Part shown: positions 1 through 64,000 of the stretch, in pieces | How positions within the stretch are numbered: the stretch's first letter is position 1 | Layout: each line of letters starts with the position of its first letter | Assembly (NCBI RefSeq): GCF_019679455.1 | Contig: NZ_JAIEZQ010000002.1 | Location: 1,054,001-1,118,000, forward strand | Length of the DNA stretch: 64,000 nucleotides | Source: Nocardioides jiangsuensis | GTDB lineage: Bacteria > Actinomycetota > Actinomycetes > Propionibacteriales > Nocardioidaceae | Reading direction: 5' to 3' | The notes under the pieces: generated by a model | The model's database searches: none | What the model was told of the DNA's origin: nothing | Seen by the model: the letters and a program-made list of their open reading frames with translations, nothing else | Made by a program: the position numbers and the translations under genes

Positions 1-971
1 GGGTCCTGGCCGTACGTCGCCCGGTACTCCTCGCGCAGCTCGTCGATCCCGACCACCTTGGAGTCGAAGTCGTTCTCGGCCAGGAAGGACAGCAGGCGCG
101 GGACCTTGATCGAGAAGACCTCCTCGGACCCGTCGAGCGAGCCGATGGTGAAGATCGAGAACGCGGCCGGCTGCTCGGTCTCGTAGAGCGCCTCCGCCGC
201 GGCCATCTTCATCGGCTGCACGTCGGTCATCACCTTGCCCTGGAAGTCGCCGGTCACGGCCACGCCCAGGCCGCCGACCAGCGCCACCACCGCCCCGATC
301 CGGACCGCGGTGCGGTACATCGGGCGGTCGGCGTCCGGGGTCGAGCGGCGGACCATCAGCCAGAACGCGACCCCGGCGACGAACGCGCCGCCGGTCAGGT
401 AGCAGGCGGTCACGGTGTGCGGGAAGGACACCATCTGCACCTTGTTGAACATCACCGCCCAGAAGTCGGTGAGCTCCGCGCGGCCGGTGTCGGGGTTGAA
501 CTCGTAGCCGACCGGGTTCTGCATCCAGGAGTTGGCGGCGAGGATGAAGTACGACGAGAGCAGGGTCCCGAGGTGGACCAGCCAGATGCACGCCGCGTGC
601 AGGCCGCGGGGGAGCTTGTCCCAGCCGAAGATCCACAGGCCGAGGAAGGTCGACTCGAGGAAGAAGGCGAGCAGCCCCTCGATCGCGAGCGGGGCGCCGA
701 AGATGTCGCCGACGAATCGCGAGTAGTCGCTCCAGTTCATCCCGAACTGGAACTCCTGCACGATCCCGGTGACCACGCCGATCGCGAAGTTGATCAGGAA
801 GAGCTTGCCGAAGAACTTCGTCAGCCGCAGGTAGGCGGGGTTGTTCGTGCGCACCCACATCGTCTCGAAACCGGCGATGATCGCCGACATCCCGATCGTG
901 ATGGGGACGAACAGGAAGTGGTAGACGGTGATGATCCCGAACTGCCACCGGGCGATGTCGACGACATCCAC
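1..971 (-). CDS. cydA: Cytochrome bd ubiquinol oxidase subunit I (partial, 3' end outside window)
   Basis: The reading frame runs leftwards off the window and shows about 323 residues of subunit I of cytochrome bd oxidase, the membrane quinol oxidase that reduces oxygen with high affinity and without proton pumping. The N-terminus VDVVDIARWQFGIITVYHF and the following IVQEFQFGMNW, EGLLAFFLES and NSWMQNPVG stretches are typical of CydA: early helices carry the axial haem ligand histidine and the conserved glutamates. The start is GTG at 971, chosen because GGGAGG lies about 8 bases upstream; no alternative start precedes it closely. The gene is divergent from a BlaI-type repressor and its start is 31 bases from a perfect inverted repeat, so repression by that regulator is likely (inference). 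cydB would lie outside the window. Confidence 0.95.
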   Translation of the reverse strand, partial: MDVVDIARWQFGIITVYHFLFVPITIGMSAIIAGFETMWVRTNNPAYLRLTKFFGKLFLINFAIGVVTGIVQEFQFGMNWSDYSRFVGDIFGAPLAIEGLLAFFLESTFLGLWIFGWDKLPRGLHAACIWLVHLGTLLSSYFILAANSWMQNPVGYEFNPDTGRAELTDFWAVMFNKVQMVSFPHTVTACYLTGGAFVAGVAFWLMVRRSTPDADRPMYRTAVRIGAVVALVGGLGVAVTGDFQGKVMTDVQPMKMAAAEALYETEQPAAFSIFTIGSLDGSEEVFSIKVPRLLSFLAENDFDSKVVGIDELREEYRATYGQD

Positions 972-1001
972 GGGCGGGTCCTCCCTCGTAGGGCGCGTAG
1001 G

Positions 1002-1037
1002 TACTACAAAGTGTAGTAGATACTACGACGTGTAGTA
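1002..1037. promoter_or_regulatory. Tandem BlaI/MecI-type operators between cydA and blaI
   Basis: Two dyads sit side by side: TACTACAAAGTGTAGTA (1002-1018, perfect 7-base arms) and TACTACGACGTGTAGTA (1021-1037, 6-base arms). Their centres are 19 bases apart, about two helical turns, which suits two dimers on one face. Operators of BlaI/MecI-family repressors contain TACA/TGTA half-sites of this sort. The pair covers the predicted -35 region of the repressor gene (its -10 TAGACT is at 1057-1062) and lies directly upstream of the cydA ribosome-binding site. Binding is inferred from sequence. Confidence 0.8.
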
Positions 1038-1069
1038 AGGAACCGGACAGGGCCGTTAGACTCATGCCC

Positions 1070-1450
1070 GTGGCACTTACGTCCCGGATGGGTGAGCTCG
1101 AGCGCGCGGTGATGGACGAGCTGTGGTCGGTCGACGACGACGGCTGGCTCACGGTGCGCGAGGTCCACGAGCGGCTCGCCCGCAGCCGCGACATCGCCTA
1201 CACCACGGTGATGACGGTGATGGACCGGCTGTCGAAGAAGTCCCTGGTCCGCCAGCAGCGGGACGGGCGCGCCTACCGCTACCAGGCCGCCGCCTCCCGC
1301 GGCGCGATGACCGCGGACCTGATGCGCGGCGCGCTCGAGGAGTTCTCCGAGCGTGACCGCCGCGGCGCGCTGGTCGCGTTCGTCGGGGAGGCCTCCCCGG
1401 AGGAGCGGGCCGCCCTGCGCGAGGCGCTCGCCGCGCTCGAGAGCGGCTGA
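1070..1450 (+). CDS. BlaI/MecI/CopY-family transcriptional repressor
   Basis: Small winged-helix repressor of 126 residues. The body GELERAVMDELW ... LTVREVHERLA ... IAYTTVMTVMDRLSKKSLV is the family's DNA-binding domain, including the YTTVMTVMDRL recognition helix, and the C-terminal third is the dimerisation and cleavage region. GTG 1070 is preferred over ATG 1064 because a -10 element TAGACT (1057-1062) ends 7 bases before it, which fits a leaderless mRNA; with ATG 1064 the protein is two residues longer. The next gene is an M56 membrane peptidase, the usual partner that inactivates the repressor on sensing a signal. Two inverted repeats overlap its own promoter, so autoregulation is likely. 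Confidence 0.9.
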   Translation: MALTSRMGELERAVMDELWSVDDDGWLTVREVHERLARSRDIAYTTVMTVMDRLSKKSLVRQQRDGRAYRYQAAASRGAMTADLMRGALEEFSERDRRGALVAFVGEASPEERAALREALAALESG

Positions 1451-1460
1451 CCCGCCAGTC

Positions 1461-2390
1461 GTGACCACCCTGTTCCTCTCCGCGCTCGCGGTGCTGCTGT
1501 CCGGGCCGGTCCCCGCGCTGCTCGGTCGGACCCCGCTGCTGCGCCGAGTGCCGCGCGCCGCGGTGACGCTGTGGCAGTCGGTGTCCCTGGCCGCGGTGCT
1601 CTCCGCGCTCGGCGCCGGCCTGTCCCTGGTCACCGACCGCGGCACTCGCGAGGGCTGGACCGGGTACGGCGTCGCGCTCCTCGCGCTGCTGCTCACCGCC
1701 GTGGTGCTCGGCCGGATGCTGCTCAGCGGGCACCGGGTCGGCACGCGCATCCGCGCCGTCCGCCGGAGGCACCGCGACCTGGTCGACCTGCTCGCGACGC
1801 GGGAGCACGAGGCGCCGGAGCGCGCCTCGGTGCCGGCCGGCCGGACCGCCGAGGCCGGGGTGCGGGTCCTCGCCGCGCAGGCGCCGCTGGCCTACTGCCT
1901 TCCGGGGCTGGCCCGGTCCCGGGTGGTGGTCTCCGCGGGCACCTTCGACCGGCTCGCCCCCGAGGAGGTCGGCGCGGTGCTGGCGCACGAGCGGGCCCAC
2001 CTGCGGGCCCGGCACGACCTGCTCCTCGAGGCGTTCACCGTGCTCCACACCGCCTTCCCGCGGTTCGTGTCGAGCGCCACGGCGCTGCGTGAGGTGCGGC
2101 TGCTGGTGGAGGTGCTCGCCGACCGCGCCGCCCGTCGTACCCACGGCCGGCTGCCGGTCGCCCGGGCCCTGGTCGCGCTCGCCGACAGCCGGGCGCCGGA
2201 GGCCGCGCTGGCCGCCGGGGGAGCGAGGCTGGTCGAGCGGATCCGGCTGCTCGAGGACGACCGGCCGCACCGGCTGCTCGCCGTCGCCGTGTACGCCGCG
2301 GCCGCGGCCACCGTGGTGTTGCCCACAGCGTTCGTCGCGCTGCCCTGGCTGGCCGGGCTCACGTGGTTGCCGGGGGTCGCCGCGGGGTGA
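1461..2390 (+). CDS. M56-family membrane metallopeptidase (BlaR1-like, no sensor domain)
   Basis: A 309-residue integral membrane protein with hydrophobic segments at about residues 4-22, 35-57, 68-88 and near the C-terminus (about 275-305). The zinc-binding HExxH motif is LAHERAHL (H176, E177, H180) on the cytoplasmic side of the predicted topology. The family cleaves a BlaI-type repressor to release transcription. Unlike BlaR1/MecR1 it ends after the last helices and has no extracellular penicillin-binding domain, so the signal is probably not a beta-lactam bound by this protein. GTG 1461 is 10 bases after the repressor's stop codon, giving a two-gene operon. Upstream in-frame codons would run back into the repressor gene and are not used. 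Confidence 0.9.
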   Translation: MTTLFLSALAVLLSGPVPALLGRTPLLRRVPRAAVTLWQSVSLAAVLSALGAGLSLVTDRGTREGWTGYGVALLALLLTAVVLGRMLLSGHRVGTRIRAVRRRHRDLVDLLATREHEAPERASVPAGRTAEAGVRVLAAQAPLAYCLPGLARSRVVVSAGTFDRLAPEEVGAVLAHERAHLRARHDLLLEAFTVLHTAFPRFVSSATALREVRLLVEVLADRAARRTHGRLPVARALVALADSRAPEAALAAGGARLVERIRLLEDDRPHRLLAVAVYAAAAATVVLPTAFVALPWLAGLTWLPGVAAG

Positions 2391-2454
2391 TTGCCGGCCG
2401 GCGCCCGGCGTGTAACGCATGAGACTGGTGAGACCTTCGCCTACTCTCGTCACC

Positions 2455-5037
2455 ATGGCGACCCGTACGTCTTCCCCACCGGCGTCGCGAAGCACCAGCA
2501 AGGCCAAGAGCAGTGCTGGAACTTCCCGACCCCGGTCGTCCGGTAGCCAGACCCGACGGAAGTCCTCGTCGTCGAGCCGCACCTCGAGCAAGTCGAAGCG
2601 GCCGGCGCCCCGGGCGGTCCGCAACGGGCCTGGACCTATCGCAACGCTGTTTGCTGCCCTGGGACGGGGCGTGGTCTCGACGTGGGTCGGCATCGCGCAC
2701 GTGCTCGGTGCGACCGTCCGCAAGATCGGCCACACCGCGCGTGAGCTCGAGCCCGAGCACCGCCGCGACGGGGCCGGCCTGTTCCTCATCGGCCTCGCCG
2801 TGGTCACCGCCGCCGCGGTCTGGTGGCAGCTGCCGGGTCGCATCGGCGACCTGACCCGCACCGTGGTCGCCGGCTCGGTCGGGCTGCTCGCCTGGTTCGT
2901 CCCGCTGCTGCTCGTCTTCATCGCCTGGCGCAACCTGCGCAACCCCGACAGCAACGGCCCCGCCGGCCGCCAGGTGATCGGCTGGTCCTCGCTGATGTTC
3001 GGCGTGCTCGGCCTCGTGCACATCGCCAACGGCATGCCCGAGCCCCGGCTCGGCGACACCGCCGACCTCCAGCAGGCCGGCGGCGCGCTCGGCTTCGTGA
3101 TCTCCTCGCTGCTGATGGACCTGCTGCGCAGCACGCTGGTCGTGGTCCCGCTGCTCGTGCTGCTCGCCGTCTTCGGCGTCCTCGTCATCACCGGCACGCC
3201 GGTGTACCAGATCCCCACCCGGCTCGCCGCCGCCCGCGACCGGGCCCTCGGCCGTACGACGGCGGAGGAGGCCATGCCCGACGCGGAGGAGACGCAGCCG
3301 CTCAAGCGCAGCCGCCCCCGTCGCCGCGTCGGCTCGATGCAGGGCGACGAGGTCGACGAGGACAGCGGCGACAAGCCCTACGACAGCCCGGTCCTCGAAG
3401 GTCGCGAGATCGGCCGCCGGGGGAGGAAGAAGGGCGGTGCGCCCGACGTCGACGCCGACGCCACCCCCGACGCCGGCGCCCCCGCGGCAGCGGGGGAGAA
3501 GGGCGACCTCGAGCCCCCGCCGCACACGCCGCTCCCCGCCCGGGTCGAGCAGCTCGCGCTGTCGGGTGACATCACCTACACGCTGCCCGGCAACGAGGTG
3601 CTCAAGCCGGGAAGCCCGCACAAGGCGCGCTCCAAGGCCTCCGACGAGGTGGTCAACCGGCTCACCGAGGTGCTCGAGCAGTTCGACATCGACGCGCAGG
3701 TCACCGGCTACACCCGCGGCCCGACGGTCACCCGCTACGAGGTCGAGCTCGGCCCCGCGGTGAAGGTGGAGAAGGTCACCGCGCTCGGCAAGAACATCGC
3801 CTACGCGGTCGCCTCGGCCGACGTGCGGATCCTGTCCCCGATCCCCGGCAAGTCCGCGATCGGCATCGAGATCCCGAACACCGACAAGGAGATCGTCTCC
3901 CTCGGGGACGTGCTCCGGTCGAACAACGCCCGCAACGACCACCACCCGATGATCGTCGGGCTCGGCAAGGACGTCGAGGGCGGCTTCGTGGTCGCGAACA
4001 TGGCGAAGATGCCGCACCTGCTCGTCGCGGGTGCCACCGGATCCGGCAAGTCGAGCTTCGTGAACTCGATGATCACCTCGATCCTGATGCGGTCCACGCC
4101 CGACGAGGTGCGGATGATCCTGGTCGACCCCAAGCGGGTCGAGCTCAACGTCTACGAGGGCGTCCCGCACCTGATCACGCCGATCATCACGAGCCCGAAG
4201 AAGGCCGCCGAGGCGCTGCAGTGGGTCGTCCGCGAGATGGACATGCGCTACGACGACCTCGCCGCGTTCGGCTTCCGGCACGTCGACGACTTCAACAAGG
4301 CGGTCCGGGCCGGGAAGGTGCAGGTGCCCCCGGGCAGCGAGCGCGTCCTGGCGCCGTACCCGTACCTGCTGGTCGTGGTCGACGAGCTCGCCGACCTGAT
4401 GATGGTGGCACCGCGCGACGTGGAGGACTCGGTCGTGCGGATCACCCAGCTCGCGCGTGCCGCGGGCATCCACCTGATCCTGGCCACCCAGCGGCCCTCG
4501 GTCGACGTGGTCACCGGTCTGATCAAGGCCAACGTGCCCTCGCGGCTCGCGTTCGCCACCAGCTCTCTCGCCGACAGCCGGGTCATCCTCGACCAGCCGG
4601 GCGCGGAGAAGCTGGTCGGACAGGGTGACGGGCTGTTCCTGCCGATGGGCGCCGGCAAGCCGGTGCGTGTGCAGGGGTCGTGGGTGACCGAGGCCGAGGT
4701 GCACCAGGTGGTCAGCCACTGCAAGGAGCAGCTGACCCCGACGTACCGCGAGGACGTCACCGCACCCGCCCAGGCCAAGCGCGACCTCGACGACGACATC
4801 GGCGACGACATGGACCTCGTGGTCCAGGCCATCGAGCTGGTGGTCTCCACCCAGTTCGGCTCGACCTCGATGCTGCAGCGCAAGCTCCGCGTCGGGTTCG
4901 CCAAGGCCGGCCGGCTGATGGACATCCTGGAGAGCCGCGGCGTGGTCGGCCCGAGCGAGGGCTCGAAGGCCCGTGACGTCCTGATCAAACCCGACGACCT
5001 CGACGAAGTCCTGGACACCTTGCAGGGGGAGCAGTGA
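2455..5037 (+). CDS. ftsK: DNA translocase FtsK
   Basis: Septal DNA pump of 860 residues that clears chromosome ends at division and activates XerCD recombination. Order: basic Ser/Lys-rich tail (1-60), a membrane region with about four helices (roughly 105-260), an acidic linker, the alpha/beta motor with Walker A GATGSGKSS and Walker B LLVVVDELADLMM, and a C-terminal winged-helix gamma domain (QFGSTSMLQRKLRVGFAKAGRLM) that reads polar chromosome sequences. ATG 2455 is chosen because TACTCT (2442-2447) ends 7 bases upstream, a leaderless arrangement; an in-frame ATG at 2419 adds 12 unlikely residues. The stop overlaps the next start (GTGA), so the membrane HTH gene is translationally coupled. 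Confidence 0.97.
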   Translation: MATRTSSPPASRSTSKAKSSAGTSRPRSSGSQTRRKSSSSSRTSSKSKRPAPRAVRNGPGPIATLFAALGRGVVSTWVGIAHVLGATVRKIGHTARELEPEHRRDGAGLFLIGLAVVTAAAVWWQLPGRIGDLTRTVVAGSVGLLAWFVPLLLVFIAWRNLRNPDSNGPAGRQVIGWSSLMFGVLGLVHIANGMPEPRLGDTADLQQAGGALGFVISSLLMDLLRSTLVVVPLLVLLAVFGVLVITGTPVYQIPTRLAAARDRALGRTTAEEAMPDAEETQPLKRSRPRRRVGSMQGDEVDEDSGDKPYDSPVLEGREIGRRGRKKGGAPDVDADATPDAGAPAAAGEKGDLEPPPHTPLPARVEQLALSGDITYTLPGNEVLKPGSPHKARSKASDEVVNRLTEVLEQFDIDAQVTGYTRGPTVTRYEVELGPAVKVEKVTALGKNIAYAVASADVRILSPIPGKSAIGIEIPNTDKEIVSLGDVLRSNNARNDHHPMIVGLGKDVEGGFVVANMAKMPHLLVAGATGSGKSSFVNSMITSILMRSTPDEVRMILVDPKRVELNVYEGVPHLITPIITSPKKAAEALQWVVREMDMRYDDLAAFGFRHVDDFNKAVRAGKVQVPPGSERVLAPYPYLLVVVDELADLMMVAPRDVEDSVVRITQLARAAGIHLILATQRPSVDVVTGLIKANVPSRLAFATSSLADSRVILDQPGAEKLVGQGDGLFLPMGAGKPVRVQGSWVTEAEVHQVVSHCKEQLTPTYREDVTAPAQAKRDLDDDIGDDMDLVVQAIELVVSTQFGSTSMLQRKLRVGFAKAGRLMDILESRGVVGPSEGSKARDVLIKPDDLDEVLDTLQGEQ

Positions 5038-7112
5038 GCGCGATGCCCACCGAGAACGCCGACAACCGCGGCGACGTGACCGACACCGACGGCCAGCGGA
5101 CCGTGGTGGCCGGGACGCCCGTGGTGGTGCGCCGGCACGCCGGCGTCGCGGCCCTGGTCGGCGCCACCGCGTCGGCGGTCGCGATCGCCTACCTGTGGCG
5201 CGCCTCCCAGACCATGACGGTGCTCGACTGGGCGCTGTGCGGGGTGATGGCGGTGATCGCCGCGATCTACCTCTCCTCGCTGGTCGATTCCCGCACCCCG
5301 CTGCTGGTCGCCGACGACCTCGGCGTCCGGATCCGCCTCGGCGACGAGTGGCGCGGCCTGCCCTGGGACGCGATCGGCCAGGTCACGGTGCACCCGCGCC
5401 GCGGCCGGTTCCGCGACGGGCGCCTGGTCTTCACCCCGCGCAGCCTCGGCCGCGCGCTCGAGGGCCTCGACGGCCGGGGCCGCCGCCACGCGGCCGCGAA
5501 CCAGAAGATGTACGGCGCCGCGCTCGCCGTCCCGATGGGCATCACCACCCGGGTCTCCGCCGGCGGGCAGAGCATCGCCGACCAGATCGACGCCCTCGCG
5601 CTCGGCCGGGCCGAGGTCGTCGAGGTCGCGCCGGAGAGCACCGAGCCCGGGAAGCCCGCCAAGGCCCCGAAGCCCGCCAAGGCGCCCAAGCCGGAGAAGG
5701 CCCCCAAGCAGCCCAAGGCCGCGAAGGCCCCCCAGGACACCGAGGCGCGGATCGTGACCGGTCCGGTCGAGGAGGCTCCCGCCGAGCCCACCCCCGGCAC
5801 CGCCACGTCGCTCACCCCCGGGCACGACGACCCGGCACCGACCGGCACGCCGGCCCTCGCCGGGCTCCCGGCCGACGGCACCGCCGACGACGGTGCGGAG
5901 CGGGAGCCGGCCGCCCGTCCCCAGCTGCGCAGCATCCTCGGCGGCATCGGCACGATCGTGTCGCGAGTCGCCAAGGGCCGCGGGCACGACGTCGACGCGG
6001 ACCGGTCCGACCAGGACGCCGCCGACACCGCCGACACCGCCGACGACGCGGACGCGCCCGGGCAGACGCCGCCCGCCGGCGCGCCCACACTGACCGCCGC
6101 CTCCGCGCTCCCGCTGCGTGAGACCCGGCCCGGCCAGCGCGCCGAGATCACCCGCGACGCCCCGGCCACGCTCGGCAACGCCGCGCTGTTCGAGGCGCTC
6201 GAGGAGGCCGACGCGGGTCGCGGCCTACCCGAGGCGCGCGAGCTGCGCCGCCCCGGCAGCGTGGACCTGGTCTTCGAGCGCAGCAACGACCGGGTCCGCC
6301 CGATCTCCACGCTGGGCGACCCCGTCGAGCCGCTGGTCATCGACGACTTCGTCACCGAGCCGGCCTACGACCCGGTCGTGGGCCCCGAGATCACCGCGGC
6401 GCGGACCAGGCTGGGCCTGTCGGTCGACGAGCTCGCCGACCGCACCCGGATCCGGCCGCACGTGATCGAGTCCATCGAGGTCGACGACTTCGCGCCGTGC
6501 GGCGGGGACTTCTACGCCCGCGGCCACCTGCGCACGCTGGCCCGGGTGCTGGGCAAGGACCCGGCGCCGCTGCTGGAGAAGTTCGAGGAGCGGTACGCCA
6601 CCGCGCCGATCAACGCCCGCCGCGTCTTCGAGGCCGAGCTGGCCACCGGGATGACCGGCAGCATGCGCTCGACCGTCGGTGGCCCCAACTGGGGTCTGAT
6701 GATCGGCGTGGTGCTGAGCCTGGTCCTGGTCTGGGGCGTGGTGCGCCTGTTCACCAGCGACCCGGCCGAGATCATCCAGAGCCCGGCGCCGGTCCTCAAC
6801 GGCTCGGCCGGGGTGGACAGCGGCTACGCCGCGGCGCCGCAGCAGCCCGCGCCCGCCTCGGGACCGGTGGCCGAGCCCATCGCGGTGCAGCTCACGGCGG
6901 CGCAGGCGGACGCGAAGGTGACCGTGCGCGACGGCGAGGGTCGGGTCGTGTTCAGCGGCGAGATGGTGATCGGGGAGCGCAAGCGGCTCGACGTCACGCC
7001 GCCGGTGCACGTGCGGACCGGGAACGGCGGGGCGCTGGAGATCATCGTGGACGGCAAGGACAAGGGCCCCCTCGGCGAGCTCGGCACCCCCACCCGCCGC
7101 ACCTTCCGCTGA
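5034..7112 (+). CDS. RodZ-like membrane protein with HTH_25 and DUF4115 domains
   Basis: A 692-residue protein with an unusual layout. The first 80 residues hold two membrane helices followed by a small PH-like beta domain (LGVRIRLGDEWRGLPW). Residues about 200-240 are a Pro/Lys/Ala repeat of PAKAPKPAKAPKPEKAP type, then a long disordered stretch. A helix-turn-helix domain of the RodZ/HTH_25 class follows (ITAARTRLGLSVDELADRTRI), then one membrane helix (WGLMIGVVLSLVLVWGVVRL) and a C-terminal DUF4115 beta domain. RodZ proteins anchor MreB or division components to the membrane. The second half matches that architecture, while the membrane-anchored N-terminal half is extra. GTG 5034 overlaps the ftsK stop, so the two are co-translated and a division or chromosome-segregation role is plausible. 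Actinobacteria keep an HTH_25 gene near ftsK in several genomes. Confidence 0.85.
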   Translation: MSAMPTENADNRGDVTDTDGQRTVVAGTPVVVRRHAGVAALVGATASAVAIAYLWRASQTMTVLDWALCGVMAVIAAIYLSSLVDSRTPLLVADDLGVRIRLGDEWRGLPWDAIGQVTVHPRRGRFRDGRLVFTPRSLGRALEGLDGRGRRHAAANQKMYGAALAVPMGITTRVSAGGQSIADQIDALALGRAEVVEVAPESTEPGKPAKAPKPAKAPKPEKAPKQPKAAKAPQDTEARIVTGPVEEAPAEPTPGTATSLTPGHDDPAPTGTPALAGLPADGTADDGAEREPAARPQLRSILGGIGTIVSRVAKGRGHDVDADRSDQDAADTADTADDADAPGQTPPAGAPTLTAASALPLRETRPGQRAEITRDAPATLGNAALFEALEEADAGRGLPEARELRRPGSVDLVFERSNDRVRPISTLGDPVEPLVIDDFVTEPAYDPVVGPEITAARTRLGLSVDELADRTRIRPHVIESIEVDDFAPCGGDFYARGHLRTLARVLGKDPAPLLEKFEERYATAPINARRVFEAELATGMTGSMRSTVGGPNWGLMIGVVLSLVLVWGVVRLFTSDPAEIIQSPAPVLNGSAGVDSGYAAAPQQPAPASGPVAEPIAVQLTAAQADAKVTVRDGEGRVVFSGEMVIGERKRLDVTPPVHVRTGNGGALEIIVDGKDKGPLGELGTPTRRTFR

Positions 7113-7118
7113 CCTCCT

Positions 7119-7184
7119 CGTTGAGAGGTCACTCGTGAGGCGTTGAGAGGTCAGTCGTTAGGCGTTGAGAGGTCAGTCGTTCGG
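7119..7184. repeat. Three tandem 22-bp repeats in the 3' intergenic region
   Basis: Three adjacent copies of a 22-base unit with the core CGTTGAGAGGTCAGTCGT lie at 7119-7140, 7141-7162 and 7163-7184. Copies 1 and 2 differ by two substitutions (AGTC/ACTC and GTTA/GTGA). The third copy enters the 3' end of rraA on the minus strand and supplies its stop codon. The array lies between two convergent genes, so it is part of both 3' untranslated regions. There are no spacers, so it is not a CRISPR. Confidence 0.9.
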
Positions 7185-7676
7185 GAGGACGACGACCCCG
7201 TCGGCGTCGCTGACCAGCCGGACGCCCGGCGTGAAGCGGGCCGAGCCGAAGGCGACCTCCACGTCGCGTTCTCCGGCACCGGTCTTGGCGCTCTTGCGCG
7301 GGTTGGTGCCGAGCGCCTTGATGCCGAGGTCGAGCCCGGCCAGGGCGTCGGAGTCGCGTACGGCGCCGTGCAGCACCAGGCCCTCCCAGCCGTTCTCGAC
7401 CGCGAGCGCGGCGATCAAGTCCCCGACCAGGGCGGTGTGCAGCGACCCGCCGCCGTCCACGACGAGCACCTGGCCGTGGCCGGGCTCGCCGAGCACGGCC
7501 TTCAGCAGCGCGTTGTCCTGGTGGCAGCGCACGGTCACCACCCGCCCCGCGAAGGCGCGCCGACCGCCGAAGGAGCGCAGCTGGGTGTCGCAGGACTCCA
7601 GTCGCTCGCCGTACTCGTCGACGAGGTCGGCGGTGGCGGGGACCGGCGTGCGGGACGCGACGTGGGAGGTGCTCAT
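7173..7676 (-). CDS. rraA: RraA-family protein (ribonuclease activity regulator-like)
   Basis: A 167-residue protein of the RraA fold. Enterobacterial members bind and inhibit RNase E; many other members are metal-dependent 4-hydroxy-4-methyl-2-oxoglutarate/oxaloacetate aldolases. The active-site core [21 protein letters not shown] with [17 protein letters not shown] is present, including the GAVRD motif that positions the metal. So catalysis is possible, and the name RraA does not prove RNA-decay control. ATG 7676 has AAGGAG eight bases upstream; ATG 7721 just after the preceding stop would add 15 residues. It is the last gene of a likely operon behind the TctCBA, stress-protein and MFS genes. 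Its 3' end lies in a tandem repeat. Confidence 0.9.
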
Positions 7677-7723
7677 CGGCGGTGCTCCTTCGACGGAGGG
7701 TGGGTGCGAGGTCGCGGACATGG

Positions 7724-8881
7724 TCAGGGGTCGGTGTGGAGCCGGCGGGCGGCGACCCCGACCGAGGCCAGGCCGGCCGCGGTGAGGGCGAGGACGCCGC
7801 TCGCGCCGGCGCCGACGGCGAGCAGGCCCGCTGCGCTCGGCACGAGCACCTGTCCGAGCCGGTTGCCGGTCAGGCGCAGCGACATGGCGCGGCCGCGCAT
7901 GCCGGGCGGTGTGGTCTCGGCGAGCAAGGACATGGTCAGCGGCTGGCCGGCGCCGAGGCCGAGGCCGAGGAGCACGACCACGACCCCGAGCAGCCACTGC
8001 GGCATCGGCACGGGGGTGAGCGCGAGGCTGGTCGCGGAGAGCGCGAGGCTGCCGAGCAGCAGCCGGCGGCGCCCCATCCACGCGACGAGGCGGCCGAGGA
8101 AGAGACGGGAGGTCATCGAGGCGGTCGCACGCAGGGTGAGCAGGAGGCCGACGGTACCGGCGACGATCCCGCGCTCGGCGCCGAGCGCGGGCAGGTAGAC
8201 CAGCGTGATGTCCACGGCCGCGAGCACCACGCAGCTGACGGTGAGCGCCCGGACCAGGCCGGGCTTGCGGAGCAGGTCGCGGACCGAGCCGCCCGCGCCT
8301 TGCACCGTGCCCGCGTGGCCACGGGTGCGCGGCAGCAGCAGGGACAGGACGACGAGCACGACGGTCAGCCCGGTCGCCCACAGGAAGATGTCGGAGGTGC
8401 GTGGGATGGTCGCCTCACCACCGAAGAGCACGATCAGCCCGGGCCCCACGGCCTGACCCACCGACGTGGCGAAGGTGTAGTGGCCGAAGGCGGTGTCGTA
8501 CCTCTCCCGCGGGGTGCCGTTCGCGACCATCGCCTGCTGCCCGACCACCGAGCACAGGTGGCCCAGGCCGAGCACCACGCTGGCGAGGACGATCCCTCCC
8601 ACGGAGTCCGCGAGCAGCACGAACGCCGCCGACGAGAGGAGCACGAGGAGGGAGCCGACGACCATCACCCGGCGCTCGCCGAACCGGTCCGCCGCGTGCC
8701 CCGAGGGCACCGCGAGCACGAGCGGCACGATCGCGAAGCTGGCCGCGAGCGCACCGAGCCAGTGGGTCGGCACATCGAGCTCGACGGCCCGGTACGTCGC
8801 GGTGGGCCGCAGCACGAACGTGACGGCCTGGACGGGGACGGCGTGCCCGAAGAACACCGCCGTCCCCGGCCGGGACCTCAC
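7724..8881 (-). CDS. MFS transporter
   Basis: A 385-residue major facilitator protein with about eleven to twelve hydrophobic segments and the cytoplasmic loop signature between helices 2 and 3 ([17 protein letters not shown]). A second loop [19 protein letters not shown] is the repeat in the C-terminal half. Substrate is unknown. GTG 8881 overlaps the stop of the universal stress protein gene (GTGA), so translation is coupled. Members of this drug:proton or sugar efflux type cannot be separated from sequence alone. Its position behind a carboxylate uptake system and before an aldolase-like RraA suggests a metabolite substrate, but that is only context. Confidence 0.88.
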
Positions 8882-9276
8882 GACGTGGGGGCCTTCACCG
8901 CCAGCACCGGGCACAGCGCGTCGAGCAGGACCCGCTGCGCCGTGCTGCCCATGATCAGCTTCCCGACCGGGGTCCGGCGGCGGAGCCCGAGCACGATCAG
9001 CTCCGCCCGGTGCTCCGCGGCCGCGGCGAGGATCTCCTCGGCCGCGTCCCGGCCACGGATCGTGTGCTGGAGCACGTGCTCGAGCCCGGCGGCGTCGAGC
9101 TTCTCCTCGAGCGTGCGCACCTGGTCGGGCTGCGCGTAGCGCTGGTCCACCAGCGCGTCCCCGCGCGAGGTGTTCACCACCACGAGACGGGTCGCGCGCT
9201 GCGCGACCTCCCGCATCGCGTGCTCCAGGGCGGCCTCGCCCTCGGGAGAGGGGACGTAGCCGACGACGACGCTCAT
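8878..9276 (-). CDS. Universal stress protein (UspA family)
   Basis: A 132-residue single-domain universal stress protein. The N-terminus [20 protein letters not shown] is the first beta strand and helix of the Usp fold, and the C-terminal loop [27 protein letters not shown] contains the G-2x-G-9x-GS/T ATP-binding pattern, so nucleotide binding is likely. It sits inside a chain of overlapping genes: its ATG overlaps the TctA stop (ATGA) and its stop overlaps the MFS start (GTGA). Usp genes are found beside tripartite tricarboxylate transporters in other Actinobacteria, where they are thought to tune transport; that role is not proven here. Confidence 0.92.
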
Positions 9277-10889
9277 GCGCGGGCCTCCGATCGGTGCGAC
9301 AGGGACAGGGAGCGCTCGGGGTCACGCCCGCCGGCCAGGGCCGCGGTGCCGGACGCGTGCGGAGCGTCCGTCGTACCCCCGGCGGCGGAGCCACCCGACG
9401 GGCCCGACCCGCCGCGGCGGAGCAGCTTGGCCAGCAGCGGCCAGGCCAGGATCACCGCGACGATCACGTAGACCACGACGGCGACCGGCTCGCTCCACAG
9501 CCCGGACACCTCGCCGCCGCTCAGCTGCAGCGACTTGCGCAGCTGCTCCTCCGCGCGCGGGCCGAGGATCAGCCCGATCACCAGGGGCAGCACCGGCAGC
9601 CCGAAGCGGCGCATCGCGAAGCCGAGCAGGCCGAGCACCAGCAGGATCGCGAGGTCGAACGCCTGGAGGTTCACCGAGTAGGCGCCGAGCGTGGCGAAGA
9701 ACAGGATCCCGGCGTACAGGTAGGGCCGGGGGATCTGCAGCAGCCGGGCCCAGGCCGGGGCGAGCGGCAGGTTGATCAGCAGCAGCAGCGCGTTGCCGAT
9801 GAACAGGCTCGCGATCAGCGCCCACACCAGCTGCGGCTCGCGGTCGAACAGCAGCGGGCCGGGCTGGATGCCGTAGCCGGTGAACGCCGCGAGCATGACC
9901 GCCGCGGTGGCGTTCGTCGGCAGGCCCAGCGAGAGCATCGGCACCAGCGTGCCGGCGGCGGAGGCGTTGTTCGCCGCCTCGGGGCCGGCGACGCCCTCGA
10001 TCGCGCCGTGCCCGAACTCCTCGGGCCTGGTGGTGAGGCGCTTCTCGGTGACGTAGGACAGGAAGGTCGGGATCTCCGCGCCGCCGGCCGGCAGCGCGCC
10101 GAAGGGGAACCCGTACGCCGTGCCGCGCAGCCACGGCTTCCACGAGCGCTTCCAGTCGTCGCGGCCCATCCACGGCTTGCCGACGGGGATGATCTGCGAG
10201 GCGGTACGGCGCAGGTGGGCGGCGACCCACAGCGCCTCGCCGACGGCGAAGATCGCGACCGCGACCACCACCACGTCGAGACCGTCGGAGAGCAGCGGCA
10301 GCCCGAAGGTGAGCCGGGGCTGCCCGGTGGTGTAGTCCATGCCGACCAGGCCGAGCGCGAGGCCGAGGCCGAGGGCGGAGAAGCCGCGCACCCGGGACGT
10401 GCCGAGCACGGCGGTCACCGCGAGGAGCGCGAGGACCATGATCGCGAAGTAGCTCGGGGAGCCGAGGCTGACCGCGAAGCCGACCACGACGGGGGCGCAG
10501 AGCACGAGCAGCGCGGTGCCGATCGTGCCGGCCACGAACGAGCCGATCGCGGCGGTGGCGAGTGCCTGCGACGCGCGTCCGGCCTTGGCCATCTTGTTGC
10601 CCTCGATCGCGGTGACCACCGACGACGACTCGCCGGGGGTGTTCAGCAGGATCGAGGTGGTCGAGCCGCCGTACATGCCGCCGTAGTAGATGCCGGCGAA
10701 CATGATGAACGCGCTGGTGGGCTCGAGGGCGTAGGTGACCGGCAGCAGCAGCGCCACGGTCATCGCGGGGCCGAGGCCGGGGAGCACCCCGACGGCGGTG
10801 CCGAGCAGGACGCCCACGAGGGCGTAGAGAAGGTTCGCGGGGGTGGCGGCAGTGGCGAACCCGTCGAGGAGCGAGGACCAGACGTCCAT
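9273..10889 (-). CDS. tctA: Tripartite tricarboxylate transporter, large membrane subunit TctA
   Basis: A 538-residue membrane protein with about a dozen helices. The signature [20 protein letters not shown] near residue 40 and the [20 protein letters not shown] loop are hallmarks of TctA. This subunit carries the substrate across the membrane by sodium- or proton-coupled transport, taking it from the periplasmic binding protein TctC, with small subunit TctB. The start ATG immediately follows the tctB stop (TAGATG). The C-terminal 60 residues are a low-complexity Gly/Ser-rich tail that the family does not normally need. The substrate (citrate, other carboxylates or something else) cannot be read from sequence. 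Confidence 0.95.
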
Positions 10890-11393
10890 CTAGAGCACCC
10901 CTTCCAGGATCCCGGCCGGCAGGTAGATGCCGAGGCCGAGGTAGAAGCCGTAGAACGTCAGGACCGAGAGCGCGACGGCGACCAGCGCGTCGCGCACGTA
11001 GTGCCGGCTGCCCAGCGCCCACACGCTGCCCCAGAACAGGATCGCGCCGGAGATGACCCAGCCGAGGCGGTCGATGAGCAGGATGTTGGCCAGGAAGACC
11101 GCGACGAGGGGGACCACAGTGCGCCACTCGGTCGGGTGGTCGAGGTCGACGTCCTCGCCGCCCTCGGCCTCACCGCGGCCGCCGCGGAGCACGTCGACGG
11201 CCAGCCACACGGCGCACGCCAGCAGCAGCGCCGCCACGAGGTAGGGGACCGTCCTCGGACCGACCGGGTCCGACTGCGAGTACGGCGCGCTCAGCTGCGT
11301 CGCGTCCCACAGGACGAGCCCCCCGACCGCCCCGAGCAGGGCCGCGAAGCCCAGCTCGGAGCGACCCTGGAGCCGGGTGGCCGTCTCGCTCAT
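10890..11393 (-). CDS. tctB: Tripartite tricarboxylate transporter, small membrane subunit TctB
   Basis: A 167-residue protein with four predicted membrane helices, the first near residues 15-32 (FAALLGAVGGLVLWDA). A charged cytoplasmic loop lies in the middle (LRGGRGEAEGGEDVDLDHPTEW). Size, topology and position between tctC and tctA identify it as TctB, which shows little sequence conservation in the family. The start ATG overlaps the tctC stop (ATGA) and its TAG stop abuts the tctA start, so the three transport genes are translationally linked in the order tctC-tctB-tctA. Confidence 0.9.
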   Translation of the reverse strand: MSETATRLQGRSELGFAALLGAVGGLVLWDATQLSAPYSQSDPVGPRTVPYLVAALLLACAVWLAVDVLRGGRGEAEGGEDVDLDHPTEWRTVVPLVAVFLANILLIDRLGWVISGAILFWGSVWALGSRHYVRDALVAVALSVLTFYGFYLGLGIYLPAGILEGVL

Positions 11394-12391
11394 GCCAGGC
11401 CCAGCTCGGAGAGCACGTTGACCACGCGCTCGTCCTGCTCCTCGAGGAACGCGCCGAACTCGTCGCCGGTGACGAACGCGTCGGTCCAGCCGTTCTGGGC
11501 GAGCGCCTCGTCCCAGCCCTTGCTGTCGTGCATGTCCTCGAGGGCGCCGACGAGCTCCGCGCGGTCGGCCTCGGTGATGCCGGGGGGAGCGACCAGGCCG
11601 CGCCAGTTGGTGAAGACCAGGTCGATGCCGGACTCGGTCAGGGTCGGCGCGTCGACGCTCTCGAGGCGCTCCTCGCCGCTGGTCGCCAGGACCCGGATCT
11701 CGCCGCTCTCGATCTGGTCGAGGAACTCACCGGCGCCCGAGGTGGCGAAGTCGAGCTTGTTGCCGAGCAGCGCCGGGAGCAGGTCGCCGCCGCCGTCGTA
11801 CGTCACGTAGGTCACGTCCTTGGGGTCGATCCCGACGGTCTGCGCGAGCTGCATCGGCAGCAGGTGGTCCGGGCCGCCGGCCGACGAGCCGCCGCCGACG
11901 GTGACCCCCGCCGGGTCGGCCTTCCAGGCGGCGACGAGGTCGTCGATGGTCTTGTACGGCGAGTCCTTGGACACCATCACCGCGCCGGGCTCCTCGATCA
12001 GCCGGGCCAGGGGGGTGGTCTCGTTCAGCGTCGCATCGGTCTCGTTGGTGTAGCTCGCGCCCACCACGCCGAGGCCCATCAGCATCGCGAAGTCGCCGTT
12101 GCCCTTCTCGTTCACGGTGCGGGCCAGGCCGACGGTGCCGCCCGCGCCCTCGAGGTTGAACACCTCGACGCCGGAGGCGATGCCCTCGTCCTCCATCACC
12201 TTCGCGGCGGTGCGCGCCGTGACGTCGTACCCGCCGCCGGCCGAGTTGGGGACCATCACGCGCAGGTCGGTCAGCGGCTCGCCCTCGGCGGCGCCGGCGT
12301 CACCGTTGCCACCGGTGACGCCACAGGCGGAGGCGGCCAGGGTGAGTCCGGTCGCCAGGGCGGCCAGCCGGAGGGTTCGGGTACGGCGCAT
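11390..12391 (-). CDS. tctC: Tripartite tricarboxylate transporter substrate-binding lipoprotein TctC
   Basis: A 333-residue extracytoplasmic binding protein. The N-terminus MRRTRTLRLAALATGLTLAA then SACG gives a lipoprotein signal peptide with cysteine at about residue 23, so it is membrane-tethered. The mature part has the Bug/TctC fold: LRVMVPNSAGGGYDVTAR at the start and GGGSSAGGPDHLLPMQLAQ in the middle, which form the carboxylate pocket. ATG 12391 is chosen for the downstream signal peptide and the GAGGAA site upstream; an upstream in-frame ATG at 12499 adds a Thr/Asn-rich stretch that would hide the signal peptide. It is the first gene of the operon and diverges from the sensor kinase that probably controls it. 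Confidence 0.94.
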   Translation of the reverse strand: MRRTRTLRLAALATGLTLAASACGVTGGNGDAGAAEGEPLTDLRVMVPNSAGGGYDVTARTAAKVMEDEGIASGVEVFNLEGAGGTVGLARTVNEKGNGDFAMLMGLGVVGASYTNETDATLNETTPLARLIEEPGAVMVSKDSPYKTIDDLVAAWKADPAGVTVGGGSSAGGPDHLLPMQLAQTVGIDPKDVTYVTYDGGGDLLPALLGNKLDFATSGAGEFLDQIESGEIRVLATSGEERLESVDAPTLTESGIDLVFTNWRGLVAPPGITEADRAELVGALEDMHDSKGWDEALAQNGWTDAFVTGDEFGAFLEEQDERVVNVLSELGLA

Positions 12392-12445
12392 GGTGGTTCC
12401 TCGTTTCCGTGTGTGTTGCGGGTCACGACCATGCTTCGCGGTCGG

Positions 12446-12566
12446 CGTGACGCCCGTCACGGTTGCGTTCTCAGTGGACGTTGTGTTCGTTGTGGTCACG
12501 CCGTCCGGCTGCCACCACGGCCCCGTCCGGTGTCATCCTTGGGGCGGCCCGTGACGGCCATCACGG
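12446..12566. promoter_or_regulatory. Paired inverted repeats in the tctC / sensor kinase divergent region
   Basis: The 237-base gap between tctC and the kinase gene contains two related dyads: CGTGACGCCCGTCACG (12446-12461) and CCGTGACGGCCATCACGG (12549-12566). Both have CGTGA/TCACG half-sites and their centres are 104 bases apart, about ten helical turns. They are good candidates for operators of the adjacent CitB-type response regulator, with looping possible. The second dyad lies where an upstream GTG (12551) could be read as the kinase start, which argues for the later start at 12629. Binding is inferred only. Confidence 0.5.
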
Positions 12567-12628
12567 TACGTCGACCCGGGTGGGTCGGCCACGAGACGCC
12601 GGCGGCGGCCGGGGAGGAGGTGCCCGAC

Positions 12629-14221
12629 GTGCGGCGACGCGAGATGTCCCTGGCGCGGCAGTACCTCGCCCTCCAGCTGCTCATCGTCCTCACCGTGCTC
12701 GTGATCGTGCCGGTGATCTCCCTGGCGCAGTCCGAGGAGGAGGTCCGCCGGGTCGAGGGCCGCCGGGCGCTCTCCGCGGCGGAGAACCTGGCCGCGAACC
12801 CCACCGTGCGCACCCGGCTGCCCGTCGCGCAGCCGCGGACGGACCGGGCGCTGGCCGCGGTGGGGGAGACCACCCGCACCGTGTCGGGGGCCTCCGACGT
12901 GCTGCTGGCCCGCCGGGACCGGACTGTGGTGACCTCCTCCGACCCGAGCCTCATCGGCCGGAAGCTCGACGTCGGCGACAGCACGGTGCTGGACGGCGCG
13001 GCGTGGACCGGGGTCACCGACCTCGGCGGCCGGGCGTCGGTGGTCGCGCACGTGCCGGTGCAGAAGATGAGCAGCGGCGAGCTGATCGGCTTCGCCGTGA
13101 TCGGCCGCGAGTACCCCTCGGTCGGAGAGCGGATGGCCCGGGCGGTGCCCAACCTGCTGACCTACCTCGCCGTCGGCAGCGCCATCGGCGTGGCCGGGTC
13201 GCTGCTGCTCGCGCGCCGGGTGAAGCGGCAGACCCTGGGCATGGAGCCGTCCGAGATCGCCGGCCTCGTCGAGCACCGCGAGGCGATGCTGCACGGCCTG
13301 AAGGAGGGCGTGATCGCGGTCGACCCGCACGAGCGGGTCACCCTCGCCAACGACAGCGCCCGCACCCTGCTCGACCTGCCCGGCGACTGCGTCGGGCGCA
13401 CCCTGGAGGAGCTCGGCGTCGACCCGCAGCTGCGCGAGGTGCTCACGCAGGGCTCGGAACCGGACCGGCTCGTGCTCGTCGGGGACCGGGTCCTGGCCTT
13501 CAACCGACGCCCGATGCAGTCGCACGGGCGGGTGATCGGCTCGGTCACCACCATGCGTGACCGCACCGAGCTCTCCTCCCTGGAGCAGGAGCTCGGCACC
13601 ACCCGGGCCACCTCCGACACGCTGCGGGCGCAGACCCACGAGTTCGCCAACCAGCTGCACACGATCTCCGGTCTGCTGCACCTGCAGGAGTACGACGAGG
13701 TGGTGCGCTTCGTCGACGGGGTGAGCCGGAGCCGGACCACGCTGTACGACGAGGTGACCTCCCGGGTCGACGACCCCACGGTCGCCGCGCTGCTCATCGC
13801 GAAGGCCAGCCTGGCCACCGAGCGCGGCGTGGCGCTGCGCCTGCTGCCTGACTCCCGGGTGGGCCGGATGGACGACCCCCTCTCCCGGGACCTGACCACG
13901 GTGGTGGGCAACCTCGTCGACAACGCCCTCGACGCGGTCGCGAGCCGGCCCGACGCGCGGGTCGACGTACTCCTGCGGGAGGACCCCGACGCGGTGCGCG
14001 TCACCGTGCACGACTCCGGGCCGGGTGTGCCGCAGGAGCACGCCGACGAGGTGTTCCGGCAGGGGTACACCACCAAGGCGGACTCCTCCGACGGCGGCCG
14101 CGGCTTCGGGCTCGCCCTGACCCGGCTGGTGTGCCGCCGCCGCGGCGGGGACGTGACCGTGCACAACGACGAGGGGGCGGTGTTCAGCGCCACGCTGCCC
14201 CGGCAGGAGGTGCGGACGTGA
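12629..14221 (+). CDS. CitA/DcuS-type sensor histidine kinase
   Basis: A 530-residue membrane kinase. It has one helix at the N-terminus (YLALQLLIVLTVLVIVPVIS), an extracytoplasmic Cache/PASp sensor of about 140 residues, a second helix (LLTYLAVGSAIGVAGSLLLA), and a PAS domain (EGVIAVDPHERVTLANDSAR). The phospho-acceptor helix RAQTHEFANQLHTISGLL is typical of the CitA/DcuS family. The ATPase domain has N box NLVDNALDAV, G1 DSGPGVP and G2 GRGFGLALTRL. GTG 12629 is preferred because GGAGG ends about nine bases upstream; GTG 12551 lies in a dyad. The stop overlaps the response regulator start. Family members sense citrate or C4-dicarboxylates, which fits control of the divergent TctCBA transporter. 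Confidence 0.93.
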   Translation: MRRREMSLARQYLALQLLIVLTVLVIVPVISLAQSEEEVRRVEGRRALSAAENLAANPTVRTRLPVAQPRTDRALAAVGETTRTVSGASDVLLARRDRTVVTSSDPSLIGRKLDVGDSTVLDGAAWTGVTDLGGRASVVAHVPVQKMSSGELIGFAVIGREYPSVGERMARAVPNLLTYLAVGSAIGVAGSLLLARRVKRQTLGMEPSEIAGLVEHREAMLHGLKEGVIAVDPHERVTLANDSARTLLDLPGDCVGRTLEELGVDPQLREVLTQGSEPDRLVLVGDRVLAFNRRPMQSHGRVIGSVTTMRDRTELSSLEQELGTTRATSDTLRAQTHEFANQLHTISGLLHLQEYDEVVRFVDGVSRSRTTLYDEVTSRVDDPTVAALLIAKASLATERGVALRLLPDSRVGRMDDPLSRDLTTVVGNLVDNALDAVASRPDARVDVLLREDPDAVRVTVHDSGPGVPQEHADEVFRQGYTTKADSSDGGRGFGLALTRLVCRRRGGDVTVHNDEGAVFSATLPRQEVRT

Positions 14222-14895
14222 TCCGGGTGCTCATCGTCGACGACGACTTCATGGTGGCCAAGATCCACACCGGCTTCGTGGCGCGCACCCCCGGCTTCGA
14301 GGTGGCCGGGGTCGCGCACACCGGCGCCCAGGCGCTGGCCGAGGTGGAGCGGCTCGAGCCGGACCTGGTGCTGCTCGACGTGTACCTGCCCGACACCACC
14401 GGGCTGGACCTGCTGCAGCGGATGCGCGAGCTGGTGCCCGACCTCGACGTCCTGGTGATCAGCGCGGCCCGGGAGGCCGAGACGGTGCGCCGGGCGCTGC
14501 GCGGCGGGATCGTGCACTACCTGATCAAGCCGTTCTCCTACGACGACCTGCGCGAGCGCCTCGAGCACTACCGGCAGGCGTACGGCGGCCTCGCGGCCGC
14601 GAGCGAGGAGACCGACCAGGCCGAGGTGGACCGGCTCTTCGGGCACGGTTTCGCCGGGGGGCGGGCCGAGACGCGCCTGCCCAAGGGGTTCTCCGCGGAG
14701 ACCCTGCGGCTCGTCGAGGAGCACCTGCGGGAGGCCGGGACCGACCTGTCCGCGGCCGAGACCGCGGCGCGGCTGGGGGTGTCCCGGGTCAGCGCCCGGC
14801 GCTACCTCGAGCACCTGGTGGACACCCGCAAGGCCGAGGTCCGGCTCCGATACGGCGAGGTCGGCCGCCCGGAGCGCCGCTACCAGTGGCGCTGA
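14218..14895 (+). CDS. CitB/DcuR-type response regulator
   Basis: A 225-residue regulator. The receiver domain begins at [16 protein letters not shown] with the acidic pair D9-D10, the phosphorylation aspartate in [10 protein letters not shown] (about D55), the switch Thr/Ser region (VISAA) and lysine in LIKPF. A linker follows, then a C-terminal helix-turn-helix ([24 protein letters not shown]) of the CitB type. GTG 14218 overlaps the kinase stop (GTGA), so the pair is stoichiometrically expressed. By family and position it should activate the divergent tricarboxylate transporter; the inverted repeats at 12446 and 12549 are candidate targets. Confidence 0.93.
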
Positions 14896-14992
14896 GCGAC
14901 GTCGCAACGCGCCCCGGAGTCGCCGTCGGCGTGTGATGTTGGGCGTCGGGTTAGCCCTGAAGGGTGTCGGGCCGTCATACTCGAAGGCGGTT

Positions 14993-16483
14993 ATGACTAC
15001 TTCTGCTGACACATCCGCGCCCGCGTCGCCGGCCGCGCTGACCACCGTCGCCATGGTCACCTTGGGCTGCGCGCGCAACGAGGTCGACTCCGAGGAGCTC
15101 GCCGGACGGCTCGAGGCGGGCGGCTTCCGGCTCGTCGACGACGCCAGCGAGGCCGAGACGGTGGTGGTCAACACCTGCGGCTTCGTGGAGGCCGCCAAGA
15201 AGGACTCGGTCGACACGCTGCTCGAGGCCTCCGACCTGAAGGCCGAGGGCACCACAAAGGCCGTGGTCGCGGTCGGCTGTCTCGCCGAGCGCTACGGCAA
15301 GGACCTCGCCGAGTCGCTGCCCGAGGCCGACGCGGTCCTCGGCTTCGACGACTACCCCGACATCGCCGGCCGGCTCCGGTCGATCCTGGCCGGGGAGCAG
15401 CACCACCCGCACACCCCGCTGGACCGGCGCAGGCTGCTGCCGATCTCCCCGACCGAGCGCGGTGCGTCCGCGGAGGCCGTGGTCGTCCCCGGCCACACCA
15501 TCGCCGCCCCCGACCTGCCGCTCGAGGGGACGCCGGCCGCCGGCCCCCGCGCGGTCCGCCGCCGGCTCGACGGTGGCCCGATGGCCCCGCTCAAGCTCGC
15601 CAGCGGCTGCGACCGCCGGTGCGCGTTCTGCGCGATCCCCAGCTTCCGAGGCTCGTTCGTCTCCCGTCGGCCCTCCGACGTGCTCGGCGAGGCCCGCTGG
15701 CTCGGTGAGCAGGGCGTCAAGGAGCTGTTCCTGGTCAGCGAGAACTCCACCTCCTACGGCAAGGACCTCGGCGACCTGCGCCTGCTCGAGACGATGCTGC
15801 CCGAGCTCGCCGCGGTCGACGGCGTGGAGCGGGTCCGGGTGTCCTACCTCCAGCCCGCCGAGACCCGTCCGGGCCTGGTCACCGCGATCGCCGCCACGCC
15901 GGGTGTGGCGCCGTACTTCGACCTCTCCTTCCAGCACGCCTCCCATGCGGTGCTCCGCCGGATGCGTCGCTTCGGCGACCCGGAGAGCTTCCTCGCCCTG
16001 CTCGAGCAGGTCCGCGCGCAGGCGCCGCTGGCCGGCGTCCGCTCCAACGTGATCGTCGGGTTCCCGGGCGAGACCGAGGAGGACGTGGAGATCCTGTGCG
16101 ACTTCCTCGAGGCGGCCCGTCTCGACGCGGTCGGCGTGTTCGGCTACTCCGACGAGGACGGCACCGAGGCGGCGTCGTACGACGGGAAGCTCGACGAGGA
16201 GGAGATTCGCGAGCGCACCGAGCGCGTCACCCGCCTCGCCGAGGAGCTCACCGCCCAGCGTGCGGAGGAGCGCTTCGGGGAGCGGCTCGAGGTCCTCGTC
16301 GAGTCCGTCCGCGACGGTGAGGCCGAGGGCCGCGCCGCGCACCAGGGGCCCGAGGTGGACGGGTCGACCACCGTCGTCGACCTGCCGTACGGCGTCCGGG
16401 TGGGCGACCTGCTGACCGCCGTGGTGACCGCCTCCGACGGTGTCGACCTCGTGGCGAGCGCCGCCGCGCCGACGAACGAATAG
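14993..16483 (+). CDS. rimO: Ribosomal protein uS12 (Asp) methylthiotransferase RimO
   Basis: A 496-residue radical-SAM enzyme that adds a methylthio group to the conserved aspartate of ribosomal protein S12. The N-terminal UPF0004 domain carries one [4Fe-4S] cluster bound by Cys in [21 protein letters not shown] and VGCLAERY. The radical-SAM cluster is in [18 protein letters not shown] (CxxxCxxC), and the end forms a TRAM RNA/protein-binding domain. [11 protein letters not shown] is the RimO rather than MiaB version of the motif; the MiaB paralogue is at 43606. ATG 14993 follows CATACT by about 11 bases with a weak GAAGGCGG site. The region around 15390-15570 encodes an extra linker between the UPF0004 and radical-SAM parts. 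pgsA follows 10 bases after. Confidence 0.96.
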
Positions 16484-16493
16484 GGTGGAGCCC

Positions 16494-17111
16494 GTGCCGA
16501 CGTCCGACCAGACCGCGCCGAGCAACTGGAACGTGCCCAACGCGCTCACCGTGCTGCGCATCGCGATGGTGCCCTTCTTCGCCTGGGCGCTGCTCGTCGA
16601 CGGCGGTGACTCCGTCCTGTGGCGCTGCGTCGCCTGGCTGCTCTTCGTCCTGGCGATGATCACCGACAAGATCGACGGCGACCTGGCCCGCAAGCACAAC
16701 CTGGTCACGAACTTCGGCAAGATCGCCGACCCGATCGCCGACAAGGCGCTGACCGGGATGGCGTTCATCGGCCTCTCGCTGATCGGCGAGCTGTGGTGGT
16801 GGGTGACCATCGTGATCCTGGTCCGCGAGTGGGCGGTGACGCTCATGCGGCTCTCGGTGGCCAAGCACGTGGTGATCGCGGCCGCGATGGGCGGCAAGAT
16901 CAAGACCGTCCTGCAGACCCTCGCCCTGGCCGGACTGCTGCTGCCGCTGCGCGAGCTGGAGGGGAACCTCGAGCCGGTCGGCCTGGCCCTGTGGTGGGTG
17001 TCGGTGGTGCTGATGGCCGCCGCGCTGGTGATGACGGTCTGGACCGGGATCGAGTTCTTCCGCGACGCGTTCCAGCAGCGCCGCGCCGCGAAGGCCCCCG
17101 CCTCCGTCTGA
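16494..17111 (+). CDS. pgsA: CDP-diacylglycerol-glycerol-3-phosphate 3-phosphatidyltransferase
   Basis: A 205-residue membrane enzyme that makes phosphatidylglycerol phosphate from CDP-diacylglycerol and glycerol-3-phosphate. The CDP-alcohol phosphatidyltransferase motif D-x2-DG-x2-AR-x8-G-x3-D-x3-D is complete: DKIDGDLARKH then GKIADPIAD. About five membrane helices follow the NVPNALTVLRIAMVPFFAW opening that is characteristic of PgsA. GTG 16494 has GGTGGAG just upstream and follows the rimO stop by 10 bases, so the pair is an operon. The rimO-pgsA ... cinA-clgR order is widely conserved in Actinobacteria. Confidence 0.95.
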   Translation: MPTSDQTAPSNWNVPNALTVLRIAMVPFFAWALLVDGGDSVLWRCVAWLLFVLAMITDKIDGDLARKHNLVTNFGKIADPIADKALTGMAFIGLSLIGELWWWVTIVILVREWAVTLMRLSVAKHVVIAAAMGGKIKTVLQTLALAGLLLPLRELEGNLEPVGLALWWVSVVLMAAALVMTVWTGIEFFRDAFQQRRAAKAPASV

Positions 17112-17141
17112 CCGCCCGCGGCCGGAGCCCGGCACGCGACC

Positions 17142-18920
17142 TCAGCCCGGCGCCTGCTCCTCGAGCGCGATCGCCGCGCCGACCAGGGCCAGGTGGGAGA
17201 ACGCCTGCGGGAAGTTCCCGGCCATCCGCTGCCGGACCGGGTCGTACTCCTCGGAGACCAGCCCGACGTCGTTGAGCACCCGGAGCAGCCGCCGCATCAG
17301 CGCGTGGGCCTCGTCGACGAGGCCGGCCCGGGCGTAGGCGTTGACCAGCCAGAACGAGCAGGCCAGGAACGGGTGCTCGTCGCCGGGCACTCCGTCGACG
17401 CCGCTGGTCGTCCGGTAGCGGTAGAGCAGCCCGTCGACCATGAGGTCCTCCTGGACGGCCGCGATCGTGCCGAGCATCCGCGGGTCGTCCCCGGCGATGA
17501 ACCCGACCGCCGGGAGCACCAGCAGCGAGGCGTCCACGTCGGTGGTCTCGTAGTGCTGGGTGAACGTGTTGCGCTCGCTGTCGAAGCCCTTGACGAGCAC
17601 CTCCTCGCGGACCTGGTCACGCAGCTCGCGCCACCGGTCCACCGGCCCCGCACAGCCGTGCTCCTCGACGGCCTTCACGGCGCGGTCGAAGGCCACCCAC
17701 ACCATCACCCGGGAGTGGGTGAAGTGCCGCGGCTCGCCCCGGATCTCCCACAGGCCGTGGTCGGGCTCGTCCCAGTGCTCGGCCAGGTGCTCGACCAGGG
17801 TGCGCTGGAGCGCCCACGAGTCCTCGGTCTCGGGCACGCGCTGGTCACGGGCCATCTCCAGCGCCATCATCACCTCGCCGAGCACGTCGGTCTGCCGCTG
17901 GTCCACCGCGCCGTTGCCGACCCGGACCGGCGTCGAGCCGGCGTACCCCGCGAGATGGCCCAGCTCCCGCTCCGGCAGGTCCCGGGAGCCGTCGACGGCG
18001 TACATGATCTGCAGGTCCCCGGGGTCGCCGGCCACCGCCCGCAGCAGCCAGTCGCGCCACAGCCGGGCCTCCAGCCGGTATCCGCAGGCCAGCAGCGCCT
18101 CGAGGGTGAGGGAGGCGTCGCGCAGCCAGCAGTAGCGGTAGTCCCAGTTGCGGACCCCGCCGAAGTCCTCGGGCAACGAGGTGGTGGGCGCGGCGACGAT
18201 GCCGCCGGTGCCGGCGTGCGTCATCAGCCGCAGGGTGAGCAGCGAGCGCACCACCTCGTCGCGGTAGGGGCCGGCGTACGAGCAGTGCCCGGCCCACGCC
18301 TCCGAGACCGCGACCGTGTGCGCGATCCGCTCGTCGAAGGCGAGCAGGTCCGGGACCTCGTGGTGGGAGGGGATCCAGGTGGTCGCGAACGTGAGCTCGT
18401 CGCCGGCCCTGACCTCGAACTCGTCGGCGTGCCGGCCGTCCACCGGCACCGGCAGCCGGGGCCCGCGCAGGATGAGCTTGTCCGGGCCGGCGACCGCGGT
18501 GATCACGGGCGTCCCGTTGATCCGGTGCCTGCTCACCCAGGGCCGGATCTTCCCGTAGCCGAACCGCACCACCCACTCGTGGCGCATCCTCACCGTGCCC
18601 TCGACCCCCTCGATCCGGCGCACGATGTCGGCGCGCCCGTCGCCGACGGGCATCACGTCGACGACGCGCACCACCCCGGTGGGCGTGGTGTACGTCGACT
18701 CCAGGACGGCGCTGTTCCCGACGTACCGCCGCGCGGAGGTGTGCTCACCGGCCGGCCCGATCAGCCACCGGCCGTTCCGCGGGTCGCCCAGGAGGGCGGC
18801 GAAGCAGGCGTGGGAGTCGAAGCGCGGAAGGCAGAGCCAGTCCACGGACCCGTCGCGGCCGACCAGCGCCGCGGTCGCGGTGTCGCCGATCACCGCGTAG
18901 TCCTCGATCGGGAGCGCCAT
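17142..18920 (-). CDS. Glycoside hydrolase family 15 protein (trehalase/glucoamylase type)
   Basis: A 592-residue soluble protein with the GH15 layout: an N-terminal beta-sandwich that begins IEDYAVIGDTATAALVGRDGSVDWLCLPRFDS, and a C-terminal (alpha/alpha)6 barrel. The conserved RNWDYRYCWLRDASLTLEALL contains active-site residues; a second catalytic Glu lies near the C-terminal EEYDP segment. Actinobacterial relatives hydrolyse trehalose or other alpha-glucosides. There is no signal peptide, so it is cytoplasmic, which fits trehalase better than secreted glucoamylase. TAGCGT lies a few bases before ATG 18920, suggesting a near-leaderless mRNA. It is convergent with pgsA and divergent from cinA, and is an insertion in the conserved core order. 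Confidence 0.88.
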   Translation of the reverse strand: MALPIEDYAVIGDTATAALVGRDGSVDWLCLPRFDSHACFAALLGDPRNGRWLIGPAGEHTSARRYVGNSAVLESTYTTPTGVVRVVDVMPVGDGRADIVRRIEGVEGTVRMRHEWVVRFGYGKIRPWVSRHRINGTPVITAVAGPDKLILRGPRLPVPVDGRHADEFEVRAGDELTFATTWIPSHHEVPDLLAFDERIAHTVAVSEAWAGHCSYAGPYRDEVVRSLLTLRLMTHAGTGGIVAAPTTSLPEDFGGVRNWDYRYCWLRDASLTLEALLACGYRLEARLWRDWLLRAVAGDPGDLQIMYAVDGSRDLPERELGHLAGYAGSTPVRVGNGAVDQRQTDVLGEVMMALEMARDQRVPETEDSWALQRTLVEHLAEHWDEPDHGLWEIRGEPRHFTHSRVMVWVAFDRAVKAVEEHGCAGPVDRWRELRDQVREEVLVKGFDSERNTFTQHYETTDVDASLLVLPAVGFIAGDDPRMLGTIAAVQEDLMVDGLLYRYRTTSGVDGVPGDEHPFLACSFWLVNAYARAGLVDEAHALMRRLLRVLNDVGLVSEEYDPVRQRMAGNFPQAFSHLALVGAAIALEEQAPG

Positions 18921-18981
18921 GTCTGAACGCTAGCGACCCGGGCCACACCGGGGGCGTTTCGGCGCGCGCCGGCGTGGTTAC

Positions 18982-19506
18982 ATGACGCCCATGGCCCCGG
19001 CTCACGACACCGACCCGATGACCCTTGCCGCCACGCTCCAGGCGGAGCTCCTGCGCCGCGGCGCGATGCTCGCGACCGCCGAGTCGCTGACCGGGGGGCG
19101 GCTCGGCGACGTGCTCAGCGCCGCGCCCGGGTCCAGTGACACCTACCTCGGCGGCGTGGTCAGCTATGCCACCGAGGTCAAGCAGAAGGTCCTCGGGGTG
19201 TCCCCCGAGACCGTGGAACGGCACGGCGTGGTCTCGGCGGAGTGCGCGGCCGAGATGGCCCGTGGCGTCCGGGACCTGATCGGGGCGGAGTTCGCGGTCA
19301 GTACGACGGGCGTGGCCGGACCCACCCGGCAGGAGGACAAGCCGGTCGGCCTGGTGTTCCTGGCAGTGGCCGGACCCGACGGCGTGCGGACCGAGCGTCT
19401 CGACCTCGACGGCGAGCGTGCCGAGATCCGGGAGCAGACCGTGTCCTCCGCCCTGGCGCTGGTCCTCGAGGCGGTGTCCGCGACCCCGGTCGGTTCCCGG
19501 GGCTAG
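18982..19506 (+). CDS. pncC: CinA C-terminal domain protein (nicotinamide-nucleotide amidohydrolase type)
   Basis: A 174-residue protein that consists only of the CinA C-terminal (PncC) domain, which deamidates nicotinamide mononucleotide to nicotinate mononucleotide. The motif TAESLTGGRLGDVLSAAPGSS holds the catalytic serine and substrate-binding GG, and STTGVAGPTRQEDKPVGLVF is the second conserved block. The N-terminal molybdopterin-like domain of full CinA is absent, as in other actinobacterial copies near clgR. ATG 18982 is taken; in-frame ATGs at 18991 and 19018 are possible. The gene sits between pgsA and clgR, its typical location, though a GH15 gene separates it from pgsA here. Confidence 0.92.
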   Translation: MTPMAPAHDTDPMTLAATLQAELLRRGAMLATAESLTGGRLGDVLSAAPGSSDTYLGGVVSYATEVKQKVLGVSPETVERHGVVSAECAAEMARGVRDLIGAEFAVSTTGVAGPTRQEDKPVGLVFLAVAGPDGVRTERLDLDGERAEIREQTVSSALALVLEAVSATPVGSRG

Positions 19507-19638
19507 GGTGACGGATCGGCGGTTGCCGGACGAGAAGTTTCCGTCGGGCGGTAGCGTTGAGGTAGATCACGGGTCTCGCCGGTGGTGAGCCCGACGGTGC
19601 AGGAGCCGCTCCGGCGGCACAGGGAAGGGAGCGGCGAC

Positions 19639-19998
19639 ATGGTGCTCTTTCGTCGGCTGCTCGGCGACGTCCTCCGGACCAAGCGCATGCGGCAGGGTCG
19701 CACCCTGCGTGAGGTGTCGGCCGAGGCTCGGGTGAGCCTGGGCTACATCTCCGAGATCGAGCGCGGCCAGAAGGAGGCCTCCTCCGAGCTGCTCGCGTCG
19801 ATCTGCGCCGCCCTCGACGTACCCCTGTCCGAGATCCTGGCCGAGGTCAGCGACGCCGTGGCGCTCGAGGAGGCCGCGATGGCGGTCGCCGTCGACGAGG
19901 CCACCGCTCCTGCGAAGGGCCTCACCACGACCGCGCTGCCGCCGGGCGCCGCGTCCGGTGGTGCTCGCTCGGGCGACGTGGTCGCCTCCGCCGCCTGA
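19639..19998 (+). CDS. clgR: ClgR-like XRE-family regulator of Clp protease genes
   Basis: A 119-residue protein. [42 protein letters not shown] is the XRE helix-turn-helix and matches ClgR, the activator of clpP/clpC and other stress genes in Corynebacterium, Streptomyces and Mycobacterium (Rv2745c). The C-terminus ends VVASAA; ClgR proteins are themselves degraded by Clp and a terminal AA can act like an ssrA-type tag, so instability is likely. ATG 19639 has AAGGGAG about nine bases upstream; an earlier in-frame GTG at 19582 is less likely. The 132 bases before it have no other gene and probably hold its promoter. Confidence 0.93.
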
Positions 19999-20050
19999 CC
20001 CGAGCCCCGGCCCAGCTCCGCCGGCTTCGCGGCGGTGTTGCGGGTACGCG

Positions 20051-20851
20051 TCAGTCAGGACGGGAGCCTGGGGCGGGCTGGCAGCGCGGGCACCAGTACG
20101 ACGCCCGCTCCTGGGTGTCCGGGCCGAGCATCGCCACCCGGATCGGCGTGCCGCAGCGGCGGCAGGGCTGCTTGTCGCGGCGGTAGACCCACAGCTGCCG
20201 CCCGCGCCGGGTGTCGCCCGTGGTGGTCTGCTGCACCCGGTTCTTGTTCGCCTCGAGCACCCGCCTGGCCTGCCGCACCAGCGCGGGCAGGTCGGGCACG
20301 TCGCGCACCGGGAGCCTCGGGTCGAGACCGAGCAGGAAGCAGAGCTCGGCCATGTACATGTTGCCGACCCCCGCGAGGTTGCGCTGGTCGAGCAGCGCCT
20401 CGCCCACGGAGCGCGCAGGGTCGGAGGAGAGCCGGCGCACCGCCTCGGCGGCGTCCCAGTCGGGGCCGAGCAGATCGGGCCCGAGGTGGCCGACCACGTC
20501 GGCCTCGGCGGAGCGGTCGACCACCTCGACCACCCCCAGCGAGAACCCGACGGCGGTCCAGGTCTCGGTGCGCAGCACCACCCGGGCCTGGTGCGCGGGC
20601 CGCCGCCACGCCGTGCCCTCGCGGTAGAGGTGCCAGGAGCCCTCCATCTTCAGGTGCGTGTGCAGGGTGACGTCGTCGCCGATCCGGGTCAGCAGGTGCT
20701 TGCCACGGGACACCGTCTCCACGACCGGCCGCCCGGCGAGGTCGAGCGTGGCGAACGCCGGCACCCGGAAGTCGTTGGAGACCAGCACGGACCCCGACAG
20801 GGCCTGGTCGAGGTGGTGCGCGGTGCGCCAGACGGTGTCGCCCTCAGGCAC
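20051..20851 (-). CDS. nei: Fpg/Nei-family DNA glycosylase (endonuclease VIII type)
   Basis: A 266-residue base-excision repair enzyme. Like all family members it needs the processed N-terminus, here PEGDTVWRTA after the initiator (catalytic Pro2 and Glu3). The PEGDT version is Nei-like (mycobacterial Nei2), not Fpg (PELPE). The helix-two-turn-helix region NLAGVGNMYMAELCFLLGLDP is present, followed by a C-terminal zinc finger CRRCGTP ... CPRCQ. GTG 20851 overlaps the lhr stop by eight bases, so the two repair genes form an operon. This arrangement of Nei and Lhr is seen in other Actinobacteria. Confidence 0.93.
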   Translation of the reverse strand: MPEGDTVWRTAHHLDQALSGSVLVSNDFRVPAFATLDLAGRPVVETVSRGKHLLTRIGDDVTLHTHLKMEGSWHLYREGTAWRRPAHQARVVLRTETWTAVGFSLGVVEVVDRSAEADVVGHLGPDLLGPDWDAAEAVRRLSSDPARSVGEALLDQRNLAGVGNMYMAELCFLLGLDPRLPVRDVPDLPALVRQARRVLEANKNRVQQTTTGDTRRGRQLWVYRRDKQPCRRCGTPIRVAMLGPDTQERASYWCPRCQPAPGSRPD

Positions 20852-23800
20852 GGATCCGCAGCCCCTTCGGCGTCGCGACGAACCCGGCGCCCTGGAGCGC
20901 CTGCCGCAGTGGGCTGGAGCGGTCGCCCCGGCCGAGGATGCTCTCCCCGTCGGCCCGCTCCACGGTCAGCCGTCCCAGTGCCCCCTGCCGTACCGCGGCG
21001 GCGAGCGCCTCGGTGGCGGGGGAGAGCACCTCGAGGTCGTCGTCGAAGGTCAGCAGGGTCCGGCCGCCGCGCTCCACGTAGAGCGTCAGCTCCCCGTCCA
21101 CGAGCACCACCATCGCGCCCGCCTTGCGGCCCGGGCGGTGCCGGGTGCTGCGACCCGTGGCGGCCTCACCCGCCGCCTCGGCCTCCCCGGCGGCGTCGGT
21201 CGCGCCCCGCTCCGGCCAGGGCAGCGCGGCGCCGTACGGGTTGGCCGGGTCGGTGGCGGCCAGCGCGACCGCGGTCCGCTTCTCGCCGGGCGGCGTGCCC
21301 ACGTCGGGGGAGAACGAGCGCAGCCGGTCGACCGCGCCGGGGACGCCGAACTGCGCGGCGCCGAGGGAGGCCACGAAGTACCCGCGCCGGCAGCGGCCGG
21401 AGTCCTCGAAGGCGGAGAGCACCTTGTAGACGCCCGCGAAGCCCCCCGGGACGCGCTCGCTCGTGACGGCGCCGCGGGTGACCACCCCGTGCCGCTCGAG
21501 CAGCGCCTCGGCGCTGGCGTGGGCACGCCGGGTGACGTCCTCCTCGAGCTCGGGCAGCAGCGACCAGCGGCCGGCCGCGCTGGGCGGTCCGGTGCGGCTC
21601 GGGCCGCGCCCGGGACCGGCGGGCCGGCCGGGGCGGGAGGACATCCGCGCCCGGGGAGGGGTACGCCGGGAGCGGTGCGCCGTACGCCCGCCGCCGGTGA
21701 GCGCGCGCAGCGGCGCCAGCGTGTCGTTCGAGACGCGGCCGGCCCACACCAGGTCCCACAGTGCGGCGAGCATGGTCTGGTCGTCGGTGAGGCCCGCCGA
21801 TGCCTGAACCACGTCGGAGAGCTGGCGGAAGAAGTAGGCGCCTCCCCCGGCCAGCGCGCCGAGGACCGCGTCGTGCAGCGGGGTCGACTCGAGCTCGCCG
21901 TGGTCGGGCAGGGTCAGGTGTGCGGAGTCGGCGAGGTGCAGCGACACCCAGCCGTCGGTGCCGGGCAGGGTGCCGTGGCCGGCCCACAGCACCTCGCCGG
22001 TGGCGGTCAGCTCGTCGAGCATGGACGGCGAGTAGTCCACCACCCGGCTGCTCAGCACCAGCGGCTCGAGGCCGGACGCGGGCACGGCGCAGCCGGCGAG
22101 CTGGTCCACGACGCTGAGCACGCCGTCGATGCCGCGCAGACCCCGGCCGCTGGCCGTGCTGACGTTCTGCCACACCGGCAGGAAGCGGCCGAGCGTGGCC
22201 GGCTCGACCGGCTCGACCTCCTTGCGCAGCGCGGCCAGGGAGCGCCTGCGGAGGCGGCGCAGCACCTCGGCGTCGCACCACTCCGCGCCGCTGCCTGTCG
22301 GGCGGAACTCGCCCTCCAGCACCCGGCCGTGACCGGCAAGGCGGACCAGCGTCTGGTGCGCGACCGCGACCCCGAGCCCGAGCCGCTGCGCGACGTCGGC
22401 GGAGGTGAACGGGCCGTGGGTGCGCGCGAACCGCGACACCAGGTCGGCGAGCGGGTCGGCCACCGGCTCGGTGAACGTCTCGGGGGTGCCGGGCGGCACC
22501 GGGACGCCGAGGCCGTCACGGAGCCGGCCGACGTCCTCGATCGCGGCCCAGCGTTCCTCCCCGGCCTGGCGCACCGCGACCGCGCGCCGGGACTCCCGGA
22601 GCAGGTCCAGCCAGCCTGCGGCCTCGGACCTCGACTCCCCGACGGTGCGCTCGGCGACCTCGTCGGTGGTCAGCGGCCCCAACAGGCGCAGCAGGTCGGC
22701 CACGCCCTCGGCGTCGCGGGCCTGCCGGTCCGGGGTGAGCCGCTGCAGCTCCAGCTCGAGCTCTGCGAGCACGGTCTCGTCGAGCAGCTCCCGCAGCTCG
22801 GCGCGGCCGAGGAGCTCGGCGAGCAGGCCCTGGTCGAGCGAGAGCGCTGCGGCGCGACGCTCGGCGAGGGGGGAGTCGCCCTCGTACATGAACGCGGCGA
22901 CGTAGCCGAACAGCAGCGACCGGGCGAACGGCGACGGTGACTGCGTGGAGACGTCGACGAGCCGGATCCGGCGCGAGGAGATCTCCTTCATGAGCCCGAC
23001 CAGCGCCGGGACGTCGTACACGTCCTGGACGCACTCGCGCACCGCCTCCAGCACGATCGGGAAGGACGGGTACTTCACCGCGACCTCGAGCAGCTGGGCG
23101 GACTTCTGCCGCTGCTGCCACAACGGGGAGCGGCGTCCGGGGTCGCGGCGGGGCAGCAGCAGCGCCCGCGCCGCGCACTCGCGGAACCGGGAGGCGAACA
23201 GCGCCGAGCCGCCGACCTCGGTGGTGACCACGTCCTCGATCTCGTCGGGCTCGAAGACCACGACCTCGGCGCCCGGCGGCTCCTGGTCGGTCTCGGGCAC
23301 CCGCAGCACGATGCCGTCGTCGCCGGGGAGGGCCTGCGCGTCGATGCCGTACCGCTCGCGCAGGCGGGTGCCGATCGCGAGCGCCCACGGCGCGTGCACC
23401 TGGGCGCCGTACGGCGAGTGGATCACGATCCGCCAGTCGCCGAGCTCGTCGCGGAACTTCTCGACCAGGATCGTCTTGTCGCTGGGCAGGGTGGTGGTCG
23501 CCTCGCGCTGCTCGTCGAGGAACGCCACGAGGTTGTCCGCGGCCCACGGGTCGAGGCCGGCGTCGCGACAGCGCTGCACCGCCTCGTCGTGCCCGAGCGC
23601 GGTCAGCTCCCGAGTGAACGCCCCGATCGCGCGCCCGAGCTCCGCGGGGCGGCCGAGCTGGTCGCCCTTCCAGAACGGCAGCCGGCCCGGCTGTCCCGGG
23701 GCAGGGGAGACCAGCACCCGGTCGTGGGTGATGTCCTCGATCCGCCAGCTGGTGGCACCGAGCGCGAACACGTCGCCGACCCGGGACTCGTAGACCATCT

Positions 23801-25571
23801 CCTCGTCGAGCTCACCGACGCGGCTGGCCTTCTCGCCGACCAGGAACACCCCGAACAGGCCGCGGTCCGGGATCGTGCCCCCGGAGGTCACCGCCAGCCG
23901 CTGCGCCCCGGGCCGGGCCGTGAGCGCGCCGGTGACGCGGTCCCACACGATCCGTGGGCGGAGCTCGGCGAACTCGTCGCTGGGGTAGCGCCCCGAGAGC
24001 AGGTCGAGGGTGGCGTCGAACGCCGACCGCGGCAGACCCGTGAACGACGCCGCCCGGCGGACCAGGTCGAAGAGGTCGTCGGCGTCCCACGCGTCGGTGG
24101 CGGTGGCCGCGACCACCTGCTGGGCGAGCACGTCGAGCGGGTTCGCCGGAACCCGCAGCGACTCGATGTGCCCGGTGCGCATCCGCTCCACGGCCACCGC
24201 GGTGTGCACGAGGTCGCTGCGGTGCTTGGGGAACAGCACGCCGCGGGACACCTCGCCGACCTGGTGGCCCGCGCGGCCGACGCGCTGCAGGGCGGAGGCG
24301 ACGCTGGGCGGGGACTCGATCTGGACCACCAGGTCGACCGCGCCCATGTCGATGCCGAGCTCGAGGCTGCTCGTGGCCACCACGCACGGCAGCACGCCGC
24401 GCTTGAGGTCGTCCTCGATCAGCGCCCGCTGGTCCTTGGAGACCGAGCCGTGGTGGGCGCGGGCGATCACGGGCGAGGCGCCGTACGACTGGCCGCTCTG
24501 CGCCATCAGCTGGGCGGGCGGCCCCGGCTGGGTGGGGGTCGGGGTCTGCGACAGCGGCGACCCGTCCCGGCCCCGGTCGTCGAGCCCGGCCACGGCTTCG
24601 GCACGCTCGGCGGCGATCTCGTTGAACCGGGCGGTGAGGCGCTCGGCGAGGCGGCGGGAGTTCGCGAAGACGATGGTGGACCGGTGCTGCTCGATCAGGT
24701 CGACCACGCGCTCCTCGACGTGCGGCCAGATCGAGGCTCTGCGCTCGGCGGAGCCGGCCGCGGACCCCTCGGGGACCTCCGAGTCGGCCTGCGCGGCCAG
24801 GGCCAGCTCGGTCATGTCCTCGACCGGGACGACCACCTGGAGGTCCCACTCCTTGGTGGACCCGGGGGCCACCACCTCGACCGGCTGGGAGCCGCCGAGG
24901 AAGCGGGCCACCTCCTCGACGGGGCGCACGGTCGCGGAGAGGCCGATCCGCTGGGCGGGCTGGTCGAGGAGCGCGTCGAGCCGCTCGAGACTGAGCGCGA
25001 GGTGGGCGCCGCGCTTGGTGCCGGCCACGGCGTGCACCTCGTCGAGGATCACCGTCTCCACCCCGCGCAGCGCCTCCCGGGCCTGCGAGGTGAGCATCAG
25101 GAACAGCGACTCGGGGGTGGTGATCAGGATGTCCGGCGGCGAGGTCGCCAACCGTCGGCGCTCGGCCGCCGGGGTGTCGCCCGACCGCACCCCGACGGTG
25201 AGGTCGGGGACGGGGCTGCCGAGCCGCTCGGCGGTGTGCCGGATGCCGGTCAGCGGTGCTCGGAGGTTGCGCTCGACGTCGACCGCGAGCGCCTTGAGCG
25301 GGGAGACGTAGAGGACCCGGCAGCGGTGCAGCCGCTCCTCGGGGACCGGCTCGGCGGCGAGCCGGTCGAGCGACCAGAGGAACGCGGAGAGGGTCTTGCC
25401 GGAGCCGGTGGGGGCGACGACCAGCGCGTTGCGCCGCGCGGAGATCGCCTCCCACGCGCCGAGCTGGGCGGGGGTCGGCGCGGCGAAGGCGGCCTCGAAC
25501 CAGGCGCGGGTGGGCTCGCTGAAGCTCGCGAGCACGCCGCCCTCGCCCGTCGTACCGTCTGCTCTGGTCAC
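20844..25571 (-). CDS. lhr: Large ATP-dependent helicase Lhr
   Basis: A 1575-residue superfamily-2 helicase, the usual length for Lhr. Core motifs near the N-terminus: Walker A APTGSGKTLSAFLWSLDR, motif II ILDEVHAVAGTKRG and the second RecA fold around VVATSSLELGIDMGAVDLVVQ (motif V) and QRVGRAGHQVG (motif VI). The long C-terminal half is the Lhr-CTD with winged-helix and beta-barrel domains. Lhr translocates 3' to 5' and unwinds DNA:RNA hybrids; mycobacterial lhr is induced by DNA damage. A Pro/Gln/Ser-rich insertion of about 30 residues lies between the two RecA folds (after RDGSPLSQTP). It reads away from an ABC exporter across an inverted-repeat element. Confidence 0.96.
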   Translation of the reverse strand: MTRADGTTGEGGVLASFSEPTRAWFEAAFAAPTPAQLGAWEAISARRNALVVAPTGSGKTLSAFLWSLDRLAAEPVPEERLHRCRVLYVSPLKALAVDVERNLRAPLTGIRHTAERLGSPVPDLTVGVRSGDTPAAERRRLATSPPDILITTPESLFLMLTSQAREALRGVETVILDEVHAVAGTKRGAHLALSLERLDALLDQPAQRIGLSATVRPVEEVARFLGGSQPVEVVAPGSTKEWDLQVVVPVEDMTELALAAQADSEVPEGSAAGSAERRASIWPHVEERVVDLIEQHRSTIVFANSRRLAERLTARFNEIAAERAEAVAGLDDRGRDGSPLSQTPTPTQPGPPAQLMAQSGQSYGASPVIARAHHGSVSKDQRALIEDDLKRGVLPCVVATSSLELGIDMGAVDLVVQIESPPSVASALQRVGRAGHQVGEVSRGVLFPKHRSDLVHTAVAVERMRTGHIESLRVPANPLDVLAQQVVAATATDAWDADDLFDLVRRAASFTGLPRSAFDATLDLLSGRYPSDEFAELRPRIVWDRVTGALTARPGAQRLAVTSGGTIPDRGLFGVFLVGEKASRVGELDEEMVYESRVGDVFALGATSWRIEDITHDRVLVSPAPGQPGRLPFWKGDQLGRPAELGRAIGAFTRELTALGHDEAVQRCRDAGLDPWAADNLVAFLDEQREATTTLPSDKTILVEKFRDELGDWRIVIHSPYGAQVHAPWALAIGTRLRERYGIDAQALPGDDGIVLRVPETDQEPPGAEVVVFEPDEIEDVVTTEVGGSALFASRFRECAARALLLPRRDPGRRSPLWQQRQKSAQLLEVAVKYPSFPIVLEAVRECVQDVYDVPALVGLMKEISSRRIRLVDVSTQSPSPFARSLLFGYVAAFMYEGDSPLAERRAAALSLDQGLLAELLGRAELRELLDETVLAELELELQRLTPDRQARDAEGVADLLRLLGPLTTDEVAERTVGESRSEAAGWLDLLRESRRAVAVRQAGEERWAAIEDVGRLRDGLGVPVPPGTPETFTEPVADPLADLVSRFARTHGPFTSADVAQRLGLGVAVAHQTLVRLAGHGRVLEGEFRPTGSGAEWCDAEVLRRLRRRSLAALRKEVEPVEPATLGRFLPVWQNVSTASGRGLRGIDGVLSVVDQLAGCAVPASGLEPLVLSSRVVDYSPSMLDELTATGEVLWAGHGTLPGTDGWVSLHLADSAHLTLPDHGELESTPLHDAVLGALAGGGAYFFRQLSDVVQASAGLTDDQTMLAALWDLVWAGRVSNDTLAPLRALTGGGRTAHRSRRTPPRARMSSRPGRPAGPGRGPSRTGPPSAAGRWSLLPELEEDVTRRAHASAEALLERHGVVTRGAVTSERVPGGFAGVYKVLSAFEDSGRCRRGYFVASLGAAQFGVPGAVDRLRSFSPDVGTPPGEKRTAVALAATDPANPYGAALPWPERGATDAAGEAEAAGEAATGRSTRHRPGRKAGAMVVLVDGELTLYVERGGRTLLTFDDDLEVLSPATEALAAAVRQGALGRLTVERADGESILGRGDRSSPLRQALQGAGFVATPKGLRIRA

Positions 25572-25589
25572 CGCTCCATCTTGTCTTAC

Positions 25590-25662
25590 GGCACCGACAG
25601 TTCCACGCGCGAGCGGACACCGGCCGGGCCGGTCCGGAAAACCCGCTGAAACTGTCGGTGCC
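25590..25662. repeat. 73-bp inverted-repeat element in the lhr / ABC exporter divergent region
   Basis: GGCACCGACAGTTCCA (25590-25605) and its near-perfect inverted copy TGAAACTGTCGGTGCC (25647-25662) match at 15 of 16 positions and are separated by 41 bases, which contain an inner GC-rich dyad CCGGCCGGGCCGG. The element sits 19 bases from the lhr start and 20 bases from the exporter start. The arm core GAAACTGTCGG recurs at 49621-49634 and 62470-62483. It may be a dispersed palindromic repeat or a paired operator; the sequence does not decide. Confidence 0.75.
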
Positions 25663-25682
25663 CGGACCTAGGGTGGTCTCCT

Positions 25683-26663
25683 GTGTCCCCCTCCCAGCCC
25701 GACACGGGCGTGAAGACCGGTCAGCACGCCGCCGAGGCACCTGCCTTGATGGTCCGTGCGCGTGAGCTCCGCAAGGCGTACGGCGACTTCGAGGCGGTGC
25801 GCGGCATCGACGTCGACGTCCGCCCGGGGGAGGCGTTCGGCTTCCTCGGGCCGAACGGCGCCGGCAAGTCCTCGACCATGCGGATGATCGCCGCGGTCTC
25901 CCCGCCGAGCGGCGGCGACCTGCGCGTCCTCGGCATGGACCCGGCGACACAGGGTCCCGAGATCCGCTCCCGGATCGGCGTCTGCCCGCAGGAGGACACG
26001 CTCGACAACGAGCTCAACGTCCGCGACAACCTGGTGGTCTACGGCCGCTACTTCGGCATCCCGCGCAAGGAGGTCGCCGAGCGGGCCGACGAGCTGCTCT
26101 CGTTCGTGCAGCTGGCCGACCGGGCGAAGGCGAAGGTCGAGGATCTCTCCGGCGGCATGAAGCGGCGGCTCACCATCGCCCGCTCCCTGGTCAACCGTCC
26201 CGACCTGCTCCTGCTCGACGAGCCGACCACCGGCCTCGACCCGCAGGCGCGGCACCTGCTCTGGGACCGGCTGTTCCGGCTCAAGCAGCAGGGCGTGACT
26301 CTGGTGCTGACCACGCACTACATGGACGAGGCCGAGCAGCTCTGCGACCGGCTCGTGGTGATGGACGCCGGCCGCATCGTCGCGGAGGGGTCGCCGCTGG
26401 AGCTGATCCGCGAGCACTCCACCCGCGAGGTCGCCGAGCTCCGGTTCGGGGTGGGCGAGCACGGCGCGCTCGCGGAGAAGGTCGCCGACCTCGCCGAGCG
26501 GGTGGAGGTGCTGCCCGACCGGCTGCTGCTCTACACCTCCGACGGCGAGGAGGCACTGGCCCGGGTGCACGAGCGCGGGCTCAGCCCGGTCGCGTTCCTG
26601 GTGCGCCGCTCCACGCTGGAGGACGTCTTCCTCCGGCTCACCGGGCGGACGCTGGTCGACTGA
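25683..26663 (+). CDS. ABC exporter ATP-binding protein (DrrA-like)
   Basis: A 326-residue ATPase of the drug/antibiotic-export class. Walker A GPNGAGKSSTMRMIAA, Q-loop and CPQED, signature LSGGMKRRLTIARSLVNRPDLLLLDEP with Walker B, and the H-loop TTHYMDEAEQLCDR are present. The roughly 100-residue C-terminal extension (EELRFG ... LERVEVLPDRLLLYT) is typical of DrrA-type proteins. GTG 25683 is the first start in frame. ATG 25749 gives a protein beginning directly with the ATPase domain (MVRARELRKAYGDF) and is possible. The two following permease genes overlap by single bases, so it forms an ABC-2 exporter. The substrate is unknown. Confidence 0.93.
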   Translation: MSPSQPDTGVKTGQHAAEAPALMVRARELRKAYGDFEAVRGIDVDVRPGEAFGFLGPNGAGKSSTMRMIAAVSPPSGGDLRVLGMDPATQGPEIRSRIGVCPQEDTLDNELNVRDNLVVYGRYFGIPRKEVAERADELLSFVQLADRAKAKVEDLSGGMKRRLTIARSLVNRPDLLLLDEPTTGLDPQARHLLWDRLFRLKQQGVTLVLTTHYMDEAEQLCDRLVVMDAGRIVAEGSPLELIREHSTREVAELRFGVGEHGALAEKVADLAERVEVLPDRLLLYTSDGEEALARVHERGLSPVAFLVRRSTLEDVFLRLTGRTLVD

Positions 26664-27475
26664 TGAGCGACGTTGCAACCACCCCGCGCCGGATCGGCCG
26701 GCTCGACCTGGTCGGCCGCCAGCTCGACTACTGGGTCACCGTCTACAAGCGCACCTGGCGCGGCTCGGCGGTCAGCTCGTTCGTGATGCCGTTGCTCTAC
26801 GTCACCGCGATGGGCGTGCTGCTCGGCGGGTTCATCGAGCAGGACCCGTCCACGCTGGAGGGCGCGACGACCTACCTCGCCTTCGTCGCCCCCGGGCTGG
26901 TCGCCGCGCACGCGATGCAGACCGCCACCGGCGAGACGATGTGGCCGGTGATGGCCATGATCAAGTGGAGCCGCACCTACTACGCGATGACCGCGACGCC
27001 ACTGCGGCCGAGCGACATCGTCGCCGCGCAGCTGCTCTTCGTCACCTTCCGGGTCGCCACCGCCTGCGGGGTGTTCCTCCTCGTGCTGGCCGCCTTCGGG
27101 GTGTTCGCCTCGCCCGGCGGCCTGCTGCTCGCCTGGCTCGCGCAGATCCTCATCGGGCTGGCGTTCGCCACCGTGTTCTTCGCGTTCTCGGCGATCCTCA
27201 AGAACGAGTCCGGTTTCGCGATCGTCTACCGGCTGGTCGTGATCCCGCAGTTCCTGTTCTCCGGCGCCTTTTTCCCGATCGGCAACCTGCCCCCGACGCT
27301 GGAGTGGCTGGCGAGGCTGACCCCGTTGTGGCACGGCGTCGACCTGACCCGGATGCTCCTGCTCGGCACCGTCGACCTGCCGCTGGCCCTGGTGCACGTG
27401 GCGTACCTGGGTGCGCTGACCGTCCTCGGCTGGTGGTTCGCGGCGTCCCGGCTCACGAAGAGGCTGGCGCTCTGA
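26663..27475 (+). CDS. ABC-2 type exporter permease (first)
   Basis: A 270-residue permease with six predicted helices. It begins with a cytoplasmic segment (RQLDYWVTVYKRTWRGS), and the ABC-2 core continues through FVMPLLYVTAMGVLLGGFI, GETMWPVMAMIKWSRTYYAM and the conserved LFSGAFFPIGNLPPTLEW loop near the last helices. ATG 26663 overlaps the ATPase stop (TGATG), and its own stop overlaps the start of the second permease, so the three subunits are translated as a unit. The two permeases are paralogues and most likely form a heterodimer. Confidence 0.92.
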   Translation: MSDVATTPRRIGRLDLVGRQLDYWVTVYKRTWRGSAVSSFVMPLLYVTAMGVLLGGFIEQDPSTLEGATTYLAFVAPGLVAAHAMQTATGETMWPVMAMIKWSRTYYAMTATPLRPSDIVAAQLLFVTFRVATACGVFLLVLAAFGVFASPGGLLLAWLAQILIGLAFATVFFAFSAILKNESGFAIVYRLVVIPQFLFSGAFFPIGNLPPTLEWLARLTPLWHGVDLTRMLLLGTVDLPLALVHVAYLGALTVLGWWFAASRLTKRLAL

Positions 27476-28281
27476 TGGCCCTGGTGAACCTCGCCCTCGC
27501 CGGCGAAGCCCGTACGTCGGCCCGCCCGAGCGGCCGCGCGTTGCTGGTGCGCAACTTCATCACCTACCGCTCGGCGTGGTGGATCTTCGCCACCGGCTTC
27601 TTCGAGCCCGTGTTCTACCTGTTCTCGATCGGCGTCGGCGTCGGCCAGCTGGTCGAGGGCTTCGAGCTCAACGGGCAGATGGTCACCTACGCCGCGTTCG
27701 TCGCGCCCGGCATGCTTGCCGCCTCCGCGATGAACGGCTCCATCCTCGACTCCACCTTCGGCATCTTCTTCAAGCTCCGCTACCAGAAGCTGTACGACGG
27801 GGTGCTCGCCACGCCCATGCGGCCGGTCAACATCGCGACCGGCGAGATGATGTGGTGCCTGCTCCGCTCCGGCGCCTACGCGCTCGGGTTCCTGCTGGTG
27901 ATGGTCGCGATGGGGCTGGTCGACTCCTGGTGGGCGGTGCTGGCCTGGCCCGCGACCTGGCTGATCGGGTTCGCGTTCGCCGGGGCCGGGATGGCGCTGA
28001 CCACGTGGATGAAGTCCTGGCAGGACTTCGAGTACGTCCAGCTCGCGATCATCCCGATGTTCCTGTTCTCCGCGACGTTCTTCCCGGTCACCGCGTTCGA
28101 CGGGGCGCTGCGCTGGCTGGTCGAGGTCACCCCGCTGTACCGCGGCGTGGTGCTGTGCCGCGAGCTCACCACCGGGGCGCTCTCGTGGAGCTCCGCGGTG
28201 TCGGTGGTCTACCTCGCGGCGATGGGCTCGGTCGGGATGGTGCTGGTCTCGCGGCGGCTGCACCGGCTGCTGCTCTCCTGA
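27475..28281 (+). CDS. ABC-2 type exporter permease (second)
   Basis: A 268-residue permease related to the previous gene: the NFITYRSAWWIFATGFFEPVFYL start, the FVAPGMLAASAMNGSILDSTFG stretch and LFSATFFPVTAFDGALRWLVEVTPLY mirror it. Six helices are predicted. ATG 27475 overlaps the preceding stop by one base (TGATG). Together with the ATPase this makes an ABC-2 exporter of the daunorubicin/polyether or lipid type, with no clue to the substrate in the neighbourhood. The 83 bases that follow are rich in CCCCGACGACGCC-like repeats and may hold a weak terminator. Confidence 0.92.
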   Translation: MALVNLALAGEARTSARPSGRALLVRNFITYRSAWWIFATGFFEPVFYLFSIGVGVGQLVEGFELNGQMVTYAAFVAPGMLAASAMNGSILDSTFGIFFKLRYQKLYDGVLATPMRPVNIATGEMMWCLLRSGAYALGFLLVMVAMGLVDSWWAVLAWPATWLIGFAFAGAGMALTTWMKSWQDFEYVQLAIIPMFLFSATFFPVTAFDGALRWLVEVTPLYRGVVLCRELTTGALSWSSAVSVVYLAAMGSVGMVLVSRRLHRLLLS

Positions 28282-28364
28282 GGCCGCCACACCCCGACGA
28301 CGCCCCGGGCCTCCCCGACGACGCCCCCGGCCGCACCGGACCGCCGGAGGTCACGCGGAGCAAG

Positions 28365-29171
28365 TCAGGCAGCCGACCGGTCGTCGAGCCGCTCGGCCCA
28401 GCGCAGCCCCTGCTCGAAGGCCAGCGGGTACACCCCGCGCGCCCGTGCGCCGTCGAACAGGCCGAGCGGGTTGTGCCCCGCGAGCCTCGCGATCTCGCGG
28501 TTCGGCCGGATCATCGTGACCTGCCGGTCGGGGTGGCGGAGCCGCCAGTGCCCGAGCTCCCGCTCGAGCAGGTAGCCGGCGGTGCGACCCATCGGACCCA
28601 GCACGGCGCCCGCGATCGGGGCGACCACGATCACCTGGTCGGCGTCGGCGGAGGCGTCCACCGAGGTCGCGGACCACATGCCGCCGTCGACGTACAGCCG
28701 TCCGTCGATCCGGTGCGGCGGCAGGAGCCCCGGCACCGCGGACGACGCGGCGACGAGGTCGGCCAGCGGGTACACCCCGCCGTCGAGGATGTGGCGGCGC
28801 CGGGTGCGCACGCAGACCGCGGAGACCGCGACCAGCGGGTGCGTCGCCTCGCCGAACAGGCCGCGGGCGATCTCCACCAGCACGCCCGGTCGCAGGTTGG
28901 GCACGCTGGGCGTCCTCACGTCCAGGAAGTCCTCGTAGCTCAGCCCCAGCGCCATCGCCGAGGCGGTCCACGCGCCGGCGGAGGTGCCGAGCACGGGGGC
29001 GGACTCCACGGGGACGCCGGCCGCCGCCAGGCCGGCCGCGATCCCGGCGGTGTAGGCGATGCCGAACACGCCCCCGCCGCCGTACACCATCGCCAACGGG
29101 TGCTGGCCGGTCACGACCTCGGGACTGCCGTCGACGTCGACGGTGCCCGGGCCGCTGTGCTCGTGTGCCAT
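28365..29171 (-). CDS. Patatin-like phospholipase domain protein
   Basis: A 268-residue patatin-domain protein, a Ser-Asp dyad acyl hydrolase. The oxyanion loop GGGGVFGIAYTAG is followed by the nucleophile elbow VLGTSAGAW (GxSxG, serine in GTSAG), and the catalytic Asp is in YVDGGMW. It has no signal peptide, so it is cytoplasmic; its lipid substrate is unknown. ATG 29171 is chosen over upstream in-frame ATGs because GGAGGGG lies directly upstream, though spacing is short; a GTG three bases earlier is an alternative. The region upstream contains two copies of GGCATCCCCA about 20 bases apart. Confidence 0.85.
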   Translation of the reverse strand: MAHEHSGPGTVDVDGSPEVVTGQHPLAMVYGGGGVFGIAYTAGIAAGLAAAGVPVESAPVLGTSAGAWTASAMALGLSYEDFLDVRTPSVPNLRPGVLVEIARGLFGEATHPLVAVSAVCVRTRRRHILDGGVYPLADLVAASSAVPGLLPPHRIDGRLYVDGGMWSATSVDASADADQVIVVAPIAGAVLGPMGRTAGYLLERELGHWRLRHPDRQVTMIRPNREIARLAGHNPLGLFDGARARGVYPLAFEQGLRWAERLDDRSAA

Positions 29172-29300
29172 CACCCCTCCCCTCCGCCAAGGCATCCCCA
29201 CCCTGGCCGAGGCATCCCCAACCTCTACCTTCCTTGGTGACACCGCGCAGGGGCCGGGGGAAGGGCCGTTCGGCCCGAAGTCGGCCGCAGACGCCCCAGA

Positions 29301-29840
29301 TCAGCTGGGCGGGACGGCGTGCACCGGCGGATTCAGCATCTTCTGGAACCAGGCGACGTCGATCCACTGGTCGAACTTGAAGCCGACCTCCCGCATCCGG
29401 CCGACCTCGACGAACCCGCACGCCTCGTGCAGCTTGATGCTGCCCGGGTTCGGCAGCGCCACCAGCGCCACCGCGGTGTGCACGCCGGAGGCGGCCATGG
29501 TGTCCAGCAGCGCGGGGTAGAGCATCGTGCCGACGCCCTTGCCGCGCACCGACGGGTCGAGGTAGATCGAGGTCTCCCGGGTCAGGCTGTACGCCGGGCG
29601 GGGCCGGTAGGACCACGAGTAGGCGTAGCCGACCACGTCGCCGTCCTCGTCGACCGCGACCAGCAGGTGGTCGCCGGGGTGGTCGCCCGCGAGCTTCTCG
29701 TGCCAGTACGACGGGTCGGGAGGCTCCAGATCGAAGGTGGCGATGCTGTTCGCGATCTCGTGCTCGTAGATCGCCGCGATGTCGGCGAGGTCCTCTTCGA
29801 CGGCCGGTCGGATGACGAAAGGCGCGGGCATGGACGCCAT
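29301..29840 (-). CDS. GNAT-family N-acetyltransferase (phosphinothricin acetyltransferase-like)
   Basis: A 179-residue GNAT enzyme. It starts MPAPFVIRPAVEEDLADIAAIY, and the acetyl-CoA binding motif is in YLDPSVRGKGVGTMLYPAL (R/QxxGxG/A), with a typical PAT C-terminal LVALPNPGSIKLHEACGFVEVG. Members acetylate small amines, such as phosphinothricin, methionine sulfone or other amino acid derivatives. ATG 29840 and the internal ATG 29831 are both possible starts. It is divergent from the DinB-family gene with only 21 bases between the start codons, so the two promoters overlap. Confidence 0.9.
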   Translation of the reverse strand: MASMPAPFVIRPAVEEDLADIAAIYEHEIANSIATFDLEPPDPSYWHEKLAGDHPGDHLLVAVDEDGDVVGYAYSWSYRPRPAYSLTRETSIYLDPSVRGKGVGTMLYPALLDTMAASGVHTAVALVALPNPGSIKLHEACGFVEVGRMREVGFKFDQWIDVAWFQKMLNPPVHAVPPS

Positions 29841-29861
29841 TGTCTCAGGCACACTGAGGCC

Positions 29862-30389
29862 ATGATCATCGAGCCGGACACCAAGGACTGGACCTGGGTG
29901 CTCGAGCGCCCCTGCCACGAGTGCGGTTTCGACGCCAACGGGTTCCCCGTCGAGCAGATCCCGGACCTGATCCGCGAGAACACCCACGGCTGGTCCGAGG
30001 CGCTGGCCGACGAGGACGTCGCGGTGCGGCCGGCGCCCACGGTGTGGTCGACGCTGGAGTACGCCTGCCACGTGCGCGACGTGCACCGCATCTTCGACTC
30101 CCGGCTGTGGCTGCTGCTCAGCGACGACGACCCGACCTTCGAGAACTGGGACCAGGACGCCACCGCGGTCGCCGACGACTACGGCTCCCAGGACCCCGCC
30201 ACCGTCGAGATCGAGCTGATCGAGGCTGCCGGGCAGACCGCGGGCCGCTACGCCACCGTCCACGGCGAGCAGTGGCACCGCCGCGGCCGCCGGAGCAACG
30301 GGTCGGTCTTCACCGTGGAGACGCTTGGGCGCTACCACCTGCACGACGTCTCCCACCACCTGTACGACGTACGCTCGACCCCGTCGTGA
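29862..30389 (+). CDS. DinB-family / maleylpyruvate isomerase N-terminal-like protein
   Basis: A 175-residue four-helix protein of the DinB_2 superfamily, which groups metal-dependent thiol-S-transferases and mycothiol-linked enzymes. Conserved histidines that bind the metal are visible: WSTLEYACHVRDVHRIF (first His) and HDVSHHLYDV (second and third). Family members in Actinobacteria often use mycothiol as cosubstrate. ATG 29862 lies seven bases after a CACACT -10-like element. Despite the family name it has no LexA box, so SOS control is not indicated. It shares a very short intergenic region with the GNAT gene, suggesting a shared detoxification role, but this is context only. Confidence 0.85.
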   Translation: MIIEPDTKDWTWVLERPCHECGFDANGFPVEQIPDLIRENTHGWSEALADEDVAVRPAPTVWSTLEYACHVRDVHRIFDSRLWLLLSDDDPTFENWDQDATAVADDYGSQDPATVEIELIEAAGQTAGRYATVHGEQWHRRGRRSNGSVFTVETLGRYHLHDVSHHLYDVRSTPS

Positions 30390-30468
30390 GGATGAGCGTC
30401 ATGAGTGCGCGGAGGCCGTGGGCGGTGGACGCCCCGGCCGATCGGACCCCGAGGGAGAGGTAGCTGTC

Positions 30469-30663
30469 GTGCGGCACACCGAGTTCTGGGCGCGCATGGA
30501 GTCCGCGCTGGGCCCGGCCTACGCCCCGGTCTGGTCGCGGGAGCACGTGATCGCCGGGCTCGGCGGCCGCACCGTCGTGCAGGCGCTGGACGCGGGGGAG
30601 AGCCCCAAGAACGTGTGGCGCGCCGTCTGGGAGACCCTGGGCCTCCCGCCGAGCGAGCGCTGA
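30469..30663 (+). CDS. DUF3046 family small protein
   Basis: A 64-residue protein, VRHTEFWARMESALGPAYA at the start and WETLGLPPSER at the end. It matches DUF3046, a family of small actinobacterial proteins of unknown function that is nearly always located next to recA (Rv2738c in M. tuberculosis). GTG 30469 is chosen because GGGAGAGG lies about 8-10 bases upstream and the family begins with [M]RxTEFW. The next gene starts immediately after its stop. recA lies 1.6 kb downstream, separated here by an MFS gene. Confidence 0.9.
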   Translation: MRHTEFWARMESALGPAYAPVWSREHVIAGLGGRTVVQALDAGESPKNVWRAVWETLGLPPSER

Positions 30664-32052
30664 GTGGGCCCCTCGGAGGGGCCGCCGGGGAGCGGCGCGG
30701 GACGGCGGGTGGCCGGCTGGGTCGGCGACAGCGCCTCCGGCTTCGCCCGTGGGGTCGTGGGCGGCGTGCGCTGGCCGGACCACCGCATCGCCCAGGTGCA
30801 GCGCCGCACGATCTGGACCCTGGTCGTGACCCAGGCCCTCGGCGGCCTCGGGATCACCGTCGGCATCGCCGTCGCAGCGATCCTGGCCGAGGAGATCTCC
30901 GGCTCGGAGGAGCTCGCGGGCCTGGTGCAGACGATGCAGGTGCTCGGCGCGGCGCTCGCGTCGTTCCTGCTCGCCCACCTGATGGGGCGCCGCGGACGCC
31001 GTCCCGGGCTCTTCGTCGGGTACGTCCTCGGCGCCGCCGGTGGGACGCTGTGCGTGCTCGCCGGGGTGATCCGGTCGTTCCCGCTGCTGCTCGTGGGCGC
31101 CACCCTGCTCGGCTCGACCACGGCCGCGAACAACCAGTCGCGGTACGCCGCCACCGACCTCGCCGCGCCCGGCCGCCGTGCCCGGTCGCTGGCCGTCGTG
31201 GTCTGGGCCACCACCATCGGAGCGGTAGCCGGCCCGAACCTGACCGGGGTGGCCGGCCGGGCCGCGCGGGCGGTAGGACTGCCCGCGCTGACCGGGCCGT
31301 TCGTGTTCGGCGTGGTCGGGATGGTCGCCTCCGCGATCGTCATCGCGGTCTTCCTCCGGCCGGACCCGCTGCTCGTGGCCCGCGAGGCCGCGGTCGCCGC
31401 CCGAGGCGGGTACGTCGCCCCCACGTCGACGAAGTGGTCCCGGGTACGGGAGGTGGCGCGCACGCGCACCGGGGTGGCCGCCGGCGCGGCCGCGCTCGCG
31501 CTGGCGCACGCGGTGATGATCGCGGTGATGGTGATGACCCCGCTGCACATGCACCACGGGGGTGCCACCCTGGAGATCATCGGCGTGGTGATCAGCGCGC
31601 ACGTGCTGGGCATGTTCGCGTTCGCGCCGGTCGTGGGCTGGGCGGCGGACCGGTTCGGCCGCCCGCCGGTGCTGACGGCCGGCGCCGGCGTCCTGTTCGC
31701 GTCCCTGCTGCTCTCCGGTACGGCGCCCGCCGGCGCGTCGTGGGGGATCGGGGCAGGGCTGTTCCTGCTCGGCCTCGGCTGGTCGTTCTGCACCGTCGCG
31801 GCCTCGACGCTGCTGTCGGAGTCCGCGCCGCTCGACGCGCGCACCGACGTGCAGGGCGCGGCGGACCTGGTGATGGGGCTGGTGGCGGCGGCCGCGGGTG
31901 CGCTGGCCGGCCTCGTGATGGGGGCGTTCGGCTACGCGGCCCTGAACGTGTTCGCGGCGCTGCTGGTCACCGGGGTGGCGACCGCGGCGGAGTTCGCCCG
32001 GCGGACCACCGGCGGGCCGCTGTCCGACGACGGTGAGCCGCTCGCGCTCTGA
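30664..32052 (+). CDS. MFS transporter between DUF3046 and recA
   Basis: A 462-residue major facilitator protein with about twelve membrane helices. The RIAQVQRRTIWTLVVTQALGG start precedes helix 1. The conserved loop between helices 2 and 3 is LMGRRGRRPGLFVG, and the loop in the second half is WAADRFGRPPVLTAG. It starts at GTG 30664, immediately after the DUF3046 stop. The sequence does not reveal the substrate. Two GC-rich hairpins follow the stop and end the transcript before recA. MFS genes in this position occur in related actinobacteria, but a link to DNA repair is not supported. Confidence 0.88.
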   Translation: MGPSEGPPGSGAGRRVAGWVGDSASGFARGVVGGVRWPDHRIAQVQRRTIWTLVVTQALGGLGITVGIAVAAILAEEISGSEELAGLVQTMQVLGAALASFLLAHLMGRRGRRPGLFVGYVLGAAGGTLCVLAGVIRSFPLLLVGATLLGSTTAANNQSRYAATDLAAPGRRARSLAVVVWATTIGAVAGPNLTGVAGRAARAVGLPALTGPFVFGVVGMVASAIVIAVFLRPDPLLVAREAAVAARGGYVAPTSTKWSRVREVARTRTGVAAGAAALALAHAVMIAVMVMTPLHMHHGGATLEIIGVVISAHVLGMFAFAPVVGWAADRFGRPPVLTAGAGVLFASLLLSGTAPAGASWGIGAGLFLLGLGWSFCTVAASTLLSESAPLDARTDVQGAADLVMGLVAAAAGALAGLVMGAFGYAALNVFAALLVTGVATAAEFARRTTGGPLSDDGEPLAL

Positions 32053-32093
32053 CCCCGGAGGAAGTCTCCGGGGCCCCGCCGCGACACGCGGGG
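32053..32093 (+). terminator. Double GC-rich hairpin after the MFS gene
   Basis: CCCCGGAG (32053-32060) pairs with CTCCGGGG (32066-32073) around a GAAGT loop, and CCCCGC (32074-32079) pairs with GCGGGG (32088-32093). Neither is followed by a U run, which is common in high-GC actinobacteria. The pair begins one base after the stop and ends 15 bases before the recA LexA box, so it separates the two transcription units. Confidence 0.6.
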
Positions 32094-32108
32094 TGTCGGG
32101 GCTCGGGT

Positions 32109-32122
32109 CGAACACCTGTTCG
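32109..32122. promoter_or_regulatory. LexA (SOS) box upstream of recA
   Basis: CGAACACCTGTTCG is a perfect match to the actinobacterial LexA box consensus CGAACRNRYGTTCG. It lies about 166 bases before the annotated recA start at 32275 and 87 bases before the alternative GTG 32209. A TTAGTGT -10-like element follows within a few bases, so LexA binding would block the promoter. Confidence 0.92.
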
Positions 32123-32274
32123 GGTTAGTGTGGGTCCACAACCAAGACGCGTGGGGTCGACATCCACAGATGAGGTCTTGAAACTCGAACTGTCGGAGGT
32201 CCGCTCTAGTGTCTGCGTCGATGAGAAAGACTTCAGGTTCCGCGAACAGGCGGACAGACGGACGGATTACTTCA

Positions 32275-33318
32275 ATGGCTGGTGGAGACCGCGACAAGGC
32301 GCTGGACGCCGCGCTCGCGAACATCGAACGTCAGTTCGGCAAGGGCTCGGTCATGCGCCTCGGCGACGAGACGCGTGCCCCGCTCGAGGTCATCCCGACC
32401 GGAGCGATCGCCCTCGACGTGGCGCTGGGCCTCGGCGGCCTGCCCCGCGGGCGCGTGGTGGAGATCTACGGTCCGGAGTCCTCCGGTAAGACCACGGTCG
32501 CCCTGCACGCGGTGGCCAACGCGCAGAAGTCCGGGGGGATCGTGGCGTTCATCGACGCCGAGCACGCTCTCGACCCGGAGTACGCCAAGGCCCTCGGCGT
32601 CGACACCGACGCGCTCCTCGTCTCGCAGCCGGACTCCGGCGAGCAGGCGCTGGAGATCGCCGACATGCTGATCCGTTCCGGCGCGCTGGACCTGATCGTG
32701 ATCGACTCGGTGGCAGCGCTCGTGCCGCGCGCCGAGATCGAGGGCGAGATGGGCGACAGCCACGTGGGCCTCCAGGCCCGCCTGATGAGCCAGGCGCTGC
32801 GGAAGATGACCGGTGCGCTGAACGGCGCCGGCACCACCGCGATCTTCATCAACCAGCTGCGCGAGAAGATCGGCGTGATGTTCGGCTCGCCCGAGACCAC
32901 GACCGGTGGTCGCGCGCTGAAGTTCTACTCCTCGGTGCGCCTCGACGTGCGCCGGATCGAGACGCTGAAGGACGGCCAGGAGATGGTCGGCAACCGGACC
33001 CGCGTCAAGGTGGTCAAGAACAAGGTCGCCCCGCCGTTCAAGCAGGCCGAGTTCGACATCATGTACGGCCAGGGGATCAGCCGTGAGGGCGGACTGATCG
33101 ACGTCGGCGTCGAGGCGGGGCTCGTGCGCAAGGCGGGAGCCTGGTACACCTATGAGGGCGACCAGCTCGGTCAGGGCAAGGAGAACTCGCGCAACTTCCT
33201 GCGCGACAACCCGGACCTGGCCAACGAGCTCGAGAAGCGGATCCTCGAGAAGCTCGGTGTGGGGCCGCAGGTGGACGCTGAGGCGGCACCGGCCGAGCCC
33301 ACGAACATCGACTTCTGA
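32275..33318 (+). CDS. recA: Recombinase RecA
   Basis: The 347-residue RecA filament ATPase for homologous recombination and LexA self-cleavage. Walker A is GPESSGKTT, the Walker B region is [13 protein letters not shown], and loop L2 and the C-terminal acidic tail are normal. ATG 32275 gives the usual N-terminus [22 protein letters not shown]. However, no good ribosome-binding site precedes it. An in-frame GTG at 32209 has GGAGG (32195-32199) nine bases before it and would add 22 basic residues ([18 protein letters not shown]...). The conserved start is given here. SOS regulation is indicated by the LexA box at 32109. recX follows in the same operon. Confidence 0.97.
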
Positions 33319-33325
33319 GCGGTCC

Positions 33326-34018
33326 GTGGCCGCACATCCAGACGACCGCCCGTCCGGACCCCGCCTCCCAGGGGTCCGGGCGGGCGGTTCTGCGCGCCCG
33401 GACGGCGAGGCGCCGGGGACCGACGACCTGCGGCGCGGGGTCGACGCGTGGCTCGACGCCGCGCCGCCCCCGCCGGCGGACCCGGTCCGGCTCGGTCCCG
33501 CCGCCGACGACGAGGAGGTGGCCCGCAAGATCCTGCTCGACCAGCTCACCGGCCAGGCACGCAGTCGCTCGGAGCTGGCCACCAAGCTGGCCCGCAAGGG
33601 CGTGCCCGACGAGGTCTCCGAACGGCTGCTGACCCGGTTCGAGGAGGTCGGCCTGGTCGACGACGCGGCGTTCGCCCGGGCCTGGGTGCAGTCCCGGCAG
33701 TCCGGCAAGGGGCTGGCCCGCCGTGCGCTGGCCCAGGAGCTGCGCCGCAAGGGGATCGACGACGAGGTCGCGCGGGAGGCGCTCGACGAGGTGGACCCCG
33801 ACGACGAGGTCGCCTCGGCGCGGGTCCTGGTCCGACGCAAGCTGCGGTCGGTGCAGAGGGTGGACCGCACCACCGCGATGCGGCGGCTGACGGGGATGCT
33901 GGCCCGCAAGGGGTACGGCGCCGGTGTGGCGATGCAGGTGGTGCGCGAGGAGCTCGACGCCGCCCAGCACGGCGCCGACGACCCCGACGAGCTCGACGGG
34001 CTCCACGGCCTGGACTAG
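33326..34018 (+). CDS. recX: Regulatory protein RecX
   Basis: A 230-residue RecX. The N-terminal 60 residues are Pro/Gly-rich and variable. The three-helix repeats then follow: ILLDQLTGQARSRSELATKLARKGVPDEV, FEEVGLVDDAAFARAWVQSR and LRRKGIDDEVAREALDEV. RecX binds RecA filaments and limits recombinase activity; it is almost always just downstream of recA. GTG 33326 lies eight bases after the recA stop and is the first start after it. The acidic C-terminus (DDPDELDGLHGLD) is lineage-typical. Confidence 0.94.
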   Translation: MAAHPDDRPSGPRLPGVRAGGSARPDGEAPGTDDLRRGVDAWLDAAPPPPADPVRLGPAADDEEVARKILLDQLTGQARSRSELATKLARKGVPDEVSERLLTRFEEVGLVDDAAFARAWVQSRQSGKGLARRALAQELRRKGIDDEVAREALDEVDPDDEVASARVLVRRKLRSVQRVDRTTAMRRLTGMLARKGYGAGVAMQVVREELDAAQHGADDPDELDGLHGLD

Positions 34019-34060
34019 CCCGGGGTTCGCAGCGACTGTCTGGCGCGGGGCCGCCTTTCC

Positions 34061-34089
34061 TTGACCGGCCCAGGTCCGCGACCTAGCCT
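34061..34089 (+). promoter_or_regulatory. Sigma-A type promoter of the RNase Y gene
   Basis: TTGACC (34061-34066) and TAGCCT (34084-34089) are separated by 17 bases, close to the vegetative consensus TTGACA-N17-TANNNT. The transcript should start near 34094-34096, giving a 5' leader of about 180 bases before the rny start at 34276. The leader is described separately. Confidence 0.7.
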
Positions 34090-34093
34090 CGAA

Positions 34094-34275
34094 ATGAGAA
34101 CCCCGAAACCCGAGCGATCGGGCCTGAGAAGACATTGAACCGGCGCAAGCCGGACATGCGCGACTGATCGAATGACGGTGAAGGAGCGGCGGACCGTCGC
34201 CTGTCCTGGCGTACCCGCGTCCGCTTCGAGCCCACCTGACCCGGTCCTCGCGTCCATAGCGACAGGAGCCTGGCA
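34094..34275 (+). ncRNA. Structured 5' leader of rny (candidate cis-acting RNA)
   Basis: The 182-base transcribed leader has two ideal GNRA-capped hairpins: CCCGA-GCGA-TCGGG (34109-34122) and CCGGC-GCAA-GCCGG (34140-34153), separated by an A/G-rich linker. Further downstream GCGGCG can pair with CGTCGC (about 34186-34200). The leader also contains a possible leaderless ORF ATG 34094-TGA 34138 (MRTPKPERSGLRRH), a three-codon ORF at 34156-34167, and a 35-codon ORF that overlaps the rny start. The hairpins, if formed, overlap the first ORF and could respond to its translation. I do not recognise a known riboswitch class. RNase Y is a membrane endonuclease, and leader-mediated self-control of its mRNA is plausible (inference). 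Confidence 0.45.
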
Positions 34276-34279
34276 ATGA
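34172..34279 (+). CDS. Candidate 35-codon leader ORF overlapping the rny start
   Basis: An open frame ATG 34172 to TGA 34277-34279 encodes MTVKERRTVACPGVPA followed by 19 more residues, rich in Pro, Ser and Ala and ending GAWQ. Its stop overlaps the RNase Y ATG in ATGA, the standard overlap for translational coupling. No Shine-Dalgarno sequence precedes it, and rny has its own AGGAG seven bases from its start, so the ORF may be fortuitous. There is no recognised family. Its value is its position at the end of a structured leader. Confidence 0.25.
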   Translation: MTVKERRTVACPGVPASASSPPDPVLASIATGAWQ

Positions 34280-35775
34280 ACCGACTGGCAGTACCGGTGC
34301 ACCAGGCCGCCGAGACCAGCCCGATGGTGCTCGGCCTCGACGTCACGGAGCTTCTCCTCGCCGTCCTCGCCGTGGTGGTGGTCATCGCCGCCGTCGGCTT
34401 CGGTGTCGTCCTCCTCGGCCGCCAGCGGGCGTCCAAGCGGGAGCACGACCTGCACCGGGACCTCCAGGAGCAACGCCAGGACATCGAGCGCCGCGAGCAC
34501 CGCCTCTCCGAGCGCGAGGACCGCCTCGACGCGGACCTGCGCCACCTCGAGGATCGGGTCGCCGAGCTCGCCGCGGTCGACACCGACCTCGAGACGCGCC
34601 GAGCGGAGCTGCTCGACATCGAGGAGGAGCGCCGGCTCACCCTCGAGCGCCTCGCGGGGCTGACCGCGGAGGATGCGCGGCGGCAGCTCGTGGAGAGCAT
34701 CGAGGCCGACGCCAAGCGCACGGCCGCGATCCTGGCCCGCGACATCGAGAAGCACGCCCAGGAGGAGGCCGACGAGCGCGCCAAGCGGGTGCTGGCGACC
34801 GTGATCCAGCGGCTCGCCTCGGAGCAGACGAGCGAGTCGGTGGTCTCCATCGTGCACCTTCCCGGCGACGACATGAAGGGCCGCATCATCGGCCGCGAGG
34901 GCCGCAACATCCGCTCCTTCGAGCAGATCACCGGGGTCAACCTGATCATCGACGACACCCCCGAGGCGGTGCTGCTCAGCTGCTTCGACCCGGTCCGCCG
35001 GGAGATGGCGAGGCTGACGCTCGAGGAGCTCGTCGCCGACGGCCGGATCCACCCCACGCGGATCGAGGAGGTGCACGAGCGCTCCTGCCTGGAGGTGCAG
35101 CGCCTCTGCGTCCGGGCGGGCGAGGACGCGGCGTTCGAGATGGGGATCACCGACCTGCACCCCGAGCTGGTCGCCACGCTCGGCAAGCTCAAGTACCGCA
35201 CGTCGTACGGCCAGAACGTCCTCAAGCACCTCGTCGAGTCCGGCCACGCCGCGGGCCTGCTCGCCGACGAGCTCGGCCTCGACCGGACGACCTGCGTGCG
35301 CGGCGCGTTCCTGCACGACATCGGCAAGGCGCTGACCCACGAGGTCGAGGGCTCGCACGCGATCGTCGGCGCCGAGCTCGCGCGCACCCACGGCGAGTCC
35401 GAGGACATCGTCCACGCGATCGAGGCCCACCACAACGAGGTCGAGCCGCGCACCGTCGAGGCCGTGATCACCCAGGCCGCCGACGCGATCAGCGGCGGAC
35501 GCCCCGGCGCACGGCGCGAGTCGCTCGAGGCCTACGTCGAGCGGCTGCACCGGCTCGAGGAGATCGCGCTCGGCAAGCCGGGGGTGGAGAAGGTCTTCGC
35601 GATGCAGGCCGGCCGCGACGTGCGCGTCATGGTGCTGCCCGACGTCGTCGACGACATCGCCGCCCAGGTGCTCGCCCGCGACATCGCCAAGCAGTTCGAG
35701 GAGGAGCTGACCTACCCCGGTCAGATCAAGGTCACCGTGATCCGGGAGTCGAGGGCCACCGAGGTCGCCCGTTGA
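34276..35775 (+). CDS. rny: Ribonuclease Y (RNase Y)
   Basis: A 499-residue membrane endoribonuclease that initiates mRNA decay. A single N-terminal helix (LLLAVLAVVVVIAAVGFGVVLL) is followed by a long charged coiled coil (residues about 50-180), a KH RNA-binding domain (DDMKGRIIGREGRNIRSFEQI) and an HD hydrolase domain with the HD pair in FLHDIGKALTH. Family length is about 510-520. The ATG has AGGAG seven bases upstream. It lies behind a strong promoter and a structured leader. RNase Y is not universal in Actinobacteria, many of which rely on RNase E/J. The next gene starts in the stop codon (TTGA). Confidence 0.94.
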   Translation: MNRLAVPVHQAAETSPMVLGLDVTELLLAVLAVVVVIAAVGFGVVLLGRQRASKREHDLHRDLQEQRQDIERREHRLSEREDRLDADLRHLEDRVAELAAVDTDLETRRAELLDIEEERRLTLERLAGLTAEDARRQLVESIEADAKRTAAILARDIEKHAQEEADERAKRVLATVIQRLASEQTSESVVSIVHLPGDDMKGRIIGREGRNIRSFEQITGVNLIIDDTPEAVLLSCFDPVRREMARLTLEELVADGRIHPTRIEEVHERSCLEVQRLCVRAGEDAAFEMGITDLHPELVATLGKLKYRTSYGQNVLKHLVESGHAAGLLADELGLDRTTCVRGAFLHDIGKALTHEVEGSHAIVGAELARTHGESEDIVHAIEAHHNEVEPRTVEAVITQAADAISGGRPGARRESLEAYVERLHRLEEIALGKPGVEKVFAMQAGRDVRVMVLPDVVDDIAAQVLARDIAKQFEEELTYPGQIKVTVIRESRATEVAR

Positions 35776-36506
35776 CCCACCGGCAGCCGGTCCCTGTCCG
35801 GGTCCGTGCCGGCGACGGGTCGCTGCTCGACGGCGAGACCGGGCCGGGCGAGAGCTGGTACGGCGCCGCGACGCGTCTGCTCGCCGAATGCGGCCACCCC
35901 GCCGACGTACCCGACGCGCTCGACCTGTCCGGGGGAGTCAAGCTCTTCGGCTGCGACCGGGACACCCACATCGGCTTCCGGAGGATGACCCGGGCCGACC
36001 TGCCCGCGATGGTCGCCTGGCAGGCCGAGCCGCACGTGTCGCGCTGGTGGGACGGCGACACCGGCGACGTGGCGGCGGCCGAACGCAGGTACGGCGCCCG
36101 GATCGACGGCACCGACCCGACCCGGCTCTGGGTGCTCGAGGTCAACGGGCGCTCGGTCGGGTGGGTCCAGGACTACCGGATCGGCGACCACCCCGACTAC
36201 GCGCTGCTCACCGGCAGCCCCGACGCCGTCGGCCTCGACTACGCGATCGGCGCCCCGGCGTTCGTCGGCCGCGGCATCGGGACGAGAGCCCTGTGGGTGT
36301 ACCTGCGCGACGTCGTGCGCAGCGGTTACCCGGAGGCGGGGGAGTTCTTCGCCGCACCCGACCACCGCAACGCGGCGTCCCTGCGCATGCTCGACAAGCT
36401 CGGGTTCGCGCGCGGCCTGTGGTTCGACGAGCCGCAGCGCGACGGGCGGGTCGACACCGTGGTGGGGTGCTCCCTCGAGGTCCGGCGGGTACTCGGCTGG
36501 CACTGA
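35772..36506 (+). CDS. GNAT acetyltransferase, AAC(6')-type domain
   Basis: A 244-residue protein. The C-terminal 170 residues are a GNAT domain of the AAC(6')-Ib / siderophore-type acetyltransferase class: HIGFRRMTRADLPAMVAWQ at its start, DYAIGAPAFVGRGIGTRALWVYL as the acetyl-CoA motif and HRNAASLRMLDKLGFARG near the end. The first 60 residues are an additional segment (VRAGDGSLLDGETGPG) with no clear family. The TTG start at 35772 overlaps the RNase Y stop, so the two are translationally coupled; if that start is not used, later in-frame GTG codons would shorten the N-terminal segment. Its substrate is unknown, and resistance cannot be claimed from sequence. Confidence 0.8.
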   Translation: MTHRQPVPVRVRAGDGSLLDGETGPGESWYGAATRLLAECGHPADVPDALDLSGGVKLFGCDRDTHIGFRRMTRADLPAMVAWQAEPHVSRWWDGDTGDVAAAERRYGARIDGTDPTRLWVLEVNGRSVGWVQDYRIGDHPDYALLTGSPDAVGLDYAIGAPAFVGRGIGTRALWVYLRDVVRSGYPEAGEFFAAPDHRNAASLRMLDKLGFARGLWFDEPQRDGRVDTVVGCSLEVRRVLGWH

Positions 36507-36535
36507 GAAGTTACCTGCGGGTAATATCTGCGCCC

Positions 36536-37009
36536 ATGGCGAACGTGATGGACCTCTACCAGCAGGTCACCCGGCTTCCGGCCGGCAAGCGCATCTTCTC
36601 CGAGCTGTTCTCCCGCAAGGCGCCGTACTTCGCGACGGTGCGGCCGCGGTTCGTCGAGCTGCGGCCAAACTACGCCGAGCTCCGGATCGGCAAGCGTCGC
36701 GGGGTGCAGAACCACCTCGGGACCGTGCACGTGATCGCGATCTGCAACGGCCTCGAGGCCGCGATGGGCTCGCTGGCCGAGGCGAGCGTCCCCGCGCACA
36801 AGCGCTGGATCCCCAAGGGGATGGACGTGCGGTACACCGCGAAGGCCACCACGGACATCACCTGCATCGCCGAGACCGACCCCGACGCCTGGAATGGCGA
36901 CGACCCCGACCTCCCGGTGCGCGTGCGCGCGGTGCGGGAGGACGGGGTCGTCGTGGTCGAGGGCGTGATCCGGCTCTGGGTTACCGAGAAGCCGGCCAGG
37001 GCGGACTGA
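36536..37009 (+). CDS. DUF4442 hotdog-fold protein (acyl-CoA thioesterase-like)
   Basis: A 157-residue protein of the DUF4442 hotdog-fold family, related to acyl-CoA thioesterases. Core: YFATVRPRFVELRPNYAELRIGKRRGVQNHLGTVHVIAICNGLEAAMG. Family members are assumed to act on thioesters but specific substrates are not known. ATG 36536 follows TAATAT (36522-36527) by eight bases, so the transcript is probably leaderless. The stop is six bases from the stop of the glutamate permease gene on the other strand, so the two are convergent. Confidence 0.85.
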   Translation: MANVMDLYQQVTRLPAGKRIFSELFSRKAPYFATVRPRFVELRPNYAELRIGKRRGVQNHLGTVHVIAICNGLEAAMGSLAEASVPAHKRWIPKGMDVRYTAKATTDITCIAETDPDAWNGDDPDLPVRVRAVREDGVVVVEGVIRLWVTEKPARAD

Positions 37010-37015
37010 CCCAGG

Positions 37016-37855
37016 TCAGACTGCGCTGCCGGCCGCCATGTCGGGCGCCTCGAGGGCCTTCTGCTCCCCGACCAGCCGGCGCTGGACCCGGGTCGCGATG
37101 AGGCTGAGCACCAGGTTGGCCGCGACGTACAGCGACGTGACCACGATCGCGGTGGGGAGCGGGTTGCGGAACTCGGTGTAGATCAGCTTGCCGACGGCGG
37201 TGAGGCCGGGCGCGAGGATGTAGAACCCGAGGCTGGTGTCCTTCAACGCCACCACCATCTGGCTGATGATGGCCGGCAGCATGATCTTCACCGCCTGCGG
37301 CAGGAGAACCACGTTCATCACCTGGCTCTTGCGCATGCCGATCGCGTAGGCCGCCTCGGCCTGGCCGTGCGGCACGGCGTTGACGCCGGCCCGGAAGACC
37401 TCGGCGAGCACCGCGCCGTTGTAGAGCGTGAGGCCGAGGACGACCGACCAGAACGAGCCGATGCCGCCCCCGGTGCCGAACGTGAAGAAGATGAAGATGA
37501 TCAGCAGCAGCAGCGGCACCGCGCGGAAGAACTCCACGATCCCCCAGCTCGGCCAGCGGACCCAGGCGTGGTCCGACATCTTCGCCACGCCGAGGACCAG
37601 CCCGAGGCCCAGCGCGAAGATGACCGAGAAGAACGCCATCTGGAGGGTCTTGAGCAGCCCGTCGACCAGCATCACCTCGATGTACGCCGGCGTCAGGAAC
37701 GGCTCCCACAGCTCGTAGGCGAACTGGCCGTTGACGTACATCAGCCACACCAACCCGGCGACCACGAGGACGAGCGCGACCGCGGCGGCAGCGCTGTAGA
37801 CCTTGTGCCGGGCCCTGGTGCGGGGACCGGGGTTGTCGAAGAGGACGCTGCTCAT
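37016..37855 (-). CDS. gluD: Glutamate ABC transporter permease GluD
   Basis: A 279-residue inner-membrane permease. Its RHKVYSAAAAVALVLVVAGLVWLMYVN start is helix 1 and five more helices follow, with the EAA loop EAAYAIGMRKSQVMNVVLLPQAVKIMLPA that contacts the ATPase. It is the longer of the two permeases and has the extra N-terminal segment typical of GluD. ATG 37855 overlaps the gluC stop by four bases (ATGA), so translation is coupled. The genes run gluA-gluB-gluC-gluD, matching the Corynebacterium glutamate uptake operon. Confidence 0.92.
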   Translation of the reverse strand: MSSVLFDNPGPRTRARHKVYSAAAAVALVLVVAGLVWLMYVNGQFAYELWEPFLTPAYIEVMLVDGLLKTLQMAFFSVIFALGLGLVLGVAKMSDHAWVRWPSWGIVEFFRAVPLLLLIIFIFFTFGTGGGIGSFWSVVLGLTLYNGAVLAEVFRAGVNAVPHGQAEAAYAIGMRKSQVMNVVLLPQAVKIMLPAIISQMVVALKDTSLGFYILAPGLTAVGKLIYTEFRNPLPTAIVVTSLYVAANLVLSLIATRVQRRLVGEQKALEAPDMAAGSAV

Positions 37856-38502
37856 CGGGCCACCTTCCAGCGACGCTCGAGGCCGATGGCGCCGGCGGAC
37901 AGCACCTCGACGATGATGATGTAGCCGATCGCGAAGGTGATGAAGATCTCCGGCCGGGCGTCGGCGTTGTTGTTGGTGAAGTACCGCATCCGCGCGGTGG
38001 CCTCGAGCAGGCCGAACGCCGCCGCGACGGAGGTGTTCTTCGCGAGGGCGATGAGCACGCTGGCCAGCGGCGGTACGACGGCGCGCAGGGCCTGCGGCAG
38101 GATGACGTGCCGCATGGACTGCACGAACGTGAACCCGACGGCCCGGGAGGCCTCGGCCTGTCCGAGCGACACGGAGTTGATCCCCGACCGGATCGCCTCG
38201 CAGACGAACGCCGACGTGTAGACGGTGAGCGCCAGGCAGCCCTTGACGAAGAAGTTCTCGATGTTCAGCTCGAGCTCGGGCATCGCGATGAACACGAAGA
38301 TGAAGATCATCAGGAGCGGGGTGTTCCTGACGAGGTTGACGTACAGCGTGCCGGCCTTGGCCAGCACCGAGATCGGGCCTACGCGGAAGGCGGCGAGCAG
38401 GGTGCCGAGGACGAGCGAGGTCAGAGCTGAGACCACGAGCAGCTCGATCGTGAGCGCGAAGGCCTTCAGCACGAGGTCGAAGTTCGAGAACACGTCATCC
38501 AC
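37852..38502 (-). CDS. gluC: Glutamate ABC transporter permease GluC
   Basis: A 216-residue permease of the polar amino acid class with about five helices and the EAA loop QAEASRAVGFTFVQSMRHVILPQALRAVVPP. The N-terminus MDDVFSNFDLVLKAFALTIELLVVSAL is normal. It is the first permease after the binding protein. A stable hairpin lies between gluB and gluC, so gluC and gluD are probably expressed less than gluB. The ATG 38502 start has AGAGAGGCGGTGAACC upstream. Confidence 0.92.
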   Translation of the reverse strand: MDDVFSNFDLVLKAFALTIELLVVSALTSLVLGTLLAAFRVGPISVLAKAGTLYVNLVRNTPLLMIFIFVFIAMPELELNIENFFVKGCLALTVYTSAFVCEAIRSGINSVSLGQAEASRAVGFTFVQSMRHVILPQALRAVVPPLASVLIALAKNTSVAAAFGLLEATARMRYFTNNNADARPEIFITFAIGYIIIVEVLSAGAIGLERRWKVAR

Positions 38503-38550
38503 GGTGGTTCACCGCCTCTCTTTTCGACTGGTGAGGTTGGGTCGTGCGAA

Positions 38551-38576
38551 GGGGCGGCCCGAAAACGGGCCGCCCC
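38551..38576 (-). terminator. Intercistronic hairpin between gluB and gluC
   Basis: On the minus strand, GGGGCGGCCCG-TTTT-CGGGCCGCCCC forms an 11-base-pair perfect stem with a four-base loop (38551-38576). It lies 30 bases after the gluB stop and 49 bases before the gluC start. There is no U run, so it is more likely to be an attenuator or a 3' stabiliser that raises the ratio of binding protein to permease mRNA, as in many binding-protein ABC operons. Confidence 0.75.
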
Positions 38577-38605
38577 CCGTCTGCATTACGGATGGTCGTG
38601 CAGGG

Positions 38606-39493
38606 TCAGGCCTTGCACGGGTCCAGGGCCGGCGGCTCCGGGGTCTCGACTCCCGACTTGCCGAGCGTCGCCTCGAAGGCCTCCGCCCACTTGCCGTTGT
38701 CGTAGGACTCCTGGAGGGTGTCGCTGATCCACTGGCACATCTCCGGGTAGTCCTTGCTGTAGCCGACGCCGTAGCGCTCCTCGGAGAAGGGCTCACCGAC
38801 GACCTCGAGCTCCTCGGGGTCCTCCGCGGCGTAGCCGAGCAGGATCGCGCCGTCGGTGGTCATCGCCTCGACGGTGCCGTTGAGCACCTGGTCGCGGCAC
38901 TCGGAGTAGGTGTCGAAGCCGCGGGGGTTCGCGCCCTTGGCCTCGACGTTGTCCAGCGACGTCGAGCCGGTGACGGAGCAGACCTCCTGGCCCTTGATGT
39001 CGTCGACGCTCTTGATGTCCGAGCCCTTCTTCACCAGGAGCTGCTGACCCGTCACGTAGTACGGGCCGGCCTGGCCGACGATCTGGCGACGCTCGTCGGT
39101 GATCGAGTACGACGCGATGACGAGGTCGACCTCACCGCTCTGGAGGAACGGCTCACGGTTGTCGGAGATGGTCTCCTTCCACGTGATGTCCTCGGGCGCG
39201 ATGCCGAGCGACGCCGCGAGGATCTTGCCCATCTCCGGGTCGATGCCCTCGGGGGTGTCGGAGGCGGCGCTCTTGAAGCCGATCCCGGGCTGGTCGTACT
39301 TCACGCCGATGGTGATCTCGCCGCTCTCGGCGAGCTCCTTCATCCGGGTGCCGTCCTCGAAGTTCTCGGCGGCGTTCTCGGTGACCTCGACGTCGACGCT
39401 CTCCGACCCGCCGGTGCCCGCCTCGCCGCACGCCGCCACGGCGAGCGTCAGCCCGGCCGCGACCAGGAGTGCCTTGGTTCTCTTGAAACGCAT
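38606..39493 (-). CDS. gluB: Glutamate-binding lipoprotein GluB
   Basis: A 295-residue substrate-binding lipoprotein. Signal peptide MRFKRTKALLVAAGLTLAVAAC with the lipid-attachment cysteine at about residue 22. The mature part is an SBP_bac_3 fold: ITIGVKYDQPGIGFKS and GEVDLVIASYSITDERRQ are conserved, the latter containing a substrate-contacting region. ATG 39493 is used because AAGGGGAAACC lies directly upstream and the signal peptide starts there; an earlier in-frame start would add a charged stretch. Substrate preference for glutamate is by family and operon context; related proteins also take aspartate or glutamine. Confidence 0.93.
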   Translation of the reverse strand: MRFKRTKALLVAAGLTLAVAACGEAGTGGSESVDVEVTENAAENFEDGTRMKELAESGEITIGVKYDQPGIGFKSAASDTPEGIDPEMGKILAASLGIAPEDITWKETISDNREPFLQSGEVDLVIASYSITDERRQIVGQAGPYYVTGQQLLVKKGSDIKSVDDIKGQEVCSVTGSTSLDNVEAKGANPRGFDTYSECRDQVLNGTVEAMTTDGAILLGYAAEDPEELEVVGEPFSEERYGVGYSKDYPEMCQWISDTLQESYDNGKWAEAFEATLGKSGVETPEPPALDPCKA

Positions 39494-39589
39494 GGTTTCC
39501 CCTTTTTCCTCGTTCTGGTCGGGCGCATCGTTGTCACCCGACCGAGTGCTCCTTCCCCGCCCGGGACAGGCCCCGGGTGAGGGCACAGC

Positions 39590-40366
39590 TCAGTGCTTGA
39601 GGATCTTGCCGAGGAAGTCCTTGGCGCGATCCGACTGCGGGTTGGTGAAGAACTCCTCGGGGGTGTTCTCCTCGACGATCTGGCCCTCGGCCATGAAGAC
39701 GACCCGGTTGGCCGCCGTACGGGCGAAGCCCATCTCGTGGGTGACCACGACCATCGTCATGCCCCGCTCGGCGAGGTCGACCATGACGTCGAGGACCTCC
39801 TTGATCATCTCCGGGTCGAGCGCGGACGTGGGCTCGTCGAAGAGCATCACCTTGGGATCCATGGCCAGCGCACGGGCGATGGCCACCCGCTGCTGCTGAC
39901 CGCCGGAGAGCTGGGCGGGGTACTTGTTGGCCTGCTGGCCCACCCCGACCCGGTCGAGCAACTCCTTGGCGCGGCGCTCGGCGTCCTCCTTCTTCTGCTT
40001 GCGAACCCGGATCGGGCCCAGCGTGACGTTCTCGAGGATCGTCTTGTGCGCGAAGAGGTTGAAGGACTGGAACACCATGCCGACCTCGGCCCGCAGCTGG
40101 GCGAGCTGCTTGCCCTCCTCGGGGAGGGGCTGGCCGTCGAGGCTGATGTGGCCGTCGTTGATGGTCTCGAGACGGTTGATCGCGCGACACAGCGTCGACT
40201 TGCCCGAACCGGACGGGCCGATCACCACCACGACCTCGCCCTGCTTGATCGACAGGTTGATGTCCTGGAGGACGTGCAGGTCTCCGAACCATTTGTTCAC
40301 GTGGTCGAGCTCGACCAGAGGGCCGTTCGAGCGCGCCGCCGATGAGGCTTCCGCAGGGGCTGTCAT
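39590..40366 (-). CDS. gluA: Glutamate ABC transporter ATP-binding protein GluA
   Basis: A 258-residue ATPase. Walker [20 protein letters not shown]-loop [11 protein letters not shown], signature [33 protein letters not shown] and H-loop [18 protein letters not shown] are all present and match polar-amino-acid transporters. The first 15 residues are Ala-rich and extra. It is first in the operon, separated from gluB by 96 bases that contain a small CCCGGG-based hairpin. A candidate promoter (TTGAAA at 40429-40424, TATAGG at 40404-40399, 19-base spacing) lies upstream. Confidence 0.95.
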
Positions 40367-40398
40367 GGCAGCACGGTATCGAGTAAGGCGCCCGACTA

Positions 40399-40429
40399 CC
40401 TATACGTGGGGGTCCCTGCACCGTTTCAA
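40399..40429 (-). promoter_or_regulatory. Candidate promoter of gluABCD
   Basis: Reading leftwards, TTGAAA (40429-40424) and TATAGG (40404-40399) are spaced by 19 bases, longer than ideal. They lie 33 bases upstream of the gluA start, in the divergent region shared with the H1-like gene. This is only a pattern match and the spacing is a weakness. Confidence 0.35.
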
Positions 40430-40476
40430 TGTGGTTAAGTCGGGAACGGCTGTCGTCACCGACGAAAGGGAATCAC

Positions 40477-41706
40477 GTGGCTCCGAAGAACCCGGTGGGC
40501 AAGCTCGCCGAGACCGCACTGAGCACCATCAAGGACCCCAAGGCGGCCGCCGGCAAGGTGGTCGAGCAGGCGAAGGGCACCGCCGCCATGGGCCGGACGG
40601 TGGCCGAGCACGTGGGGCGTGCGGCGGTGTCGAAGGCGGCCGGTACGGCGGGCGCGGTCGTCGGTCGCGCGACCGGCCGCAAGTCCTCGGAGCCCACCGG
40701 GACGCCCACGCCCGCGGGGTCCGCCGGTGTCGAGCAGCCGGTCTCGCCTCCCACGCTGCGCGCGGTCCCCGGTGGCAACGAGGCCGGTCACCCGCCTACG
40801 CCGGTCAAGACGCCGGCGACGAAGACCCCCACGACGAAGGGCGCCACGAAGTCCGCCACCAAGGTCGCGTCGAAGACGGCCGGCAAGCCGGCGGCGAAGA
40901 AGACCGCGGCGAAGAAGACCGCGGCCTCCCAGAAGGCAGCGGCGAAGAAGACCGCGGCGAAGAAGGCAGCGACCACGAAGAAGGCGGCGACCACGAAGAA
41001 GGCCGCCGCGGCCCCCGCCGAGGCCTCCGCGAAGGCGGCGCCCGCACCGACTGCGAGCCCCACCGAGGTGGCCGAGGTCGTCGAGGCGGCGGTCGCGGAG
41101 AGTCCGGAGAAGACCGCGGCCACGCCGGCCACCACCCCGGCCACCAAGGCCGCGGCGAAGAAGGCGGCGACCACGAAGAAGGCCCCCGCCACCAAGACCG
41201 CGGCCAAGAAGGCGGCGACCGCGAAGAAGGCGCCTGCCACCAAGACCGCCGCCAAGAAGGCCCCCGCCAAGAAGGCGCCGGCGACGTCGGCACCCGCCGC
41301 AGAGCCGGCGGAGGAGACTTCGGCCCCGCGGCCGTCCGGTACGCCCGGCGACAGGCTGCCCGGCTCGAAGCCCGCGGAGCAGGGCGAGCCCTCCGGCAGC
41401 GCAACCTCCGCACCCGTGAGCACCGAAGGCGGAAGCTCGTCGAACGAGGGGAGCGGCTCCTCCGAAGGCGCCAAGAAGACCCAGGCGGCCAGGAGCACGA
41501 CCGCGAAGACGGCGGCCACCACGACGGTCACGAAGAAGGCGCCCGCCGCCAAGACCCCCGCCAAGACCCCCGCCAAGACCCCCGCCAAGAAGGCCGGCAC
41601 CAGGAAGGCACCTGCCAAGAAGGCACCTGCCAAGAAGGGGGCTGCGAGGAGCACGTCGCAGGCAGCCACCCCGCAGAGCACCGGGTCGGAGTCGGGCTCG
41701 GAGTGA
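40477..41706 (+). CDS. Histone H1-like Lys/Ala-repeat nucleoid protein
   Basis: A 409-residue, very basic protein. The first 75 residues (APKNPVGKLAETALSTIKDPKAAAGK ...) are helical and less biased. From about residue 105 the chain is built of lysine-alanine repeats such as KKTAAKKTAA, KKAATTKKAA and KKAPAKKAPA, with an acidic and Ser/Pro-rich break near residues 185-240 and 270-350, and a basic repeat to the end. Such repeats resemble eukaryotic histone H1 tails and bacterial AlgP/HupB-type DNA-compaction tails. The GTG at 40477 has AAAGGG eight bases upstream. It is divergent from gluA and ends at a long hairpin. A role in nucleoid compaction is inferred from composition only; there is no HU domain. 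Confidence 0.8.
   Translation: MAPKNPVGKLAETALSTIKDPKAAAGKVVEQAKGTAAMGRTVAEHVGRAAVSKAAGTAGAVVGRATGRKSSEPTGTPTPAGSAGVEQPVSPPTLRAVPGGNEAGHPPTPVKTPATKTPTTKGATKSATKVASKTAGKPAAKKTAAKKTAASQKAAAKKTAAKKAATTKKAATTKKAAAAPAEASAKAAPAPTASPTEVAEVVEAAVAESPEKTAATPATTPATKAAAKKAATTKKAPATKTAAKKAATAKKAPATKTAAKKAPAKKAPATSAPAAEPAEETSAPRPSGTPGDRLPGSKPAEQGEPSGSATSAPVSTEGGSSSNEGSGSSEGAKKTQAARSTTAKTAATTTVTKKAPAAKTPAKTPAKTPAKKAGTRKAPAKKAPAKKGAARSTSQAATPQSTGSESGSE
40795..41650 (+). repeat. Degenerate coding repeats for Lys-Ala-rich tail
   Basis: The DNA encoding the Lys/Ala tail consists of degenerate short repeats of AAGAAGGCNNC and GCCAAGACC type, with the longest clusters at about 40870-41015, 41150-41290 and 41545-41640. 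CCCGCCAAGACC occurs three times in a row around 41556-41591. Because the repeats remain in frame and vary at third positions, they are under coding constraint, but length change by slippage is expected. Confidence 0.8.
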
Positions 41707-41749
41707 CCCGAGCAGCCGCCTAGCTCTACCGGCTCACCGCACGACCTTC

Positions 41750-41785
41750 GCCTCGCGTCCGCCCGGCTCCGGGTGGGCGCGAGGC
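41750..41785 (+). terminator. 17-bp stem-loop after the H1-like gene
   Basis: GCCTCGCGTCCGCCCGG (41750-41766) pairs with CCGGGTGGGCGCGAGGC (41769-41785), with two G-U pairs and no mismatch. The two-base spacer means the top pairs open to make the loop. It is 44 bases after the stop and is the strongest terminator-like structure in this gap. The rest of the gap up to dacB (41786-41955) contains no other gene that I can see. Confidence 0.75.
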
Positions 41786-41955
41786 TCTGCTCTGCCTGCT
41801 CGTGTGCCGCCGCGATCCCCGGCCTCGGGGCAGAGGCGCGCTGCACGGTTGCGCAGTGCGTAAACCTGCAGCCGAAGCGGGCGGACCAGACCGGCTGACC
41901 CAGGCAGACTCACCGTTGTCCGGATATTCCGGTCACCGCTCTGAGGGGGACGCAC

Positions 41956-43554
41956 ATGCCCAGGATCTCCAGCACGCTCGTCAGCCTTGCGGCGCTCGGC
42001 GCCACGGTCGTCGCGGGCCACGTCGGCGGGGCCGTGACGGGCCCGGTCGCCGGCCTCGTGCACACCGCCGAGGCTTCCGACCCGGCGCTGACCGCCGCGA
42101 TCGACACGCTGCTCGGCGACCCGAGGCTCGTCGGCTCGCAGGTGGCGGTCCAGGTCCGGGACGCGCGCACCGGCGAGGTGGTCTACGCGCGCGACGCCGA
42201 CCTCCGGATGCTGCCCGCCTCGAACGCCAAGCTGCTCTCCTCGGCCGCCGCCGTCGACGGGCTCGGCGAGGACTTCCGGTTCGCCACCGACGTCCTCGCC
42301 TCCGGCCCGGTGAGCGACGGCAAGGTCCGCTCCGACCTCTACCTGCGCGGCGGGGGAGACCCCACGACGCTGGCCGCGGACTACCGCGCGCTGGCGGTGG
42401 ACCTGCGTGCGGTGGGCGTCACCAAGGTGCTGGGCGACCTGGTGGCCGACGACTCCTACTTCGACGACGTGCCGCTGGGCACCGGCTGGTCGTGGGACGA
42501 CGAGCCGTACTACTACAGCGCGGTGACCTCGGCGCTCACCGTCGCGCCGGACACCGACTACGACTCCGGCACGGTGATCGTGCGGACCTCGCCCGGTGCG
42601 TCCGTCGGCAGCGCCGTCACGGTGTCCACCCAGCCGGCCACCGGCGCCCTCGACATCGTCAACCGGGCCACGACCGGCGCCGCGGGCACCGCGAACACGC
42701 TCTCGGTGGAGCGTCAGCACGCCTCCGACACGGTCCTGGTGACCGGCAGCGTCCCGCTCGGTGCCGCCACCGACACCGAGTGGGTCACCGTGCAGGACCC
42801 GACCGCCTACGCCGCGGACGTGTTCGCCCGCGCCCTCGACGCCGAGGGGATCAAGCTCCTCGGCGGCGTGCGCGAAGGGACCGCGCCGGAGGGCGGGCTG
42901 GTGCTGGCCAGCCACGAGTCGATGACCGTGGGCGAGCTGCTGACGCCGTACATGAAGCTCTCCAACAACATGCACGCGGAGGTGCTGGTCAAGGCGCTCG
43001 GCGCGGAGACCACGGGCAGCGGCACCTGGGCGGCCGGCCTGGCCGCGGTCCGCTCCTACCTCACCGCGGAGGGCGTCGACGCGGGCGGCACCCGGCTCGT
43101 CGACGGGTCGGGCCTCTCCCGGATGAACCTGGTGCGCGCCCAGGACATGACCGACCTGCTGGTCGCGGTGCGCGACGAGCCGTGGTTCGACACCTGGTAC
43201 GACGCCCTGCCGATCGCCGGCAACCCCGACCGGTTCACCGGCGGCACGCTGCGCAGCCGGATGCGCAACACCGCTGCGGCGAACAACCTGCACGGCAAGA
43301 CCGGGTCGCTGACCGGCGTCACCGCCCTGTCGGGCTACGTCACGAACGCGGACGGCCGCGAGCTGGTGTTCTCGATGATCTCGAACAACTACCTGACCTC
43401 GCCGCGCAGCCTGGAGGACGCGCTCGGCGTGACGCTGGCGTCGTGGAGCGAGTCCGGCGACGAGACGGCCCGCCAGCCGGGCGCCCGGGAGCTGCGGCGC
43501 AGCACCGACTACGGCCCCGAGGGCGTGGAGTGCTCCTGGGTCAAGGCCTGCTGA
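41956..43554 (+). CDS. dacB: D-alanyl-D-alanine carboxypeptidase/endopeptidase (PBP4-type, S13)
   Basis: A 532-residue exported penicillin-binding protein of family S13. The N-terminus has a signal peptide (SSTLVSLAALGATVVAGHV). The three active-site motifs are SxxK in LPASNAKLLSS (S89, K92), SxN in KLSNNMHAEV and KTG in LHGKTGSLTGV. PBP4-type enzymes trim or cross-cut peptidoglycan peptides. A large insert domain lies between the first and second motifs, as usual for the family. The ATG has GAGGGGGACGCAC upstream. The C-terminus ends in a pair of cysteines (CSWVKAC) that may form a disulfide. Confidence 0.94.
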   Translation: MPRISSTLVSLAALGATVVAGHVGGAVTGPVAGLVHTAEASDPALTAAIDTLLGDPRLVGSQVAVQVRDARTGEVVYARDADLRMLPASNAKLLSSAAAVDGLGEDFRFATDVLASGPVSDGKVRSDLYLRGGGDPTTLAADYRALAVDLRAVGVTKVLGDLVADDSYFDDVPLGTGWSWDDEPYYYSAVTSALTVAPDTDYDSGTVIVRTSPGASVGSAVTVSTQPATGALDIVNRATTGAAGTANTLSVERQHASDTVLVTGSVPLGAATDTEWVTVQDPTAYAADVFARALDAEGIKLLGGVREGTAPEGGLVLASHESMTVGELLTPYMKLSNNMHAEVLVKALGAETTGSGTWAAGLAAVRSYLTAEGVDAGGTRLVDGSGLSRMNLVRAQDMTDLLVAVRDEPWFDTWYDALPIAGNPDRFTGGTLRSRMRNTAAANNLHGKTGSLTGVTALSGYVTNADGRELVFSMISNNYLTSPRSLEDALGVTLASWSESGDETARQPGARELRRSTDYGPEGVECSWVKAC

Positions 43555-43605
43555 GCCTCCCGGGGTTTCCGGATGCGGCATCGGCCGCCGTACCCTTGAC
43601 CCGCT

Positions 43606-45162
43606 ATGTCTGCCACCCTTCCCACCGCTGTCCCGGCCGCCTCCGCCGCCGCCCCCGGGCGTCCCCGCACCTACGAGGTCCGCACCTACGGGTGCCAGAT
43701 GAACGTCCACGACTCCGAGCGGCTCACCGGCCTGCTCGAGGGCGCGGGCCTCGTGGCGTACGACGGCTCCGGCGAGGGTCACGCAGACCACGCCGACGTG
43801 GTCGTCTTCAACACGTGCGCGGTGCGGGAGAACGCCGACAACAAGCTCTACGGCAACCTCGGCCACCTGGCTCCGGTCAAGGCGGCCAACCCCGGCATGC
43901 AGATCGCCGTGGGCGGCTGCCTCGCGCAGAAGGACCGCGGCGAGATCACCCGCCGCGCGCCCTGGGTGGACGTGGTGTTCGGCACGCACAACATCGGCTC
44001 GCTGCCGGTGCTGCTCGAGCGGGCCAGGGTGCAGGAGGAGGCCCAGGTCGAGATCCTCGAGTCGCTCGAGGTGTTCCCCTCCACGCTGCCCACCAAGCGC
44101 GAGTCGGCGTACGCCGCCTGGGTGTCGATCTCGGTGGGCTGCAACAACACCTGCACGTTCTGCATCGTCCCCGCGCTCCGCGGCAAGGAGAAGGACCGCC
44201 GGCCCGGCGAGATCCTCGCCGAGATCGAGGCGCTGGTCGCCGAGGGCGTCACCGAGGTGACCCTGCTGGGGCAGAACGTGAACTCCTACGGCGTCGAGTT
44301 CGGCGACCGCCTCGCCTTCGGCAAGCTGCTCCGCGCCTGCGGTGAGATCGAGGGCCTCGAGCGGGTGCGGTTCACCAGCCCGCACCCCAAGGACTTCACC
44401 GACGACGTGATCGCGGCGATGGCCGAGACCCCGAACGTGATGCCGCAGCTGCACATGCCGCTGCAGTCCGGCTCGGACAAGGTGCTCAAGGACATGCGCC
44501 GCTCCTACCGCCAGGAGAAGTACCTCGGCATCATCGAGCGGGTCCGCGCCGCGATGCCCGAGGCCGCGATCACCACCGACATCATCGTCGGCTTCCCCGG
44601 CGAGACCGAGGAGGACTTCCTCGAGACGATGAAGGTGGTCGAGCGGGCCCGGTTCTCCGGCGCGTTCACCTTCCAGTACTCCAAGCGCCCCGGCACGCCC
44701 GCCGCGGTGCTCGAGGAGCAGGTGCCCCGCGACGTGGTCCAGGACCGCTACGAGCGGCTGGTCGCGCTGGTCAACGACATCGCCTGGGACGAGAACAAGC
44801 GGCTGGTCGGCAGCACCCTCGAGCTGCTCGTGGCCGAGGGGGAGGGGCGCAAGGACGCCGCCACCCACCGGCTCAGCGGCCGCGCCCGCGACAACCGGCT
44901 GGTGCACTTCACGGCCGTCGACGAGGCGGGCCGGCCGGTCGACGTACGCCCCGGCGACATGGTCGGGGTCGAGGTCACCTACGCCGCACCGCACCACCTC
45001 GTGTCGGACGCGCCGGTGCGCTCGGTGCGCCGTACCCGGGCCGGCGACGCCTGGGAGCTGCGCACCTTCGCCCCCGACCGTGGCCCCGAGGTGATGCTGG
45101 GGCTGCCGACGGTCGGCGCGCCCGCACCGCTGCCGGAGAGCACCGGCGGCTGCGCGCTCTGA
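43606..45162 (+). CDS. miaB: tRNA-2-methylthio-N6-dimethylallyladenosine synthase MiaB
   Basis: A 518-residue radical-SAM enzyme that converts i6A37 to ms2i6A37 in tRNA. Cysteines for the first cluster are in [16 protein letters not shown] and VGGCLAQ; the radical-SAM cluster is in [20 protein letters not shown]-terminal TRAM domain ([12 protein letters not shown] ... [15 protein letters not shown]) binds [14 protein letters not shown] distinguishes it from the RimO paralogue at 14993. miaA, which makes its substrate, is 1.4 kb downstream, with a NUDIX gene and three small genes between. ATG 43606 starts the gene 52 bases after dacB. Confidence 0.96.
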
Positions 45163-45192
45163 CGCGCTGACCATCCGGGTCGTGGCCCCGGG

Positions 45193-45657
45193 TCAGAACC
45201 CGTGGTCGAGGATCGGCGGTACGGCGCCCGCGCGGAGCGCCTCGAGCACCACCAGCTCGTGCGGTACGACGGGGTCGGGCAGGTCGTGCAGCGGGAACCA
45301 CTTCAGGTCCGCGCACTTGTCGGGCTCCTGGATCACCGGCTCGCCGGTCCACGCGTCGGCCCGGAGGAAGTAGTCGACCCGCTCGTCCACCGGGTCGCCG
45401 GTGGCTCCGGTGCGGTGCATGGCGCACAGCGGGGCGAGGTGCACCCCGGTGACCCCGAGCTCCTCGGTGACCTCGCGAGCGGCGGCGTCGAAGACGGACT
45501 CGCCCCGCTCGACGTGGCCCGCGGCCGCGGTGGCCCAGTAGCCGTCCATGTAGCCGGTGCCCTCACGCAGCTGTAACAGGACCTCCGCGGCACCCGAGGG
45601 GGTGTCGCGGAGGAACAGGACGTAAGCGGCGGGCACGACGGCGAAGCTCTCGGTCAT
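45193..45657 (-). CDS. NUDIX hydrolase
   Basis: A 154-residue NUDIX domain protein. The NUDIX box GHVERGESVFDAAAREVTEELGV matches GX5EX7REUXEEXGU (U is hydrophobic), so metal binding and pyrophosphohydrolase chemistry are expected. The rest (KCADLKWFPLHDLP) is consistent. The specific nucleotide or other diphosphate substrate is not clear; MutT-like clean-up is a guess. It is on the opposite strand from miaB and ends 31 bases after it, so the two are convergent. Confidence 0.92.
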   Translation of the reverse strand: MTESFAVVPAAYVLFLRDTPSGAAEVLLQLREGTGYMDGYWATAAAGHVERGESVFDAAAREVTEELGVTGVHLAPLCAMHRTGATGDPVDERVDYFLRADAWTGEPVIQEPDKCADLKWFPLHDLPDPVVPHELVVLEALRAGAVPPILDHGF

Positions 45658-45688
45658 GCCCGCAACCTACTGGTGGGGCCGGGAGGTC

Positions 45689-45901
45689 TCAGGCCTGCGG
45701 ACCGGTCTCCGTGTCGCCCGTGTCGAGGCTCTCCTCGTCGACCTCGCCGGAGTCAGCCTCGGTGTCCGGAGCCGGGCCCGTGTCCGTCGAGGCGCCAGCG
45801 GCCGTGCCGGCCCGGTCCTCGGACTGGTCGTTGGAGACGAACCCCTCGGGGTTGTCGTCGCCCGCGGGCGGGGTCCCGAGGATCTCACCCATGTCGCTCA
45901 T
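45689..45901 (-). CDS. Small acidic hypothetical protein
   Basis: A 70-residue acidic protein, MSDMGEILGTPPAGDDNPEGF at the start, then Asp/Glu/Thr-rich to the end. There is no recognised domain, signal peptide or membrane segment, and it looks disordered. GGGAGG about nine bases upstream of ATG 45901 supports translation. It lies upstream of the NUDIX gene by 31 bases and downstream of another disordered protein, so these may be one transcript. Confidence 0.65.
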   Translation of the reverse strand: MSDMGEILGTPPAGDDNPEGFVSNDQSEDRAGTAAGASTDTGPAPDTEADSGEVDEESLDTGDTETGPQA

Positions 45902-45937
45902 CGTCTCGACCTCCCGGTCGTGGTCGTGGATCGGGAC

Positions 45938-46285
45938 CTAGGAGGACGGCTCGCCCTGGGAGGTCTGGGCGTTCTCCACCTGGTCGTCGGGACCGGGCTC
46001 GCCGGTCGGCGTCGCGGGAGCGGGGACGGTGGTGGGGCCGTCGGGGCTGCTGGACGGCTGCACCTGAGGCTCCGGCTCCGGCTCGGCGGCCGGGGGGGCC
46101 GAGCCCTCCGGCTCGTCCACCTTCTTCGGCTCTCCGGGCTGCGCGGGGGTGCCCGGGCCGCCCGGTGCGACCGAGCCGTCGGGGGCGTCCTGGCGCTGCG
46201 GACCGCCCGGAGGGGTGGGGGCGTCGAGGTCGGAGCCCTGGTGGTTCGCGGGCCCGGACTTGGTGTGCTCGTCTGCGGTAGCCAT
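45938..46285 (-). CDS. Pro-rich hypothetical protein
   Basis: A 115-residue protein that is almost entirely low complexity: Pro, Glu, Gly and Ser make up most of it (PPGGPQRQDAPDGSVAPGGP ... PEPEPQVQPSSSPDGP). No membrane segment or domain is seen. It lies between the acidic small gene and the antitoxin-like gene on the same strand. The frame is long and in line with the codon bias of real genes, but the composition makes it the least certain call in this group. Confidence 0.5.
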   Translation of the reverse strand: MATADEHTKSGPANHQGSDLDAPTPPGGPQRQDAPDGSVAPGGPGTPAQPGEPKKVDEPEGSAPPAAEPEPEPQVQPSSSPDGPTTVPAPATPTGEPGPDDQVENAQTSQGEPSS

Positions 46286-46321
46286 GTCCTCGGCGTACCC
46301 CTCAGCCCACCGGCGAAACGG

Positions 46322-46525
46322 TCAGCGGGTGCCGTCGCCCTTGCGCTTGACGTTGTCGAGGGTCTCGTGCAGCTTCTGCGTGCCCTTGTGGATCTTGTCG
46401 TGGTGCTTGCCGCCGGTCTTCTCGTCGATGACCTTGCCGGTCTTCTCGGTCGCGGTGCGGATCTTGTCGTCGTGGTCGTGCACGGCCTTCTGGGCGGCGG
46501 CCTTTGCCTTGTCGAAGAAGCTCAT
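46322..46525 (-). CDS. MT0933-like small antitoxin-family protein
   Basis: A 67-residue charged helical protein beginning MSFFDKAKAAAQKAVHDHDDKI and continuing with TEKTGKVIDEKTGGKHHDKIHKG. It matches the MT0933_antitox family (Rv0909 type), in which the antitoxin is usually paired with a START-domain toxin (Rv0910). No such toxin is adjacent here. The ATG 46525 is chosen because the family begins MSFFDKAK; an upstream extension to 46561 would run into the miaA start region. It is divergent from miaA with only 17 bases between start codons. Confidence 0.75.
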   Translation of the reverse strand: MSFFDKAKAAAQKAVHDHDDKIRTATEKTGKVIDEKTGGKHHDKIHKGTQKLHETLDNVKRKGDGTR

Positions 46526-46542
46526 TTGAAAGACTCTGCCCC

Positions 46543-47493
46543 ATGCCGGCTCCTGAGACAACGTTCCGCCCGCCCCCGGTCGTCGCGATCGTCGGGCCGA
46601 CCGCCGCCGGGAAGTCGGACCTCTCCCTGTCGCTGGCCGAGGAGCTGGGCGGGGAGGTCGTCAACACAGACTCGATGCAGGTGTACCGCGGGATGGACAT
46701 CGGCACCGCGAAGCTCGGCGTCGACGAGCGACGGGGGATCCCGCACCACCTGCTCGACCTGCTCGAGGTGACCGAGCCGGCCACCGTCGCGGAGTTCCAG
46801 GGCTGGGCCCGCGACGTGATCGCCGACTGCCGGGGCCGAGGCGTCACCCCGGTCCTCGTCGGTGGCTCCGCGCTCTACACCCGGGCGGTCCTGGACCGGT
46901 TCGAGTTCCCGGGGACCGACCCCGCCGTACGGCGCCAGCTCGAGGACGAGCTCGCCGAGGTGGGTCCCGAGGCGATGCACCGCCGGCTGACCGCCGTGGA
47001 CGCCGACGCCGCGGCCAAGATCGAGCCGGGCAACGGCCGCCGGATCGTCCGCGCGCTCGAGGTGGTCGCGATCACCGGGCGTCCGTTCAGCGCGAGCCTG
47101 CCCGAGCTGCGCTACCACTACCCGGACGCGCACCAGATCGGCGTGGACATCCCCCGCCCGGTGCTCGACGAGCGGATCGCGCTGCGGGTGCAGCGGATGT
47201 GGGAGGCCGGCTTCGTCGACGAGGTACGCCGCCTCGCCGACCGCGGCCTGCGGGAGGGCCGCACCGCGAGCCGCGCCCTGGGCTACCAGCAGGTACTCGC
47301 CTTCCTCGACGGCGAGATAACCGAGGAGCAGGCCCTGGAGCAGACGGTCACCGGCACCCGTCGCTTCGCCCGGCGCCAGGACAGCTGGTTCCGCAAGGAC
47401 CCCCGGATCACCTGGGTCGGCTGGGACGACCCGGAGCGGGTGGCCAAGGCCATGGCCGCGGTCGCCGCAGCCCGGGACGCCGCGGAGGTGTGA
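46543..47493 (+). CDS. miaA: tRNA dimethylallyltransferase MiaA
   Basis: A 316-residue enzyme that transfers a dimethylallyl group to A37 of tRNAs reading UNN codons. The P-loop is VGPTAAGKSDLSL, and the conserved DSMQVYRGMDIGTAKL and GGSALYTRAVLDRF blocks bind the isoprenoid and tRNA. ATG 46543 is preceded by AAGACT seven bases upstream, a likely -10 for a leaderless mRNA, and lies in the 17-base gap with the antitoxin gene. It supplies the substrate of MiaB (43606). Confidence 0.96.
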   Translation: MPAPETTFRPPPVVAIVGPTAAGKSDLSLSLAEELGGEVVNTDSMQVYRGMDIGTAKLGVDERRGIPHHLLDLLEVTEPATVAEFQGWARDVIADCRGRGVTPVLVGGSALYTRAVLDRFEFPGTDPAVRRQLEDELAEVGPEAMHRRLTAVDADAAAKIEPGNGRRIVRALEVVAITGRPFSASLPELRYHYPDAHQIGVDIPRPVLDERIALRVQRMWEAGFVDEVRRLADRGLREGRTASRALGYQQVLAFLDGEITEEQALEQTVTGTRRFARRQDSWFRKDPRITWVGWDDPERVAKAMAAVAAARDAAEV

Positions 47494-47543
47494 CCTTCCC
47501 CTCCCTGGGTAGGGGCAGGTCACGTCTCATCTCGGGAGGAACC

Positions 47544-49364
47544 ATGTCGCACCGCCCCGTCACCGCGGTCGCCGCCGGCGCCGCGCTCCTGCTCGGCGTC
47601 ACGCTCGTCAGTGCGCCGGTGCAGGCCGACCCGCGCTACCCGGTCAAGACCCCCACCAGCAAGGGCTACGGCGGAGCGGTCAGCTCCGTCGACCCCGAGG
47701 CCTCCAAGGTCGGCCTCGACGTGCTGAAGAACGGCGGGAACGCCGTGGACGCAGCGGTCGCCACGGCCGCCGCGCTCGGCGTGACCGAGCCCTACAGCGC
47801 CGGCATCGGCGGAGGCGGCTACTTCGTCTACTACGACGCCTCGTCGGGCGAGGTGCAGACCATCGACGGCCGCGAGACCGCGCCGATGGCGATGCCGCGG
47901 GACGCGTTCATCGACCCCGAGACCGGCGAGCCCTACGACTTCACCCCGGAGCTGGTGACCAGCGGCGTCTCCGTCGGAGTCCCGGGCACCCCGGCCACCT
48001 GGGACTCGGCGCTGGACCAGTGGGGCAGCCTCTCCCTGCGCGAGGCGCTGCGCCCGGCGACGCGACTGGCCGAGCGCGGCTTCGTGGTCGACAAGACCTT
48101 CCGCTCCCAGACCGAGGACAACCGGGAGCGGTTCGAGGCGTTCACCACGACCAGCGACCTGTTCCTGCCCGGGGGCGCCGCCCCCGCCGTCGGGTCGGTC
48201 TTCAAGAACCCCGACCTGGCGGGGACCTACCGGCTGCTCGGCCGTCAGGGCACGGACGCCTTCTACGAGGGCCCACTGGCCACGCAGATCGCCGACACCG
48301 TGCAGAAGCCGCCGACCAGCCCGGACACCGACCTCCCGGTGCCGCCCGGCTACATGGAGCCCAGCGACCTCGCCGACTACGAGGCGCTCACCCAGGACCC
48401 GACGCGCGTCGGCTACCGCGGCTACGACGTCTACGGGATGGCGCCGTCGTCCAGCGGCGGCTCGACGGTGGGGGAGTCGCTCAACATCATGGAGCGCTAC
48501 GACCTCACCGGCACCGACCCGGGCGACGCCCTGCACCACTACCTCGAGGCGACCGCGCTCGCCTTCGCGGACCGGGCGGAGTACCTCGGTGACGAGGCGT
48601 TCGTCGACGTACCCCTCGAGGACCTGCTCTCCGACGAGTACGCCGCCGAGCGGGCCTGCGAGATCGACGAGGAGCGGGCGGCGACCAAGCCGGTCGCGGC
48701 CGGGGACGTCGACGACTACGACGGTGAGTGCGCGAGCGACACCGCGTCGGGCAGCGTCGCGGAGGACAACGAGAACATCTCCACCACCAACCTCACCGTC
48801 GCCGACAAGTGGGGCAACGTCGTGGAGTACACCCTGACCATCGAGCAGACCGGCGGCTCCGGCATCGTCGTGCCCGACCGGGGCTTCCTGCTCAACAACG
48901 AGCTCACCGACTTCTCGCTGGAGTACGACGAGGGCGACCCCAACCGGATCCAGCCCGGCAAGCGCCCTCGCTCCTCGATGTCGCCCACGATCGTGCTGAA
49001 GGACGGCGAGCCGTTCCTCGCGCTCGGCTCGCCCGGCGGGTCGACGATCATCACCACCGTCACCCAGATGCTGTTCAACCGGATCGACCGGGAGATGACC
49101 CTCGAGGAGGCCATCGCCGAGCCCCGTGCGGCGCAGCGCAACACCACGGCGGTCACCGCCGAGCCGGAGTTCATCGACGAGTACGGCGCGCTGCTCACCC
49201 CCTACGGGCACGAGCTGCGGAAGTCCGGCGACGCCTTCACCAGCGCCGCCGAGATCGGCGCCGCGACCGCGATCGAGTTCGGCGAGGACGGCTTCCTGAC
49301 CGCCGTCGCCGAGCCGCGTCGCCGGGGTGGCGGCTCCGCGCTGGTGGTCACGCCCCGGCGCTGA
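47544..49364 (+). CDS. ggt: Gamma-glutamyltransferase (secreted)
   Basis: A 606-residue Ntn-hydrolase. A signal peptide (TAVAAGAALLLGVTLVSAPVQA) exports it. The family core begins SSVDPEASKVGLDVLKNGGNAVDAAVATAAALGV, the autocleavage and catalytic threonine region is ENISTTNLTVADKWGNVVEYT (the small subunit begins at the Thr), and GGSTIITTVTQML and LGSPGGS form the substrate site. It hydrolyses or transfers gamma-glutamyl groups of glutathione-like peptides; in mycothiol-using Actinobacteria the physiological donor is uncertain. ATG 47544 has GGGAGGAACC directly upstream and lies 50 bases after miaA. Confidence 0.93.
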   Translation: MSHRPVTAVAAGAALLLGVTLVSAPVQADPRYPVKTPTSKGYGGAVSSVDPEASKVGLDVLKNGGNAVDAAVATAAALGVTEPYSAGIGGGGYFVYYDASSGEVQTIDGRETAPMAMPRDAFIDPETGEPYDFTPELVTSGVSVGVPGTPATWDSALDQWGSLSLREALRPATRLAERGFVVDKTFRSQTEDNRERFEAFTTTSDLFLPGGAAPAVGSVFKNPDLAGTYRLLGRQGTDAFYEGPLATQIADTVQKPPTSPDTDLPVPPGYMEPSDLADYEALTQDPTRVGYRGYDVYGMAPSSSGGSTVGESLNIMERYDLTGTDPGDALHHYLEATALAFADRAEYLGDEAFVDVPLEDLLSDEYAAERACEIDEERAATKPVAAGDVDDYDGECASDTASGSVAEDNENISTTNLTVADKWGNVVEYTLTIEQTGGSGIVVPDRGFLLNNELTDFSLEYDEGDPNRIQPGKRPRSSMSPTIVLKDGEPFLALGSPGGSTIITTVTQMLFNRIDREMTLEEAIAEPRAAQRNTTAVTAEPEFIDEYGALLTPYGHELRKSGDAFTSAAEIGAATAIEFGEDGFLTAVAEPRRRGGGSALVVTPRR

Positions 49365-49397
49365 GCGGGCCCGGCCCGGCGTAGGTCAGGCGCCGGG

Positions 49398-49598
49398 TCA
49401 GGCCACGCGCCGGTGCGGCGCGCCGGTGTTCTCGAGGACCTCGAGCAGGAACACCGCCGCGTCGCACCGGGTGCAGCAGAACTCGCACCCGTCGAAGTCG
49501 CAGCCCTCCTCGACCGGGACGAAGAGGCCCCGGTCACCGCAGTCGGCGCAGAACGCCTCCACGCCGCTGCGCATCAGCACGTCCGTTGTGTTCTCCAT
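49398..49598 (-). CDS. Small cysteine-rich protein (zinc-ribbon-like)
   Basis: A 66-residue protein with seven cysteines in FCADCGDRG, GCDFDGCEFCCTRCDAAVF. The CxxC and CxxxxCxxC spacing fits a zinc-binding or redox fold but I do not recognise a family. The short N-terminus is MENTTDVLMRSG. It reads away from dapF, with 64 bases between the starts, and that gap contains one copy of the GAAACTGTCGG motif. The frame is supported by an actinobacterial codon bias. Confidence 0.7.
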   Translation of the reverse strand: MENTTDVLMRSGVEAFCADCGDRGLFVPVEEGCDFDGCEFCCTRCDAAVFLLEVLENTGAPHRRVA

Positions 49599-49662
49599 GC
49601 CCGAAACGGTAGGCGGCTCCGCCGACAGTTTCCGGAGGCACGCCGCCCGGTAGCCTGGGGAG

Positions 49663-50547
49663 GTGCCCTCCCACGACACGTTCCCCTTCCTCAAGGGCCA
49701 CGGCACCGAGAACGACTTCGTGCTCCTGCCGGACCCCGACGGGACCCTGCACGGCGACCTCGCGCCCGGCCTTGTCGCCGCGCTGTGCGACCGCCGGGCG
49801 GGCCTCGGCGCCGACGGCGTGATCCGGGTGGTCCGGACCGCGGCGTACGACGACCCGGCCGCCGTCGCGGTGCGCGACGTGGCCACCTGGTTCATGGACT
49901 ACCGCAACGCCGACGGCTCGGTCTCGGAGATGTGCGGCAACGGGGTGCGCGTCTTCGCCCGCTACCTCGCCGACCAGGAGCACGTGCCCACCACCGAGCC
50001 GCTCCGGGTCGGCACCCGGGCCGGCGTCAAGGTCGTCCGGTTCGAGGACGACGGCCGGATCACCGTCGACATGGGGGAGCCCGACGTCGACGGGGAGACC
50101 AAGGTCGGGGTCGGGGAGCGCACCTGGGCCGCCAGCAACGTCGGCATGGGCAACCCGCACGCCGTCGCGTTCGTGGACTCGCTGGACGACGCGGGCCCGC
50201 TGCTGGAGGCGCCGTCGTACGACCCGCAGGTCTACCCGCGGGGCGTCAACGTCGAGTTCGTCGTACGGCGCGGTGAGCGGCACGTCGCGATGCGGGTGCA
50301 TGAGCGCGGTTCGGGGGAGACCCGGTCCTGTGGCACGGGCGCCTGCGCGGTGATGGTCGCGGCCGCGGTCGCCGACGGCGCGAGGAGCGCGGACGCGCCT
50401 GCCGGAGCCGACGTGGCCTACCGGGTCGACGTGCCGGGCGGGGAGCTCACGGTGACCTGGACCGCGGGTGGCCGGCTGCTGCTGACCGGGCCCGCGGTGC
50501 TGGTCGCGTCGGGCCAGGTGCCATATTCGTTCGCCCCGGTTGCCTAG
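49663..50547 (+). CDS. dapF: Diaminopimelate epimerase
   Basis: A 294-residue enzyme that converts LL- to meso-diaminopimelate for lysine and peptidoglycan synthesis. The two catalytic cysteines are C91 in SEMCGNGVRVFAR and C223 in TRSCGTGACAV. The N-terminus FPFLKGHGTENDFVLLPD is the standard DapF start. GTG 49663 has TAGCCT (49651-49656) six bases upstream, so the mRNA is probably leaderless. The -35 region overlaps a GAAACTGTCGG motif. hflX follows after 65 bases, the usual order in Actinobacteria. Confidence 0.96.
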   Translation: MPSHDTFPFLKGHGTENDFVLLPDPDGTLHGDLAPGLVAALCDRRAGLGADGVIRVVRTAAYDDPAAVAVRDVATWFMDYRNADGSVSEMCGNGVRVFARYLADQEHVPTTEPLRVGTRAGVKVVRFEDDGRITVDMGEPDVDGETKVGVGERTWAASNVGMGNPHAVAFVDSLDDAGPLLEAPSYDPQVYPRGVNVEFVVRRGERHVAMRVHERGSGETRSCGTGACAVMVAAAVADGARSADAPAGADVAYRVDVPGGELTVTWTAGGRLLLTGPAVLVASGQVPYSFAPVA

Positions 50548-50612
50548 ACCGTGCGAGCATCGAGACGCAGCCCGGAACATTTCCGGCGCCGACGATGTTC
50601 CCAGTGGTGGAT

Positions 50613-52169
50613 ATGACTGAATCTCGCAGCGCTCAGAGCGCACACCAGCCCGACCCGGTCCAGCCCGTCGACCTGCCGGTCGAGGACGACCTCGACGTCG
50701 ACGAGTTCGACGACCTCGAGGGCGCCCTCGACGAGACCTCCGACTGGGGCGAGTCGGGCTACGCCGACGAGGACCCCGAGGAGAGCGCCGGCACCGGCGC
50801 CTACGAGCTCGCCGAGCGGCACGCCCTGCGCCGCGTCGCGGGGCTATCCACCGAGCTCGAGGACATCACCGAGGTCGAGTACCGCCAGCTGCGCCTCGAG
50901 CGCGTGGTGCTCGTCGGCGTGTGGACCGAGGGCTCGGTCGAGGACGCCGAGAACTCCATGGCCGAGCTCGCGCTGCTCGCCGAGACCGCCGGCTCGCAGG
51001 TGCTCGACGCGATCTACCAGCGCCGCCAGAAGCCCGACCCGGCCACGTTCATCGGCCGCGGCAAGGTCGACGGCCTGCGCGAGATCGTCCAGGCCACCGG
51101 CGCGGACACCGTGATCTGCGACGGAGAGCTAGCCCCCTCACAGCTGAGGAACCTCGAGGACCGGGTCAAGGTCAAGGTCGTCGACCGGACCGCGCTGATC
51201 CTCGACATCTTCGCCCAGCACGCGAAGTCCCGTGAAGGCCAGGCCCAGGTCGAGCTCGCCCAGCTCAACTACATGAAGCAGCGCCTCCGCGGCTGGGGTG
51301 GCAACCTGTCCCGCCAGGCCGGTGGCCGCGTGGGCTCGCAGGGTGGCGGTATCGGTGGCCGTGGCCCCGGTGAGACCAAGATCGAGACCGACCGGCGCCG
51401 GATCAACACCAAGATCGCCAAGCTGCGCCGCGAGCTGGCGCACATGCGCACCACCCGCGACACAAAGCGCTCCGAGCGCCGCCGCCACGAGATCCCCTCG
51501 GTGGCGATCGCCGGTTACACCAACGCCGGCAAGTCGTCGCTGCTGAACCGGCTCACCGACGCCGGCGTGCTGGTCGAGGACTCGCTGTTCGCCACGCTGG
51601 ACCCGACGACGCGGCGTACGACGACCGCGGACGGTCGCGTCTACACGATGTCCGACACCGTCGGGTTCGTCCGGCACCTGCCGCACCAGCTCGTCGAGGC
51701 GTTCCGCTCGACGCTGGAGGAGGTCGCGGACTCGGACCTGATCCTGCACGTCGTGGACGGCTCGCACCCCGACCCGGAGGGCCAGCTCGCCGCGGTGCGC
51801 GAGGTCTTCGCCGAGATCGGCGCCGACAAGGTGCCCGAGCTGGTCGTGATCAACAAGGTCGACGCCGCCGACCCGATGGTCGTCTCCCGCATCAAGGCCC
51901 GCGAGCCGCACTCGGTCGCGGTCTCCGCGCGGACCGGGGAGGGCATCGACAAGGCGCTGCGCGCGGTCGAGGCGGACCTGCCCCGGCCGGGCATCGCGTT
52001 CGAGGCGCTGCTGCCCTACGAGCGCGGCGACCTGCTCAACCGGATCCACACCACCGGTGAGATCGAGTCCGTCGAGCACACTGCGGACGGCTCCGTCGTC
52101 AAGGGCAGGGTGCACGCGGACCTCGCCGGGGAGCTCGCGCCGTACATCACCTCGAGCGCGCGGGCCTGA
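50613..52169 (+). CDS. hflX: GTPase HflX
   Basis: A 518-residue GTPase that binds ribosomes and can split them under stress. The N-terminal 100 residues are acidic (EDDLDVDEFDDLEG), then the HflX domain with YIGRGKVDGL-like TFIGRGKVDGLREI, a glycine-rich GGRVGSQGGGIGGRGPGETKIE linker, and the G domain with G1 AGYTNAGKSSLLNRL, G3 DTVGF and G4 NKVD. ATG 50613 is used; ATG 50595 in frame adds six residues. It is downstream of dapF, as in many Actinobacteria. Confidence 0.95.
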   Translation: MTESRSAQSAHQPDPVQPVDLPVEDDLDVDEFDDLEGALDETSDWGESGYADEDPEESAGTGAYELAERHALRRVAGLSTELEDITEVEYRQLRLERVVLVGVWTEGSVEDAENSMAELALLAETAGSQVLDAIYQRRQKPDPATFIGRGKVDGLREIVQATGADTVICDGELAPSQLRNLEDRVKVKVVDRTALILDIFAQHAKSREGQAQVELAQLNYMKQRLRGWGGNLSRQAGGRVGSQGGGIGGRGPGETKIETDRRRINTKIAKLRRELAHMRTTRDTKRSERRRHEIPSVAIAGYTNAGKSSLLNRLTDAGVLVEDSLFATLDPTTRRTTTADGRVYTMSDTVGFVRHLPHQLVEAFRSTLEEVADSDLILHVVDGSHPDPEGQLAAVREVFAEIGADKVPELVVINKVDAADPMVVSRIKAREPHSVAVSARTGEGIDKALRAVEADLPRPGIAFEALLPYERGDLLNRIHTTGEIESVEHTADGSVVKGRVHADLAGELAPYITSSARA

Positions 52170-52256
52170 CCGTCGCGGCGTCCCCCGCGGACGCCGTGAC
52201 GAACGCCCCTGTGGAGGGACGCCGTGCCTGGGGGTGGGAGTAGGTAAGGTGCTTCG

Positions 52257-54320
52257 GTGCCCGCCGACAAGACCACCGTCAAGCCGTCCGTCCGCGACGT
52301 GCTCGCGGGCGCCGTGGAGTCCCTTGGCGGCGAGGAGCGCCCCGGCCAGATCCAGATGGCCGAGGCGGTCGCCCGGGCGATGAGCAGCGGGGAGCACCTG
52401 CTGGTCCAGGCCGGCACCGGCACCGGCAAGTCGCTGGGCTACCTCGTCCCGGCGCTGCTGCACCACCGCCGGGTCGTGGTCGCCACCGCCACCCTGGCGC
52501 TGCAGCACCAGCTCGTCGAGCGTGACATCCCCGCCCTCCTCGACGCGGCCGAGCACGTGCTCGCCCCGGGCGACGAGCAGCGCCGGGCGACCTACGCCGT
52601 GCTCAAGGGCCGCTCGAACTACGCCTGCCTGCACCGGGTCCGCGAGGGCGTGCCCGACGACCAGGGCGCGCTCGTCGACATCCCCGAGGGCACCATGGGC
52701 GCCGAGGTGCTCAAGCTCCGCGCCTGGGCGGAGGAGGAGTCCGAGCGCGGCGGCACCGGCGACCGGGACTCCGCCCCCAAGCACACCGACAAGCTCTGGC
52801 GCCAGGTCTCGGTCAACCACCGCGAGTGCCTCGGCGCGGCCAAGTGCCCCTACGCAGCCGAGTGCTTCGCGGAGCGCGCCAAGGAGAAGGCGGCCGAGTC
52901 GCAGGTCGTGGTGACCAACCACTCCCTGCTCGCGATCGACGCGATCGAGGGCGTCCCGATGATCCCCGAGTACGACGTCGTGGTGATCGACGAGGCGCAC
53001 GAGCTGTCCGCCCGGGTCACCCAGGCGGCGACCGACGAGCTGAGCGTGCCCGAGATCGAGCGGGCCGCCCGGCGCAGCCAGCGGCACATCGACGGCAACG
53101 AGGCAGACGAGCTCACCGACGCGGCCGACGCGCTGCGCGACGCGCTCGACGAGACGCCGCCCGGCCGGCTCGACAGCCTGCCGGTGTCCCTCGCCGACGC
53201 GCTCGCCCTGGTCCGTGACTCCGCCCGCGCGCTGATCTCCGCGTTCCCCAAGGAGGCTCCGGGAGGGCAGGGCGGCCCCGGCGGTGACTCCGACCCCGGG
53301 CGCACCCAGGCCCGCGGCTGGGTCCAGGAGCTGTACAAGACCGCCGAGCGGATGGCCGCCCACGTCGACTCCGACGTGCTCTGGCTCGCCGAGCGCGAGC
53401 GGAACCGTGGCGGCAACCAGCTCTGCGTGGCACCGCTGCAGGTGTGGGGGCCGCTGCGCGACAAGCTGCTCACCGAGAAGACCGTGGTGTTCACCTCCGC
53501 CACCCTGATGCTCGGCGGCGACTTCAACTCGGTGGCGACCAGCATCGGCCTCAAGCCCAGCGAGCGGGCGACCCACTCGGTCGACGAGGGCGCCGGCGCG
53601 ACCGGCCCGGCCGCCGCCGACTCCGCGGCCGGGGAGTCCTCGGACAAGGCGCTGCCCTGGCGGGGGATCGACGTGGGCTCGCCGTTCGACTACGCGCGCC
53701 AGGGGATCCTGTACGTCGCCAGGCACCTGCCGCCGCCGGGCCGCGACGGCCTGGGCCAGGCCCAGCTCGACGAGATCAGCGACCTGATCGACGCCGCCGA
53801 CGGGCGCACCCTGGGCCTGTTCTCCAGCCGCCGGGCGGCGGACGCGGCCGCGGAGGCGCTGCGCGAGCGGCTGCCGCACCTGACCATCCTGGCCCAGGGC
53901 GAGGCCCAGCTTCCCGAGCTGGCGCGGCTGTTCGTCGAGGACCCGCACGCCTGCCTCTTCGGCACGCTCAGCCTCTGGCAGGGTCTCGACGTGCCCGGCG
54001 ACACCTGCCAGCTGGTGCTGATCGACCGGATCCCGTTCCCGCGGCCCGACGACCCGCTGATGTCCGCGCGGCAGCGCGCCGCGGACAAGGCCGGCGGCAA
54101 CGGCTTCATGTCGGTGGCGGCCACGCACGCCGCGCTGCTGCTCGCCCAGGGCGCCGGCCGGCTGATCCGCACCACCTCCGACCGCGGCGTGGTGGCGATC
54201 CTCGACCCGCGCCTGGTCACCGCCCGGTACGGCGGCTTCCTGCGCGCGTCCCTGCCGCCGATGTGGCCCACCACCGAGCGGTCCGTCGTGCTCTCCGCCC
54301 TGAAGCGGCTCGCCGGCTGA
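52257..54320 (+). CDS. DinG-family iron-sulfur helicase
   Basis: A 687-residue XPD/DinG-family helicase. Walker A is VQAGTGTGKSLGYLVPALL and the DEAH box is VVIDEAHELSAR. The four cluster-binding cysteines lie in NYACLHRV, NHRECLGAAKCPYAAECFA. The C-terminal helicase motif SLWQGLDVPG and QGAGRLIRTTSDRG (motif VI) complete it. It should unwind DNA 5' to 3'; members are DNA-damage linked, but I see no LexA box upstream. The GTG start is preceded by TAGGTAAGG-like sequence. A small hairpin lies between hflX and this gene. Confidence 0.93.
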   Translation: MPADKTTVKPSVRDVLAGAVESLGGEERPGQIQMAEAVARAMSSGEHLLVQAGTGTGKSLGYLVPALLHHRRVVVATATLALQHQLVERDIPALLDAAEHVLAPGDEQRRATYAVLKGRSNYACLHRVREGVPDDQGALVDIPEGTMGAEVLKLRAWAEEESERGGTGDRDSAPKHTDKLWRQVSVNHRECLGAAKCPYAAECFAERAKEKAAESQVVVTNHSLLAIDAIEGVPMIPEYDVVVIDEAHELSARVTQAATDELSVPEIERAARRSQRHIDGNEADELTDAADALRDALDETPPGRLDSLPVSLADALALVRDSARALISAFPKEAPGGQGGPGGDSDPGRTQARGWVQELYKTAERMAAHVDSDVLWLAERERNRGGNQLCVAPLQVWGPLRDKLLTEKTVVFTSATLMLGGDFNSVATSIGLKPSERATHSVDEGAGATGPAAADSAAGESSDKALPWRGIDVGSPFDYARQGILYVARHLPPPGRDGLGQAQLDEISDLIDAADGRTLGLFSSRRAADAAAEALRERLPHLTILAQGEAQLPELARLFVEDPHACLFGTLSLWQGLDVPGDTCQLVLIDRIPFPRPDDPLMSARQRAADKAGGNGFMSVAATHAALLLAQGAGRLIRTTSDRGVVAILDPRLVTARYGGFLRASLPPMWPTTERSVVLSALKRLAG

Positions 54321-54346
54321 GGTAGTCACCGCGCTACCGTCGAGCC

Positions 54347-55861
54347 ATGGCGACGGCGCGGGCCCGCACGGCCCTGCTGACGGCGACGGTGCTCCTGGTC
54401 GCCGCCGCCTGCACCGTGCCGGTGAGCACACCGAGCCCCGCGGAGCCGACGAGGGGGTCGCCCGCACCGCGGACGGGGGCTCCGGCGGAGGCGACGTCAG
54501 GGCCTCCGCAGTCGGAGCGGGAACGGCGCACGCAGCCCCTGGTGATCGTCACGCACATGACCCGGCCGCGGTTCGACGTGTTCGAGGAGGTCGCGCTCCA
54601 GATCATCGACGGGTCGGTGCGCACCTGGTCCGAGCTCGGCGTGCCCGGGGTCCCCGGCGTGGGACCGGAGCCGGGCGCCGGGCCGACTCTCCTGCGCACC
54701 GTCTCCGCCCCCGGGACGCCGGCACCGGACCGGTTCGAGCTGGGGTCGGCCCGAGCGGCGGTGCGCGCCGTGGTCCGCGACCGCGACACGGTGGCCGTCG
54801 TGCCCGCGTCCGCGCTCGGCCCGCAGGTGCGGGCGATGCGGGTGAACGGGACCAGCCCCGTACGCCGGCCCGGCGACTTCCCGGTCCGCACCCGCGCCGC
54901 GGGAAGCACCGGCCCGGTCGTGACGATGACCGTGGTCGGCGACGTGATGCTCGGCCGGGGGGTGGCCGACGCCGCGCCTGGGACGGGAGGGGCGGCGCCC
55001 GCGCTGGCGCCGACCCGGCGACGACTGGCGCGCGCGGACGTCACGGTCGGCAACCTCGAGAGCACGCTGTCCCGGGCGGGGGCCCCGACCCAGGGCGACG
55101 ACTCCTTCGCCGCCGGCCCGCGGGTAGTGCGCGGCCTGCGGGCGTCGGGGTTCGACGTGCTCGGCCTGGCGAACAACCACCTCGGGGACTTCGGGCCCAC
55201 CGCGCTGGTGCGCACCGTGCAGCGGCTCCGCGACCGCGGCCTGGGCACGTTCGGCGCCGGCGCGGACCCGCGGCAGGCATGGGCCCCGGCGGTCCTCGAG
55301 CGGCAGGGCGTGCGCTTCGGCTTCCTCGGCTTCAACGCGATCGGGGAGACCCCGGAGGTCGGTCCGGGACGGCCCGGTGCGGTGTCGGTGAGCATGCCGC
55401 CGCGCACCGGTCCGCTGGACCGCCGTCAGCTCGACCGGTTCCTGGCCGCCGTACGACACCTCGACCGGCGGGTGGACGTGGTGGTGGTGATGCCGCACTG
55501 GGGGACGCAGTACACGAACCAGCAGCTGCCCGTGCAGTCCCGGGTCGCGGCGGAGCTGGTGCGCGCGGGGGCGGACCTGGTCGTGGGCGGCCACCCGCAC
55601 TGGGTCCAGGGCGTGGAGGTCGTGGACGGGCGGCTCGTGGTGCACTCGCTGGGCAACTTCGTATTCGACATGGACCTCATGCCGGAGACGATGGAGGGGC
55701 TGCTGCTCGAGCTCACCTGGTGGGGCGACGAGCTGAAGGCGGCAGAGCTGGTGCCCTACGTCCTCGACGAGTCGTTCGCGCCGCGGGTGGTGTCCTTCCG
55801 GCGCGGCCTCGACGTCCTGTGGCGGATGCGCGCGACCAGCGGCACCGCCTACCGCGGCTGA
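54347..55861 (+). CDS. CapA-family lipoprotein with N-terminal binding-protein-like domain
   Basis: A 504-residue lipoprotein (ALLTATVLLVAAACTVP, Cys about 22). The C-terminal 320 residues are a CapA metallophosphatase-like domain with GDVMLGRGVAD, GNLESTLS, ANNHLGDFG, VVMPHWGTQYT, GHPHWVQGVEV and SLGNFVFDMD. CapA in Bacillus is part of poly-gamma-glutamate capsule synthesis, but most bacterial homologues have no known capsule. Residues about 65-190 (THMTRPRFDVFEEVALQIIDG ... TVAVVPASALGPQVRAMRVNG) look like part of a phosphate- or solute-binding protein fold, which is unusual for CapA. The stop overlaps the 3' end of the M28 gene on the other strand by 13 bases. Confidence 0.85.
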   Translation: MATARARTALLTATVLLVAAACTVPVSTPSPAEPTRGSPAPRTGAPAEATSGPPQSERERRTQPLVIVTHMTRPRFDVFEEVALQIIDGSVRTWSELGVPGVPGVGPEPGAGPTLLRTVSAPGTPAPDRFELGSARAAVRAVVRDRDTVAVVPASALGPQVRAMRVNGTSPVRRPGDFPVRTRAAGSTGPVVTMTVVGDVMLGRGVADAAPGTGGAAPALAPTRRRLARADVTVGNLESTLSRAGAPTQGDDSFAAGPRVVRGLRASGFDVLGLANNHLGDFGPTALVRTVQRLRDRGLGTFGAGADPRQAWAPAVLERQGVRFGFLGFNAIGETPEVGPGRPGAVSVSMPPRTGPLDRRQLDRFLAAVRHLDRRVDVVVVMPHWGTQYTNQQLPVQSRVAAELVRAGADLVVGGHPHWVQGVEVVDGRLVVHSLGNFVFDMDLMPETMEGLLLELTWWGDELKAAELVPYVLDESFAPRVVSFRRGLDVLWRMRATSGTAYRG

Positions 55862-56850
55862 CCCGGCCGCTCCAGCCACGCCCACAGCAGCCGCCCGGTG
55901 CGGGTGAGCTGACGGGGGTCGACCACCCGGGGCCTGTCCGCCGCGGAGTGGTACTCCGCGTAGCTGGTGCTGCCGAGCCGCGCCACGGCGAACCCGGCCT
56001 TCTCGAACGACCAGTGGTCGCTGGCGGTGTTCTCGCAGGGGTGGGCCGGTACGGCGACCCGGCGGGCGTCGCGGAGCAGCGCCTGCCGCACGTCGGGCGG
56101 GGACAGCGGTCCGGTGCACACCGGGACGTCGCGGCCGACGCCCACCCGGTCCAGCGACACCATCGCCCTCAGCGCGTCACGCTGCGCGGGCGGCATGTGC
56201 CGCACGTAGTGCCGGGAGCCGACGTGGTGCTCGTCGTCGCCGGGACCGCGCGGCTCCTCGGCGCCGAACGCGACGAGCACCACCGGCAGACGCGTGCCCT
56301 GCTCCGTGGCGAGGCGGGCGGCCTCGAGCAGCACGGCGACCCCGCTGGCGTTGTCCTCGGCGCCGGGAGCGACGGCCACGGTGTCGAGGTGCGCCCCGAC
56401 CAGGAGGTGCGGGCGTCCGGGGTCGAACCCTGCCGGTGTGGCGACCACGTTGAACGACCGGCCGGCCGCGACCGGCACCCCCCACGAGTCCCCGGCCGGG
56501 ACCCGGAACCACTGCCGTCGGACGTCGTACCCGAGGCCGTCGAGCCGGCCTGACACCGTCCGGCCGGCGGCCCGGTAGGCCGGCGCGGTGGCCAGCCGCG
56601 GACCGATTATGCCGGCGAGCAGGCGGACGTCCGCGATCGCCCTCGCCGCCCGGAAGCGGGCAGGAGCCGGCGGGGGCGGCTCGGGAGCCGGCGACAGGGT
56701 GACCGTCGGCGCCTGGCCGAGTCGCGGAGCCGACGTCCGGCCGGACGGCCCGGACACGCCGGACGGCTGGTCGGCCGGCGCGTCACCGGTGCACGACGAG
56801 AGCGCCAGCGCCGCCACGACGGCGGTCACGGAGGCCACGAGGACCCTCAT
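55849..56850 (-). CDS. M28-family metallopeptidase lipoprotein
   Basis: A 333-residue lipoprotein: signal MRVLVASVTAVVAALALSSC with cysteine about residue 20, then a Pro/Ser-rich linker to residue 65. The M28 aminopeptidase core has VGAHLDTVAVAPGAEDNASGVAVLLEAARL with the metal ligands His, Asp and the Asp-Asn bridge, then AFGAEEPRGPG with the catalytic Glu pair, and SDHWSFEKAGFAVARLG for the last metal ligand. It likely trims peptides outside the cytoplasmic membrane. It is convergent with the CapA gene and overlaps it by 13 bases at the 3' ends. Confidence 0.92.
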   Translation of the reverse strand: MRVLVASVTAVVAALALSSCTGDAPADQPSGVSGPSGRTSAPRLGQAPTVTLSPAPEPPPPAPARFRAARAIADVRLLAGIIGPRLATAPAYRAAGRTVSGRLDGLGYDVRRQWFRVPAGDSWGVPVAAGRSFNVVATPAGFDPGRPHLLVGAHLDTVAVAPGAEDNASGVAVLLEAARLATEQGTRLPVVLVAFGAEEPRGPGDDEHHVGSRHYVRHMPPAQRDALRAMVSLDRVGVGRDVPVCTGPLSPPDVRQALLRDARRVAVPAHPCENTASDHWSFEKAGFAVARLGSTSYAEYHSAADRPRVVDPRQLTRTGRLLWAWLERPGQPR

Positions 56851-56889
56851 GCCCGCAGGGTACGCCGCGGCGCCGGCGGCTCCGGTCCG

Positions 56890-58137
56890 CTAGAGGCGGG
56901 CGTGCCCGTCGTACCCGCCGCGCGGCTCCGCGAGACCGAACACCCGGCCCACGGTCGGGGCAACGTCGACCGTGCGGGCGCGCGCGGTGGAGCTGCTCCG
57001 GTGCTTCACCAGGCGGTGTCCGCCGCCGATGAAGAACGGGATCGGCCGGGTCGCCGGGTGCCCGTGGTTGCCGGGGATCGGGTTGGAGTACTGCGCCGGG
57101 TCGCTGAACCGCCACCCGGAGCGGCAGAACACGACGAGGTCCCCGGCGAGGCCGCTCAGCCGCAGGTCGGCCGGGGCGTGCGCGGAGAGGACCCCGTCGG
57201 CGGCGAGCGCGATCTCACGCATCCGCGCCACCGCCGCCGTACGACGGTCCGCGGCGCCGGTCCAGTACAGCAGGTCCGCGCCGCCGTTCTGCGCGATCTG
57301 CACGCGGCCGGCGAGCATCGGGTCCTCCTCGAACCGCGGGGCCAGCGAGACCAGCCGGTCGGGCCGCGACCAGTCCATGGAGTGGTCGGCGAGGACCAGC
57401 ACCACCGAGTGCTCCCACCGGCCGCTGCTCTTGAGCAGGTCCACGAACCGGCCGACCTGGGTGTCCACGTCGGCCAGCGCGGCCTGCCGGGCGGCCTGCA
57501 GGGTGGTGCCGGTCAGGTCGGAGTGCCCGACCCGGTCGCAGTCGCCGAGGTTGACGAAGACCAGGTTCGGGTCGAACCGCTCGACCATCCCGATCGCGGC
57601 GTCCATCGTGAACGCGTCGGGCGCGTGGCCGGTGATCGGCAGCACCGGCTCCGGCTCCCAGCGGTAGGTCGCGCGCGTGCCGAAGATCCCGTAGAGGTAC
57701 TCCTTCGACAGCACCGTGCCGGTGGTGAAGCCCTGCCGGTTGAGCCGCGAGATCACGGTCGGGAACCGCAGGTCACCCGGCCGGTCGAGGTCGCGGACGA
57801 CCTTCTCGTCGCGGTCGTAGACGGAGTTCGCGGGGACCCCGGACCGGTCGGGGCGGACCCCGGTCATCATCATCACGTGGTTCGGGATGGTCTCCATCAC
57901 CGGCAGCGACTCGGCGCGCGGGAAGTTCGTCCCGTGGTTGCGCAGCGCGGCCAGCCGCGGCGTCAGGTCGGCGCCGATCTCGTCGGGGCGGCAGCCGTCC
58001 ACCACGAGCACGTACACGCGGCGCTTGCCGTCCACGGCCGCCTGGGCGAGGGGTGCGCCCGCGGCGGCGGTGTAGGCGAGGGTCCCGCCGGCGAGCGCGC
58101 CGACGCGGAGGAAGGAACGACGGTTCAGGCTCGTCAT
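56890..58137 (-). CDS. Exported alkaline phosphatase-like phosphodiesterase/nucleotide pyrophosphatase
   Basis: A 415-residue protein of the type I phosphodiesterase/nucleotide pyrophosphatase superfamily. It begins SLNRRSFLRVGALAGGTLAYTA, a Tat signal peptide (RRSFLRV). The metal-binding core is VYVLVVDGCRPDEIGADLTP (first Asp) and ESLPVMETIPNHVMMMTGVRP with the Thr nucleophile, then FVNLGDCDRVGHSD and NPIPGNHGH with Asp/His ligands. It hydrolyses phosphodiester or nucleotide substrates outside the membrane. The ATG overlaps the PhoD stop by one base (TGATG), so the two are co-translated. Confidence 0.9.
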   Translation of the reverse strand: MTSLNRRSFLRVGALAGGTLAYTAAAGAPLAQAAVDGKRRVYVLVVDGCRPDEIGADLTPRLAALRNHGTNFPRAESLPVMETIPNHVMMMTGVRPDRSGVPANSVYDRDEKVVRDLDRPGDLRFPTVISRLNRQGFTTGTVLSKEYLYGIFGTRATYRWEPEPVLPITGHAPDAFTMDAAIGMVERFDPNLVFVNLGDCDRVGHSDLTGTTLQAARQAALADVDTQVGRFVDLLKSSGRWEHSVVLVLADHSMDWSRPDRLVSLAPRFEEDPMLAGRVQIAQNGGADLLYWTGAADRRTAAVARMREIALAADGVLSAHAPADLRLSGLAGDLVVFCRSGWRFSDPAQYSNPIPGNHGHPATRPIPFFIGGGHRLVKHRSSSTARARTVDVAPTVGRVFGLAEPRGGYDGHARL

Positions 58138-59819
58138 CACCGACCACCCACCGGGTGGTCGACCGGGTGGACCTGCTGGCTGTTCGCGCGCGTCGCCCAC
58201 GACGCCGTCCAGCTCGCCGGCGAGCGAGGGTCGGTGCGGTCCGCGACGACGTAGTAGTCCATCTGGGTCCTCCGCGAGCTCACGTCGAGGACCGAGAAGC
58301 CGTGGTCGTCGAAGTTGAGGTACTTGATGTGCCGGTTGCTGGTCTGGATCGCGGCCTCGACCCCCAGGCTCGTCGTACGGCGGGGGCTGCCCGTGATGTC
58401 GTCGAGGTTGTTGCTCGTCACGCTGGTGCAGACGAACTCGGTGGCCACCGAACGGCCCGACTCGGTCGGGTAGGTGCCCGCGTCGAGCGGCAGGTCGCAC
58501 GCCCACGCCGAGTGGATGTCGCCGGTGAGGAACACGGTGTCCTTGACCCCGTGGTCGGCGAGGTGACGGAACACCTCGCGACGGTCGGCGGTGTAGCCGT
58601 CCCACTGGTCGACGTTGTACGGCGCGCCGTCCTCCGGCAGCAGCCCGGTCACGTCGTTCACGGCGCTGGTGACGTCCTGCGGGAAGGGCGGGAAGACGAC
58701 GGGCGAGATCATCACCGGGTTGCCGACCAGCTTCCACTGGGTGCGGTTCTGGGTGAGCGACTGCTTGAGCCAGCGCATCTGCGCGTGGCCGGTGATCGTG
58801 CGCTCGGGGTCGCTGACCGTGCCGTCGGCCAGGATCTGGGCCTGCTTGGACCGGTAGGTGCGCAGGTCGAGCATGGACAGCTCCGCGAGGGTGCCGAACC
58901 GGAGCCGGCGGTAGAGCGCGGTGCCGTCGCCGAGGTCGACGGTGTCGCCCATCCGGACCGGCATCCACTCGTCGTAGGCGCGGCGGGCCCGGGCCTTGCG
59001 CTCGAACCAGTCGCCCTCGGTGGCGGGCTGGTGGTTCTCGGCGCCGGCGCGGTAGGCGTCGTTGGTGGTCTCGTGGTCGTCCCAGGTGACGATGAACGGG
59101 GCCGTGGCGTGCAGCGCCTGGAGGTCGTGGTCGCGCTTGTACTGCGCGTGCCGCTGCCGGTAGTCGGCCAGCGTGACGATCTCGTGGGCCGGCACGTGCC
59201 GGCGCACGTCCTGGTTGTCGTTGCCGGCGCCGTACTCACCCGGGGCGTACTCGTAGAAGTAGTCGCCGAGGTGGATCACGGCGTCGAGGTCGTCGCGCCG
59301 CGCGAGGTGCCGGTAGGCGGCGAAGTACCCGGCCTGCAGGTTCGCGCAGGACACCACGCCGAAGCGCAGGTGGTCCGGGCTCGCGGTCGCGGCGGGGGCG
59401 GTCCTCGTGCGCCCGACCGGGCTCGCGAGCCCCCGGTAGAGGAACCGGTAGTAGTACGTGGTCCGCGGGCGGAGCCCGGTCGCCTCGAGCTTCACGGTGT
59501 GGTCGCGACGGGCGCTCGTGGTGAACGCGCCCGTGGCCACCACGTCGGTGAAGCGGCGGTCGCGGGCGACCTGCCAGCGCACGGCCACGCGCGGGCCGCG
59601 ACCGGAGCCGGGGGTCGCGTCGGGGGTCGGCGTGAGCCGGGTCCACAGGATCACGCTGGTGGGGTGCGGGTCGCCGGAGGCGACGCCGTGACGGAAGTAG
59701 CGGTTGCCCGCGGTGGCCGCCTCGGCGGGCTCGGGGTCGCCGAGGCCGAGGGTCAGCGTGCCGGCTCCGGCGGCACCCGCGACGAGCAGGGAACGACGGT
59801 CGATCTCGATGGGGGTCAC
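58137..59819 (-). CDS. phoD: Alkaline phosphatase D (PhoD)
   Basis: A 560-residue Tat-exported phosphatase/phosphodiesterase. The Tat motif is DRRSLLVAGAAGAG. The N-terminal PhoD_N domain (RYFRHGVASGDPHPTSVILWTRLTP) precedes the metal-binding core with HLGDYFYEY, TWDDHETTND and LTGDIHSAW. PhoD enzymes use Fe and Ca and release phosphate from mono- and diesters. The next gene is an exported phosphodiesterase starting at its stop. A PHO-box-like direct repeat lies 50-82 bases upstream, in the region shared with the metallophosphoesterase gene, so phosphate control is likely. Confidence 0.95.
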   Translation of the reverse strand: MTPIEIDRRSLLVAGAAGAGTLTLGLGDPEPAEAATAGNRYFRHGVASGDPHPTSVILWTRLTPTPDATPGSGRGPRVAVRWQVARDRRFTDVVATGAFTTSARRDHTVKLEATGLRPRTTYYYRFLYRGLASPVGRTRTAPAATASPDHLRFGVVSCANLQAGYFAAYRHLARRDDLDAVIHLGDYFYEYAPGEYGAGNDNQDVRRHVPAHEIVTLADYRQRHAQYKRDHDLQALHATAPFIVTWDDHETTNDAYRAGAENHQPATEGDWFERKARARRAYDEWMPVRMGDTVDLGDGTALYRRLRFGTLAELSMLDLRTYRSKQAQILADGTVSDPERTITGHAQMRWLKQSLTQNRTQWKLVGNPVMISPVVFPPFPQDVTSAVNDVTGLLPEDGAPYNVDQWDGYTADRREVFRHLADHGVKDTVFLTGDIHSAWACDLPLDAGTYPTESGRSVATEFVCTSVTSNNLDDITGSPRRTTSLGVEAAIQTSNRHIKYLNFDDHGFSVLDVSSRRTQMDYYVVADRTDPRSPASWTASWATRANSQQVHPVDHPVGGR

Positions 59820-59868
59820 GCGGGGGTCAACGAGCGGGGGCCGGTGGAGGTGACGGGGTGCGCGCGTT

Positions 59869-59901
59869 GTTCACGTCTCGTTCAGCCATCCCTCATGGCC
59901 G
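59869..59901. promoter_or_regulatory. PHO-box-like direct repeats between phoD and a phosphoesterase
   Basis: Three adjacent 11-base units, GTTCACGTCTC, GTTCAGCCATC and CCTCATGGCCG (59869-59901, plus strand), match the actinobacterial PhoP box pattern of GTTCA repeats every 11 bases. The first two units are good, the third is degenerate. They lie in the 143-base divergent region of phoD and the metallophosphoesterase. The orientation of the repeat points to the plus-strand gene, though phoD is the usual target in the family. Confidence 0.6.
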
Positions 59902-59962
59902 GGGAGACCTGGGTCACGGATGATGGTGATCGGGGGTCGGTACCCCCTGACAGGATGGACAC

Positions 59963-60712
59963 ATGGGGTCCTTGTTCGTGGTCAGCGACGTGCACGGCTA
60001 CCGCGACGACCTGCGGCACGTGCTGGTCGAGGCGGGGCTGCTCGACGCGGACGGCGACTGGCGCGGGCACGAGGACGACGCGCTGTGGGTGCTCGGTGAC
60101 CTCACCGACCGCGGCCCCGACGGGATCGGCGTCATCGACCTGGTGATGGGCCTGCAGCGGCAGGCGCCGGGCCAGGTGCACGTGCTGATGGGCAACCACG
60201 AGATCCTCGCGCTCGGCCGGCACCGCTTCCCGGGCAGCCGCTTCGAGGACAGCTGGCGGATCAACGGCGGTCGCCGGCGGGACCAGGAGGCACTCACCCC
60301 CGAGCACGTGGAGTGGCTGACGAACCTGCCGCTGATGGGGCGTGCCGGAGACTTCCTGCTCGTGCACTCCGACACCACCGAGTACCTCGCCTGGGGAGAG
60401 AGCGTCGACCAGGTCAACGCCACGGTGCGCGAGCAGCTCGCAGGTGACGACCTCGACGGGCACTGGGACGTGTGGGCGCGGCTGACCACGCGCTACCACT
60501 ACACCGGGGCGCAGGGCGCCGACGTCGCCGCCGGGGTGCTCGAGACGTTCGGGGGAGAGGCCGTGGTGCACGGGCACAGCATCATCGGGTCGTTGCTCGG
60601 CGTCCCGTCCCACGAGGTCACCGACCCGATCCTGTACGCGGACGGGCGGGTGCTCGCGATCGACGGGGGCCGGTACGACGGCGGTCCGCTGCTCGTCGTA
60701 CGCCTGGACTGA
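59963..60712 (+). CDS. Calcineurin-like metallophosphoesterase
   Basis: A 249-residue cytoplasmic metallophosphoesterase. The motifs are SDVHGYRDD, LGDLTDRGPDGIG, LMGNHEILALG and VHGHSIIG, which bind the dinuclear metal. It resembles Ser/Thr phosphatase/ApaH-like hydrolases, whose substrates include diadenosine polyphosphates and phosphoproteins. A GGGGGT-CGGT-ACCCCC dyad (59932-59947) lies 15 bases before ATG 59963 and may be part of the promoter. A PHO-box-like repeat lies upstream. Confidence 0.9.
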   Translation: MGSLFVVSDVHGYRDDLRHVLVEAGLLDADGDWRGHEDDALWVLGDLTDRGPDGIGVIDLVMGLQRQAPGQVHVLMGNHEILALGRHRFPGSRFEDSWRINGGRRRDQEALTPEHVEWLTNLPLMGRAGDFLLVHSDTTEYLAWGESVDQVNATVREQLAGDDLDGHWDVWARLTTRYHYTGAQGADVAAGVLETFGGEAVVHGHSIIGSLLGVPSHEVTDPILYADGRVLAIDGGRYDGGPLLVVRLD

Positions 60713-60742
60713 GCTCGAGGCCGCGCGGCGAGCCGCGGGCCG

Positions 60743-61447
60743 TCAGACGCGGCGGAGGACGGCGGTGACCTTGCCGAGGATGGTGGCGTCGGTGCCGTCG
60801 ATCGGGTCGTACTGCTCGTTGTGGGGGAGCAGCCAGACCTTGCCGTCCTTGCGCTGGAACGTCTTCACGGTCGCCTCGCCGTCGAGCATGGCGGCGACGA
60901 TCTCGCCGTTCTCGGCGTTGGGCTGCTGGCGCACGACCACGTAGTCGCCGTTGCAGATCGCGGCGTCGACCATGGAGTCGCCGACCACCTCGAGCAGGAA
61001 CAGGGTGCCCTCGCCGACCAGGGTCTTGGGCAGCGGGAAGACCTCCTCGACGCGCTCCTCGGCGAGGATCGGGCCGCCGGCGGCGATCCGGCCGACCATC
61101 GGCACGTAGGTGGCCTGTGGCATCGCGTCGCCCATCCCGGTCTCGTCGACCACGGGCTCGGCGGCGTCGCGCTCGCCGGGGGTGAACACCTGGAGCGCTC
61201 GGGGACGGTTCGGGTCGCGCTTGAGGTAGCCCTTCTCCTCGAGCGTGCGCAGCTGGTGCGCCACGGAGGAGGAGCTGGTGAGTCCGACGAGCTCGCCGAT
61301 CTCGCGCATGCTCGGCGGGTAGCCGCGGCTCTCGATCGAGTCGCGGATCACCGCGAGGACGCGCTGCTGGCGCGGAGTCAGGCCAGTGGAGTCCGGCGGA
61401 CCGTCGGGAAGCTCCGCGACCTTCGGCCTGCCCTTGCCTGCTGCCAT
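60743..61447 (-). CDS. lexA: LexA repressor (SOS regulator)
   Basis: A 234-residue SOS repressor. The N-terminal winged helix contains [63 protein letters not shown]. The self-cleavage site is Ala-Gly in [12 protein letters not shown], the nucleophile is Ser in [11 protein letters not shown] and the general base is Lys in [12 protein letters not shown] 61447 has AGGGGCAGGGCA directly upstream; an upstream in-frame start adds 21 residues lacking similarity. The LexA box at 61508-61521 lies about 60 bases upstream, so autoregulation is clear. Confidence 0.97.
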
Positions 61448-61507
61448 TGCCCTGCCCCTTACATCGTGGTCGGTTAGGCACAAGGTAGACCGATCCGACG
61501 CCCGGTT

Positions 61508-61521
61508 CAAACATCTGTTCG
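61508..61521. promoter_or_regulatory. LexA box shared by lexA and the SDR gene
   Basis: CAAACATCTGTTCG on the plus strand is CGAACAGATGTTTG on the minus strand, one mismatch from a perfect LexA box. It is centred in a larger dyad in which CGCCCG and CGGGCG flank it. It is 61 bases from the lexA start and 28 bases from the SDR start, so both may be SOS-controlled. Confidence 0.88.
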
Positions 61522-61548
61522 AACGGGCGTGTCTGCTTGAGTTCGTCC

Positions 61549-62349
61549 ATGACTCCCGAGACCGCCGTCACATCCGTTGTCGTCACCGGGGCCGCGCGCG
61601 GCATCGGTCGCGCCGTAGCCGAGCTGCTCGTCGCCCGCGGTCACGCCGTGGTCGTCACCGACGTGGACGGCGAGGCCGCGCGCCGTACCGCCGACGAGAT
61701 CGGGGCTGCCGCCGGGCTCGCCCAGGACGTCCGCGACGAGGGCTCGCACCGCGCCGTCGCGAAGGAGGCGCTGGTGCACGGTCCGCTCACCGCGTGGTTC
61801 AACAACGCCGGCGTCGGCAACGACGGCCCGCTGGCGGCGCTGTCGTCGGCGTCGGTGGAGCAGCTCGTCCAGGTCAACCTGATGGGCGTGCTGTGGGGGA
61901 TGCGGGCGGCGCTCGAGGCGTTCGGTCCCGAGGGTGGTGACGTCGTGAACACCGCCTCGCTGTCGGGCCTCGGGCCGGTGCCGGGCCTCAGCGTGTACGC
62001 CGCGACGAAGGCGGCCGTGGTCTCGCTGAGCACCTCGGTCCACGCCGAGACGCCGCGGAACGTGCGGGTGCACGCGCTCTGCCCCGACGGCGTGGACACG
62101 GCGATGGTGGACGGGATGGACCCGCGGGGCATGGCCAAGGCGCTGGTCCACTCCGGGGGCGGGCTGCTGACGGTCGACGCGGTCGCCGCGGAGGCGGTCG
62201 GGCTGATCGGCTCCTCGCGGGTGGTGCGGTCCCTCCCCGCCTGGCGTGGGGGACTCATGCGGGTCACCTCGCAGGCGCCGTCGGTGGCCATGCGGGGGCT
62301 GCCGCAGTTCGTGGCGCTGGGGCAGCGGGTGATCCGCAAGCGGGGGTAG
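61549..62349 (+). CDS. Short-chain dehydrogenase/reductase
   Basis: A 266-residue SDR. The cofactor motif [14 protein letters not shown] (GxxxGIG), the FNNAGVGND motif and the catalytic [12 protein letters not shown] (YxxxK) with the Ser in NTASLSGLG are all present, so it is an active NAD(P)-dependent enzyme in principle. Substrate unknown. ATG 61549 is used; an upstream TTG at 61537 adds four residues. It is divergent from lexA across a LexA box, and could be an SOS gene by position. Confidence 0.92.
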
Positions 62350-62362
62350 CGCCCGCGGTTTG

Positions 62363-62513
62363 TTCGAACGTCGTTCGAACAAATGTTCGGCGTGTTCCTT
62401 GATTTGCCGCTCTGGGTGCGTTTATCTTCGTACACATGTTCGATCGAACAGGCTTTCGATCGACTCCCGCCGGAAACTGTCGGTGGTCGTCGATAGACAT
62501 CTGTTCATGAACA
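62363..62513. promoter_or_regulatory. Cluster of LexA-box-like palindromes upstream of the LysM gene
   Basis: Four palindromes lie within 150 bases: TTCGAACGTCGTTCGAA (62363-62379, non-canonical 3-base spacing), CGAACAAATGTTCG (62376-62389, a perfect LexA box), TGTTCGATCGAACA (62437-62450) and TGTTCATGAACA (62502-62513). Only the second fits the standard 14-base box; the others keep the GAAC/GTTC half-sites with altered spacing. They cover the promoter region and the 5' end of the LysM transcript. Confidence 0.75.
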
Positions 62514-62545
62514 CCACGACCGGCACCATCGAGGAGGTCTCTCTC

Positions 62546-62926
62546 ATGAGCACCATCGCTGCAGCACCCGGCTTCGGCACCCGCCGACCCACGGCCACCC
62601 GCCGCGTCGCGCCCCGCCCGGCGGCCGCGCCCGTCGACGTGCGTCTGACCCGCCGCGGCCGGCTCGTGCTGCTGGTGCTGTTCCTCGGCCTGGTGACCGC
62701 GGCGCTCATGGGCCTCGGTGGTCAGTCCGCGGCGACCGGTGAGGCCGGTGACCCGGTCCCCACGCGCACCGTCGTGGTGCACGAGGGCGACACGCTCTGG
62801 GCGATCGCGTCCGAGGTGGCCGCCCCCGGCGACGTGCGGGAGATGATCCACCAGATCGAGGAGCTCAACGCTCTGTCCGGCGCGAGCCTCAGCGAAGGCC
62901 AGGAGATCGCCGTCCCTGTGGGCTGA
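62546..62926 (+). CDS. LysM-domain membrane protein, likely SOS-induced division inhibitor
   Basis: A 126-residue protein. Residues 1-38 are basic cytoplasmic sequence, residues 39-58 are a membrane helix (RLVLLVLFLGLVTAALMG) and residues 74-124 are a LysM domain (RTVVVHEGDTLWAIASEVAAPG ... LSEGQEIAVPVG) that binds peptidoglycan. This architecture and its position next to lexA match Rv2719c/ChiZ of M. tuberculosis and DivS of Corynebacterium, SOS-induced proteins that delay division. ATG 62546 has GAGGAGG nine bases upstream; ATG 62507 would start inside a palindrome. The LexA-like cluster upstream supports SOS control. Confidence 0.88.
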   Translation: MSTIAAAPGFGTRRPTATRRVAPRPAAAPVDVRLTRRGRLVLLVLFLGLVTAALMGLGGQSAATGEAGDPVPTRTVVVHEGDTLWAIASEVAAPGDVREMIHQIEELNALSGASLSEGQEIAVPVG

Positions 62927-62988
62927 CGCGCACAGGGGTATGACTTGCCGCCGGCTTCCCTCGACCCGGAGCCGGTGACGAGGGGAAG

Positions 62989-63027
62989 AACAGGGGCGGG
63001 GCCGCTACGCGTGGTCCCGCCCCTGTT
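62989..63027. terminator. Bidirectional hairpin between the LysM and YhhN genes
   Basis: AACAGGGGCGGG (62989-63000) pairs with CCCGCCCCTGTT (63016-63027), a 12-base-pair stem with an inner loop of 15 bases that can pair further. The AACA/TGTT ends give a short T run on the plus strand (TGTTGC) and it can serve both convergent genes. The rest of 62927-63123 has no gene that I can see. Confidence 0.75.
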
Positions 63028-63123
63028 GCATGTCTGCGTGTTCTGGGGCGGCGGCATTGGCAGGCGTAGTCGGCTTGGGGGCGGGGACCGTTGTCGGCGG
63101 GGGCGGCCCGCCCGCCGGGGCCG

Positions 63124-63819
63124 TTACGTCGCCCGGCTGACGCCGTCGGCGATGAACCACTGGCCCGCGGTGTACGTCGCCATGACCGCGACCTCCAGCC
63201 TCGGGGAGGGCGTGCGACGCAGGAACTCCTGAGCGCCGAGGAGGGTGTCCGACAGCAGGAACAGCGAGGTTCCCAGCGCAATGCGCCGACGGGCCGCCTG
63301 GGGAAGCTCGGGGTCGAGGACGGTGGAGGCGCCGAACATCGCGGCCAGAGCGGCGGAGTACGCCGCGACCGGGACGCCGAGGGCGGGCTCCCTGCGCCCG
63401 GCGGCGAACGCCATGACGGGCGCAGTCGCGACCCAGGAGGCGGCCGCAAGCTTGGGACCGGAGTCGTTGAGCCGGGCCTGGGGGTCGCGGGCCGATCCGA
63501 AGGCGGAGAGGTAGGCGACGTGGGCGGCGAGGAACGACCCGACCCCGGTCAGGAACGCGCCCTGGCTCTTGCGGAGCAGCGCCACGTCGCCGCCCCAGGA
63601 GAACGCCTGCGCTGCGAGCGTGCGTGAGGTGAGCGCCGGCATCGGGGCGGGTGCGGTCCTCGTCTCGACCGTGGTGACGGTCGCGAGTGCCGGCATGAGC
63701 AGTGGCTTCGTGACGAACCGGGCCCGCCGCGCCCTCACTCCGGTCCGGCCGGCCAGGTACGAGTCGGTGGCGGCGAGGGCGATATATGCGGCGCGGGCAA
63801 GCAGGCGGGCTTCGGGCAT
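63124..63819 (-). CDS. YhhN-family membrane protein (lysoplasmalogenase-like)
   Basis: A 231-residue membrane protein with about eight hydrophobic segments, consistent with the YhhN/TMEM86 family of lysoplasmalogenases. The pattern RARFVTKPLLMPALA (after helix 1), GDVALL and FLTGVGSFLAAHVAYLSAF are family motifs, and the conserved Asp in GGDVAL is catalytic in related proteins. Whether this organism contains plasmalogens is unknown, so the activity is by family only. The ATG 63819 start has AAGGATGACGC upstream. Confidence 0.85.
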   Translation of the reverse strand: MPEARLLARAAYIALAATDSYLAGRTGVRARRARFVTKPLLMPALATVTTVETRTAPAPMPALTSRTLAAQAFSWGGDVALLRKSQGAFLTGVGSFLAAHVAYLSAFGSARDPQARLNDSGPKLAAASWVATAPVMAFAAGRREPALGVPVAAYSAALAAMFGASTVLDPELPQAARRRIALGTSLFLLSDTLLGAQEFLRRTPSPRLEVAVMATYTAGQWFIADGVSRAT

Positions 63820-63877
63820 GCGTCATCCTTGCGTGCCGCCGTTCCCGTCGGCCACGCGGGCCGCTCGACCTGCGCCA

Positions 63878-64000
63878 TCAGGCGTCGACGAGAAGCAGCT
63901 CCTGCCAGATGTCGTCCGCGGCTTCGTCCGCCAGGAGGCCGTCCACTGCCCAGTCGCTGGTGGGCTGCTCGGTTGCGTGGACGTGGAACCTGCTTCCGAA
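63878..64000 (-). CDS. 3' end of an unidentified gene (partial)
   Basis: The last 40 codons of a minus-strand gene enter the window and end with TGA at 63880-63878. The fragment reads FGSRFHVHATEQPTSDWAVD and ends EELLLVDA after an acidic GLLADEAADDIWQ stretch. No family can be assigned from 40 residues. The rest is outside the window. The 58 bases to the YhhN start contain no visible terminator. Confidence 0.6.
   Translation of the reverse strand, partial: FGSRFHVHATEQPTSDWAVDGLLADEAADDIWQELLLVDA

Follow-up and report, generated by a model that had tools for sequence, protein, structure and literature searches.

Which gene do two BlaI-type operators serve when they lie between a respiratory oxidase gene and a repressor–peptidase pair of the penicillin-resistance type? 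The question is raised by the beginning of the window (the whole stretch of 64,000 nucleotides that was analysed) from Nocardioides jiangsuensis, an actinobacterium of soil type, where cydA, encoding subunit I of cytochrome bd oxidase, faces a divergent blaI–peptidase pair across a short gap. Cytochrome bd supports the survival of cyanide, hypoxia, and drugs acting on the aa3 branch in mycobacteria and their relatives.

Gene content of the locus

The features of the locus are summarized in Table 1. Open reading frames and NCBIfam models (TIGR00203, TIGR02857, and TIGR02868 for cydB and cydDC) revealed that the full operon, which continues beyond the window edge, is cydA-cydB-cydDC. In this genome, cydD and cydC are fused and encode one 1154-aa protein (L042 5017–8478, minus strand), unlike in several Intrasporangiaceae, where two separate cydD/cydC-like stretches were observed.

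Table 1. Features of the cydA–blaI region, with positions in the window
Feature	Position	Strand	Basis
cydA, cytochrome bd oxidase subunit I, 5' part	1..971	-	PF01654 2e-133; full gene 480 aa, crosses window edge
BlaI operator 1 (predicted), cydA-proximal, TACTACAAAGTGTAGTA	1002..1018	.	Exact pattern match; conserved in relatives
BlaI operator 2 (predicted), TACTACGACGTGTAGTA	1021..1037	.	Exact pattern match
Putative blaI -10, TAGACT	1057..1062	+	Read from sequence; inferred
blaI, BlaI/MecI/CopY-family repressor, 128 aa	1064..1450	+	PF03965 4e-27; alternative leaderless start GTG 1070
BlaR-like membrane metallopeptidase (M48/M56), 309 aa, HEXXH	1461..2390	+	PF01435 7.8e-9; PF05569 5.6e-6

The blaI product matched PF03965 (Penicillinase_R) with 95.3 bits against a curated cut-off of 22.6, and its only sequence match in the PDB was M. 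tuberculosis BlaI (2g9w, E 1.2e-27). The genome has no second PF03965 gene, which leaves no doubt about the repressor that belongs to these sites.

The peptidase gene starts 10 bp past the end of blaI, and its product scored above the curated cut-off for Peptidase_M48. The original prediction had described it as an M56 peptidase; an HEXXH membrane metallopeptidase does lie beside blaI, but its Peptidase_M56 score fell just under the curated cut-off (26.2 vs 31 bits), so "M56" holds only at the level of the family. Among 41 homologues, M48 was detected in 41/41 and M56 in 34/41 (E ≤ 1e-3). Residues H176, E177, H180, and E217 were invariant among the aligned peptidases, and hydrophobic segments were found at both ends of the protein. 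The structure model (pLDDT 89) had Ste24 proteases and BlaR1 (8exp/8exq) as its nearest folds, with weak E-values. Profile search and the structure model revealed no penicillin-binding sensor domain in the 309-aa peptidase, as had been claimed, although this is not special to the present locus and holds equally for mycobacterial BlaR. The length of 105 homologues was 280–351 aa. A cysteine located 30 residues ahead of HEXXH (C146, in AYCxPG) was shared by every one of the 41 aligned peptidases and by at least 99% of the 105, mycobacterial BlaR included; it is possibly a redox switch and possibly a structural residue.

Operators in the intergenic region

The two 17-bp inverted repeats of BlaI type that had been predicted were borne out, both being exact palindromes (TACTAC-N5-GTAGTA) between cydA and the divergent blaI–peptidase pair. 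Their start-to-start distance is 19 bp, in phase, and this spacing was the commonest among relatives (34 cases). A -10-like TACACT on the cydA strand falls inside operator 1, and operator 2 extends into the -35 of blaI, in agreement with the predicted overlap. In nearly all of the loci compared, an operator lay over the -10-like TACACT and the region next to the cydA start; this hexamer is frequent in mycobacteria. On the blaI side, GAGTCTA (cydA strand) was kept at the position of the putative blaI -10 in several family loci. Measured from the cydA start (GTG, 971), the gap is 92 bp if blaI begins at its ATG (1064) and 98 bp if it begins at an in-frame GTG (1070); the 98 bases given originally correspond to the second case. 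Use of the GTG would fit a leaderless mRNA driven by the -10-like TAGACT.

Exact operator matches were absent from 150 simulated windows of 64 kb (first-order Markov), which rules out a chance origin of the palindromes. Across the whole 3.97 Mb genome, the only exact operators were these two, and the single site with one mismatch elsewhere overlapped the 3' end of the ribosomal-protein S4 gene. With this site in a coding 3' end as the sole addition, the genome scan at one mismatch or fewer revealed no operator before the ATP synthase operon, and no beta-lactamase or PBP2a gene was found under the operators in the genome-wide exact and one-mismatch scan. A three-mismatch scan was uninformative (483 matches vs 1662 for the reversed control), and the analyses were restricted to one mismatch or fewer.

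Conservation at cydA within the family

In a family sample of 150 genomes (Nocardioidaceae by named members), we read 95 cydA loci of this type, counting as an operator any site up to 400 bp away that had no more than one mismatch. An operator was present in 48/48 loci with an adjacent blaI and in 2/47 without one. In the first of these two exceptions (G070; L236 3417–6248), an insertion of ~2.7 kb with unrelated genes parts cydA from blaI, and one operator is kept at each promoter; in the second (G122), the locus stops at a contig edge. Two genomes (G071 and G057) each have a pair of cydA genes, of which only the blaI-adjacent one has the operator. On the CydA tree, operator and blaI adjacency each changed nine times, and the independent pairs testing their co-occurrence numbered 9 on the best tree and 2 on well-supported branches, so there were fewer independent events than the locus counts would imply.

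Many family members had a cydA with neither blaI nor operator, which indicates that the BlaI switch is dispensable. The same members favor a reading in which BlaI is an activator or only a fine-tuner at cydA and the main control lies with Crp, Rex, or SigC-type regulators, as does the role of Crp1 as the main cydA activator in M. smegmatis (PMC7739888). However, an operator placed over the -10-like TACACT and the start-proximal region of cydA suits repression, and we consider this reading improbable.

The notion that the operator accompanies any BlaI paralogue was ruled out by two genomes (G106 and G138; L238 and L239), in which no TACTAC-N5-GTAGTA was found near the divergent BlaI-M56 paralogues. 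These paralogues must therefore use another operator; the cydA of both genomes was without an operator.

Distribution across the Actinomycetota

Among named genomes from several orders, divergent cydA/blaI loci had an operator in 27/27 cases, comprising Nocardioides, Marmoricola, Kribbella, Microlunatus, Desertihabitans, Aeromicrobium, Actinomycetospora, Kineococcus, Phytoactinopolyspora, Paractinoplanes, and Ruania. Other arrangements were found in Intrasporangiaceae/Dermacoccaceae (Knoellia, Janibacter, Nostocoides, Phycicoccus, Flexivirga, and Allobranchiibius), where blaI-M56 lies behind cydABDC, at its 3' end. The three cydA promoters read in this group (Nostocoides, Phycicoccus, and Flexivirga) had an operator before cydA and none near blaI.

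In Mycobacteriales, blaI is unlinked to cydA, and an operator was located upstream of cydA in 42/42 cases examined (35 mycobacterial), consisting of 13/13 named genomes and 29/29 further Mycobacterium genomes. The background was 2 operator matches in 145.9 kb outside the upstream regions of these loci. The Mycobacterium pool comprised 148 drawn genomes, M. tuberculosis itself not being among them. Most mycobacterial cydA operators read TACTACACTNNGTCGTA, whose reverse complement is the type at mycobacterial blaI.

A gene-blind search for tandem operator pairs in 297 genomes of the class yielded 21 matches, 21/21 of which were directly upstream of cydA, and the reversed-pattern control yielded 0 matches in the same 297 genomes. 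Three of the 21 pairs (G212, G256, and G348) were at a cydA without an adjacent blaI. G256 and G348 also contain a BlaI-M56 pair followed on the same strand by a second cydA (L301 and L302) with no operator directly upstream of that copy; their tandem pair lies at another cydA of the same genome.

These patterns bear on whether the operators might serve autoregulation of blaI-M56 only, with cydA a mere neighbor. Autoregulation is the rule in BlaI systems, and the window operators do overlap the blaI -35 region too. Nevertheless, cydA keeps an operator even where 3 kb separates it from blaI, where blaI lies past the far end of the cyd operon, and where the two genes are unlinked, and the unbiased pairs were all at cydA, the three loci without adjacent blaI included. 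We reject this very improbable reading because the operators remain at cydA independently of the position of blaI. Comparison of the sequences strongly supports the assignment of the predicted operators to cydA, where they would do more than autoregulate blaI. The original prediction had placed cydA under BlaI control and called for a search for the operator pair upstream of cydA in related genomes. Operators proved conserved at cydA (48/48, 27/27, 42/42, and, for the pair itself, 21/21), and control of cydA by BlaI is strongly supported by the co-occurrence of operator and blaI, the retention of operators where blaI has moved, and the 21/21 pairs. The predicted operator–cydA link reaches a large part of the Actinomycetota, mycobacteria included.

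Proposed mechanism and inducing signal

We consider it probable that BlaI and the membrane metallopeptidase constitute a dedicated, conserved cytochrome bd switch in which repression is lifted by proteolysis of BlaI. BlaI dimers would bind the two palindromes, which lie over the core promoter of cydA and the -35 of the divergently transcribed blaI, and bound BlaI would jointly repress cydABDC and blaI-M56; a block of both promoters is proposed because operator 1 holds the -10-like element of cydA and operator 2 reaches the blaI -35. Once activated, the membrane peptidase would cut BlaI, as staphylococcal BlaR1 does, and this cleavage would derepress both operons. We infer BlaI binding, repression of cydA and blaI, and cleavage of BlaI from the analogy with the BlaI-BlaR family, which makes the mechanism a likely one.

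As for the inducing signal, our guess is that impaired respiration, or the envelope or membrane disturbance accompanying it, is the most likely. The same mechanism could instead respond to cell-wall damage by beta-lactams, directly or via kinases, making cytochrome bd part of an antibiotic response. Mycobacterial BlaR-BlaI is linked to blaC and cell-wall drugs, and amoxicillin-clavulanate induces both blaR-blaI and cydAB in M. tuberculosis (PMC5473688). In the present genome, however, the operators were found only at cyd/blaI, which leaves no beta-lactamase among the predicted targets, and the peptidase has no penicillin-binding domain, which argues against direct beta-lactam sensing. The missing domain is made less decisive by mycobacterial BlaR, which also lacks the beta-lactam sensor domain (PMC5473688) in a system that still answers to amoxicillin-clavulanate. 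On balance, we judge an antibiotic signal to be unlikely.

Another way to keep the mechanism is to let the peptidase sense the redox or quinone state via C146 near the zinc site. The invariance of this cysteine (41 aligned peptidases, at least 99% of 105) is consistent with such a role, as is the response of M. smegmatis cydA to respiratory inhibition, with 388-fold induction by cyanide and 7.3-fold induction persisting when the Crp sites were mutated in an aa3 mutant background (PMC7739888). However, an invariant cysteine may be structural, and we rate sensing through C146 as rather unlikely. Since the 7.3-fold induction survives mutation of the Crp sites, a further cydA regulator is wanted in M. 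smegmatis. The operator found before cydA in every mycobacterium examined makes BlaI a testable candidate for this Crp-independent control, and a respiratory signal is worth looking for in the sensor-less BlaR class.

Comparison with known systems

The abstract of the BlaI regulon study by Sala in 2009 reportedly gives five bound loci, with cyd not among them. This is in tension with the citation that a later paper gives for binding at the cytochrome bd promoter, where BlaI of M. tuberculosis is stated to bind (PMC5473688). The BlaI–cytochrome bd link is consequently less new than had been claimed, as that paper already stated it for M. tuberculosis in 2017. No published cyd-linked BlaI locus or operator conservation was found in the literature searched, and the dedicated cyd-linked locus and its breadth appear to be unreported. 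BlaI has also been shown to bind and repress the first gene of the atp operon (PMC12565901).

The M. tuberculosis BlaI-BlaR system (Rv1846c-Rv1845c) resembles the present one in its homologous repressor (2g9w), sensor-less peptidase partner, and operator type, and relatives of M. tuberculosis have the operator before cydA. However, mycobacterial blaI lies apart from cyd and has blaC-sigC and the atp operon under its control as well, whereas blaI here is divergent from cydA, with no other exact operator in the genome. The staphylococcal and Bacillus BlaI-BlaR1 and MecI-MecR1 systems likewise combine a PF03965 repressor with a neighboring HEXXH membrane peptidase and palindromic TAC-GTA operators, and BlaR1 (8exp/8exq) is among the nearest peptidase folds. 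The present locus differs in that it lacks a penicillin-binding sensor and that its predicted target is an operon for respiration instead of a gene for beta-lactamase or PBP2a. Rex of Streptomyces, the MarR-family CioR of Chromobacterium, and the GbsR-type CydE of Alishewanella are alike in that cyd transcription is under a repressor, either local or global; they belong to unrelated protein families with unrelated signals and are not known to have a membrane protease partner.

Evolutionary relationships of BlaI

Molecular phylogenetic analysis of BlaI, a 120-aa protein giving a weakly resolved and unrooted tree, placed mycobacterial BlaI in one clade (branch value 98) amid the cyd-linked BlaI proteins. 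This position tentatively suggests a cytochrome bd regulator as the ancestor of the mycobacterial beta-lactamase repressor. A broader proposal, which we put forward tentatively as somewhat short of an even chance, is that actinobacterial BlaI-BlaR arose as a respiratory switch for cytochrome bd and mainly still is one, control of beta-lactamase in mycobacteria being a later addition and the peptidase sensing the respiratory chain or membrane, not the drug. The original job of a repressor of the penicillin-resistance type may then be respiration and not antibiotic resistance.

In the same tree, the BlaI of Streptomyces sp. SID13031 (NZ_JAAGLV010000014.1; L078) grouped with Kribbella (branch value 100), and its locus is of the Kribbella type; this record is probably mislabelled.
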